Virus record (IMG/VR): IMGVR_UViG_3300021961_000392
Location: 1 to 30,957 of that record
Direction: 5' to 3' (one strand)
DNA from: a virus
DNA: 30,957 nt
Part shown: piece by piece, positions 1 to 30,957 of the stretch
How positions within the stretch are numbered: position 1 is the stretch's first letter
How the letters are laid out: each line of letters opens with the position of its first letter
Translations under genes and position numbers: made by a program
Notes under the pieces: model-generated
Told to the model about the DNA's origin: nothing
Seen by the model: the letters and a program-made list of their open reading frames with translations, nothing else
Database searches by the model: none

Positions 1-54
1 AAGGCAAAAGCTAAAGCTATATCCGCAAGGAACAAAGCGAAGGCAAGCAGATGA
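1..54 (+). CDS. C-terminal end of an upstream virion-module gene (partial)
   Basis: Frame 1 is open from the first base and stops with TGA at 52-54. It encodes 17 residues, a Lys/Ala-rich basic tail ending NKAKASR. The stop overlaps the next ATG as ATGA, the same coupling used by the following genes, which supports it as a real gene end. Its place directly before the adaptor gene suggests a capsid-proximal structural protein. Too little is present to name it. Confidence 0.6.
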   Translation, partial: KAKAKAISARNKAKASR

Positions 55-698
55 CATACTTAGAACTTGTAAACGATGTTTTAGTTAGGTTGCGTGAAGC
101 AACTGTTTCAACTGTTTCCGAAACAACATATTCTTCCCTCATTGGCAAGTTTGTCAATGATGCCAAGCGTCAAGTTGAAGATGCTTTTGCTTGGAATGTT
201 CTTGGCACAACAATCACTCTGAGCACTACTTCAGGCACATACTCTTATGCTTTGACAGGTTCTGGTCAAAAGTTTCAAGTTCTTGATGTGTTGAATGTCA
301 CAAGCAACATTCGCATGAAGAACATCGACTTTGCCACTATGAACAGGTTTCAGAACTTCTCTACACCTGTTAATGGAATCCCTGCCTATTACGCCTTTGA
401 TGGGGTCAATGGTAGCTACGACACCAAAGTAACGCTGTATCCTCGCCCTGACGGTGTTTACAGCATCCCATTTAGCCTGACAGTCCCACAAGCCACATTG
501 TCATCAGATGCAACAATCATCTCTGTGCCTGATGTGTTGGTTGCTCAGAATGCTTATGCTCGTGCTTTGGTTGAGCGTGGTGAAGATGGCGGTCTGTCTT
601 CATCTGAGGCTTATTTGCTCTACAAAGCAATGTTGTCTGATTACATTGCATTGGAAGGCACACGCTACCCTGAGAATCAGGAGTTTGTAGCGGTATGA
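51..698 (+). CDS. Head-tail adaptor (P22 gp4 / T7 gp11 tail tubular A class)
   Basis: 215 aa. The N-terminus MTYLELVNDVLVRLRE, with a helical region to about residue 50, is typical of the podovirus adaptor that sits beneath the portal and joins it to the tail nozzle. The middle is beta-rich (TLSTTSGTYSYAL), followed by a C-terminal helical part with ALVERGEDGG. Length is close to T7 gp11 (196 aa) and P22 gp4 (166 aa). The gene is coupled by ATGA overlaps to the genes on both sides, and the next gene encodes the putative nozzle, which fits. The family call rests on pattern and order only; structure prediction would settle it. Confidence 0.6.
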   Translation: MTYLELVNDVLVRLREATVSTVSETTYSSLIGKFVNDAKRQVEDAFAWNVLGTTITLSTTSGTYSYALTGSGQKFQVLDVLNVTSNIRMKNIDFATMNRFQNFSTPVNGIPAYYAFDGVNGSYDTKVTLYPRPDGVYSIPFSLTVPQATLSSDATIISVPDVLVAQNAYARALVERGEDGGLSSSEAYLLYKAMLSDYIALEGTRYPENQEFVAV

Positions 699-2254
699 GC
701 CAACAGATTCAGACATTCAGCATCTCAGCCCCAGGTTTTTACGGTCTGAATACTCAAGACTCGCCTCTTGATTTGAATGCTGGTTTTGCCTTGGTTGCGA
801 CTAATTGCATCATTGACCAATATGGTCGTATTGGCTCACGCAAAGGCTGGTCAAGGGTCAATTCTTCTTCTGGTGACTTGGGTGCAAATGATGTCAAGGT
901 CATTCACGAATTGGTGCTGGCTGATGGAACATTGACTGTCTTGTTTGCTGGAAACAACAAGATATTCAAGTTGAGTTCTACAAATGTTGTGACTGAACTC
1001 ACCTATGGGGGTGGGGGTAGTGCACCAACCATCACTGCAAGCAATTGGCAATGTGCGTCATTGAATGGCATTACTTACTTCTTTCAGTCTGGTCACAATC
1101 CATTGATCTATGACCCTGCTGTATCGACTACAACATACCGTAGAGTTTCAGAAAAAACTGGTTATCAAGCTACAGTTCCTGATGCTGACATTGTGATTTC
1201 AGCGTTTGGTCGTTTGTGGGCGGCTAACACTACGGCTGTAAATGCTACTGTTTACTTCAGTGACTTGATTTCTGGTCATGTGTGGTCAACAGGTACTGCT
1301 GGCTCATTGAATGTGAACAATGTGTGGGTAAATGGTGCTGACCAGATCACTGGTTTAGCGGCTCACAATGGTTTCCTGTTCATCTTTGGTAAGCGTCAGA
1401 TTCTTGTCTATCAAGGTGCAACAGCACCATCAACTATGTCTATCAGTGACACTGTTGAAGGTATTGGTTGTATTGCTAGAGACAGTATTCAGACAACAAG
1501 CACTGATGTGTTGTTCTTGTCAAACTCTGGTGTCAGATCGTTGATGAGAACAATTCAAGAGAAGTCTGCACCTGAGAGAGACTTGTCAAAGAATATTCGC
1601 AATGATTTGATGGGTGCTGTGGCTGGTGAGACATTGGCAAACATCAAGTCTGTGTATTCAGAGCGAGAAGCCTTTTATTTGTTGACAACACCTAGCATTG
1701 ATACCACTTGGTGCTTTGATACCAAGGCTTATTTGCCTGATGGTTCTGCAAGGGTGACTACTTGGGATTCCATTACGCCTAAGTCTTTCTTGTCTCGCAG
1801 AGATGGAAGTCTTTACATTGGCAAGAATGGATACATTGGGTACTACAACACATACCAAGATTACAACGCTTCTTACCGTATGTTGTACTACACAAACCAT
1901 GCTGATCTTGGCGACCAGAATGTAACTTCAATTCTAAAGAAGTTGTCTACGGTTGTGATTGGTGGAACAAATCAAGTTGTAACATTCAAGTGGGGTTTTG
2001 ACTTTAAGACAAACTACTTGTCTGACAATGCAAGTATTCCAGCGCAAGGTGTTTACTATTACGGCATTGCTGAGTATGGTGCAAATGCCACAACGATTGC
2101 TTACTATTCTGATGGTGTTGCGTTACAGACTTTGACTGTTTCGGCATCAGGCACAGGCAAGGTTGTTCAAACAGGTTATGAATCAGACATTAATGGTGCG
2201 GCATTGTCTATTCAGAAGATTGAAATTCAAGCCAAGAATGGCAAACTGAGTTAA
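695..2254 (+). CDS. Tail nozzle / packaged-DNA stabilisation protein (P22 gp10 / T7 gp12-like)
   Basis: 519 aa, rich in Gly, Ser, Thr and aromatic beta-strand blocks along its length, with no membrane segment. Blocks such as NCIIDQYGRIGSRKGW near the N-terminus, FGRLWAAN and HNGFLFIFGKRQILVYQG in the middle resemble the repeating blades of the beta-propeller nozzle proteins that close the podovirus tail. The start ATG overlaps the adaptor stop (ATGA), so the two are probably made together. A fibre-tip gene follows after 11 bases. P22 gp10 is 472 aa, a comparable length. The nozzle role is inference from composition and position. Confidence 0.55.
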   Translation: MSQQIQTFSISAPGFYGLNTQDSPLDLNAGFALVATNCIIDQYGRIGSRKGWSRVNSSSGDLGANDVKVIHELVLADGTLTVLFAGNNKIFKLSSTNVVTELTYGGGGSAPTITASNWQCASLNGITYFFQSGHNPLIYDPAVSTTTYRRVSEKTGYQATVPDADIVISAFGRLWAANTTAVNATVYFSDLISGHVWSTGTAGSLNVNNVWVNGADQITGLAAHNGFLFIFGKRQILVYQGATAPSTMSISDTVEGIGCIARDSIQTTSTDVLFLSNSGVRSLMRTIQEKSAPERDLSKNIRNDLMGAVAGETLANIKSVYSEREAFYLLTTPSIDTTWCFDTKAYLPDGSARVTTWDSITPKSFLSRRDGSLYIGKNGYIGYYNTYQDYNASYRMLYYTNHADLGDQNVTSILKKLSTVVIGGTNQVVTFKWGFDFKTNYLSDNASIPAQGVYYYGIAEYGANATTIAYYSDGVALQTLTVSASGTGKVVQTGYESDINGAALSIQKIEIQAKNGKLS

Positions 2255-2265
2255 AGGAGAGTATT

Positions 2266-2961
2266 GTGTCTGACTATACCAAGAGTACGAATTTTGCTAC
2301 CAAAGACAATTTGTCTTCTGGCAACCCTTTGAAGATTGTCAAGGGTACTGAGATTGACACTGAGTTCAACAACATTGCCACTGCTATTGCAACTAAAGCA
2401 GATTTGGCAAGTCCTACCTTTACTGGCACACCAACACTGCCAACTGGTACGGTTGCTGTTACTCAGGCTAATGGAAGTAACACAACCACTATTGCTACCA
2501 CTGCTTTTGTTCAAGCGGCAATTGCTTTGTTGTATCCAGTGGGTTCTATCTACACGAATGCAAGTGTTAGCACTAACCCTGCAACTTTGCTTGGCTTTGG
2601 TACATGGACTGCATTTGGTGCTGGTCGTGTCATGGTTGGTTTCGATTCAAGTAATGCGTTGTTTGATACTGCTGAAGAAACAGGTGGTAGTGCAGATGCA
2701 ATCACTGTCAGCCACACTCACACGGCAACCACAACATCAACAGACTCTGGACATAATCACTTTATTGGGAATACAAGCACAGGATTTGGTAATGCTGGGG
2801 GAGGTAACTGTTCTGTTATTGGTGCGGCTCAAACAGTAGCAACCACAACTAACACAGCAAACATCACTTCTACAACAACAGTTGCCTCAACAGGTTCAAG
2901 TGGCACAAATGCCAACTACCAACCGTACATTACTGTCTATATGTGGAAAAGGACTGCGTGA
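2266..2961 (+). CDS. Short tail fibre / receptor-binding tip protein
   Basis: 231 aa. The start is GTG at 2266, chosen because AGGAGA lies at 2255-2260 with good spacing. The N-terminal part (FNNIATAIATKADL, then SPTFTGTPTLP) is the linker type common in phage fibres. From about residue 88 a tip domain begins with LYPVGSIYTN and FGTWTAFGAGRVMVGFD. A His/Thr-rich stretch (SHTHTATTT, GHNHF) follows, possibly metal-coordinating as in T4 gp12/gp37-like tips. The end, NYQPYITVYMWKRTA, is a widespread fibre C-terminus. It sits right after the nozzle gene, so it likely forms part of the tail spike or needle. The host receptor cannot be read from the sequence. Confidence 0.7.
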   Translation: MSDYTKSTNFATKDNLSSGNPLKIVKGTEIDTEFNNIATAIATKADLASPTFTGTPTLPTGTVAVTQANGSNTTTIATTAFVQAAIALLYPVGSIYTNASVSTNPATLLGFGTWTAFGAGRVMVGFDSSNALFDTAEETGGSADAITVSHTHTATTTSTDSGHNHFIGNTSTGFGNAGGGNCSVIGAAQTVATTTNTANITSTTTVASTGSSGTNANYQPYITVYMWKRTA

Positions 2962-3245
2962 AGACACCAGTAATCTATCACAATGATTACATTGTCTTTT
3001 TGGAAAATGATTTTGGGTTCACTTTTATACATTGCGATTGTGTGAAGTGGACAAAGGAAGTGAAGAAAGATTTGTTAGGTGATTTGAGAAAGTTGTTTGA
3101 GATACATAGAAGTGAGATTTATGCAATACATGAAATTGGTGATGTAAAGCATGAGAAATTTCTAAGTATTGTGGGATTTGAGTATCTGAAAGATTTTGTC
3201 GGTTCAGATGCAAAATTAAGACAAATATTTGTTAGGAGAAAATGA
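2958..3245 (+). CDS. Small AT-rich gene, possible reduced GNAT-like protein
   Basis: 95 aa from GTG at 2958, which overlaps the previous stop as GTGA and has AAGGA at 2949-2953. A GTG at 2943 would add five residues but lacks its own SD. The C-terminus HEKFLSIVGFEYLKDF resembles the last strand of GNAT acetyltransferases, where a GFE motif follows a helix. No acetyl-CoA loop is visible, so an enzyme call is not justified. Codon use is clearly more AT-rich than the flanking structural genes, as in a late insertion (moron). It overlaps the next gene by four bases. Function unknown. Confidence 0.7.
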   Translation: MKTPVIYHNDYIVFLENDFGFTFIHCDCVKWTKEVKKDLLGDLRKLFEIHRSEIYAIHEIGDVKHEKFLSIVGFEYLKDFVGSDAKLRQIFVRRK

Positions 3246-4288
3246 TGGGAGTTGAAGCCGCATTAGTTATGGGAGGTGCATCACTGTTAGGTGGTGCAAT
3301 GCAAAGTAAAGCCGCTGGAGATGCGGCACGACAATCTGCACAAGCGCAACTTGAGTCTGCACGAATTGCGGCTGAAGCGGCTAAGTTTCGCCCTGTAGGG
3401 GTTACTACTAGGTATGGCTCATCGCAGTTCCAGTTTGATCCTAGCGGTTATCTGTCTGGTGCTGGCTACACAGTCTCTCCTGAACTTAAAGCCTATCAAG
3501 ATAGATTGATGGGATTGACTGAAAGAGGATTAACTGAAGCTGAGATGGCACAACAACAGTATGCACCTTTGCAAACTGGTGCGGCTGGACTGTTTGGATT
3601 GGGTCAGCAGTATCTACAGCAGACACCTGAACAAGTGGCATCTCAATACATGAGACAGCAACAAGATTTGCTTGCGCCTAGCCGTGAGCGTCAATATGCT
3701 CAGTTGCAGAACCAGTTGTTCCAAACAGGTCGTGGTGGCTTGTCAGTAGGTGCTACAGGATTGCGCCCAAGTGGTGCGGCTGGTTTGGGCGCTACTACTC
3801 CTGAGATGGAAGCCTACTACAACGCATTGGCACAACAAGACTTGCAATTGGCTTCTCAGGCTCAACAGGCTGGTCAACAGAATGTGGCATTTGGCGCAGG
3901 ATTGCTTGGACAAGGTGCTGGCTTAATGGGTCAGTATCAAGCTGGTCAGGTTGGTGCTCTGAGTCCATTTAGCACTTACTTAGGTGCTGGTTCTACCATT
4001 GAATCTCTTGGACAACAGCCTTTGACATTAGGGTCTGCATTGGGCGGTCGTTCTGCTGAAGCTGGTGCTGGTGTTGGTAGAAGTTTGCTTTTGGGCGGTA
4101 TGGGTGCGGCTCAAACCCTTCAAGGTGCGGCAGGACAAAGTGGTATTGGTACAGCATTGATGAACTTGGGTAGAAGCCCTGAGTTTGGTAGTGGTGTGGC
4201 AAATTATTTATTTCCTTTAAAACAACAAGAACAAGCAGCTATGGAAGACCCTTTTGGATCAGTTGGATTTTCAGTATTTGGAAATTAG
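3242..4288 (+). CDS. Internal virion / DNA-ejection protein
   Basis: 348 aa, rich in Ala, Gly and Gln. The N-terminus holds a short hydrophobic glycine-rich segment (ALVMGGASLLGGAM) followed by a predicted helix (AQAQLESARIAAEAAKF). Gln-rich helical blocks (EMAQQQYAPLQTG, LQLASQAQQAGQQN) follow. This composition is typical of ejection proteins packed in podovirus heads and injected with the DNA. ATG at 3242 and at 3245 are both possible; AGGAG at 3234-3238 favours the second slightly. It is the first of three large ejection-type genes in a row. The exact role, periplasmic or inner-membrane channel, cannot be assigned. Confidence 0.6.
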   Translation: MMGVEAALVMGGASLLGGAMQSKAAGDAARQSAQAQLESARIAAEAAKFRPVGVTTRYGSSQFQFDPSGYLSGAGYTVSPELKAYQDRLMGLTERGLTEAEMAQQQYAPLQTGAAGLFGLGQQYLQQTPEQVASQYMRQQQDLLAPSRERQYAQLQNQLFQTGRGGLSVGATGLRPSGAAGLGATTPEMEAYYNALAQQDLQLASQAQQAGQQNVAFGAGLLGQGAGLMGQYQAGQVGALSPFSTYLGAGSTIESLGQQPLTLGSALGGRSAEAGAGVGRSLLLGGMGAAQTLQGAAGQSGIGTALMNLGRSPEFGSGVANYLFPLKQQEQAAMEDPFGSVGFSVFGN

Positions 4289-4303
4289 TCATAGGATTAA
4301 ATC

Positions 4304-6178
4304 ATGGCATCAGACATCTTAGGTTTATTTACTACTCCACAGCAGTATGAGCAACAGCGTCTTGCGGCTATGGAAGCGCAAGCCTTGCAATCAGCAAGAC
4401 TCAGCCCAATGGAACAGGGTCAATATGGCATTGCTCTTGGCGCACAGCAACTAGGTCGTGCCATTGGCGGTGCTTTGGGTGGTGTTGACCCACAATTGCA
4501 GAAGATCACTCAGCGTCAGCAGTTGCTTGGCATGATTGACCCAAGCAACCCAGACTCATACGCACAAGCCATTCAAACAGCATTGCAAACTGGCGATCAA
4601 GAAGCAGCATTCCTGTTGCGTAATGAAATGATGCGGGTGCAAGAACAGGCATCAGTTGCCGAGGCTCGTAAGTTTGAGCGTGAAGGTCGTTTGATTGAGC
4701 GTAAGTTGGGTGAGCAAGAGCGTAACATGAAGTCAATGGCATCAATGGAAGCTAATGGCATAGACCCTGAAACTGGTTTGTATCTGAATAAGCCATTGGT
4801 TGACCCAGTAACACAAGAATTTAATCAAGAAGTTGCAAATAAATTAATTTCTAAATATGGGCAATCTGGTGCAGATATTGTTAGGACAAGGCTTGAGAGT
4901 GCGCAAGGCATTGGCACTTTACAAGAAAAGCAAGTTGCTAGAACGCAAGAGCAACAAATACAAAATTTATCAAAAGCACTTATTGCAGCTGATGGCTCTA
5001 TAAATGAGGAAGTTCATACTAAATTAATGAGTCTTGGAGAAAAAGGACAAAGTGCTATCAATAGAGTTTTAGAAGGCAGAAAATTATTTGAGCTAAGAGA
5101 TGCTCAAAAGCTGGCTGAAAATTTGTATGATCCAACAACAGGCGAAGTCAATATAACAATTAGAAATGAGTTGCAAAGAACTCCTGCTGGTCGAGAGGTT
5201 CTTAAAGGACTCACGCCAGAGACTAAGGTCTTTAAGCGTGGTGACATCATTACTGAGAAAGATCCTATTACTGGAAAATATGAAATAGTGACACCTACAG
5301 GATTGAAGCAAGTCCCTGTTGGCGAAAATCCAATCAAAGCCATGATTGATAGCAAGGCAATTGACAAAACGGTTGAACCTTTTGCTAAAGAAATTGCGGC
5401 TCAGTGGGACAACCTTGATGACAAAGGAAGGGCAGATTCTCTTGAAAGCCTTACTAAAGTAAATAATACTGCTTTAGATAGAAACCAGAGAAAAGCTGAA
5501 TCTAGTGTTGGTGGTTCTGATAAGGTTCAATCTAGCAAAACTACGCCAGATGGTACAACTATCTTGGTTATGAAGGATGGAACAACTAAGGTTATTAGTG
5601 CTCAAGGTGTTGAACTTAAAGGTCAAGCTAGAGCAGATGCAATTAAGGCATCAGAAGAGTATGGAGCAAAGCTTCAAGGAGTTAGAGCGCAAGAGAGAGG
5701 TCTTGCTGACTTTACTGCAAAACAAGTTGGTCAAGCATTTGCACAGATTGGCAAAATCAAGACAAATATTGGCAACATTAATGAGGCTATTGACGCAATT
5801 GACAAGGGTGCGAATACAGGTGTAATCGCAAGTAAATTTCCAAACATAACAGCGGCATCAATACAACTTGCAAATGTAAGAAATCAATTAGGTCTTGATG
5901 TCATTGGTTCTGTAACATTTGGTGCTTTGTCAGAAGGTGAATTGAACCTTGCCTTGGATACAGCGTTGCCAACTACCTTGTCTCCCAAAGACCTCAAAAC
6001 ATATTTGGTGAATAAGAAAACTGCTCAAGAAAAACTTGTTGGTTATCTGTCCAAACAAGCAACTTACTTGTCAAAGTCGGGCAATACATTGGCTGGATGG
6101 TTAGAAATGGTTGAAAACCAAGGTGGTTCAGCACCATCAGACCTCCCTGCTGGAGTTACTGTTAAAAGGAAAAATTGA
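4304..6178 (+). CDS. Internal virion / DNA-ejection protein, mainly helical
   Basis: 624 aa, largely charged and helical, with coiled-coil-like stretches around residues 105-150 (EARKFEREGRLIERKLGEQERN). A glycine-rich patch near residues 50-62 (LGRAIGGALGGVD) could insert into membrane. The start ATG at 4304 has TAGGA at 4292-4296. The C-terminus ends GVTVKRKN just before the next start. Between about 4805 and 5160 the DNA is distinctly more AT-rich, with TTA, AAA and ATA codons, suggesting a recombined internal segment. Position between two other ejection-type genes supports the role. No enzymatic motif, such as a lytic transglycosylase, was recognised. Confidence 0.6.
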   Translation: MASDILGLFTTPQQYEQQRLAAMEAQALQSARLSPMEQGQYGIALGAQQLGRAIGGALGGVDPQLQKITQRQQLLGMIDPSNPDSYAQAIQTALQTGDQEAAFLLRNEMMRVQEQASVAEARKFEREGRLIERKLGEQERNMKSMASMEANGIDPETGLYLNKPLVDPVTQEFNQEVANKLISKYGQSGADIVRTRLESAQGIGTLQEKQVARTQEQQIQNLSKALIAADGSINEEVHTKLMSLGEKGQSAINRVLEGRKLFELRDAQKLAENLYDPTTGEVNITIRNELQRTPAGREVLKGLTPETKVFKRGDIITEKDPITGKYEIVTPTGLKQVPVGENPIKAMIDSKAIDKTVEPFAKEIAAQWDNLDDKGRADSLESLTKVNNTALDRNQRKAESSVGGSDKVQSSKTTPDGTTILVMKDGTTKVISAQGVELKGQARADAIKASEEYGAKLQGVRAQERGLADFTAKQVGQAFAQIGKIKTNIGNINEAIDAIDKGANTGVIASKFPNITAASIQLANVRNQLGLDVIGSVTFGALSEGELNLALDTALPTTLSPKDLKTYLVNKKTAQEKLVGYLSKQATYLSKSGNTLAGWLEMVENQGGSAPSDLPAGVTVKRKN

Positions 6179-6179
6179 C

Positions 6180-7841
6180 ATGGCTAAATTTAAGTATGAA
6201 ATTGCTATTCCTAATAGCGGAACTTATGAGGTTGAGTCAGATCGTGAGTTAACAGATGCACAGGCATATCAGTATGCCTTGCAACAAGCGTCACAACAAG
6301 CCCCCGCACCGAGTGCGACAAAAGATGCAACATCTTCAATGCTAGATGCATTTAAAAGAGGTCTTGATATAACGACAAGGGCTGTTGCTCCTACAGCAGT
6401 TGGTGCTAGTGTTGGGCAATACTTTGGCGGTGCGCCAGCGGCTTTAGCTGGAAGTGTATTAGTTCCAGCCGCTGATGTGGTTGGAAGCGTTGCCAATCTC
6501 GCAATGTCTCCATTTACAGATTACAGGTTAATGCCAACTTCCCAAGGTCTTCAGAATTTAATGACTAGAGCTGGTTTGACTGCTCCTCCAGAAGAACAAA
6601 CAGCACCTGAAAGAGTTGTAAGTGCTGGTCTTGAAACCATGACTGGTGTTGGCAAACAAATTCCAGCATTAGCAAATTTGGCTACTACGGCAACTACACA
6701 AGGTGGTAGAGAATTGGCTGGTAGATTGGCAACAGAGCCAACAACTCAAGCGGTTGTAGCACCAGTGGCAACAATGGCTGGTCAAAGTGTTTATGAATTG
6801 ACCAATAATCCTGTTGCGTCTTTTGTCACAACATTAGCAACTTCACTTTTGGGTATAAAAAGACCTAAGACACAGCAAGCTGTATCAGAAGAGGTAATGG
6901 GAAAGATTGCTCAAGAAAGATATGACGCTTTGGGTCAAATGGGTTTTAAATTTAAAACTGCTGATTTTGTCAAAGACATGACAAATGTTACGGCAAATTT
7001 AAGGTCTGAAGGTTATACACCTAAAGCGTACCCAAAGATTGCTGGTGCAATAGAAGAACTAACAAGTTCAACTCAACCAAAAGATTGGACTGAGTTACAA
7101 GCGTTGAGAAAAATCATTCGTGGAGCGCAGAAAAGTACAGACCCAGAAGAAAAGCGTTTGGGTTCTATTTTGTTGGATAGGTTTGACGACTACTTAATGA
7201 AAGTAGATCAGACAAAGGTTGAGGCAGGTGACACTAAGGTTTTGAGCAAAACTTGGGCTGAAGCCAGAGATGCTTATTCTAAGATGAAGAAGTCCGAAAT
7301 CTTTACAGATATGCTTGAAGATGCAAAACTAGATGCCACAAAATACACTCAATCGGGTGCTGAAAATTCAATGGCGGCTCAATTGAGACAACTTGCCAAA
7401 AATGATAAAAGAATGGCTATGTTTACGCCAGATGAAAGAGATGCAATTAAAAAGGCGGCTAAAGGAGATGTGCCACAAAACCTTTTGAGATTCTTTGGAA
7501 AGTTCGCCCCAACTGGTGCAATTACTGGTGGCACTACTGCTGGAGCTATATATTTTGACCCTGTAACTGGCGTTGCAATTGGTGCTACAACAATGGCATC
7601 AAGGGCTGGTGCTACCCAATACAGAATGGGAACTATTGAAGAGTTGGCAAATCAAATGCGAACTGGCAGTAAGCCTGTGGTTACTGGTGGCGCAACAAGA
7701 GTATTGCCAGCGTTAGGAACTCAGGCTGTGATTCAGTCTCCTAGTCTTTTTAATCAGATGCCAGCAATTGATATTTTGCGTGAGAGAAGAATACGAGAAA
7801 TGCAACAAAGTCCTACAGCTAGAGGCTTGTTCACACAATAA
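6180..7841 (+). CDS. Internal virion / DNA-ejection protein with hydrophobic segments
   Basis: 553 aa from ATG at 6180. AAGGA at 6166-6170 lies upstream, and the start sits one base after the previous stop. A longer reading from 6111 would overlap the previous gene and has no better signal. The N-terminus (FKYEIAIPNSGTYEVESD, then TDAQAYQYALQQA) is a small beta unit plus helix. Residues about 60-110 are Ala/Gly/Val-rich and could be membrane-active (GASVGQYFGGAPAALAGSVL), as is a stretch near residue 445 (GAITGGTTAGAIYF). The rest is helical and charged. It is the third ejection-type gene and the last before the lysis module. Confidence 0.6.
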   Translation: MAKFKYEIAIPNSGTYEVESDRELTDAQAYQYALQQASQQAPAPSATKDATSSMLDAFKRGLDITTRAVAPTAVGASVGQYFGGAPAALAGSVLVPAADVVGSVANLAMSPFTDYRLMPTSQGLQNLMTRAGLTAPPEEQTAPERVVSAGLETMTGVGKQIPALANLATTATTQGGRELAGRLATEPTTQAVVAPVATMAGQSVYELTNNPVASFVTTLATSLLGIKRPKTQQAVSEEVMGKIAQERYDALGQMGFKFKTADFVKDMTNVTANLRSEGYTPKAYPKIAGAIEELTSSTQPKDWTELQALRKIIRGAQKSTDPEEKRLGSILLDRFDDYLMKVDQTKVEAGDTKVLSKTWAEARDAYSKMKKSEIFTDMLEDAKLDATKYTQSGAENSMAAQLRQLAKNDKRMAMFTPDERDAIKKAAKGDVPQNLLRFFGKFAPTGAITGGTTAGAIYFDPVTGVAIGATTMASRAGATQYRMGTIEELANQMRTGSKPVVTGGATRVLPALGTQAVIQSPSLFNQMPAIDILRERRIREMQQSPTARGLFTQ

Positions 7842-7853
7842 TAGGAGACTGAA

Positions 7854-8552
7854 ATTGATCCAATCACGATTTGCCTCATGGCGGCAGGGCTGGTCAAGCA
7901 GATTCAGCAAGGTGTTGACCTTTACAAACAGGCTAAAGAGCACTTTGTCGAGGTTAAGAGCACTGTTGACCAAGCTGTGGCTGTGGGTAGAGAGATTGGC
8001 GGCTTCTGGAGTCAGCTACGCAAGTTCTTTGGTGCTAAACCTAAGCCTCAAGTTGCAAGACCTTTGGCTAAGTCTAAGAAATCTGCTTATGTCTCTGTTG
8101 ACGAGACTCAAGTCAAAATAGACATCGTAAAGAATCTGACAGAGTTCTTCAAACTTCAGGAGCAATTAGCGGCACACATCAGAGAGGAAGAAGAAAAGAG
8201 TCTGACAGTCTATGACCCTAATCAGAACCATATGGAGGCGGCTCTAAAAAGGGTTATGGCACAGCAAGAGATGGACAGGTTGGTAATTCAGATTCGTGAG
8301 TGTCTCGTATATTCTGCCCCGCCTGAGATGGGTGCTCTGTACAGTTCTGTGTATGACATGAAGGACAAGATTGAAGAGGAGCAGACTCAGGCAAGGTTGA
8401 AAGAAGAGGCTCTCAAGAGGCAAGCACAATGGCTACGCAAAGAGGAAGAAAGAAGCCTACAAGCCAAGCTAGGCGCAGTGGTAGTGACTTTTATATTCCT
8501 GCTGTACCTGTGGATGTGGTTCGTGTTCGTAAGCCATTGGGGGAAGAAGTAA
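7854..8552 (+). CDS. Membrane-anchored phage protein of unknown function, probable AUU start
   Basis: 232 aa if translation begins at ATT 7854. AGGAGA at 7843-7848 is ideally spaced for this codon, and the reading begins (M)DPITICLMAAGLVKQ, an N-terminal style I recall from other phage proteins. The first ATG, at 7878, has no SD and would remove those eight residues. The protein is helical, with a heptad-like region near residues 120-210 (IEEEQTQARLKEEALKRQ). It ends with one transmembrane segment (VVVTFIFLLYLWMWFVFV) and a basic tail. It opens the lysis module and its stop overlaps the next start by one base. A lysis-related membrane role is only a guess from context. Confidence 0.65.
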   Translation: MDPITICLMAAGLVKQIQQGVDLYKQAKEHFVEVKSTVDQAVAVGREIGGFWSQLRKFFGAKPKPQVARPLAKSKKSAYVSVDETQVKIDIVKNLTEFFKLQEQLAAHIREEEEKSLTVYDPNQNHMEAALKRVMAQQEMDRLVIQIRECLVYSAPPEMGALYSSVYDMKDKIEEEQTQARLKEEALKRQAQWLRKEEERSLQAKLGAVVVTFIFLLYLWMWFVFVSHWGKK

Positions 8553-8716
8553 TGGGTTGGATTGCGGCTTGCGTACTGATTGCTTTGCTCTTGCCTTTGA
8601 TGGCATTTCTTTATCTTGACATCTTGGAGACTAAGAATGAGGCTAAGACTCAGGTTGAAAAGGTTGAGAAGTTGAGAAGACAAGTTGAACAAAAAGATAG
8701 GGAGAAAGAGAAATGA
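8552..8716 (+). CDS. Small single-span membrane protein with charged coiled-coil tail
   Basis: 54 aa. ATG at 8552 overlaps the previous TAA (TAATG), with a purine-rich GGGGAAGAAG just upstream. An upstream in-frame ATG at 8429 would add 41 residues entirely inside the preceding gene and is less likely. Residues about 3-24 form one transmembrane helix (WIAACVLIALLLPLMAFLYL). The rest is a Lys/Glu-rich helix. This is the shape of a small holin-like or spanin-accessory protein, but the topology does not match a known holin class closely. Stop and next ATG overlap by four bases. Confidence 0.65.
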   Translation: MGWIAACVLIALLLPLMAFLYLDILETKNEAKTQVEKVEKLRRQVEQKDREKEK

Positions 8717-8898
8717 ATATCTACTGCATTTGGGGTTTGTCAATCCTGTTGGTCTTGCTAACAGGTTGTGAAGATAGGTTCAGGTATCCTTGCCAAAATC
8801 CTCAGAATTGGGAACTTGATGAATGCAAACCCCCTATTTGCACTGCTTCAGGCACTTGCCCAGATCAACTCGTCACAATTGAAAAGGAGAAGAAGTAA
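8713..8898 (+). CDS. Small phage lipoprotein
   Basis: 61 aa with a clear lipoprotein signal: a hydrophobic N-terminus and a lipobox LLTGC, with Cys19 as the lipidated residue. The mature part has four more cysteines (RYPCQNP, ECKPPIC, GTCPD) and would lie in the periplasm, probably disulfide-bonded. Small phage lipoproteins with a RYPCQNP-like segment recur near lysis genes in proteobacterial phages. It is not the o-spanin, because a better Rz1 candidate lies inside the Rz gene. ATGA overlap with the previous gene and TAATG with the next. Exact function unknown. Confidence 0.75.
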   Translation: MNIYCIWGLSILLVLLTGCEDRFRYPCQNPQNWELDECKPPICTASGTCPDQLVTIEKEKK

Positions 8899-9218
8899 TG
8901 GCTACCGTAGGATACAAACCAAATAATCGTCTTACCGCTGATGAGATTGAGGTCAGGGTATGGGCATTCGTTATCGTGGTCTTGGTGACCATCCTGTTGA
9001 GTTCTATGGGTATGTTCTTGTACTCAGTTTCATTTGTCACCCAACCCATGAATGGGATGGCAGCAATTGACAAGGTCTACACCCAACAGATTTCAACCAT
9101 TATGGTCTTCATCACTGGTGTGCTAGGTGGTGTGGCTGGTAGGTCTGGTGTCAAGGCGATAGCCAATGCCACCGCCAAGGCAGAATCAATTGACAATGAC
9201 GAGCCACCCAAGCCATGA
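8898..9218 (+). CDS. Two-span membrane protein, holin candidate
   Basis: 106 aa with two hydrophobic segments, roughly residues 22-46 (FVIVVLVTILLSSMGMFLYSV) and 68-84 (TIMVFITGVLGGVAG), and charged ends. Two transmembrane helices fit a class II holin that would let the endolysin reach the wall. Position supports this: it lies between the lipoprotein and the Rz/Rz1 pair, two genes before the M15 endolysin. SD AAGGAGAAG directly precedes the ATG. Holins share little sequence, so the assignment rests on topology and neighbours only. Confidence 0.6.
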   Translation: MATVGYKPNNRLTADEIEVRVWAFVIVVLVTILLSSMGMFLYSVSFVTQPMNGMAAIDKVYTQQISTIMVFITGVLGGVAGRSGVKAIANATAKAESIDNDEPPKP

Positions 9219-9697
9219 CCATATTCAACCCTTATGTGCTTCTCGGCATCGTTGTGGCGGTGCTGAGTAGCTTTGGCGGTGGGTACTGGAAAGGCTCAAA
9301 GGATGAGGTGACTCGTCAGCAACTTGAGATTGCCAAACTCAATGCCGAGGCGAGGCAAAAGGAACAAATCCTAGTTTCAGCAATCCAAACCCAAGCCACT
9401 AAACTTCAGAAAGCAAATCAAGATGCAAAACTTGTTCAACAAAAGCGTAATGCTGACATTGACTCTGGTGCTTTACGGTTGCGGCTTCCTGTCAAAGCAG
9501 CCAACTGCCCCATACATACCCCCACAGATACCGCCCCTGCCCCCCGAGATAGCGGTGAAGAGAGAGCCGAACTTGACGCAGAGACTGCTCGATCTCTTGT
9601 CGCCATCACCGACTCAGGAGATGAAGCAATCAGACAACTCACCGCCTGTCAACAAGCCTACGAATCCATCTACCAAACCTTGAAAGGAAAACCATGA
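9215..9697 (+). CDS. Rz: i-spanin (Rz-like)
   Basis: 160 aa with an N-terminal membrane anchor (residues about 6-25, YVLLGIVVAVLSSFGGGYW). A long helical periplasmic region follows (EVTRQQLEIAKLNAEARQKE), then the typical Rz C-terminal block with ALRLRLPV, a cysteine, and TDSGDEAIRQLTACQQAYE near the end. This is the inner-membrane half of the spanin that fuses the inner and outer membranes in the last step of Gram-negative lysis. It overlaps the holin candidate and the endolysin by four bases each. A second frame inside it encodes a proline-rich lipoprotein, the classic Rz/Rz1 arrangement. Confidence 0.88.
   Translation: MTIFNPYVLLGIVVAVLSSFGGGYWKGSKDEVTRQQLEIAKLNAEARQKEQILVSAIQTQATKLQKANQDAKLVQQKRNADIDSGALRLRLPVKAANCPIHTPTDTAPAPRDSGEERAELDAETARSLVAITDSGDEAIRQLTACQQAYESIYQTLKGKP
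9423..9683 (+). CDS. Rz1: o-spanin (Rz1-like), fully embedded in Rz
   Basis: 86 aa in the +1 frame relative to Rz and lying wholly inside it. The N-terminus is hydrophobic (VMLTLTLVLYGC), with Cys20 as the likely lipidated residue. The Tyr before Gly is a slightly unusual lipobox. The mature part is proline-rich (PYIPPQIPPLPPEI, SPPVNKPTNPSTKP), the hallmark of Rz1 proteins anchored in the outer membrane. Either ATG 9423 or ATG 9450 could start it, and SD signals are weak for both, as is common for embedded Rz1 genes. Confidence 0.85.
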   Translation: MQNLFNKSVMLTLTLVLYGCGFLSKQPTAPYIPPQIPPLPPEIAVKREPNLTQRLLDLLSPSPTQEMKQSDNSPPVNKPTNPSTKP

Positions 9698-10158
9698 ACT
9701 TATCAGCAAACTTCACGCTAAAGGAACTTACCAGATCGGATACTGCTGATCGTCTGGACATTGACAATACACCCAATGAGGAGCAAATAGAGTCATTGCG
9801 TCTGTTGTGTGAGAACATCCTACAACCAGTGCGTGACCACTTTGGCAAGCCTGTGAAGATTACATCTGGTTTCAGGTGTGCTGCTTTGAACCAAGCGGCA
9901 GGAGGTTCATCTAATTCAGACCATTGCCGTGGGCAAGCCTGTGATTTTGAGATTGATGGTGTACCCAATCCTGAGTTGGCACAGTGGATTGCTGACAATC
10001 TCCAGTACACCCAATTGATCTTGGAGTTCTACACCCAAGGTCAGCCAAATTCGGGCTGGGTTCATGCCTCGTTTAATCCTGATAATTTGAAATGTCAGTC
10101 ACTCACCGCCACCAAGGTGGCAGGGAAAACTACTTATCTGAATGGATTAGTGGCGTAA
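9694..10158 (+). CDS. Endolysin, peptidase M15 family (D-Ala-D-Ala carboxypeptidase-like)
   Basis: 154 aa. The M15A zinc-peptidase pattern is visible: SGFRC at 58-62, SDHCRGQACDF with His77 and Asp84 as zinc ligands, a Glu at 111 in the catalytic position, and GWVH with His124 as third ligand. It would cut peptide cross-links of the host wall at the end of infection. There is no signal peptide, so release depends on a holin. ATGA overlap with Rz. Its 3' end overlaps a convergent leftward gene by 29 bases. Length matches single-domain M15 endolysins. Confidence 0.9.
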   Translation: MNLSANFTLKELTRSDTADRLDIDNTPNEEQIESLRLLCENILQPVRDHFGKPVKITSGFRCAALNQAAGGSSNSDHCRGQACDFEIDGVPNPELAQWIADNLQYTQLILEFYTQGQPNSGWVHASFNPDNLKCQSLTATKVAGKTTYLNGLVA

Positions 10159-10315
10159 GCAGCCTCTTGCAGAAGTGCTTGGGGATGAGGTGTTCAAACA
10201 AGATCACATCTCCACACTTCTGGCATAACCAAGCTACGCCTTGGTCTACCTTAGTCTCCCTCTCGCCTCGCAGACCCCTTTGTCTGCCATAGAAGGTGCG
10301 TATTTTGACGATCAT
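10130..10315 (-). CDS. Small protein with a CxxC motif (last gene of leftward operon)
   Basis: 61 aa, basic, with WLCQKCG near residues 29-35 and a further Cys/His cluster (FEHLIPKHFCK). Together these could bind one zinc ion. Its ATG overlaps the previous leftward gene's TGA (ATGA), as in the rest of this operon, which is the main support. The end overlaps the endolysin gene convergently. No SD of quality is seen. It could also be a chance frame. Function unknown. Confidence 0.5.
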   Translation of the reverse strand: MIVKIRTFYGRQRGLRGERETKVDQGVAWLCQKCGDVILFEHLIPKHFCKRLLTPLIHSDK

Positions 10316-10476
10316 TTCTTGTTGCTCAGTGCCTTGGAATAGATAAAAACTTGGTTCTTTTCGTTGATGTCACGCTTGTCCTGCTTTCGTTTGGCAAATT
10401 CCTCACCCTGCTTAAAGCGTTTCATCTTTTCATCACGCAACCAAATGCTTGCGCCTTTGTAGTCGAATGCGTTCAT
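10312..10476 (-). CDS. Small charged protein, unknown function
   Basis: 54 aa, found by direct reading. It begins MNAFDYKGASIWLRDEKM and is strongly basic, with an alternating charged helix (EEFAKRKQDKRDINEKNQ). A strong SD, AAGGAGAA, lies about seven bases before the ATG. The start overlaps the upstream stop by four bases and the stop overlaps the next start by three. No cysteine, membrane segment or known motif. The SD and coupling make it a likely real gene. Confidence 0.7.
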   Translation of the reverse strand: MNAFDYKGASIWLRDEKMKRFKQGEEFAKRKQDKRDINEKNQVFIYSKALSNKK

Positions 10477-10967
10477 GTGTTCTTCTCCTTCAACTTGGCT
10501 TCAATGGCTCGGGCAAAGTCATGCACCCAACTGCCAAACAAAATTCGGTACTCTTCAGCAATAGGCTGCAAATCGTTATTGGTCAGCCCTACCCATGTGC
10601 GCTGTGGTGTGTTGGCAGAAAGCCATTCCCCCATCATTTTTCTAATGTCATCTAAATTGTCTGCGTGTCGTTCAATCAAATGAAAAGCAATTGCGCCATC
10701 CATGCCTTTCCATTGTTGAGAATTATCCTCAACTGTTACAGGCTCTTGCTCTGGCTGTGCCAAGGCTTCTTTGATAGCGGTGATAACTTTGTCAATTTCT
10801 GCGTTTGCTTTGTCAGCGCCACAATTACACTCATCACCGACTGAATCGTTGGCACACCCTTCTTCATGTTGCGGACACGAATACCAAGTATCTTCACAGT
10901 AGTAATGCATTTGCTTATTGTTTTCCAACGCCTCCAGTGCCAGCTTCAATGCTTCATCTTTTGTCAT
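10473..10967 (-). CDS. Early-region phage protein with Cys/His cluster
   Basis: 164 aa from ATG at 10967, chosen because GAAGGAG sits nine bases upstream. A longer reading to 11027 would run through the 29-aa gene in another frame. The N-terminus MTKDEALKLALEALE is a recurrent phage helix. Residues about 23-50 hold a cluster with six cysteines and a histidine (CEDTWYSCPQHEEGC, then ECNCG), probably metal-binding. A second helix (ITAIKEALAQPEQEP) and a C-terminal block (TWVGLTNNDLQPI) follow. Such modular proteins are common in phage accessory regions without known function. Confidence 0.75.
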   Translation of the reverse strand: MTKDEALKLALEALENNKQMHYYCEDTWYSCPQHEEGCANDSVGDECNCGADKANAEIDKVITAIKEALAQPEQEPVTVEDNSQQWKGMDGAIAFHLIERHADNLDDIRKMMGEWLSANTPQRTWVGLTNNDLQPIAEEYRILFGSWVHDFARAIEAKLKEKNT

Positions 10968-11053
10968 TGTGGACTCCTTCCGCAGTGTGGGCATCGGGCA
11001 ATAATTGTCAAAATATGGCGTTTGCATTTTGTACAGATGTAACTTTGTCTCAT
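10964..11053 (-). CDS. 29-residue zinc-ribbon microprotein
   Basis: Found by direct reading. It begins MRQSYICTKCKRH and ends RCPHCGRSPQ. The two CxxC knuckles, at residues 7-10 and 21-24, are spaced as in a minimal treble-clef or zinc ribbon. AGGAGAG lies upstream of the ATG. It overlaps the upstream gene's stop and the downstream gene's start by four bases each, in a frame different from the longer shadow reading of its neighbour. SD, coupling and an intact zinc motif together make it credible despite its size. Function unknown; protein or nucleic-acid binding is possible. Confidence 0.65.
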   Translation of the reverse strand: MRQSYICTKCKRHILTIIARCPHCGRSPQ

Positions 11054-11268
11054 GCTTGCTCTCCTCTGGCTCTTATGAAACGAGCCACTTCTGAACCCCA
11101 AAATATATTTGTGTCGTTGTCATCAAAAAACTTTGCACAGGCTTCTTTTTCTTTGGCGGCTACAAGTTGGGCAAACTCAGTTAATGCGTCCATGTATAAA
11201 CCGTCACGATTGCCTGTTGTCACAAGGCGGCATTGAATTGCAAATCGAATAATTTCATCTTGTGTCAT
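11050..11268 (-). CDS. Small conserved-type phage protein, unknown function
   Basis: 72 aa starting MTQDEIIRFAIQCRL, an N-terminal helix style often met in phage early regions. A second helix (LTEFAQLVAAKEKEACAKFF) and an acidic-to-basic end (VARFIRARGEQA) follow. No catalytic or metal motif. It is coupled by ATGA to both neighbours. The SD is weak (GAAGAA), so translation may depend on the upstream gene. Confidence 0.7.
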   Translation of the reverse strand: MTQDEIIRFAIQCRLVTTGNRDGLYMDALTEFAQLVAAKEKEACAKFFDDNDTNIFWGSEVARFIRARGEQA

Positions 11269-11444
11269 TTCTTCATTGCCCTAATATAAATTGCGAAAGA
11301 ACTCAGTGTGTCATTGCCAAAGCATTTCATCTTTTCAATCTCGACTGCCACTTCTTCAAGAATGTCGTTTCTGAGTTCGTCATAGACTTGCTGCTGAGTT
11401 TTGTATTCTTCGACCTGTCTCTTTCGGTTCAATGAATCATTCAT
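11265..11444 (-). CDS. Small helical protein, unknown function
   Basis: 59 aa, read directly from the sequence: MNDSLNRKRQVEEYKTQQQ at the N-terminus, then a charged helix (ELRNDILEEVAVEIEKM) and an end in AIYIRAMKK. CAGGAG lies eight bases before the ATG. It overlaps the upstream gene by eight bases and the downstream gene by four, and it exactly fills what would otherwise be a gap in the operon. No known motif. Confidence 0.7.
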   Translation of the reverse strand: MNDSLNRKRQVEEYKTQQQVYDELRNDILEEVAVEIEKMKCFGNDTLSSFAIYIRAMKK

Positions 11445-11655
11445 GCGGTAACTCCTGAAGCTCCAAAATTCGTTTATTCAGTCTGGATATTCTTTGCTCG
11501 TTGTAGTTAACAATTGATTGCGAGTATTCAACTGAGGTTTCTGCTTGCAGCTTGGCAAGCTGTGCCTCAATCAATTCCTTTTGCACCACCTCCAAAGGTG
11601 TCTTTGCTCTGAGCAAATCCTTTACATATTTAATCGTTAAGTCTCGCCAGTTCAT
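11437..11655 (-). CDS. Small coiled-coil protein
   Basis: 72 aa, helical throughout. Leu/Ile heptads run from about residue 20 to the end (ELIEAQLAKLQAETSVEY, then RISRLNKRILELQEL), so a dimeric coiled coil is likely. AAAGGA lies upstream of the start, and the ATG overlaps the previous stop. Comparable small coiled-coil proteins occur widely in phage early regions, where they are of unknown function. Confidence 0.7.
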   Translation of the reverse strand: MNWRDLTIKYVKDLLRAKTPLEVVQKELIEAQLAKLQAETSVEYSQSIVNYNEQRISRLNKRILELQELPHE

Positions 11656-11846
11656 GGCTTTTTCCTTTTCTTTGATGGCTTGAACTTACCCGCCTTGCGA
11701 AAGATGGTACGCAAGCTGTTGTAGTTGACACCGAACCTGTTGGCAATCTCCAGCTTGCTGAACCCTTGGTCGAACAAACTGAATGCTCTACGCTCGTCAA
11801 TTTGTATGGGTTTACGCCCCGATCCTGCTCTAGCACCACCTTTCAT
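11652..11846 (-). CDS. Small helix-turn-helix DNA-binding protein
   Basis: 64 aa. The basic N-terminus KGGARAGSGRKP resembles an AT-hook-like arm. It is followed by a homeodomain-like HTH of resolvase/Hin style: RAFSLFDQGFSKLEIANRF then GVNYNSLRTIFRKAG as recognition helix, with a Lys-rich tail. It probably binds DNA and could regulate phage or host promoters. It might act on the repeat clusters at 13737-13809 or 18638-18747, but nothing in the sequence links it to either. ATGA overlap on both sides. Confidence 0.75.
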   Translation of the reverse strand: MKGGARAGSGRKPIQIDERRAFSLFDQGFSKLEIANRFGVNYNSLRTIFRKAGKFKPSKKRKKP

Positions 11847-11956
11847 CCTCGCCCCCTATGGTTGAAAACAAATCCTCTTTTGATTTTTGAGTTGGTGCAA
11901 CTGTAGGTTTTGGCAGCCACATCCCTGACCCACTTCGGGCAGTCTGGACATATCAC
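11843..11956 (-). CDS. 37-residue Cys-containing protein (alternative start GTG)
   Basis: Same frame and stop as the 103-aa reading but starting at GTG 11956, which overlaps the 37-aa membrane gene's stop. It begins MICPDCPKWVRDVAAKT and contains a CxxC plus a third Cys at residue 20, with His33 near the end. This resembles a degenerate zinc knuckle of the Ogr type. AAGGAAA lies about 11 bases upstream. It is listed separately because the junction and the composition break favour it over the full-length reading. Confidence 0.45.
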   Translation of the reverse strand: MICPDCPKWVRDVAAKTYSCTNSKIKRGFVFNHRGRG

Positions 11957-12154
11957 TCTTTTTCGCTTTCCTTTAGAAGCCACAAAACAAATGCTACGCA
12001 CACTGCTATTCCCAATGCGAATGCGAATGTCGCTATCAGCAGAAAATTTACTATGGTTTCGAGCATGATTGGTCACCCCTTTGTCTTTGCTATCAAAGTA
12101 GAGCAATGCGCCAGCACAAAGCAATGCCACCATGACCTTGCGCCAGTGATTCAT
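11843..12154 (-). CDS. 103-residue frame, possibly a fused reading over two nested genes
   Basis: The frame starts MNHWRKVMVALLCAGALLYF, a signal-anchor-like N-terminus, coupled by ATGA to the upstream gene. It ends with a Cys-containing basic block (VICPDCPKW, then TYSC). The middle (ARNHSKFSADSDIRIRIGN) looks unlike a folded protein, and there another frame encodes a clean membrane helix (11953-12066). Either one 103-aa protein is made, or this is two or three short genes: a 37-aa membrane protein and a 37-aa zinc-finger protein from GTG 11956. I cannot decide from sequence alone. Confidence 0.45.
   Translation of the reverse strand: MNHWRKVMVALLCAGALLYFDSKDKGVTNHARNHSKFSADSDIRIRIGNSSVRSICFVASKGKRKRVICPDCPKWVRDVAAKTYSCTNSKIKRGFVFNHRGRG
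11953..12066 (-). CDS. 37-residue single-span membrane protein (nested alternative)
   Basis: Read directly from the sequence. It begins MLETIVNFLLIATFAFALG, continues through a long hydrophobic stretch to VLWLL, and ends KESEKE: a single transmembrane helix with a charged cytoplasmic tail. AAGGGGTGA lies six bases before the ATG. Its TGA overlaps a GTG start (GTGA) of the Cys-containing frame. It lies inside the 103-aa frame, so one of the two readings is probably wrong or both are used. Confidence 0.5.
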   Translation of the reverse strand: MLETIVNFLLIATFAFALGIAVCVAFVLWLLKESEKE

Positions 12155-12414
12155 TTGGTTGCCACAATCAGTTCCAACTCAGCATCTTTGAGTTGGTCTT
12201 TGATGATGGTCAACTCCTCCTCCACCATCTTGAGTTTCTTTTCCATCCTCGTTCTTGTCAATCTCTCAGCGTTGGCGTAGCCAATCAAAGAAGACTCAAC
12301 TGCCACCTTGCGAATCAGTTGGATGATCTGGTCACGACTCATAAAGCCACCAGCGATGTCTTTTGAGGGCGCAATCTTGGCGATCAGTTCTTCCAATTCT
12401 TTTTCCATAGTCAT
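12151..12414 (-). CDS. Small coiled-coil protein, unknown function
   Basis: 87 aa from ATG at 12414, chosen because AAGGAG lies eight bases before it. The frame extends to 12447 but without SD. The C-terminal half is a charged coiled coil (MEKKLKMVEEELTIIKDQ). The N-terminal half is helical (MTMEKELEELIAKIAPSKD). Ends coupled by ATGA on both sides. No known domain. Confidence 0.7.
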   Translation of the reverse strand: MTMEKELEELIAKIAPSKDIAGGFMSRDQIIQLIRKVAVESSLIGYANAERLTRTRMEKKLKMVEEELTIIKDQLKDAELELIVATK

Positions 12415-12662
12415 GCTGTTTCTCCTTGTGGTTGTCGAATATTCCATGCGGACTGAAGTGCGGTGAAGTTCATGGGTGCAATGGTTACAGTGGACAGGAA
12501 CAAGCCCTTACCATGCGTTCTGCGCCCCCAATCGTCTGTTGCCTTGATGTTCTTGAGTTCATGCCTCTTAACAGCGTTGTAGACGCTATGCTGCTTGAAC
12601 CCTGCCTCTATCAACTCTTCCATGCTGCGAGGTTCTTGGCAGAAGTCTTGTAGAGGTGTCAT
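12411..12662 (-). CDS. Small protein with possible winged-helix fold
   Basis: 83 aa from ATG 12662, which overlaps the upstream stop and follows GAGGGAGAA. The frame reaches 12716, but that part lies inside the neighbour. Residues about 12-40 (RSMEELIEAGFKQHSVYNAV, then KRHELKNIKATDDWG) have the order of an HTH with a recognition helix and a following strand, as in winged-helix proteins. A DNA-binding role is plausible. No exact family was recognised. Confidence 0.65.
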   Translation of the reverse strand: MTPLQDFCQEPRSMEELIEAGFKQHSVYNAVKRHELKNIKATDDWGRRTHGKGLFLSTVTIAPMNFTALQSAWNIRQPQGETA

Positions 12663-12892
12663 TTCTCCCTCGCTTTCAGCATTGCGTCTGCCATGATGTA
12701 CGCACTTCTTGCACATATATACTCTGAGTCGTTGTCAGCGTCACCAACATAAATTCCATCTTCATATTGGCTTTGTAAAATTACTTGCATAGACTTTGCC
12801 GCAAAGTAGTCTCGCAAAGTCATGCCTCTTGAATTTGTTTCTTGGTCTTCAATGTAAATGCTTTGTACTGGAAATGCTGGTGGGTTGTTCAT
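12659..12892 (-). CDS. Conserved phage protein of the MTLRDYFAAK type
   Basis: 77 aa. The pattern NNPPAFPV at the N-terminus, GMTLRDYFAAKSMQ in the middle and AYIMADAMLKARE at the end is very widespread in phages and prophages of proteobacteria, and is usually annotated as hypothetical. AAGGAG lies eight bases before the start. Coupled by ATGA to both neighbours. Its presence among the leftward genes marks this as a typical early/accessory operon. Function is not known to me. Confidence 0.85.
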   Translation of the reverse strand: MNNPPAFPVQSIYIEDQETNSRGMTLRDYFAAKSMQVILQSQYEDGIYVGDADNDSEYICARSAYIMADAMLKAREK

Positions 12893-12981
12893 TTCACCAT
12901 CTCCTTTGCAATTTCAATTAAGAAAGGCACAGCCAGAATCAAGCCCACTAGGGTGGCTTGTAGGGTTTGTTTAAGCGTCAT
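12889..12981 (-). CDS. 30-residue single-span membrane protein
   Basis: Read directly: MTLKQTLQATLVGLILAVP, then FLIEIAKEMVK. One hydrophobic helix with an amphipathic end. Three consecutive ATGs occur (12987, 12984, 12981); AGGAGA ends just before the first, so 12981 has the best spacing. The start lies within the end of the upstream gene (11-base overlap), and the stop overlaps the next start by four bases. Its size and position resemble host-membrane-directed phage microproteins; function unknown. Confidence 0.6.
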   Translation of the reverse strand: MTLKQTLQATLVGLILAVPFLIEIAKEMVK

Positions 12982-13123
12982 CATCATTCTCCTCGCAGAG
13001 TTCACAAGTGGGGTGCTCAGGGTCACGGCAGTCGGGGTGTTGGGACAGAAGATATTGGTAGCGTCTGAGGTGACGAGCCTCAGCCTTGATCTCCTCGGCT
13101 TCTGAATCGTCAATTGGGTACAT
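12971..13123 (-). CDS. 50-residue acidic protein with Cys cluster
   Basis: 50 aa from ATG at 13123, where TGATG joins it to the upstream stop and AGAGGA precedes it. A longer frame to 13195 would sit inside the neighbour. It starts MYPIDDSEAEEIKAEARHL and ends with three cysteines and a histidine (HPDCRDPEHPTCELC), then a run of acidic residues. The cysteines may bind one metal. Not recognised as any family. Confidence 0.65.
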   Translation of the reverse strand: MYPIDDSEAEEIKAEARHLRRYQYLLSQHPDCRDPEHPTCELCEENDDDA

Positions 13124-13383
13124 CAGTAATCCTCTCCGAGTCGGGCTGGTTGTGCGCCAAGGAATTGTGAGTTGTAGGGTGCGTTGTGTGTCCAAGGCTT
13201 GTTGGACTTGATGCCAAGTTCTTCAACATGGCGAATGGCTACATAGTCCAATGGGAGTTTGGAGTTGATGACCAAACCCAGAGCAGTTTTCTCTGTGACA
13301 GGAGCAGAGAACACTCGTTTAGAACCATCATCATCCTTGATGACAACTACATATTCTTTTTTACCTTGACCTTTGCATTTCAT
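13123..13383 (-). CDS. Small basic protein, unknown function
   Basis: 86 aa from ATG 13383. AAGGAG lies eight bases upstream, while a TTG at 13389 is too close to that SD. The N-terminus MKCKGQGKKEYVVVIKDD is beta-like and basic. A middle segment (SAPVTEKTALGLVINSKLP) could be a strand-helix unit. No cysteine pair or membrane part. Separated by 49 bases from the upstream gene, the widest gap in the leftward operon. Confidence 0.7.
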   Translation of the reverse strand: MKCKGQGKKEYVVVIKDDDGSKRVFSAPVTEKTALGLVINSKLPLDYVAIRHVEELGIKSNKPWTHNAPYNSQFLGAQPARLGEDY

Positions 13384-13432
13384 CTTCAATTCTCCTTTTA
13401 GGTTGAAAGATGGGGCTTGCGCCCCTTGGGGT

Positions 13433-13705
13433 TTACTTGCGTTCTACTGTGCCAACCAATTCGCCATCCATGACCAAAAACAAAATGTGTTTGGCAATGT
13501 TGAGTGTTTGGCGGCTACGGTTTTGTGCGCCACCAGCAATCAATTCTTGAGCATCAGACATCAAGCCAGCCACAACCATGTTTGCGCCTGTGCATTGGTA
13601 AGTGATGGATTGTTTGACCGACTCCACATAAGCGTCAATGTCAGCGACTCCATACATATTGATGTTGCGTTCTTCTTGAGCAGTTGTTTGTGTTGCGTTT
13701 GTCAT
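13433..13705 (-). CDS. First gene of leftward operon, unknown function
   Basis: 90 aa with a strong SD (AAGGAG eight bases before the ATG), directly behind the leftward promoter, so it is likely the most highly expressed early product. It begins MTNATQTTAQEERNINMYG and contains a helical middle (VESVKQSITYQCTGANMVVA). A segment with Gly and Arg follows (IAGGAQNRSRQTLNIAKHI). No domain was recognised. First-position early genes often encode host-takeover or anti-defence proteins, but that is only a positional argument. Confidence 0.75.
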   Translation of the reverse strand: MTNATQTTAQEERNINMYGVADIDAYVESVKQSITYQCTGANMVVAGLMSDAQELIAGGAQNRSRQTLNIAKHILFLVMDGELVGTVERK

Positions 13706-13736
13706 TTGGAAATCTCCTTGAGGTTGCGTTGTTGAT

Positions 13737-13763
13737 GTAGTGAATCATACAGTGATTAACTAC
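13737..13763. promoter_or_regulatory. 27-bp imperfect dyad, candidate operator
   Basis: Left arm GTAGTGAATCA, spacer TACAG, right arm TGATTAACTAC. The reverse complement of the right arm matches the left in 10 of 11 positions. It covers the -10 of the leftward promoter, the classic location for a repressor site. The small HTH protein encoded just to the right is the obvious candidate binder. Confidence 0.6.
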
Positions 13764-13771
13764 CTTGTCAA
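13744..13771 (-). promoter_or_regulatory. Strong leftward sigma70-type promoter
   Basis: On the minus strand there is a perfect -35 TTGACA (13766-13771), a 16-base spacer and a -10 TATGAT (13744-13749) matching five of six consensus bases. It lies about 40 bases upstream of the first leftward gene, and no other good promoter is seen along the leftward genes. The -10 lies inside a 27-bp dyad, so it is probably repressible. Confidence 0.8.
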
Positions 13772-13809
13772 CTACCCTATAACTAATCCCCCACAATTTA
13801 ATCAACTAT
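13758..13809. repeat. Four helically phased AACTA direct repeats
   Basis: AACTAC at 13758 and 13770, AACTAA at 13781 and AACTAT at 13804 start 12, 11 and 23 bases apart, about one, one and two helical turns. The first is part of the right arm of the dyad. Such phasing suggests several protein molecules binding on one DNA face between the two divergent promoters. Short repeats in AT-rich DNA can arise by chance, so this is a moderate claim. Confidence 0.4.
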
Positions 13810-13824
13810 TCAATCACAAAGTGC

Positions 13825-13853
13825 TTGACCAATCAATTAAAAGTCTCTAGACT
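13825..13853 (+). promoter_or_regulatory. Rightward promoter giving a leaderless regulator mRNA
   Basis: TTGACC (13825-13830), a spacer of 17 bases, then TAGACT (13848-13853). Transcription would begin near 13859-13861, only three to five bases before the ATG at 13864. A second site of the same TTGACC-17-TAG design lies at 20229-20257. Confidence 0.6.
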
Positions 13854-13863
13854 CCCCCACACT

Positions 13864-14094
13864 ATGAACACACAAACCATGCAAACCATTGAAAACATTA
13901 AGGAAAAGGCTGAAATCGCTGGCTACACCATCACAGATGTTGCTCGTCATGCTGGCTTTCACCCTGCCCAAGTTAGCCGTTACGCCACAGGTAAAACCAT
14001 ACCACTTGTCACCACTATCAGGCGGCTAGATGAATCGGTAGATTCCCTGATTCAGGCTCGTTTTAAGGCTCTACAGGGGCTGTTAAATGACTAG
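13864..14094 (+). CDS. Small helix-turn-helix regulator (Cro/XRE-like)
   Basis: 76 aa. Residues about 9-55 form a lambda-repressor-type HTH: helix KEKAEIAGYTITDVARHAG with the turn and recognition helix FHPAQVSRYATGKT, then IPLVTTIRRLDESVD. There is no C-terminal cleavage domain, so it resembles Cro or a mini-repressor. The ATG at 13864 has no SD and lies right at the predicted transcription start, so translation is probably leaderless, as for lambda cI from PRM. The stop overlaps the resolvase start by eight bases. It is the natural partner of the dyad upstream. Confidence 0.8.
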   Translation: MNTQTMQTIENIKEKAEIAGYTITDVARHAGFHPAQVSRYATGKTIPLVTTIRRLDESVDSLIQARFKALQGLLND

Positions 14095-14560
14095 GCGCAC
14101 CATTGGTATTGATTGCGGTCTGAATGGGGCTATAGCCCTTGTAGTCGATGGTGAACTGGTCAGGGTGGTGGATATGCCCACGGTCACCCTTGAGAGGAAC
14201 GGCAAGACCAAGCGTCAGGTGTCAGTGCCTGAACTGGTGGACATCATCAAGGAACTTGACCCGACAGAGGCATACGCTGAAAAAGTGTTTGCAATGGCAG
14301 GGCAAGGGGTTACCAGTGTATTTTCTCTAGGGCGCAGTCTTGGGGTGGTAGAAGGTGTACTCACAGCCCTACGCATCAAGACCACCTTGATGACCCCACA
14401 GACATGGATTAAAGCTATGGGCGTGGTAGGTGGCAAGGATGGGTCAAGAGCAAGGGCAATGGAGTTGTTCCCTGACCATTTGAGCCTGTTCAAGAGGGTC
14501 AAGGATGATGGGCGTAGTGATGCCAGTTTGATTGCACTTTGGGGGTATCGCAATGGATGA
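14087..14560 (+). CDS. RuvC-like Holliday junction resolvase
   Basis: 157 aa with the RNase H-fold nuclease pattern. IGIDCGLNGAIALV carries the first Asp (residue 9), AYAEKVF carries Glu65, and KDDGRSDASLIALWG near the C-terminus holds the last acidic residues (Asp141, Asp145). It would cut branched DNA from replication and recombination before packaging. AGGGG precedes the ATG. Placed with a nuclease and an SSB-like protein, it forms a recombination module. Length is close to bacterial RuvC (about 170 aa). Confidence 0.85.
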   Translation: MTRRTIGIDCGLNGAIALVVDGELVRVVDMPTVTLERNGKTKRQVSVPELVDIIKELDPTEAYAEKVFAMAGQGVTSVFSLGRSLGVVEGVLTALRIKTTLMTPQTWIKAMGVVGGKDGSRARAMELFPDHLSLFKRVKDDGRSDASLIALWGYRNG

Positions 14561-14777
14561 CAAAGAACGGCAAACCCTACGAGAGCACATCGTCTGGTTG
14601 GGTTCACAGCTTGAACAGGAAAGACGGCAAAACCAACACACCGTAGTTTTCTTAAAGAGGGTGCTTGACCCTGAAGACCTCGGTCATGCGGTGTCGCATG
14701 AGGTGAGAAAACTCGCCTACCAATTACTTATTGAACATCACCACATTGAAAGAGACTCATGGCAATCAAACAACTGA
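14553..14777 (+). CDS. Small charged helical protein in recombination module
   Basis: 74 aa from ATG 14553, which overlaps the resolvase end by eight bases and has GGGGG upstream. An upstream TTG at 14532 is unlikely. It is helical and charged (MDDKERQTLREHIVWLGSQ, then FLKRVLDPEDLGH) with a His-rich end (EHHHIERDSW). It overlaps the nuclease gene by 19 bases. No family recognised. Confidence 0.65.
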   Translation: MDDKERQTLREHIVWLGSQLEQERRQNQHTVVFLKRVLDPEDLGHAVSHEVRKLAYQLLIEHHHIERDSWQSNN

Positions 14778-15850
14778 ACATCAGAGCATCAAGTATTTCA
14801 CGCACGATTGCTTGCCCTGCAAGCGTGAGGTTGTCAGCGCAAGTTCCCTATCAGGAGAGTGGTGAGGCGGCAAAGATTGGCACTGCCATTCATGCCTTGG
14901 CAGAACACTGCTACAAGCGTGACCTTGACCCTATGTTTTTCGCAAACAAGGTTTATGAGGGCATACAGATGACAGAGGAGAACTGCCAGTTTGCACAGCA
15001 ACATATCAAGACTATTTGGGCAATACATGAGGAATTAAGTCACACGGGTGGAGTTGAAGTTGAAAGGTTTCTACCCTACCAAGAAACCCCTGCATACAAA
15101 TGCGGTGGCACTGCTGATGTCATAGGTATCTGCAAAGCACATAGCAAGATCATCATTGCTGACTTGAAAACTGGTAGAGGCTATGTTGATGCTGAATCAG
15201 ATCAACTCAAACTCTACGCACTGGCGGCTATGGAGTCTGAGGGTCTATACCAAGACATTGATACTGTGGAGTTATGGATCATCCAACCCCATCATGGTGA
15301 GGTGAGAAAGCACACCATGACAACGCAAGAGTTGGTTGATTGGGAGCACTACATACTGCAACCAGCGATTGAGAATGCCCTGAACCCTGCATTCCCACCT
15401 GTGCCATCAGACTCTGCTTGCCAGTATTGTGCAGCTAAGACAATCTGCCCTGCACAAGCAAACTTGGTTGAGGTAGTTCACTCAGCACCACCAGTGGAAG
15501 TCTTGACAGAAGAGCAAATCAGCGTCTTGCTGACAAAGTTTGACATGGTTGAGGACTACATCAAGGCGGTGAGAGATCATGCCCTTAAACGCATGGAAAA
15601 GGGTGCTGTGATTCAAGGTTGGCAGCTTGCACCTAAGAGAGCAATCAGGTCATGGACTTCAGAAGAGAAAGCGATTGAGCAACTGGTTTTCCTTGGGCTA
15701 CGAATCCATGAGATAACGAAAACCGAACTCTTGACTCCTGCACAGGTCGAGAAACTGCTGCCCAAAGGCTTAAAGGAATCTATTGAACCGCTTACTTCTC
15801 GCATATCGTCAGGGCTGACGCTTGCCAGAGACAAGAGTATTGGTCAATAA
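14759..15850 (+). CDS. DUF2800 family PD-(D/E)XK nuclease (Cas4/RecB-like)
   Basis: 363 aa. GTAIHALAEH (41-50), GGTADV with Asp120, IADLKTG with Asp135 and Lys137, and QLKLYA (149-154) give the RecB-type nuclease core in order. Cys19 together with CQYCAAKTIC (Cys221, 224, 230) can hold a 4Fe-4S cluster, as in Cas4 and AddB. It probably works as the exonuclease of a phage recombination pair with the SSB-like protein that follows. The C-terminal third is an extra helical part (EEKAIEQLVFLGLRIHEI). Confidence 0.88.
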   Translation: MAIKQLNIRASSISRTIACPASVRLSAQVPYQESGEAAKIGTAIHALAEHCYKRDLDPMFFANKVYEGIQMTEENCQFAQQHIKTIWAIHEELSHTGGVEVERFLPYQETPAYKCGGTADVIGICKAHSKIIIADLKTGRGYVDAESDQLKLYALAAMESEGLYQDIDTVELWIIQPHHGEVRKHTMTTQELVDWEHYILQPAIENALNPAFPPVPSDSACQYCAAKTICPAQANLVEVVHSAPPVEVLTEEQISVLLTKFDMVEDYIKAVRDHALKRMEKGAVIQGWQLAPKRAIRSWTSEEKAIEQLVFLGLRIHEITKTELLTPAQVEKLLPKGLKESIEPLTSRISSGLTLARDKSIGQ

Positions 15851-15871
15851 TCCCAACCCCAATCCCCCACC

Positions 15872-15892
15872 GTGACATCAGTCACATTTTTT
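15872..15892 (+). terminator. Weak hairpin with T-run between nuclease and SSB genes
   Basis: GTGAC, loop ATCA, GTCAC, then A and six T. The stem is only five base pairs, so termination may be partial. It would reduce readthrough from the nuclease gene into the SSB-like gene, or it may be a chance fold. Confidence 0.4.
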
Positions 15893-15923
15893 AAACTTCA
15901 ACTTTCAACAAGGAAAACATCAA

Positions 15924-16514
15924 ATGAATCTAAACCTTTCAAACTCTGGTGGCTCTGGTAATTACATCAGATTCAGCCCACAAGCCAACGCATGGACAAA
16001 CCAAGATGGTGAGTTCACCTTTGAAAAGTCGGTCTTTGACCATGAAAACTTGCAAACTGGTTGGATGCTGATTGCCGCTGGCATCTTTGAGTTCATGCCT
16101 GACAATGGTCTTGGGCAAAAGGGCGCACAACCAAGTGCCGAGTTTAAGCGTGGCTTCAAAGCAATTTTCTATAACAAGACGATGGGCGTGGCGGAGTACA
16201 GTGCCAATGGCGCAGGGGCTAACATGGGCTTAGAAGCCCTGTGGAAGCAAGTGCAAGCACAGGCATCTGCTAACGCTGGCAAGTTGCCTGTGGTGGAGTA
16301 CAAGGGTTCTCGCCCTGAGAAGGTGGGCAAGGGAACAACCAGAGTGCCAATCTTTGAAGTGGTGAGTTGGGTGGCAAGACCTCAAGCAATGCAAGAAGAT
16401 GGCATGGGTGGGGCAGTGGAGTCAGCGTCACCTTTTGATGCGCCAAAGCCTGTAGCTAAACCAGCACCCTCTAAGCCAGCACCAACCATGAGTGATGATG
16501 AGATGTTCAGCTAA
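15924..16514 (+). CDS. Single-stranded DNA-binding protein-like, DUF2815 style partner
   Basis: 196 aa. The body is beta-rich with aromatic residues (NYIRFSPQANAWTNQDGEF, GWMLIAAGIFEFMPDNG), fitting an OB fold. A Pro/Ala-rich linker (KPVAKPAPSKPAPT) leads to an acidic tip MSDDEMFS, like the protein-interaction tail of SSBs. It follows a DUF2800 nuclease, where an ssDNA-binding protein is expected. AAGGAAAA precedes the start at good distance. A strong terminator follows, so it ends a transcription unit. Confidence 0.75.
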   Translation: MNLNLSNSGGSGNYIRFSPQANAWTNQDGEFTFEKSVFDHENLQTGWMLIAAGIFEFMPDNGLGQKGAQPSAEFKRGFKAIFYNKTMGVAEYSANGAGANMGLEALWKQVQAQASANAGKLPVVEYKGSRPEKVGKGTTRVPIFEVVSWVARPQAMQEDGMGGAVESASPFDAPKPVAKPAPSKPAPTMSDDEMFS

Positions 16515-16532
16515 CCACTGAACCCAACCGCA

Positions 16533-16563
16533 CCAGAGTTTCGGGGGAGACTCTGGTTTTTTT
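16533..16563 (+). terminator. Strong rho-independent terminator
   Basis: A ten-base-pair stem CCAGAGTTTC / GAGACTCTGG (one G-U wobble) with loop GGGG, followed by seven T. It lies between the SSB-like gene and the primase-helicase gene on the same strand, only 22 bases before the next ATG, with no evident promoter in between. Confidence 0.9.
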
Positions 16564-16584
16564 GTCTCTTAACTGGATGCATCA

Positions 16585-18621
16585 ATGTCAGCACAACAAA
16601 TAGCCACTACCTTGGGCAATGCCAAGAAGGTAGGCAATGGTTACCTAGCAAGTTGTCCAGTACCTCACCACGGTCAGGGCAATGGCGACAAGAACCCAAG
16701 TCTTTCAGTGACAGATGGTGACGATGGCAATGTACTTTTTAAGTGCCACGGTGGGTGCGATCAGCAAGAGGTCTTCAACACCATCAAGGATATGGGACTT
16801 CTCCCACAGCTACCAGACAGACCAGAATACCTCTCAAATGTTAGACCTATCATGCCAGCAATACCAGTTTTAGAGCATGAATGGTTCTACACAGATGAAA
16901 ACGAGATGCCCTTGTTCGTGAAGCAAAGGTACAAGACCTTTGATGCCAAGGGAAAGACCTATAAGACGCTCAGAATCTTGCCTGATGGCAGTCGGGTTGG
17001 GAAGCTAGGAGATTGCAGAATTGTCCCCTACCGACTCCCCGAGCTGCTTCAGGCGGTTACCAATGGGAAGGTGGTCTACATAGCCGAGGGTGAAAAGGCG
17101 GTAGATGCCTTGTGCAGCTTGGGGGTCACGGCTACCACCTCACACGCTGGCGCAGGAGGTTGGAATCAAGACTTGAACCAATACTTTGATGGCGCAAATG
17201 TCGTTGTTGTGCCTGATAACGATGTCGCTGGTTGGGCTTATGCCGACAAGATTGTCGAATCCTTACTGCCTGTGGTCAAAACCATCAGGGTTTTGGATTT
17301 GGGGTTGGACAAGCCAAAGGAAGACGCTTACGAGTTTGTTCACCAATATGGCGGTACAAAGGAAACACTAGCTGCCAAAGCCAAGGGCGCAAAGGTTTTG
17401 GGGCATGAGGATGTCATCTTGATACCCAAAAGACTGAGAGAGACACCACCACCTGACCCTTTCCTCTCCCACGCCAACGAGCCAAAGCTAGAGCAATCAA
17501 GCACCAGAAAGAAGTTATTGGTCGAGTCTTGGGACTCCATTAAGGATGAACCAGTGGAATGGCTGGTGGAGTCGATAGTCCCAAAGAAAGGATTTGTAGC
17601 CCTGTACGCACCCCCTGCCTCGTACAAGTCATTCATCTCGCTTGACCTAGCTGAAGCCATAGCCACAGGTCGGGATTGGATGGGCTACAAAATACCCAAG
17701 AAAGGGGCTGTGCTGTACATCTGCGGTGAAGGGCATGGCGGTATGGGTGCAAGGGTGAAGGCTTGCAAGATACAGAATAAGAGTCCTGATGGGGTGAATC
17801 TGTACATCATCAGGGCGCAATTGAACCTCAGATCGTCACCAGAAGACTTTGCGGAGTTGTTGAATGCCATCAACGAGTTGATTGCTGAGATAGATGAACC
17901 CTTGGAACTCATCATCTTGGACACCCTGATGCGGATGTCTGGCGGTGGCTTTAACGAGAACTCATCCGAGGACATGGGTGGGTTCATCACCCAAGCAGGG
18001 AAGCTTCAGGAAATCTTTGAGTGTGCCTTGATGGTGATTCACCATAGCGGTAAGGATGTCACCAAGGGTCTTAGAGGTCATAGTTCGCTGCTTGGGGCAG
18101 TGGATACAGAACTTGAGATTCAAAGGCAAGATTCTGTCATCAATTCAGGGGATTCAGCCGTAATAGGTAACGCAATCCTGACAGTCAGCAAACAAAAAGA
18201 TGGGGCTGACTCCATCCAGATCGGCATTGAGATCGTACTGGTGGAGATTGGAACATCAGATTTAGGCTTTGAAATCAACACTTCACTGGCGATTAGGCAT
18301 AACCAAGAGATTGCTGGGAGTAACTCTAAAGGTAGTAAAAACAATGCGGGTAGCGGTAAAAATCAACGGTTGGAGATGGATTCGTTGATGAAGGTTATTA
18401 AATCTAAAGGCTCATACCGTGAAGTGGATGGTACTAGTCGGTATGGCGTGAGTTTGGAGGATTGGAGGGCTGAATTTTGGTCTATGAAGGGCTGCACCGA
18501 GGAGGATAAAACCACTTTCAAGGTAGCTTGGCTTCGTGCTAGAGAGAGGTTGGTAGCCATAAATAAGGTCGTGATTGGGTCTGGTTGGGTGTGGTTGAAG
18601 TCGAGTTCGGAAAACTTCTGA
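16585..18621 (+). CDS. Primase-helicase (zinc ribbon, TOPRIM, RepA-like ATPase)
   Basis: 678 aa. N-terminal zinc ribbon: Cys24, His28/29, Cys54, Cys58. TOPRIM domain: VVYIAEGEKAVDAL (Glu168/170) and VVVPDNDVAGW (Asp211/213). ATPase: Walker A APPASYKS (342-349), Walker B LIILD (442-446) and a VIHHSGKD sensor (484-491). The C-terminal region (SRYGVSLEDWRAEFW) looks like a winged helix that could bind origin DNA. It combines primer synthesis and unwinding in one protein, as in T7 gp4 and P4 alpha-like systems. The start at 16585 has only weak GGAT upstream. A repeat cluster follows directly. Confidence 0.88.
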   Translation: MSAQQIATTLGNAKKVGNGYLASCPVPHHGQGNGDKNPSLSVTDGDDGNVLFKCHGGCDQQEVFNTIKDMGLLPQLPDRPEYLSNVRPIMPAIPVLEHEWFYTDENEMPLFVKQRYKTFDAKGKTYKTLRILPDGSRVGKLGDCRIVPYRLPELLQAVTNGKVVYIAEGEKAVDALCSLGVTATTSHAGAGGWNQDLNQYFDGANVVVVPDNDVAGWAYADKIVESLLPVVKTIRVLDLGLDKPKEDAYEFVHQYGGTKETLAAKAKGAKVLGHEDVILIPKRLRETPPPDPFLSHANEPKLEQSSTRKKLLVESWDSIKDEPVEWLVESIVPKKGFVALYAPPASYKSFISLDLAEAIATGRDWMGYKIPKKGAVLYICGEGHGGMGARVKACKIQNKSPDGVNLYIIRAQLNLRSSPEDFAELLNAINELIAEIDEPLELIILDTLMRMSGGGFNENSSEDMGGFITQAGKLQEIFECALMVIHHSGKDVTKGLRGHSSLLGAVDTELEIQRQDSVINSGDSAVIGNAILTVSKQKDGADSIQIGIEIVLVEIGTSDLGFEINTSLAIRHNQEIAGSNSKGSKNNAGSGKNQRLEMDSLMKVIKSKGSYREVDGTSRYGVSLEDWRAEFWSMKGCTEEDKTTFKVAWLRARERLVAINKVVIGSGWVWLKSSSENF

Positions 18622-18637
18622 TATGTGTTTTTATCCA

Positions 18638-18747
18638 GTAACAAACGATACAAACGGTAACAAAGTAACTTTTGTTACTCCCGAGGAGATGGTTACAAAC
18701 CACCTCGGGTCTATGTACCCGAGGTTTGTTACCTGTCACTTTGTAAC
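18638..18747. repeat. Cluster of GTAACAAA-type repeats (iteron or operator array)
   Basis: Consensus GTWACAAAS. Forward copies start at 18638, 18647 (variant GATACAAAC) and 18657, spaced nine and ten bases, and at 18692. Inverted copies lie at 18669-18678, 18724-18732 and 18739-18747. GTAACAAA/TTTGTTAC forms a dyad at 18657-18678, and CCCGAGG/CCTCGGG arms fold the middle (18680-18726). This is far beyond chance for 110 bases. It is either an initiator-binding origin or a multi-site operator over the promoter of the next gene. Confidence 0.75.
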
Positions 18748-18755
18748 TTTATAAA
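18727..18755 (+). promoter_or_regulatory. Promoter inside the repeat cluster
   Basis: -35 TTGTTA (18727-18732), spacer of 17 bases, -10 TATAAA (18750-18755). One inverted GTAACAAAC copy covers the -35, and another (CTTTGTAAC, 18739-18747) fills the spacer, so a protein bound there should block it. AAGGG at 18762-18766 provides the SD for the next gene. Confidence 0.6.
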
Positions 18756-18774
18756 TTTTATAAGGGAAATAAAA

Positions 18775-19401
18775 ATGAGTCGATCTAGGTCAAGAAGAGA
18801 AGTACCCCAAGTTGAGGTCAAGAGGTATGAGCCAACTATTTGGGATATTGAGGCAAGTGCTTGCCTCACCGAATTGGAGGTGAGAAAGGAGCAACATCAT
18901 CAGAAATGGGGTTGCGAGAGATTGATTACTTTAGTTGACACGGTATTTAGGGAGAGGTTTTGGGTGCAGATGGCTAGGGTTTGGGATGCCACTGATGCCA
19001 AGGATATTGAGAGACTGAGGAAGGCGGTCTACGGCATGGTCAAAGGGTACGATGCTTTGGAAGCATGGGCAGTGGACAATGGAGTTCCACAAAACCCACC
19101 CATCAGGTTTTTGGAGTGGAAAACTTTGGATGGGAAAATCATGGCAGTTGTCCAGACCGTCAACGAAAGCCTAGACTTGCAGCGAGAACGCAAAGACCTG
19201 AATTGGATTTGGACACTGGAAGAGTTTGAGATTGTCTTGGCTGACCCATTGGTGCAAGAGATCATGGCGATTAAAGCACTCGACCCCACCGCACAAGTCA
19301 AGATGTTCAAGAAAGGTGAATCAGGGTTTGAAGACATGGAAGACGACCTCCATGTTTTGGAGGGTGAGCCAGCACCTAAACTTTTCAATGTGCCGAGGTG
19401 A
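18775..19401 (+). CDS. Phage protein of unknown function behind the repeat array
   Basis: 208 aa. A basic N-terminus (MSRSRSRREVPQVEVKR) is followed by a helical body (RLITLVDTVFRERFWVQMAR, then RLRKAVYGMVKGYDALEAWA) and an acidic C-terminal part (GFEDMEDDLHVLEGEPAPK). No cysteine cluster, membrane part or catalytic motif. Its promoter lies in the GTAACAAA cluster, so it may be autoregulated or under replication control. The basic start could contact DNA. Not recognised as any family. Confidence 0.7.
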   Translation: MSRSRSRREVPQVEVKRYEPTIWDIEASACLTELEVRKEQHHQKWGCERLITLVDTVFRERFWVQMARVWDATDAKDIERLRKAVYGMVKGYDALEAWAVDNGVPQNPPIRFLEWKTLDGKIMAVVQTVNESLDLQRERKDLNWIWTLEEFEIVLADPLVQEIMAIKALDPTAQVKMFKKGESGFEDMEDDLHVLEGEPAPKLFNVPR

Positions 19402-19404
19402 TGG

Positions 19405-19617
19405 GTGGGTAAAGGCAGACCATCCAGCTTGAAGGTCAAATACTTTCAGCGGCAGCTTGGTGAGGCTGAGAAGACAATTCTTGCCTGTGCTGGCAATGGC
19501 GATATATCGTTGGGGTTCAAGATTGTCATTGAATCGTTTGCGGTTCTATGGGAAGCTGGATACAGACCACAGGGCGATTTGCGTGATTTCTTGGGTTTGG
19601 ATACAGAACGGCAATAA
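19405..19617 (+). CDS. Small basic protein, possible DNA-binding
   Basis: 70 aa from GTG 19405, behind GAGGTGATG. The ATG at 19401 stops after two codons. It begins MGKGRPSSLKVKYFQRQLG, and the GRP with Lys/Arg resembles N-termini of small terminase or other DNA-binding phage proteins. Helical middle (AEKTILACAGNGDISLGFK) and acidic end (DLRDFLGLDTERQ). It is the last gene before the non-coding region; a terminator follows. Confidence 0.6.
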   Translation: MGKGRPSSLKVKYFQRQLGEAEKTILACAGNGDISLGFKIVIESFAVLWEAGYRPQGDLRDFLGLDTERQ

Positions 19618-19651
19618 AAACCTGTTCTAGCCCTGTTTTAAGGCTTTCTAG

Positions 19652-19688
19652 AGGCATTGGCAGTCATAGATTCTGCCTAGCCTTTTTT
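19652..19688 (+). terminator. Terminator-like hairpin after the replication genes
   Basis: Nested arms AGGC/GCCT and GGCAG/CTGCC, separated by small internal bulges and a nine-base loop, followed by a run of six T at 19683-19688. It lies 34 bases after the last gene of the rightward replication unit. Confidence 0.6.
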
Positions 19689-19700
19689 AATATTTGGAAA

Positions 19701-19721
19701 TGAGAATCACTATCATTCTCA
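19701..19721. promoter_or_regulatory. Fur-box-like palindrome
   Basis: TGAGAAT CACTATC ATTCTCA, two perfect seven-base arms. TGAGAATCACTATCA matches the Fur 7-1-7 pattern TGATAATNATTATCA closely, and a second overlapping half follows. No gene is placed for simple control by it. It is not followed by T, so a terminator is unlikely. Confidence 0.5.
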
Positions 19722-19796
19722 AGTACCCCAATAATGCACCCTCCGCCTCTCTCCCTCTCCGCCTCCCTGCCAGTTGCCGATTTGCCAAATTCCAAG

Positions 19797-19839
19797 TTAT
19801 CCACAGGTTATCCACAGATTTGGATCGAAGTTATCCACA
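19797..19839 (+). promoter_or_regulatory. Three perfect DnaA boxes
   Basis: TTATCCACA occurs at 19797-19805, 19808-19816 and 19831-19839, all on the same strand. The first two start 11 bases apart, one helical turn, as in oriC arrays. TTATCCACA is the strongest binding sequence of DnaA. Confidence 0.85.
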
Positions 19840-19876
19840 ATTGCCCCAACTGGTTTCAATTTGCGTCTCAATTGCT

Positions 19877-19998
19877 GTGCGTTTGTAATGCTTTCTTTGA
19901 TTTTGAGTTAACATAATGGACATCGTGTTAAATGGATTTTGTAAGTTATCTGTAAGTTGCAGAGAATGTCTAATGAAATCAACAACTTACAAACGCAC
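19877..19998. repeat. 12-bp perfect inverted repeat around an AT-rich segment
   Basis: GTGCGTTTGTAA at 19877-19888 and its exact complement TTACAAACGCAC at 19987-19998. The enclosed 98 bases are AT-rich and include two TGTAAGTT copies and GTTAAC. Position between DnaA boxes three and four suggests an unwinding element or a second initiator site. Confidence 0.65.
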
Positions 19999-20012
19999 AT
20001 CTGCAAACTGAG

Positions 20013-20021
20013 TTATCCACA
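20013..20021 (+). promoter_or_regulatory. Fourth perfect DnaA box
   Basis: TTATCCACA, same orientation as the three boxes 174 or more bases upstream, on the other side of the AT-rich inverted repeat. Confidence 0.8.
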
Positions 20022-20082
20022 GAAAATAGTTCTCAATTTTTCGATGGGGGGGAGGGGGTGGTCTTGGTCTGTGATAATTGTG

Positions 20083-20134
20083 GGGGCATCCGCCCCTCTG
20101 AAAAAGCGAAAATAGAAAAAGGGGCAACTGCCCC
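20083..20134 (-). terminator. Twin GGGGC-loop-GCCCC hairpins, second with minus-strand T-run
   Basis: Hairpins at 20083-20096 (loop ATCC) and 20121-20134 (loop AACT) have identical five-base stems. Read leftward, the second is followed by TTTTT (20116-20120), as in an intrinsic terminator. No leftward gene is seen to its right, so it may stop antisense transcription into the origin candidate or end a small RNA. Confidence 0.4.
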
Positions 20135-20228
20135 GCTTCCCCGCTATGAAAAAAAACAGGTGTTGGCGGTTTCCATAAGGCAGGATTCGGGCGCAATTCA
20201 ACAAAAATCTCCCACGATGCCGACACGC

Positions 20229-20257
20229 TTGACCGCCAACGCTGATAAATCTAGCAT
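20229..20257 (+). promoter_or_regulatory. Promoter for packaging genes
   Basis: TTGACC (20229-20234), 17 bases, TAGCAT (20252-20257), the same design as the promoter at 13825. An extended -10 candidate TGCTATAGT (20272-20280) lies just downstream and might serve instead. Both precede the GTG start at 20316. Confidence 0.5.
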
Positions 20258-20315
20258 ATCGTCACAGTATTTGCTATAGTCCCCACCTATCACGCCCACC
20301 AAGACAAGGACAATC

Positions 20316-20747
20316 GTGAAGATCGAACAGATGGACAGCATCCAAGATGAAGCCCCACAGCCTCAGCCAGAGAAGAAGAAGGCTGGCAGACCCAAGGGTA
20401 TCTATGGCTTAAAGCGTCAGATACAGGAGTACGCAAGGAATCCTGAGTTAGCGTTGCCCAAGACTGACAACCAGAGAATCAAGGACTTGAAGGATATGCT
20501 TATCAAGTCCAGTGGTAAGGATGTGGTTGAGAAGATGATCTCCATTGCGTTGAATGACAACCACCCCGCACAGATGGCGGCTATCAAGATGTGCGTTGAC
20601 CGCACACTGCCTGTCTCTATGTTTGAGAAGGATAAGAGCCAGAGGAGTGCGGTCACCATCAATATCACTGGCATAGGCGCACCCATAGCAAGCACCACAA
20701 CAATTGAGCCTGATGACATACAGGATGTAGAGGTTAAAGATGACTGA
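20316..20747 (+). CDS. Terminase small subunit candidate
   Basis: 143 aa from GTG 20316, with AAGGA five bases upstream. AGRPKGIYGLKRQIQEYA near residues 23-40 is a DNA-binding-like start. The middle (VVEKMISIALNDNHPAQM, then AAIKMCVDRTLPVSMFEK) is a pattern I have seen in proteins just upstream of terL in podovirus-like phages. It would recognise the phage DNA for packaging. No clear HTH can be proven. The 70-aa basic protein at 19405 is an alternative. Overlaps the next gene by eight bases. Confidence 0.55.
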   Translation: MKIEQMDSIQDEAPQPQPEKKKAGRPKGIYGLKRQIQEYARNPELALPKTDNQRIKDLKDMLIKSSGKDVVEKMISIALNDNHPAQMAAIKMCVDRTLPVSMFEKDKSQRSAVTINITGIGAPIASTTTIEPDDIQDVEVKDD

Positions 20748-21234
20748 TTGGCTAAATGAGTACCAAAAATTCTCTGCGACTCCTTGGAGTCCTACTACAC
20801 TAAAACCAGAAGAAGAACAGCAGTTTCGCAGTTGGTTACAAGGAACTCAACTGTTTAACTCTATCAAATCAGACATAGCCGCTGAACAAAACCTGCCTGT
20901 AGAAAAATTGGACAACCAACGAGTTACAGAGATGATTCTTCAATCTCCTGACTATGACTACAGGGGAGCATGGAAAGCAGGGATAAAAGAAACCATCAGC
21001 CCTTATGACGGCAAACCTCACTTCCCATCGTCTACAAAAACAGGAAAAATGCTGAAAGACCCAAGTCATCCCACGGCATGGAAAGAATTTTTTATGCGTC
21101 AGTATGGTGCAGACCCTGATGCAATGGGACTTGACACTGTAGAAAAAGCAAAAAACTGGAGTCTTTCAACACGAAAGGTAGAAACACCTTTCTATAAAGA
21201 CCCATTTTCTGCACCTGACTACAGCATCGAATAA
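20740..21234 (+). CDS. Conserved packaging-module protein with YDYRGAW motif
   Basis: 164 aa. It has YDYRGAW at residues 72-78, then HFP (94-96) and SHPTAWKE (109-116). This order (YRGAW, then HFP, then HPT) recurs in many phage proteins near terminase and portal genes. Function unknown; a packaging or portal-associated role is suggested only by location. The DNA is more AT-rich than terL. The start overlaps the previous gene by eight bases, and the stop overlaps the terL ATG by one. Confidence 0.7.
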   Translation: MTDWLNEYQKFSATPWSPTTLKPEEEQQFRSWLQGTQLFNSIKSDIAAEQNLPVEKLDNQRVTEMILQSPDYDYRGAWKAGIKETISPYDGKPHFPSSTKTGKMLKDPSHPTAWKEFFMRQYGADPDAMGLDTVEKAKNWSLSTRKVETPFYKDPFSAPDYSIE

Positions 21235-22493
21235 TGGCTGATCTGAACTTTGCGCTATTGCCGTGGCAACAGGAGGTGTATGCCGACAAGACGAGGTTCA
21301 AGGTGGTGGTGGCAGGGCGAAGGTGCGGCAAGTCTAGGTTAGCGGTGACTACCTTATTGATTGAGGGTTTGAGCTGTCCTGCTGGTAGTGCGGTGCTGTA
21401 TGTTGCCCCGACTCAGGGACAGGCGAGGCAGATCATTTGGGATGTGCTCTTGGACATTGGGCGAGAGATCATCACCAGTAGCCATGTGAACAACATGGAA
21501 GTGACCTTGATTAATGGTGCAAAGATATATGTTCGGGGTTCAGACAGACCCGACACCTTGCGAGGTGTTTCCTTGACTTACGCAGTATTGGATGAGGTAG
21601 CGGATATTAAGCCTGAGACTTGGGAACAGGTGATTCGTGCGTCATTGTCTGACAAGCGTGGAAGGGCGATGTTTATTGGTACGCCAAAGGGTAGGAACTG
21701 GTTCTTTGACCTGTACAACTTGGGTCAGGAGGGTGAGGATGCTGATTGGAAGTCGTGGCACTTCACCACCAAGGACAACCCTTTGATTGATGTCTCTGAG
21801 ATTGAGAGTGCAAAGAAGACCCTATCAAGTTTCGCCTTTAAGCAAGAGTATATGGCATCGTTTGACAATGCTGGCTCAGATGTCTTCAAGGAGGAGTGGA
21901 TTCGGTATGGGGAGATGCCTGAGCATGGGAGTTACTTCATAGCGGTGGACTTGGCTGGGTTTGAGGAGGTGGCAAAGCAAGCCGCCAACTCCAAGAAGAG
22001 GCTAGACCAGAGTGCCATTGCGGTAGTGAAGGTAACCGAGGATGGCAAGTGGTGGGTGGAGAAGATTGAGTATGGGCGGTGGGACATTAGAACGACTGCT
22101 GCCAATATACTGTTGGCGATCAGGGACTATAAGCCCTTGAGTATTGGGATTGAGCGTGGTGCGTTGAAAAATGCGGTACTTCCCTATTTGTCCGATTTAA
22201 TGCGAAAATCGAACATATATGCCCATATTGTGGATTTGACGCATGGGAACAAGAAGAAGAGTGACCGCATCATTTGGGCATTGCAAGGAAGGTTTGAGCA
22301 TGGCAGAATCGTGCTTAACAAGGAAGAGGATTGGACAGAGTTCCTAGATCAGTTGTTGATGTACCCATCCCAAGGGGTGCATGACGATCTTCCTGATGCG
22401 TTAAGTTATATAGATCAGTTATCTATAACCTCATACTTTGAGGCAGATGATGAAGACGAGTGGCAACCAGTTGACATCATTAGCGGTGTATGA
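21234..22493 (+). CDS. terL: Terminase large subunit
   Basis: 419 aa, the packaging motor. Walker A GRRCGKSR (28-35), Walker B YAVLDE (116-121) with catalytic Glu121, coupling motif GTP (149-151). The RNase H-fold nuclease follows: IAVDLAG with Asp239, IGIERG with Glu307, and HDDLPDALSY with Asp384/Asp388. All key residues are present, so both ATPase and headful or site cleavage activity should be intact. It sits directly before the portal gene, as in most tailed phages. Confidence 0.95.
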   Translation: MADLNFALLPWQQEVYADKTRFKVVVAGRRCGKSRLAVTTLLIEGLSCPAGSAVLYVAPTQGQARQIIWDVLLDIGREIITSSHVNNMEVTLINGAKIYVRGSDRPDTLRGVSLTYAVLDEVADIKPETWEQVIRASLSDKRGRAMFIGTPKGRNWFFDLYNLGQEGEDADWKSWHFTTKDNPLIDVSEIESAKKTLSSFAFKQEYMASFDNAGSDVFKEEWIRYGEMPEHGSYFIAVDLAGFEEVAKQAANSKKRLDQSAIAVVKVTEDGKWWVEKIEYGRWDIRTTAANILLAIRDYKPLSIGIERGALKNAVLPYLSDLMRKSNIYAHIVDLTHGNKKKSDRIIWALQGRFEHGRIVLNKEEDWTEFLDQLLMYPSQGVHDDLPDALSYIDQLSITSYFEADDEDEWQPVDIISGV

Positions 22494-22501
22494 GGATATA
22501 A

Positions 22502-24568
22502 ATGGCAACAGACAAACTTGAACAAAACGAATTTTATGAGCCGACTGAGGCTGATAAAGAATTGACAGATTTTGTCACTGACCATTGCCAACGCTGGCGT
22601 GATTACCGAGACACCAACTTCCTCCCTGATTGGCTAGAGTACGAACGCATCTTCCGAGGTCAATGGGCTTCTGAAGACAAGACCCGTGAGTCTGAGCGTA
22701 GCCGTATCGTCACCCCTGCCACACAACAAGCCGTTGAAACACGCCATGCTGAGATCATGGAAGCTATCTTTGGGCAAGGCGAGTTCTTTGACATTGAAGA
22801 CAATATCCAAGATGTGAACGGTAATGCCATTGATGTTGAGTTAATCAAAGCTCAACTGATGGAAGACTTCAAGAAAGACAAGATCAGGAAGTCCATTGAC
22901 CAGATTGAGTTGATGGCAGAAATCTACGGTACAGGTATTGGCGAGATTATTGTCAAGACTGAGAAAGAGTACATCCCTGCCACTCGCCCGATTCCTAATC
23001 AGCAAGGGCAAGCAGCAATTGGTGTGATTGAAAGAGACAGGATTGCAGTCAAGATCATGCCTGTCAATCCCAAGAACTTCCTTTTCGACCCCAACGCTAG
23101 TTCTATTGATGACTGCATGGGCGTGGCGATAGAGAAATATGTGAGTATTCACAAGGTTGTTGAAGGGATCGAGAGAGGCATCTACCGCAAAGTAGACATC
23201 ACGCCCACCTACGAAGACACTGACCTTGAGCCTACCCAAGAAGTGTCTCAGTACCAAGATGAGAAGGTGCTTTTGCTCACCTACTACGGTCTTATTCCCC
23301 GTGAATACTTGAACAACTTAGAAGAAAACAAAGAGATTGTCGAGTTGTTCCCTGAGAACTCTGCCGCTGAAGACTACACAGACATGGTTGAAGCCATTGT
23401 CGTGATTGCCAATGATGGTTTGTTGCTCAAGGCTGAAGAAAACCCTTACATGATGAAGGACAGACCCGTCTTGGCATACCAAGATGACACTGTTCCTAAC
23501 CGTTTGTTGGGTCGTGGCACAGTGGAAAAAGCATTCAATATGCAAAAAGCCATTGATGCACAGACTCGTAGCCACTTAGATTCACTTGCATTGACCACTT
23601 CCCCCATGATTGCAATGGATGCAACACGGTTGCCAAGGGGTATGAAGTTTGAGATCAAGCCAGGAAAAGCAATCCTCACCAATGGCGCACCCAGTGAGAT
23701 TCTTTACCCATTCAAGTTTGGTCAAAGTGACCCCAACAACCTAGCCACTGCCAAAGAATTTGAGCGTATGTTGCTCCAAGCCACTGGAACACTGGACTCT
23801 CAAGGCATGGTCAGCCAATCTGCCCGTGATGGTGGTGGTATGTCGATGGCTGTTGCCTCCATCATCAAGAAATACAAGCGTACTTTGGTGAATTTCCAAG
23901 AAGATTTCTTAATTCCATTCATTAAGAAGGCGGCTTTTCGGTTCATGCAGTTTGACCCAGAGCGTTACCCCTCTGTAGACATGAATTTTGTGCCTACTGC
24001 CACCTTGGGCATCATTGCTCGTGAGTATGAGCAACAGCAATTTATTGGTTTGTTGCAGACTTTGGGTGCTGAGACTCCTGTTTTGCCGATTATCCTCAAA
24101 GGAATCATTGGAAACAGCAGTTTGTCTAACCGCATGGAGTTGATTGCCAAGTTGGAAGAAATGATGCAACCCAATCCTGAAGCACAACAGATGCAACAGG
24201 CTCAACAGCAGTTGGCTATCCAAGCGGCACAGGCTCAGATCGCAGTTTCTACCACTCAGGCTGAACAAAACAGGGCTGAAGCACAGAAATTACTCACAGA
24301 GGCACAGTTGATGCCTCAAGAAGTGCAAGCCAAGAACATGGCGGCTGTGACAAAGAATCTTCCGAACCAAGATGACTTGGCTTCCAAAGAGTTTGACAAG
24401 AGAGTTAAGATTGCTGAGTTGATGTTGAAGGAAGCAGACATCAAAAACAAGTCTAAGATTGTTGAACTGCAAATGGCTGAGAAAAACAACAAGATTTCAG
24501 GCATGGAAGAAGATTTCCTCAACCAATTGACCAAGCAGTTAAGTTCTGCTCAAACTGGTACTGAATAA
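22502..24568 (+). CDS. Portal protein (P22 gp1-like)
   Basis: 688 aa, close to P22 gp1 (725 aa). N-terminal clip/wing features (FRGQWASEDKTRESERSRI, VETRHAEIMEAIFG) and IYGTGIGEIIVKTEKEY, PVNPKNFLFDPNA, LAYQDDTVPNRLLGRGTVEK fit this portal class. The C-terminal 130 residues are Gln-rich and helical (QQAQQQLAIQAAQAQIA), like the barrel helix of P22 portal. It forms the dodecameric ring for DNA entry and exit. SD GAGGA lies upstream; TerL is immediately before. Confidence 0.92.
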   Translation: MATDKLEQNEFYEPTEADKELTDFVTDHCQRWRDYRDTNFLPDWLEYERIFRGQWASEDKTRESERSRIVTPATQQAVETRHAEIMEAIFGQGEFFDIEDNIQDVNGNAIDVELIKAQLMEDFKKDKIRKSIDQIELMAEIYGTGIGEIIVKTEKEYIPATRPIPNQQGQAAIGVIERDRIAVKIMPVNPKNFLFDPNASSIDDCMGVAIEKYVSIHKVVEGIERGIYRKVDITPTYEDTDLEPTQEVSQYQDEKVLLLTYYGLIPREYLNNLEENKEIVELFPENSAAEDYTDMVEAIVVIANDGLLLKAEENPYMMKDRPVLAYQDDTVPNRLLGRGTVEKAFNMQKAIDAQTRSHLDSLALTTSPMIAMDATRLPRGMKFEIKPGKAILTNGAPSEILYPFKFGQSDPNNLATAKEFERMLLQATGTLDSQGMVSQSARDGGGMSMAVASIIKKYKRTLVNFQEDFLIPFIKKAAFRFMQFDPERYPSVDMNFVPTATLGIIAREYEQQQFIGLLQTLGAETPVLPIILKGIIGNSSLSNRMELIAKLEEMMQPNPEAQQMQQAQQQLAIQAAQAQIAVSTTQAEQNRAEAQKLLTEAQLMPQEVQAKNMAAVTKNLPNQDDLASKEFDKRVKIAELMLKEADIKNKSKIVELQMAEKNNKISGMEEDFLNQLTKQLSSAQTGTE

Positions 24569-26754
24569 TGGATGTCGAAAAACTTGCCAAGGAGCTAATC
24601 CTTAAAAACATGACTCCTGAACAGCAGATGGCTGTTCTTGAGGGCATTAAGTCTACTGTTGCCGAAGCCAAAGAGGTACAAAAACGCAAGATTGGCGAGA
24701 ATGTTGACATAGTTGTCCAAGCACTCAAGAAAATTGAGGCAGATATTCGCTCTCGTTATGACGATGTTGGCAATGCCATTGAAAAGCGTGTTGCTTCTAT
24801 CAAAGATGGTCGTGATGGTAAAGACGGCAAGGATGGAAGGGATGGCAAAGATGGAAAAGCAGGTCGAGATGGCGCAAAGGGTAATAAGGGTGACGCTGGT
24901 CGAGATGGGCGTGATGGAGTGGATGGTGTTGATGGTGTTTCTGTTACCTCTGCTCGCATTGATTTTGATGGTAGCCTTGTCATTGTCCTGTCTAGTGGCG
25001 TTGAACTCAATGTTGGTGAGGTTGTTGCTCCTGATCTTGCAGAACGCATCAAAGTCATTACTAATGGTGGCGGTACTTCTCAGTCTGTTCTTGATACTCT
25101 AGCCTCCCTACAAACCCAAATCAATAACCTGATTCCTAGTCAAACAGGGAATGCAGGAAAGTTTTTAACCACTAATGGAACAAGCACATCTTGGGCTTCT
25201 GTTGCTGGTGGTTTGAGTTACCAAGGCACATGGAATGCTTCTACCAATACGCCTACATTGGCAAGCAGTACAGGAATCAATGGCTACTACTACATTGTTG
25301 CAACTGCTGGCTCTACCAATCTAAACGGCATCACTGATTGGGCGATAGGAGATTGGTTGCTGTTCAATGGTTCTGTTTGGCAGAAGATTGACCAATCAGA
25401 GACTTTGCAATTTGTCACATCTACTGATACCAGTGTCACAGTCACGACAACAGGCTCAACTGCTGATCTTGCTGTTTACTCATCTCCAAGACTGATTACT
25501 CAGGTTCGCAATGAGACAGGCGCAACGCTGACAAAGGGAACAGTTGTCTATATCAATGGTGCTTCTGGCAACAAAGCTACTGTAACCAAGGCTCTTGCAA
25601 CAGGGGACACTACCTCTGCCCAAACACTTGGTTTGATTCTGGCAGATATTTCAACAAACAATAACGGCTATGTGATTTTGGCTGGCGACATTGCAGGGTT
25701 AGACACTTCTGCATTTGCCGCTGGTACACAGTTGTACTTGAGTTCTTCTACGGCTGGCGCATACACATCTACCAAACAATACGCTCCTAACCACTTGGTT
25801 TATGTAGGTGTTGTCACTCGTAGCCATGTGAATCAAGGCTCAATTGAGGTCAGGATTCAAAACGGCTATGAGATGGATGAGTTGCACAATGTGTCTGCTC
25901 AAAATGCCACCAATGGTCAAGTGTTGATCTATAACGAAACAACTGACTTGTGGGAAAAGAACACGCTAACTGATGGTACAGGTATAACCATTACTGAAGG
26001 TGCTGGTTCTATCACGATTGCCAACTCAGGAGTGACCTCTGCGGTTGCTGGTACAGGCATTTCAGTTTCAGGTGCTACTGGTGCAGTCACAATTACCAAC
26101 TCTGCCCCTGACCAGACAGTTGTATTGACTGCTGGTACTGGTATTAGTACGAGTGGTACTTACCCTAACTTCACAATCACCAACTCAGCACCAGATCAGA
26201 CGGTTGCATTGACAGGAGCAGGGACTACCTCTGTTACTGGTACTTACCCTAATTTCACTATCACATCGAATGACCAGTATTCAGGCACTGTAACCTCTAT
26301 CACTGCTGGTACTGGTTTGACAGGTGGAACGATTACAACAAGTGGCACTGTTGCATTGGATACCAGTGGAGTGACAGCGGCAAGCTACACAGCGGCAAAC
26401 ATCACTGTTGATGCTTATGGTCGAGTAACTGCCGCATCTAATGGTACTGCTGGTGCAAGCATCAGTAACGACACAAGTACATCAACCAATGTCTACCCAT
26501 TGTTTGCAAATGCAACATCAGGTACGCCAACTACAATTTACACTGGTAACACCAAGTTGCTTTACAAGCCTAGTACTGGCGAGTTGCAATCAACTGTTGT
26601 TATTGCGTCAAATGGGATATTTGTGAATAGCCAAACAATTTCAGCAGACTACACTATTGCGGCTGGTCAGAATGGTATGAGTTCTGGTGCGGTTTCTGTT
26701 GCAACTGGTGTAACTGTTACAGTTTCAACTGGTTCAGCTTGGACTGTGGTGTAA
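24568..26754 (+). CDS. Long fibre with collagen-like stalk
   Basis: 728 aa. The N-terminal 80 residues are a charged coiled coil. Residues 81-125 are 15 Gly-X-Y triplets (GRDGKDGKDGRD and so on), a collagen-like triple-helix stalk. Then comes a binding-type domain (TWNASTNTPTLASSTGINGY, GITDWAIGDWLLFNGSVWQ), widespread in phage fibres. Repeated strand units follow (SAPDQTVVLTAGTGISTSG and TYPNFTIT twice). The C-terminal 45 residues recur in the next gene. The start codon overlaps the portal stop. Whether it sits on the head or tail cannot be told; proximity to portal is notable. Confidence 0.8.
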   Translation: MDVEKLAKELILKNMTPEQQMAVLEGIKSTVAEAKEVQKRKIGENVDIVVQALKKIEADIRSRYDDVGNAIEKRVASIKDGRDGKDGKDGRDGKDGKAGRDGAKGNKGDAGRDGRDGVDGVDGVSVTSARIDFDGSLVIVLSSGVELNVGEVVAPDLAERIKVITNGGGTSQSVLDTLASLQTQINNLIPSQTGNAGKFLTTNGTSTSWASVAGGLSYQGTWNASTNTPTLASSTGINGYYYIVATAGSTNLNGITDWAIGDWLLFNGSVWQKIDQSETLQFVTSTDTSVTVTTTGSTADLAVYSSPRLITQVRNETGATLTKGTVVYINGASGNKATVTKALATGDTTSAQTLGLILADISTNNNGYVILAGDIAGLDTSAFAAGTQLYLSSSTAGAYTSTKQYAPNHLVYVGVVTRSHVNQGSIEVRIQNGYEMDELHNVSAQNATNGQVLIYNETTDLWEKNTLTDGTGITITEGAGSITIANSGVTSAVAGTGISVSGATGAVTITNSAPDQTVVLTAGTGISTSGTYPNFTITNSAPDQTVALTGAGTTSVTGTYPNFTITSNDQYSGTVTSITAGTGLTGGTITTSGTVALDTSGVTAASYTAANITVDAYGRVTAASNGTAGASISNDTSTSTNVYPLFANATSGTPTTIYTGNTKLLYKPSTGELQSTVVIASNGIFVNSQTISADYTIAAGQNGMSSGAVSVATGVTVTVSTGSAWTVV

Positions 26755-26763
26755 AGGAAAACA

Positions 26764-27057
26764 ATGTCACAAGTAGCCATATCAGGAAATGCGGCAGGGT
26801 CTGGAACAGTCACTGTTACATCACCCAACACAAGTAGCAATTACACGCAAACGCTATCAGCTTTATCAGGAACAATCCCTGTTGTCACATCATCAACAGC
26901 ATTGATAACTGGTGCGCCAATCTATGAAAATACAAAAACAGTGACTACTTCATATTCTGTAACTTCTGGTTCTTGCGCTATGTCTGTAGGCGCAATCACA
27001 TTGAATGCTGGTGTTTCAGTCACACTTCCATCTGGTTCTAGATGGGTAATTTTGTAA
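26764..27057 (+). CDS. Small fibre-like protein sharing the long fibre's C-terminal domain
   Basis: 97 aa. The N-terminal part (TVTVTSPNTSSNYTQTLSAL) is a typical phage beta unit. The last 40 residues (TVTTSYSVTSGSCAMSVG, then VSVTLPSGSRWVIL) align with the end of the 728-aa fibre. AAAGGA precedes the ATG. It could be a co-assembling tip or an alternative tip for the fibre. Confidence 0.7.
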   Translation: MSQVAISGNAAGSGTVTVTSPNTSSNYTQTLSALSGTIPVVTSSTALITGAPIYENTKTVTTSYSVTSGSCAMSVGAITLNAGVSVTLPSGSRWVIL

Positions 27058-27066
27058 AGGATTGAA

Positions 27067-27504
27067 ATGGCTTCCCTTGTTTTAACAGGAGACACATCAG
27101 GACAAATAACTATTGCCGCCCCTGCTGTTGCTGGGACTACCACGCTGACTTTGCCAGCTACCACAGGAACTGTGCTGAATGATGCAACTGTGGGCGTGTG
27201 TCGTGCTTGGGTAAATTTCAATGGTACAAGTACAGTCGCTATTCGTGCGTCATTTAATGTGACGAGTATTACGGATAATGGTACAGGAAATTACACAGTT
27301 AACTTCACAACTGCAATGACGGATACTAATTATTCAGCAGTAGGAACTTGTGGTAGCCCAGCAGCGGCTCATGGTATTGTTACATTTTTTGCAGGTACAG
27401 GAACAGTTACTGGTACAGGTGGTGTGCAATTTGCCACTGTCACTGCAAATGGCAGTTCGACACAGTTTGACTATGTGCTTGTATGTCTTGCAATTTTCAG
27501 ATAA
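27067..27504 (+). CDS. Fibre-like protein, CRAWVNFNGT domain (copy 1)
   Basis: 145 aa. N-terminal strand unit with SGQITIAAPAVAGTTTLTLP, followed by the domain CRAWVNFNGTSTVAIRAS, NVTSITDNGTGNYTVN, DTNYSAV and an end LVCLAIFR. The same domain makes up the C-terminal half of the 165-aa protein at 29888. Probably part of a tail fibre or decoration. SD AAAGGA. Confidence 0.7.
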   Translation: MASLVLTGDTSGQITIAAPAVAGTTTLTLPATTGTVLNDATVGVCRAWVNFNGTSTVAIRASFNVTSITDNGTGNYTVNFTTAMTDTNYSAVGTCGSPAAAHGIVTFFAGTGTVTGTGGVQFATVTANGSSTQFDYVLVCLAIFR

Positions 27505-27513
27505 GGCTTAACC

Positions 27514-28098
27514 ATGTCAATACTTGTTTTAACTTCTGACACGCTGATTGGTACACCAGCCGCTGGCAACCTTGAATACAACGGACAGTTCTTTGGGACT
27601 GACAGCAATGCGTCTCGGGCGCAGTTGCAGAGGATTACGCAAGGCACTGCGGTTGCGTCTACCAGTGGGACATCAATTGATTTCACTGGCATCCCTGCGT
27701 GGGTGAAGAAAATTACTGTGATATTTAGTGGTGTGAGTACGAATGGTACAAGTAATTTAATTTGCAGAGTTGGTAACGGCTCTATTGTTTCTTCAGGGTA
27801 TGCAAGTGGTGCAGTTCGTACTGGTCTTGGTGGTGCTGGTGCAACATCTACTGCTGGCTATTTATTAAGTCCTGATAATGCCAGTGCAGTAATCACACAT
27901 GGTCAAATTGTTATAGCCAATATTTCGGGAAATTCTTGGAATGCTACTTTTGTTTTAGGTCGTTCAGATGACGGCTATGCGTATTTAGGTGGCGGTTCTC
28001 TAACCCTTGGCGGAACACTCGACCGTGTACGCATCACCACTGTCAACGGCACAGATACATTTGACGCTGGCACAGTCAATATTCTTTACGAGGGTTAA
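27514..28098 (+). CDS. Fibre-like protein, TLDRVRITTVNG domain (copy 1)
   Basis: 194 aa. The N-terminus LIGTPAAGNLEYNGQFFGTD is a module often found in phage tail fibres. From about residue 42 a domain starts (GTAVASTSGTSIDFTGIPAW) and ends GTLDRVRITTVNGTDTFDAG...LYEG. The next gene carries a close copy of this domain but a different N-terminus. The SD is weak (AAGG). Confidence 0.7.
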   Translation: MSILVLTSDTLIGTPAAGNLEYNGQFFGTDSNASRAQLQRITQGTAVASTSGTSIDFTGIPAWVKKITVIFSGVSTNGTSNLICRVGNGSIVSSGYASGAVRTGLGGAGATSTAGYLLSPDNASAVITHGQIVIANISGNSWNATFVLGRSDDGYAYLGGGSLTLGGTLDRVRITTVNGTDTFDAGTVNILYEG

Positions 28099-28100
28099 TC

Positions 28101-28619
28101 ATGGCAACAGTCATCGATGGTTCAGCAAGCGTAACAATCAACTCAGGTGCGGTGCTGGGGATTACCTCTGGCACTGCGGTTGCCTCTACATCAGGTACAA
28201 GCATCAACTTTACTGATATACCAAGTTGGGTGAAGCGGATCACTGTGATGTTTAATGCTGTGAGTACAAATGGAACAAGCAATTTACAAGTTCAAATAGG
28301 TGCTGGTTCGGTAACTTCAACTGGATATGTTTCTAGTGGTTGGACAACAAACACAAATAATGTCAATAGTACCGCTGGCTTTTTAATGACTGGAACAAAT
28401 GCTGCCGCTTATGCATGGAGTGGTATTGCAACAATTTGTCTCTTAGGGTCAAATGGCTGGTCGTTTGCGTCAAATACATCTTATCAAAGTTCAAGTGCCT
28501 TAAGCCTTGGTAGTGGATATGTTGGATTATCGGGAACTCTTGACCGAGTACGCATCACCACCGTCAATGGAACGGATACCTTTGATGCGGGTAGCGTAAA
28601 CATCATGTATGAAGGATAA
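28101..28619 (+). CDS. Fibre-like protein, TLDRVRITTVNG domain (copy 2)
   Basis: 172 aa. It shares with its upstream neighbour GTAVASTSGTSI, WVKRITVMF, VSTNGTSNL and the end GTLDRVRITTVNGTDTFDAG. The N-terminus is short (MATVIDGSASVTINSGAVLG), and the middle (residues 75-135) is diverged. The DNA encoding the identical C-terminal residues differs at many third positions, so the duplication is old and the protein is under selection. Tandem paralogue of a probable receptor-binding or decoration protein. Confidence 0.7.
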   Translation: MATVIDGSASVTINSGAVLGITSGTAVASTSGTSINFTDIPSWVKRITVMFNAVSTNGTSNLQVQIGAGSVTSTGYVSSGWTTNTNNVNSTAGFLMTGTNAAAYAWSGIATICLLGSNGWSFASNTSYQSSSALSLGSGYVGLSGTLDRVRITTVNGTDTFDAGSVNIMYEG

Positions 28620-28622
28620 AAA

Positions 28623-28823
28623 ATGACACACAGAATCGTTGTAAATGTCCAAACTGGTGAAGTCACTCAAGTTGAGTACACGACTGAAGAACAAGCGGCA
28701 CATGATGCGGCAGTAGCGGCACAGCTTGCAGAGGCAGAAGCTAAAGCACTTGCTGAAGCACAGGCATTGGCAGAGGCGGCACAGGCAACAGAGGAAACTC
28801 AAGGGACAACCAATGGTAGCTAA
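28623..28823 (+). CDS. Small Ala/Glu-rich coiled-coil protein
   Basis: 66 aa. The N-terminus MTHRIVVNVQTGEVTQVEYT is followed by a long Ala/Glu helix (AQLAEAEAKALAEAQALAE). Proteins of this kind (VNVQTGEV... then a helix) are common beside phage fibre genes. AAGGA precedes the start. It may be a fibre chaperone or linker. It overlaps the next gene by 11 bases. Confidence 0.7.
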   Translation: MTHRIVVNVQTGEVTQVEYTTEEQAAHDAAVAAQLAEAEAKALAEAQALAEAAQATEETQGTTNGS

Positions 28824-29619
28824 GTTAGACGGCACAAACGGACTGCTTCAGCAGTACGATTACCAAGCCCCATCGACAGGGTTTAGCTATACCTTTGCCG
28901 CTGGTGTAAATGTATTGGTGATGAATCCTGCTGGTACTTTGGCAACAGGAACAATCACAATGCCAGCATCCCCTGCGGATGGCATGACAATTTCATTTAG
29001 CTCAACTCAAACAATCACAGCATTGACTGTGAACGCCAATACTGGACAAAGTATTGTGCGCAAACCAACTTCTTTTGGTGCTGGTTCTGCTATGACTTTT
29101 GTTTATCGTTTGTCAAATACAACTTGGTATCCAATGACAAACTATGCAACGGCAGGGACTGTGTTGCAAGTTGTCAGTTCTACTAAAACAGACACAGCTT
29201 CAACTAACTCTCAAACATATGTTGATACAGGATTATCAGTCGCTATAACTCCTACATCATCAAGTAGCAAAATATTAATTCTTATATCAATAAATGTATC
29301 ACATAGTGATTTTGGAGTAAAGAGAATGTATTTCCGTGTTTCTGGAGGTAACTCTTTTGCCAATTATGTTGGGGGTAGCGGAGCATCTGGACACACAGAC
29401 TCATTTGCTGTTTGTCATAGAGCAGGTGATGTATATTCAATGGTAACTGCTTCAGGAACATACTTGGATAGTCCAGCCACTACATCATCAACTACTTACA
29501 AACTTCAATGGTCTGTTGAAACAACCGCATCAACAGCTTACTTAAATAGACCAGCTACGGAAGACGCAAATGGTTCTAGAACAGCATCAACAATCACAGT
29601 CATGGAGATTGCCGCATGA
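28813..29619 (+). CDS. Fibre-like protein
   Basis: 268 aa from ATG 28813, with AAGGGA upstream. The frame extends further upstream but only inside the previous gene. N-terminal domain: YDYQAPSTGFSYTFAAGVNV, TGTITMPASPADGMTISF. C-terminal domain: VLQVVSSTKTDTASTNSQTY, SSSKILILISINVSH and a TASTITVMEIAA end, a beta domain seen in many phage fibre proteins. It overlaps the following gene by four bases. Confidence 0.7.
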   Translation: MVAKLDGTNGLLQQYDYQAPSTGFSYTFAAGVNVLVMNPAGTLATGTITMPASPADGMTISFSSTQTITALTVNANTGQSIVRKPTSFGAGSAMTFVYRLSNTTWYPMTNYATAGTVLQVVSSTKTDTASTNSQTYVDTGLSVAITPTSSSSKILILISINVSHSDFGVKRMYFRVSGGNSFANYVGGSGASGHTDSFAVCHRAGDVYSMVTASGTYLDSPATTSSTTYKLQWSVETTASTAYLNRPATEDANGSRTASTITVMEIAA

Positions 29620-29891
29620 ATCACAATGCAATATATGCACTCTATCCAAGTGTTGTCACTGTTGACGATGGCACAGGCGCATTTGATGCACAAGGAAACA
29701 AAGTCGAAATTGACATGGCGGCAGTTAATGCTTGGATTGACCCCAACGCATACAAATACAAACGAGCATCAGAGTACCCACCAATCACAGACTACCTTGA
29801 TGGTGTAGTCAAAGGCGATCAGACGCAGATTGACAAGTACATTGCTGATTGCTTGGCAGTCAAAGCTAAATATCCCAAGGTGACTACATGA
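29616..29891 (+). CDS. Small conserved phage protein of the YPPITDYLDG type
   Basis: 91 aa. N-terminal NAIYALYPSVVTVDDGTGAF and the C-terminal pattern YPPITDYLDGVVKGDQTQID, KYIADCLAVKAKYPK occur widely beside tail-fibre genes in proteobacterial phages. It may be a fibre assembly factor or a minor fibre part. Coupled by four-base overlaps on both sides. Confidence 0.75.
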   Translation: MNHNAIYALYPSVVTVDDGTGAFDAQGNKVEIDMAAVNAWIDPNAYKYKRASEYPPITDYLDGVVKGDQTQIDKYIADCLAVKAKYPKVTT

Positions 29892-30385
29892 CTACCTTAA
29901 TCAGCGGAACAGCAGGAGTTACATTCCCAGCAGGGGGTGTAGGCAATCCAGCAGGGGCTGTCGTAGGTACAACTGATTCTCAGACGCTGACAAACAAGAC
30001 GCTAACTAGCCCAACACTGACAACACCAAACATTGACTCAGCACAGATTGCTACTGTGTCAGGCACTGCACCTTTGTATATGTGTCGTGCTTGGGTGAAC
30101 TTTAACGGTACTGGCACTGTGGCAATTCGTGCAAGTGGTAATGTAACGAGTATTACGGATAATGGGGTTGGCACTTACACAGTGAATCTCACAACAGCCC
30201 TACCAGATACAAATTATGCGCCAGTTTGTTCTGGATCAAGAAGCTCAACACTTCTTGGATATGGTGTACTAAAAGGAAGGCCATCATCAACAAGTGCTTG
30301 TAATATTTATTTTTATATTGAAGATACTTATTCAGGAGAATCTGCGACTGATGGCGATATTTTATGTGTATCAATTTTTAGATAA
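29888..30385 (+). CDS. Fibre-like protein, CRAWVNFNGT domain (copy 2)
   Basis: 165 aa. The N-terminal half has the fibre linker DSQTLTNKTLTSPTLTTP. The C-terminal half (CRAWVNFNGTGTVAIRAS, NVTSITDNGVGTYTVN, DTNYAPV) is homologous to the 145-aa protein at 27067, with a different linker and a diverged tip, ending LCVSIFR. It suggests exchange of a receptor-facing module between linkers. Confidence 0.75.
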   Translation: MTTLISGTAGVTFPAGGVGNPAGAVVGTTDSQTLTNKTLTSPTLTTPNIDSAQIATVSGTAPLYMCRAWVNFNGTGTVAIRASGNVTSITDNGVGTYTVNLTTALPDTNYAPVCSGSRSSTLLGYGVLKGRPSSTSACNIYFYIEDTYSGESATDGDILCVSIFR

Positions 30386-30394
30386 GGAAAAGCT

Positions 30395-30583
30395 ATGACA
30401 AAAAGAATCATTTACCCAACAGACGATGGTGTAGCCATCATTGTTCCAGCACCTGAATGCGGTTTAACTATTGAGGAAATTGCCGCTAAGGATGTTCCTG
30501 TTGGCAAGCCTTACAAGATTGTGGATGTCTCTGACATTCCAACAGACCGCACATTCCGCAACGCATGGGAGTTTTCAGAATGA
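30395..30583 (+). CDS. Small conserved phage protein (TDRTFRNAWE type)
   Basis: 62 aa. MTKRIIYPTDDGVAIIVP, then PYKIVDVSDIPTDRTFRNAWE: a pattern common beside fibre genes in tailed phages, with no known function. AAGGAAAA precedes the ATG, and its TGA overlaps the next ATG. Confidence 0.75.
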   Translation: MTKRIIYPTDDGVAIIVPAPECGLTIEEIAAKDVPVGKPYKIVDVSDIPTDRTFRNAWEFSE

Positions 30584-30801
30584 TTACCATCAACATAGCC
30601 AAAGCCAAGACCATTGCCCACGACAAACGCAGAGAGGCTCGGTCTGCCGAGTTTGCGCCCTTGGACATTAAGGCAACCATTCCCTCAGAGGCAACAGCGG
30701 CAGAAGCGGCAAGGCAAGCTGTGCGGGAGAAGTATGCCGCCATGCAGACTGCCATTGATTCAGCATCCACGGTTGACGAGATCAAAGCGGCAATGCCATG
30801 A
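30580..30801 (+). CDS. Small conserved phage protein, helical
   Basis: 73 aa from ATG 30580 (ATGA with the previous stop; an upstream in-frame start is unlikely). ITINIAKAKTIAHDKRREAR then EFAPLDIKATIPSEA and a helical Ala-rich end (AEAARQAVREKYAAMQTAID). Commonly found in a three-gene set with its two neighbours in podovirus-like phages. Function unknown. Confidence 0.75.
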   Translation: MITINIAKAKTIAHDKRREARSAEFAPLDIKATIPSEATAAEAARQAVREKYAAMQTAIDSASTVDEIKAAMP

Positions 30802-30957
30802 GTCCTGACCTACAAAAGTATTACGAATCCCGATTTGAAATGATGGGGAATCAGGGGTGGAAGGATTTAATTATTGATATTGACAATATGATAGAGTCAC
30901 TCAATAATATAAGCGTAATTCCTGATGAAAAGACCTTGATGTTCAGAAAAGGTGAAC
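30798..30957 (+). CDS. Conserved phage protein, cut by window end (partial)
   Basis: At least 53 residues, open at the window end: MSPDLQKYYESRFEMMGNQG, WKDLIIDIDNMIESLNN, IPDEKTLMFRKGE. This is a widely conserved small phage protein that commonly sits just upstream of scaffold or capsid genes, and it would normally end about 30 residues later. ATGA overlap with the previous gene. The DNA is AT-rich. Function not known to me. Confidence 0.8.
   Translation, partial: MSPDLQKYYESRFEMMGNQGWKDLIIDIDNMIESLNNISVIPDEKTLMFRKGE

Follow-up and report, generated by a model that had tools for sequence, protein, structure and literature searches.

In the SaPI Rep/ori and SCCmec Cch2 systems, the C-terminal domain of the helicase recognizes iterons that lie directly 3′ of its own gene, and the Cch2 helicase is related to the D5 family (PMC7581432, in the portion of that paper available). 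Joint change of a DNA-binding domain and its origin has been described for PLE RepA, where the two covary, are swapped as a module and have had their specificity tested, and where the Odn nuclease is the likely selecting agent for the swaps (available sections of PMC8263062). PLE RepA is a RepA_N initiator for which the accessible part of PMC7145576 predicts neither primase nor helicase activity.

The locus considered here lies in an IMG/VR virus record of 30,957 bases with terminase, portal, head and tail genes on board; we refer to this whole stretch of DNA as the window. It encodes a primase–helicase whose gene is followed directly by an array of short repeats (Table 1). As in SaPI Rep and Cch2, a helicase C-terminus is paired with iterons directly downstream of the gene, but the helicase here is of the RSF1010 RepA type and carries its putative primase in the same chain (compared with the available portion of PMC7581432). 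As in P4 alpha/ori, a single chain would hold a TOPRIM-type primase (here putative), a helicase and a winged helix that binds the origin repeats (PMC4234260, sections available). With RSF1010, in which RepA, RepB′ and RepC are found together with the ssiA and ssiB sites of oriV, the locus shares a RepA-type helicase, iterons and a nearby stem–loop; RSF1010, however, uses three separate proteins, whereas here there is one chain and the hairpin sits within the iteron array (PMC4234260, same sections). In pRN1 ORF904 and Bordetella phage BIP-1, a primase–helicase–winged helix arrangement likewise has a stem–loop origin directly 3′, but with an AEP primase, an SF3 helicase, a large stem–loop and, as far as the accessible text of PMC4234260 goes, no iterons. 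The nearest precedent for a swap of domain together with origin is PLE RepA and its origin (PMC8263062, in part). Unlike PLE, a satellite with few types, the present locus combines a full primase–helicase with many switches and a visible rule relating residue to base. A literature search, in which most subscription papers were beyond reach, returned no published description of the array or of this rule.

In our view the array is likely to be an iteron-type origin, either whole or just its initiator-binding half, and to be read by the primase–helicase encoded upstream. By analogy, our best reading is that the locus may work in the manner of P4 alpha, SaPI Rep and RSF1010 RepABC, though its helicase is of the SF4 type.

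The repeat array

Seven copies of GTWACAAAS with at most one mismatch fall within 18638–18747 (18638+, 18647+, 18657+, 18670−, 18692+, 18724− and 18739−), in agreement with the earlier note, which had counted at least seven in these 110 bases and had described three tandem copies at nine- to ten-base spacing; the starts of the latter are indeed 9 and 10 bases apart. Exact GTWACAAA occurs six times in the 30,957-base window, against 2.94 (sd 1.84) expected, and all six lie within 18638–18747. The array begins 17 bases past the helicase stop codon, and its make-up is that of an iteron origin, a short word being directly repeated several times in noncoding DNA that adjoins the gene of the putative initiator. 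As a possible AT-rich unwinding element, TTTATAAATTTTATAA lies 3′ of the array in the window. The dyads proposed earlier, GTAACAAA/TTTGTTAC and ACCTCGGGT/ACCCGAGGT, were both found. The proposal of CCCGAGG arms stood in part: two copies are present (18680 and 18718), and the one at 18718 is a pairing arm in relatives, but the copy at 18680 is not kept as a hairpin partner, as judged on the relatives listed.

Table 1. Positions of features in the window
Feature	Position	Strand	Basis or remark
Primase–helicase gene, 678 aa	16585..18621	+	Pfam AAA_25; RSF1010 RepA profile and fold
Winged-helix domain, residues 592–671, candidate origin-binding domain	18358..18597	+	AlphaFold pLDDT 80; structure matches
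Predicted recognition helix, residues 639–658	18499..18558	+	DSSP of full-length model, H639–658
K646 codon	18520–18522	+	Third helix of predicted winged helix
V647 codon	18523–18525	+	Third helix of predicted winged helix
Iteron word 1, GTAACAAA	18638..18645	+	Exact GTWACAAA
Iteron word 2, GATACAAA; nine-base form GATACAAAC	18647..18654	+	One mismatch
Iteron word 3, GTAACAAA	18657..18664	+	Exact GTWACAAA
Iteron word 4, GTAACAAA, inverted	18671..18678	−	Exact GTWACAAA
Iteron word 5, GTTACAAA, 5′ flank of hairpin	18692..18699	+	Exact match, dyad search
Hairpin ACCTCGGGT-CTATGT-ACCCGAGGT, 9-bp stem, between words 5 and 6	18702..18725	.	
GTCTA in hairpin	18709–18713		
Iteron word 6, GTAACAAA, inverted, 3′ flank of hairpin	18725..18732	−	Exact match, dyad search
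Iteron word 7, GTTACAAA, inverted	18740..18747	−	Exact GTWACAAA
Gene after array, 208 aa	18775..19401	+	Rejected as reader of words
Four perfect DnaA boxes TTATCCACA, possible partner site	19797, 19808, 19831, 20013 (19797..20021)	+	Noncoding stretch

The primase–helicase and its predicted winged helix

The middle part of the 678-residue protein matches Pfam AAA_25 (4.8e-36), as do all 31 of the 31 family members. RSF1010 RepA is matched both by profile (1g8y, E 1.2e-6) and by fold comparison (1olo, Z 19.9, rmsd 3.3, 227 aligned), and the domain is accordingly a RepA-related RecA fold of the kind found in the RSF1010 RepA-type (SF4) hexameric helicases. With respect to the N-terminal half, matches were obtained to PHROG DNA primase/helicase families. 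Toprim_2 was matched weakly in 15 of 31 members at E ≤ 1 (best 0.0034), CHC2 weakly in 9 of 31 at the same threshold (best E 0.049), and Toprim in 7 of 31 (best 0.0009), which weakly suggests a primase-like N-terminal part with Zn-finger-like and TOPRIM-like segments; a CHC2 zinc finger and a TOPRIM domain are the marks of DnaG/T7 gp4-type primases.

The C-terminus, over its last 80–100 residues, is predicted to form a winged helix, the model of which resembles CRP/FNR, MukE/F, ORC and VIA structures (Z 8–9). A PDB sequence search with the C-terminal profile yielded nothing useful (best E 0.63). On the fold of the predicted model, the protein thus shares the C-terminal winged helix of P4 alpha and SaPI Rep. 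The P4 alpha helicase belongs to SF3, whereas the helicase here is of the RepA/SF4 kind. Because it has the RecA fold of the RepA type and is not of the SF3/D5 type, we do not class the protein as a member of the P4 alpha/SaPI Rep group, and speak of it as working like them. The primase of RSF1010 is of another type.

Related loci and change of the word

A first scan with the helicase returned 80 loci (designated by L numbers), among which, for those listed, an array follows the stop codon in nearly all, with a differing word. A scan with the 208-residue downstream protein gave 14 loci, and a search of viral contigs for a 17-letter word hit 35 stretches, including one on the contig of L002; a scan of the genome contigs collection matched 143 stretches and no relative among them. 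Adding further loci to those of the first scan gave 292, of which 274 were used (11 lacked a stop, 6 had fewer than 120 nt downstream and 1 was short) and 122 were distinct. Across these 122, with few exceptions, the slot after the helicase gene holds the same kind of array. Repeats directly 3′ of the gene are what define an origin of the SaPI type in the available part of PMC7581432, and that is the placement found.

The letters of the word, by comparison, vary widely: GTAACAAA, GTTACAAA, GGGACAAA, TGGACAAA, CTTACAAA, GCGACAAA and even ATCAGAA occur among the relatives. The window and L002 (a 98% relative) have GTAACAAA/GTTACAAA, L003 and L004 (91%) have GGGACAAA/GAGACAAA, one further clade has TGGACAAA/CGGACAAA, and a clade 51% identical has GTTACAAA or GTAACAAA again. 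Within one array all copies obey the same rule, meaning that the word has changed in concert. Lack of repeat conservation in relatives was to have counted against a functional array. In the event, the array, its place and the hairpin are kept, but the letters differ even at 91% identity; since they vary together with the protein, that test had to be reworded.

Residue 647 and the third base of the word

Helicase residue 647 is tracked by the third base, which immediately precedes ACAAA. This base is G in 380 of 412 words with K647 and in 8 of 9 with Q647, A in 89 of 109 with M647, and T in 97 of 126 with T647; for V647, the residue of the window, A is found 51 times and T 11 times in 62 words. 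These counts include background NNNACAAA matches. Nine loci with fewer than three ACAAA words (L174, L177, L181, L182, L185, L187, L189, L330 and L332) were omitted from the tree and the column tests, leaving 113. For the third base, column 647 was the best of all 678 helicase columns (AMI 0.844, 2 errors in 113 loci), with the runner-up at 0.661 and 26 errors. Its two errors, as read from the group lists, are L002, with an A/T tie, and L207, with few words. A further exception is L181, which has K647 but a CGTTAC word.

The residue–word rule was written down from the C-termini of the first scan, before further loci were fetched. Clustering of C-termini at 70% gave 12 clusters, 8 of them without first-scan loci, and the rule for residue 647 holds in all eight. 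On a quick tree built from helicase residues 1–572, which excludes the C-terminus and has SH-aLRT support only, a minimum of 22 changes is required for the third base and of 25 for residue 647. Among the supported independent pairs, base and residue were concordant in 7 of 7 that differ as G versus A/T (p ~0.016); in those that differ as A versus T, concordance averaged 7.3 of 8 with none opposed (p ~0.016). The repeat and the predicted DNA-reading tip of the protein vary jointly, almost one residue to one base.

Evidence for the first base is thinner. K or R at 646 goes with G and Q with T or C, while S never goes with G, but only three independent pairs are available and the association is not significant. 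A simple rule for 646 is broken in L159, L337 and L184, where D646 or N646 accompanies a word beginning with G. A natural contrast is offered by L195 (K646, GTTACAAA) and L335 (N646, CTTACAAA).

Both neighboring proteins were also considered as readers of the word and rejected. The best column of the 208-residue downstream protein, which has no match in Pfam or PHROG, reached AMI 0.50 with 31 errors in 107, whereas helicase residue 647, on those 107 rows, scored 0.84 with 2 errors; the upstream neighbor does not track the word either. The ORF preceding the helicase in the window encodes 196 residues, and at its place L013 and L157 have a long ORF whose beginning resembles that of a C5 cytosine methyltransferase.

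The C-terminal domain adjoins the array, and linkage alone therefore suffices to tie other C-terminal columns to the word. Contact is thus argued solely by how column 647 ranks, by the near pairs and by the independent pairs, which together point to the C-terminal winged helix as the part that binds the words; this is our firmest inference, and we hold it to be very probable. The earlier note had suggested an iteron-type origin serving the winged-helix end of the protein, and this suggestion is strongly supported by the predicted winged helix and by the tracking of the third base by residue 647.

Exchange of the C-terminal domain together with the array

Identity between L062 and L159 in 100-column bins is 81–94% from −1200 to −400, 51–64% from −300 to +200, and 90–97% from +200 to +600. 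The same drop is seen between L062 and L174, down to 40%, and between L160 and L174, down to 31%, where the low stretch extends to +300. L174 and its kin have a different C-terminal domain and the ATCAGAA word, with a hairpin (CGAGAGTCTAGAAGACTCG) retained. These profiles indicate that C-terminal domain and array are swapped as a single cassette in several near relatives.

Cassette exchange, together with the association of several C-terminal columns with the word, could also be accounted for by hitchhiking, with domain and array merely traveling together and the words being read by another protein or by none. Nonetheless, we regard this as very improbable. Residue 647 outranks all other columns, eight new C-terminal clusters follow the rule, and an array lacking a reader would not be expected to keep its words in concert. 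Moreover, the window and L004 show no cassette-level drop (73–94% in most bins and 73–79% at the array), so word and helix were altered within one domain, and in L195 and L335 they likewise differ without a cassette-level fall in identity.

Possible promoter and operator

The array lies 5′ of the next gene, for which the earlier note had seen a good promoter among the repeats. This promoter did not survive scrutiny: a consensus scan of 18400–19000 on the + strand found none, and what a looser scan found was weak and not conserved, with a score of 9 of 12 for the window and L002, where the match overlaps words, 8 for L003, L004, L006 and L041, and 7 or nothing for L062 and L060. TATAAA or TATAAT occurs in that stretch in just 17 of 122 distinct arrays. 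A multi-site operator, at which the winged helix or a small phage repressor would bind the words and switch the next gene while replication starts elsewhere, is in our estimation quite unlikely, given also that neither of the two flanking genes examined tracks the word, and it commands less support than an iteron origin. Self-regulation of the helicase operon is unlikely as well, since the array lies behind the helicase gene and no exact word occurs elsewhere in the window.

The hairpin between the inverted words

Folded as single-stranded DNA, the hairpin region has an energy of −13.4 kcal/mol (z −4.2), and none of 200 shuffles was as good. In the clade of the window there are 11 distinct 9-bp stems, in which pairs 4, 6 and 7 vary and are always complementary; the 11 were chosen as perfect stems, so it is their variation and not their pairing that counts as evidence. 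The loop in this clade has TAT constant at three positions. Compensatory changes of this type speak against a plain dyad operator, the letters of which would stay conserved, and the covariation argues for use of the hairpin as single-stranded or cruciform DNA, or as RNA. A search for structured RNA at the array gave no Rfam match. A stem–loop near iterons with its structure kept is also what characterizes the ssi sites of an RSF1010-like oriV, and such an element is present here.

Within the stretch read, 107 of 122 arrays have a GTCTA-containing hairpin. Six of the 15 others (L008, L009, L012, L019, L020 and L048) have two successive arrays of one word class 3′ of the helicase stop, the second at or beyond the end of the stretch; L026, L208 and six L267-type loci have a hairpin or dyad minus GTCTA, and L183 has no hairpin or dyad in the stretch read. 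T7 primase reads GTC, and GTCTA in the loop was considered as a primase site and set aside, the window containing 38 copies against 37.4 expected; because the motif is not enriched in the window, its constancy is only suggestive in this respect.

A GC-rich stem right behind a gene could also be the ordinary transcription terminator of the helicase gene. We consider this unlikely. No terminator was called on the + strand, what follows the stem is no T run but TTTGTTACC in the window and TTTGTCTCC or similar in relatives, and a terminator requires neither a fixed GTCTA nor inverted words at its flanks.

DnaA boxes as a second site

The earlier note had remarked on two origin-like sites in one phage, and both are borne out by the relatives. 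The DnaA cluster at 19797–20021 lies 1.1 kb downstream of the array, and of the 46 distinct relatives whose downstream DNA extends for 1,700 nt or more, all 46 have at least two perfect TTATCCACA boxes between +1000 and +1700. These boxes are constant while the word changes. GC skew shows no switch at the array and gave no origin signal. DnaA boxes can serve plasmid-type origins beside iterons, and P4 crr is a copy-control element. With the boxes so widely kept, it is possible, though we do not favor it, that the DnaA cluster is the main origin and the iteron array an accessory for helicase loading or for copy control like P4 crr; only the array, on the other hand, has initiator-matched specificity and a covarying hairpin. 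The array as origin and the DnaA cluster as main origin may both be true together, and the two sites may make up a single composite origin or two separate ones. That the array is an origin or the initiator-binding part of one remains our preferred reading, and we judge it probable.

A doubtful but attractive extension would give these phages two start sites, a constant one for host DnaA and one typed by an exchangeable cassette of domain and iterons that is repeatedly re-typed under pressure. If so, re-typing would proceed by swap or by single-residue change, the pressure could come from, for example, origin-directed nucleases, satellites or competing phages, and the origin type could be read from the protein sequence through a simple residue-to-base rule.

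Proposed mechanism and its consequences

Comparison of the loci supplies the starting points for a mechanism, namely an array kept in its place, a word and a helix that change in concert, cassettes that are exchanged and a hairpin that covaries. In terms of recognition, helix 639–658 of the winged helix (~592–671) would sit in the 5′ half of each word, where residue 647 would read the base that precedes ACAAA, probably with help from residue 646 at the first base. Several monomers, sitting on the phased direct words and on the inverted pair around the hairpin, could then assemble the RepA-type helicase ring on the DNA, and the hairpin, extruded or exposed as a single strand, may provide an entry or priming site. 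Helicase loading and hairpin priming are modeled here on RSF1010, P4, SaPI and pRN1 (available parts of PMC4234260 and PMC7581432).

If the array is such an origin, uncultivated phages would gain a predictable replication origin together with its cognate initiator, and the loci would form a large natural series of matched domain–origin pairs, in which a single recognition-helix residue matches a single base. It would become directly testable how an SF4-type helicase with its own origin-binding domain in the same chain is loaded, how a replicon survives a change of origin specificity, and what lies behind rapid re-typing in phages. Our results also suggest a way of spotting origins in metagenomic data, by an array of words directly 3′ of a gene for a primase–helicase with a C-terminal winged helix.

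Occurrence in other phages

Among public phage records with related helicases, an array was found in 2 of 9 and none in 7 of 9. Rhizobium phage 16-3 has the same helicase type with a different N-terminal half, and its helicase is followed by 14 CGTGACA copies, with inverted words on either side of a hairpin. This array (L283 3602–3958, record 56250–56606) is 3′ of p101, and we regard it as a candidate origin of a cultivated phage. Eight loci found with the 16-3 protein, 16-3 itself among them, have CGTGACA, CCAGACA, GGGACAA or CCATACA as words. In our own helix alignment of this group, three sequence types pair Q or K at the equivalent of 647 with G, and alanine is seen with either G or T. In RHph_N65, 12 copies of GCGGAGA stand at the same place, again with a hairpin (CCCCTATATAGGGG) between inverted words. 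Finally, L009 and L069 are one 41-kb contig (IMGVR_UViG_3300028025_001978) bearing two different primase–helicase copies, each with an array, which may reflect either mixed assembly or genuine duplication.

Follow-up and report, generated by a model that had tools for sequence, protein, structure and literature searches.

The 698-bp non-coding gap between the replication and packaging genes of the virus studied here is best read as an oriC-like origin of a tailed phage, driven by host DnaA, within which is nested a XerCD site of the dif/psi type that would resolve multimers. We put the probability of this reading, taken as a whole, at roughly 0.6. The host-DnaA origin predicted here is well supported, and for the Xer site multimer resolution is favoured over integration at host dif. 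The evidence consists of the sequences themselves, a fixed geometry, conservation among relatives, a link to the primase-helicase gene and a circular relative.

The window, meaning the whole stretch of DNA analysed, is a 30,957-base IMG/VR record of a freshwater bacterial virus that covers only part of the genome, with genes for tail, lysis, recombination, replication, terminase, portal and fibre functions. The first-pass annotation had placed the region of interest between replication and packaging genes, and the ORF map agrees: the gap (19618-20315, flanked by the ORFs at 19405-19617 and 20316-20747) separates the primase-helicase cluster from the packaging genes (small terminase). The layout around it is as follows:

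13825-14094, Cro/CI-type HTH protein (domain match)
14087..14560, + strand, Holliday junction resolvase (phrog_1770, 1.7e-28)
14759..15850, + strand, DUF2800 / PD-(D/E)XK exonuclease (family matches)
15924..16514, + strand, protein with an SSB-like acidic tail (DDEMF), matching no family
16585..18621, + strand, primase-helicase (PF13481, 4.8e-36; PHROG DNA primase/helicase matches)
18775..19401, + strand, ORF208, which travels with the replication module and has an acidic C-terminus (no fold match)
19405..19617, + strand, ORF70, no assigned function, the last gene ahead of the origin
19618..20315, no strand, intergenic region with the proposed composite origin (from the ORF map; the DnaA boxes of 53 relatives are concentrated here)
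20316..20747, + strand, probable small terminase subunit, assigned by position
21234..22493, + strand, large terminase subunit (family matches)

Within and beside the proposed origin we recognise the elements below, of which the dif-like XerCD site, the IHF consensus, the TGTAAG repeat and the G7AG5 tract, all conserved, had been missed in the first-pass annotation:

19797..19805, + strand, DnaA box 1 (TTATCCACA), mean column conservation 0.85 (53 relatives)
19808..19816, + strand, DnaA box 2 (TTATCCACA), 11 bp from box 1, conservation 1.0 (53 relatives)
19831..19839, + strand, DnaA box 3 (TTATCCACA), 23 bp from box 2, conservation 0.98 (53 relatives)
19892..19991, no strand, candidate DNA unwinding region (nearest-neighbour stability, 100-bp window)
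19906..19933, - strand, dif/psi-like XerCD site of 28 bp, ATTTAACACGA-TGTCCA-TTATGTTAACT
19940..19956, + strand, direct repeat TGTAAG-N5-TGTAAG, 11 bp centre to centre, found in slightly degenerate form in 50 of 53 relatives
19977..19989, + strand, IHF consensus WATCAANNNNTTR (AATCAACAACTTA), in 53 of 53 relatives
20013..20021, + strand, DnaA box 4 (TTATCCACA), with inverted boxes 24 and 53 bp downstream in many relatives
20046..20058, + strand, G7AG5 tract, present as G6AG5 in 53 of 53 relatives

The consensus DnaA box occurs exactly four times in the window, always on the + strand (at 19797, 19808, 19831 and 20013), where 0.44 copies would be expected, and four copies were reached in none of 100 dinucleotide shuffles; a cluster of four perfect boxes within 225 bp is well above chance. 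The claims that four same-strand boxes fall within 225 bases and that the first two are one helical turn apart are thus both borne out, no other copy being found in the window and the 11 bp between boxes 1 and 2 corresponding to 1.05 turns, followed by spacings of 23 and 182 bp. Searching IMG/VR with the primase-helicase and the large terminase as queries led to about 160 fetched loci, from which 53 distinct copies of the intergenic region were compared. Whether relatives keep the boxes in non-coding DNA had been proposed as a check, and they do: the 53 relatives, which are mutually related sequences and have to be counted as such, hold 228 perfect boxes in 39.7 kb of intergenic DNA and just 1 in the 604.7 kb that flank it. 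Most close relatives retain the spacings of 11 and 23 bp, boxes 2 and 3 being altered in one subgroup.

The earlier argument for a host-DnaA-dependent origin had also leaned on a perfect inverted repeat of 12 bp. A perfect repeat does exist, but it measures 13 nt (19876-19888 and 19987-19999, arms 98 nt apart) and is complete in the window alone (1 of 53), so that it has been dropped as a conserved part and rejected as a functional one. What stands of the argument is the boxes themselves, conserved and linked to the replication module, for which a host-DnaA-dependent origin would be the best reading. The GC-skew check proposed for the origin is uninformative here, since skew tracks the strand of the genes in the window as well as in the circular relative G008 (a complete assembly of 33,811 bp), both in the cumulative curves and in third-codon-position skew per gene, and even in G008 no switch is seen at the origin.

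Between boxes 3 and 4 the most conserved element is the Xer site, present once in the window and consisting of a XerD arm (19906-19916), a centre (19917-19922) and a XerC arm (19923-19933). On a matrix built from 47 proteobacterial dif sites (PMC2731167, also the source of the Rhodoferax ferrireducens dif), it scores 15.7 bits, against a window mean of -40 (sd 10.5) and 5.9 for the next unrelated site; this is lower than the score of most chromosomal dif sites. It has two 11-bp arms, a 6-bp centre and a conserved XerD arm of the TTATGTTAA type. The inner part of its XerC arm reads YACRA as against the canonical CATAA/RCAA, and the arm agrees with that of the Rhodoferax dif at 8 of 11 positions at best and with that of psi at 4-5 of 11. 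Among individual dif sites, the one in Rhodoferax ferrireducens comes closest (22 of 28 positions for the window, 23 of 28 for a second lineage, whose XerD arm is identical to it at all 11 positions), while psi of pSC101 (NC_002056, 6782) agrees with the phage site at 9 of the 11 positions in the XerD arm and, in part of the lineage, at 5 of the 6 in the centre. The arms are conserved and the centre varies between the two lineages, the XerD arm being nearly invariant though the primase-helicases of these lineages share just 34-52% identity with that of the window.

When IMG/VR was scanned for the Xer arms with any 6-bp centre, 73 new loci were obtained. In 72 of them perfect DnaA boxes lie alongside at constant distances, and of these, most that are of sufficient length code for a recognisable primase-helicase relative (34-87% identity). 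Three sister-type loci without DnaA boxes (L151, L388 and L389) carry ACTTGATGCRATAAATATTATGTTAAGT beside an iteron-like array, in a form that in L388 and L389 matches the Rhodoferax dif at 25 of 28 positions, and this independent occurrence makes chance resemblance unlikely. Since only some sister phages have the site, it does not appear essential to the wider family. Similarity to dif, the one line of evidence used for this purpose, points to Comamonadaceae-like hosts; in the search for a host, a Rhodoferax-type dif site was present in 0 of 369 sampled genomes.

The same DnaA origin could be combined with another role for the Xer site, that of an attachment site for integrase-free integration at host dif, which we consider rather unlikely. 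Integrase-free dif phages do exist among the gokushoviruses (PMC7062461), and no phage integrase was found in 10 records (the window and relatives). In addition to the XerD arm that the second lineage shares with the Rhodoferax dif, the centre has TGT on the XerC side in common with it, which is compatible with a XerC-first exchange as described for VGJphi (PMC5357621). On the XerD side, however, the centre (TGTCCA or CATCCA) mismatches TGTATA, and no hybrid attL/attR junction was found in IMG/VR, where the XerC arm is that of the phage at 65 of 65 XerD-flank sites. A profile scan of genome contigs with the primase-helicase (one genome per species) likewise returned no close relative and only distant homologues among the matches listed, and therefore identified neither a prophage nor a host. 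Multimer resolution is favoured because the centre differs from that of the Rhodoferax dif and because no junctions were found (for genome contigs, among the matches listed); in part of the lineage the centre is closer to that of psi than to the Rhodoferax TGTATA, which favours recombination between phage copies.

It is improbable that the 28-bp dyad is instead the operator of a phage regulator, or part of an unwinding element, and dif-like by convergence. Such a reading would suit an imperfect palindrome with an unusual XerC arm lying within AT-rich DNA, in a phage that encodes a Cro/CI-type HTH protein (13825-14094), but the dyad occurs as a single copy in the window, has a 6-bp spacer between 11-bp arms and keeps its XerD arm across lineages as diverged as those above. 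Its dif score, moreover, far exceeds that of every unrelated window position, and sister phages with different replication genes have a still closer dif match in the same place.

The boxes co-vary with the replication genes, not with the terminase. Among non-redundant terminase relatives whose upstream DNA was covered, boxes are found in 27 of 27 that have this primase-helicase and in 0 of 11 that do not (Fisher p=8e-10, which counts related loci as independent and is a guide only), and terminase relatives that are 82-84% identical but lack the primase-helicase have none. This argues against the boxes being a DnaA-controlled switch of the downstream terminase operon, or a sink that would starve host replication, even though DnaA is known as a transcription factor and the boxes lie directly upstream of the late operon. 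In two loci (L080 and L083) the cassette as a whole is flipped with respect to the genes while keeping its geometry, so that the boxes point the opposite way relative to the genes beside them, and the IHF consensus and low-stability DNA go along with the boxes, all of which leaves such a switch or sink quite improbable.

Most relatives without the primase-helicase have ~14-bp iteron-like repeat arrays that adjoin the G tract ahead of the small terminase gene; in most of the sister loci L141-L162, arrays of the GTTAGTKNGYGCTYACT type lie 0-400 bp to the left of that tract. The three sister phages scanned (L142, L147 and L150) encode primosomal, O-like or DnaD-like proteins, and the proteins scanned from the window's replication region include no recognised O-like or Rep initiator. 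DnaA boxes with the primase-helicase on the one hand and iterons with an O-like initiator on the other look like alternative modules at one locus.

The triple-box geometry without the Xer core was also found in 66 fetched viral loci, some of them distant primase-helicase relatives, so that DnaA arrays are common in phages. As DnaA arrays occur without a Xer site in other viral contigs, the two functions are separable. Long arrays of perfect boxes, up to 7 per 130 bp, were seen in L401, L420, L424, L431, L444, L448 and others, which suggests that origins with DnaA boxes are widespread in phages; L409, L412 and L476 have the same 11/23 array together with a distant primase-helicase (33-36%), many CATCGGGGCAGT units and no Xer site. 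BLAST of the origin region gave zero matches to PLSDB plasmids and only short DnaA-box pairs in INPHARED phages, mostly in microviruses. One contig, IMGVR_UViG_3300028025_001978 (41,153 bp; L085/L012/L072), contains the origin and primase-helicase twice, in copies that differ from each other and lie 33 kb apart; it looks like a junction of two related genomes, either an assembly chimera or a recombined dimer.

Both the IHF consensus and very unstable DNA are located between boxes 3 and 4. The consensus WATCAANNNNTTR has 6 matches across the whole window on both strands, and by nearest-neighbour stability the stretch 19892-19991 is among the least stable 0.4-0.6% of the window (0.44% at 100 bp). 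The TGTAAG direct repeat, which in L409 adjoins a DnaA array without a Xer site, is a possible candidate site for a phage or host protein. The G7AG5 tract, which resembles mitochondrial G tracts of the CSBII type, could form a G-quadruplex or R-loop or be a packaging mark; it is also found upstream of terS in sister phages without DnaA boxes (e.g. L150 and L151). The notion that the conserved block serves mainly for packaging (pac/cos), with the G tract at its core, deserves hardly any weight, for although the block directly precedes the small terminase gene and the tract is common to the terminase relatives examined, with or without boxes, this would account for the G tract at best, the boxes, IHF site and Xer site changing with the replication module or lineage. 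Further upstream, at 19699-19721, lies a Fur-box-like palindrome (AATGAGAATCACTATCATTCTCA) that also occurs in L005, L104 and L119; being present in few relatives only, it was rejected as a conserved part. Similar AATGAGAATNATTCTCATT motifs recur in sister phages.

The primase-helicase has invariant Cys/His residues near its N-terminus, primase-like PHROG matches and a RepA-type AAA_25 domain. ORF208 is conserved beside the DnaA-type origin in both lineages; it was rejected as a known initiator, as a comparison with PDB structures gave no fold match and its good matches in a viral library are almost only uncharacterised phage proteins. It could be an unrecognised phage initiator, with DnaA as a mere helper, or possibly a co-initiator or SSB-like partner. 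At the small-terminase position, G008, which belongs to the second lineage, has a differing protein that matches phrog_1482. Searches for a family-A DNA polymerase gave no match for the window and for 8 of 9 relatives, G008 among them; G013 has one. No match to the ParA-type partition ATPase family (PF13614) was obtained in the 10 records, so that a stable plasmid life is unsupported; as for the marks of a P1-like plasmid prophage, neither PF13614 nor, among the replication-region proteins scanned, a Rep initiator was seen.

How the origin would work can be outlined from these features. Host DnaA would bind the phased boxes on both sides, and IHF would bend the DNA between boxes 3 and 4 and so aid DnaA, whereupon the weak AT-rich stretch between these boxes would melt and the phage's own primase-helicase would load on the opened DNA. 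A host polymerase would then copy the circular genome, a step we infer from the lack of a family-A polymerase in the window and the complete relative. Homologous recombination combined with circular replication would generate multimers, and host XerC and XerD would recombine two nested 28-bp sites to return monomers, in the manner of psi of pSC101. The binding of DnaA and IHF, the melting and loading steps, and XerCD recombination together with its purpose are predictions from sequence.

DnaA-dependent origins are known in plasmids and in P1, and T7-like lytic podovirus models replicate independently of host DnaA. Each part of the present arrangement is known, DnaA origins as well as Xer sites in plasmids, CTX-type phages and gokushoviruses; in the literature searched, mostly non-subscription, we found no report of a Xer site nested in the DnaA origin of a tailed phage. 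We would give even odds to the broader proposal that a widespread freshwater lineage has fused copies of both control points of the host chromosome, the DnaA origin (oriC-like) and the XerCD site (dif-like), into a ~225-bp cassette in a phage with its own primase-helicase, with initiation and multimer resolution (or reversible dif integration) running on host proteins. It is probable that these phages rely on host chromosome machinery to copy and separate their DNA. Two metagenomic phage lineages would, by sequence, rely on DnaA, IHF and XerCD, and within one terminase family the initiator sites seem to be exchanged, as a module, for O-protein/iteron systems, which offers a natural setting in which to compare how phages come to use host initiators or their own. 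From a composite origin of this kind, coupling to host growth is predicted, as is a carrier state or one integrated at dif, and Comamonadaceae-like hosts would be indicated for phages known from metagenomes alone.

Compared with known systems, the terminase-sharing sister phages resemble the lambda type of origin (iterons and O protein), the three scanned encoding O-like or primosomal proteins, whereas the lineage of the window has DnaA boxes instead and, in the replication region scanned, no recognised O protein. As is the case for CTXphi, VGJphi, TLCphi, the gonococcal island and the gokushoviruses, the phage bears a dif-like site and no integrase, but elements that exploit Xer are mostly ssDNA phages or islands, and for the phage here no integrated copy or junction was found (for genome contigs, among the matches listed). 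With the dif of Rhodoferax ferrireducens it has in common the unusual TACGA/CACGA inner XerC arm, but the centres differ (TGTATA in Rhodoferax, TGTCCA in the phage) and the phage copy adjoins DnaA boxes.

Psi of pSC101 and cer of ColE1 are likewise single 11-6-11 sites with a TTATGTTAA XerD arm, the centre of psi (GATCCA) being close to the CATCCA of part of the phage lineage, and as in these sites there is conserved DNA beside the XerC arm, where accessory proteins could bind; the phage XerC arm, TTTAAYACRA, is however unlike GGTGCGCGCAA, and the phage site is embedded in the origin. With oriC, pSC101 oriV and P1 oriR the phage shares helically phased boxes, an IHF consensus, AT-rich unstable DNA and nearby replication genes, but it differs from them in having no recognised plasmid Rep or dnaA gene, a primase-helicase of its own and a Xer site between the boxes. 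Some 1.8 kb separates the DnaA box (5006) from psi (6782) in pSC101, whereas in the phage the two are nested.
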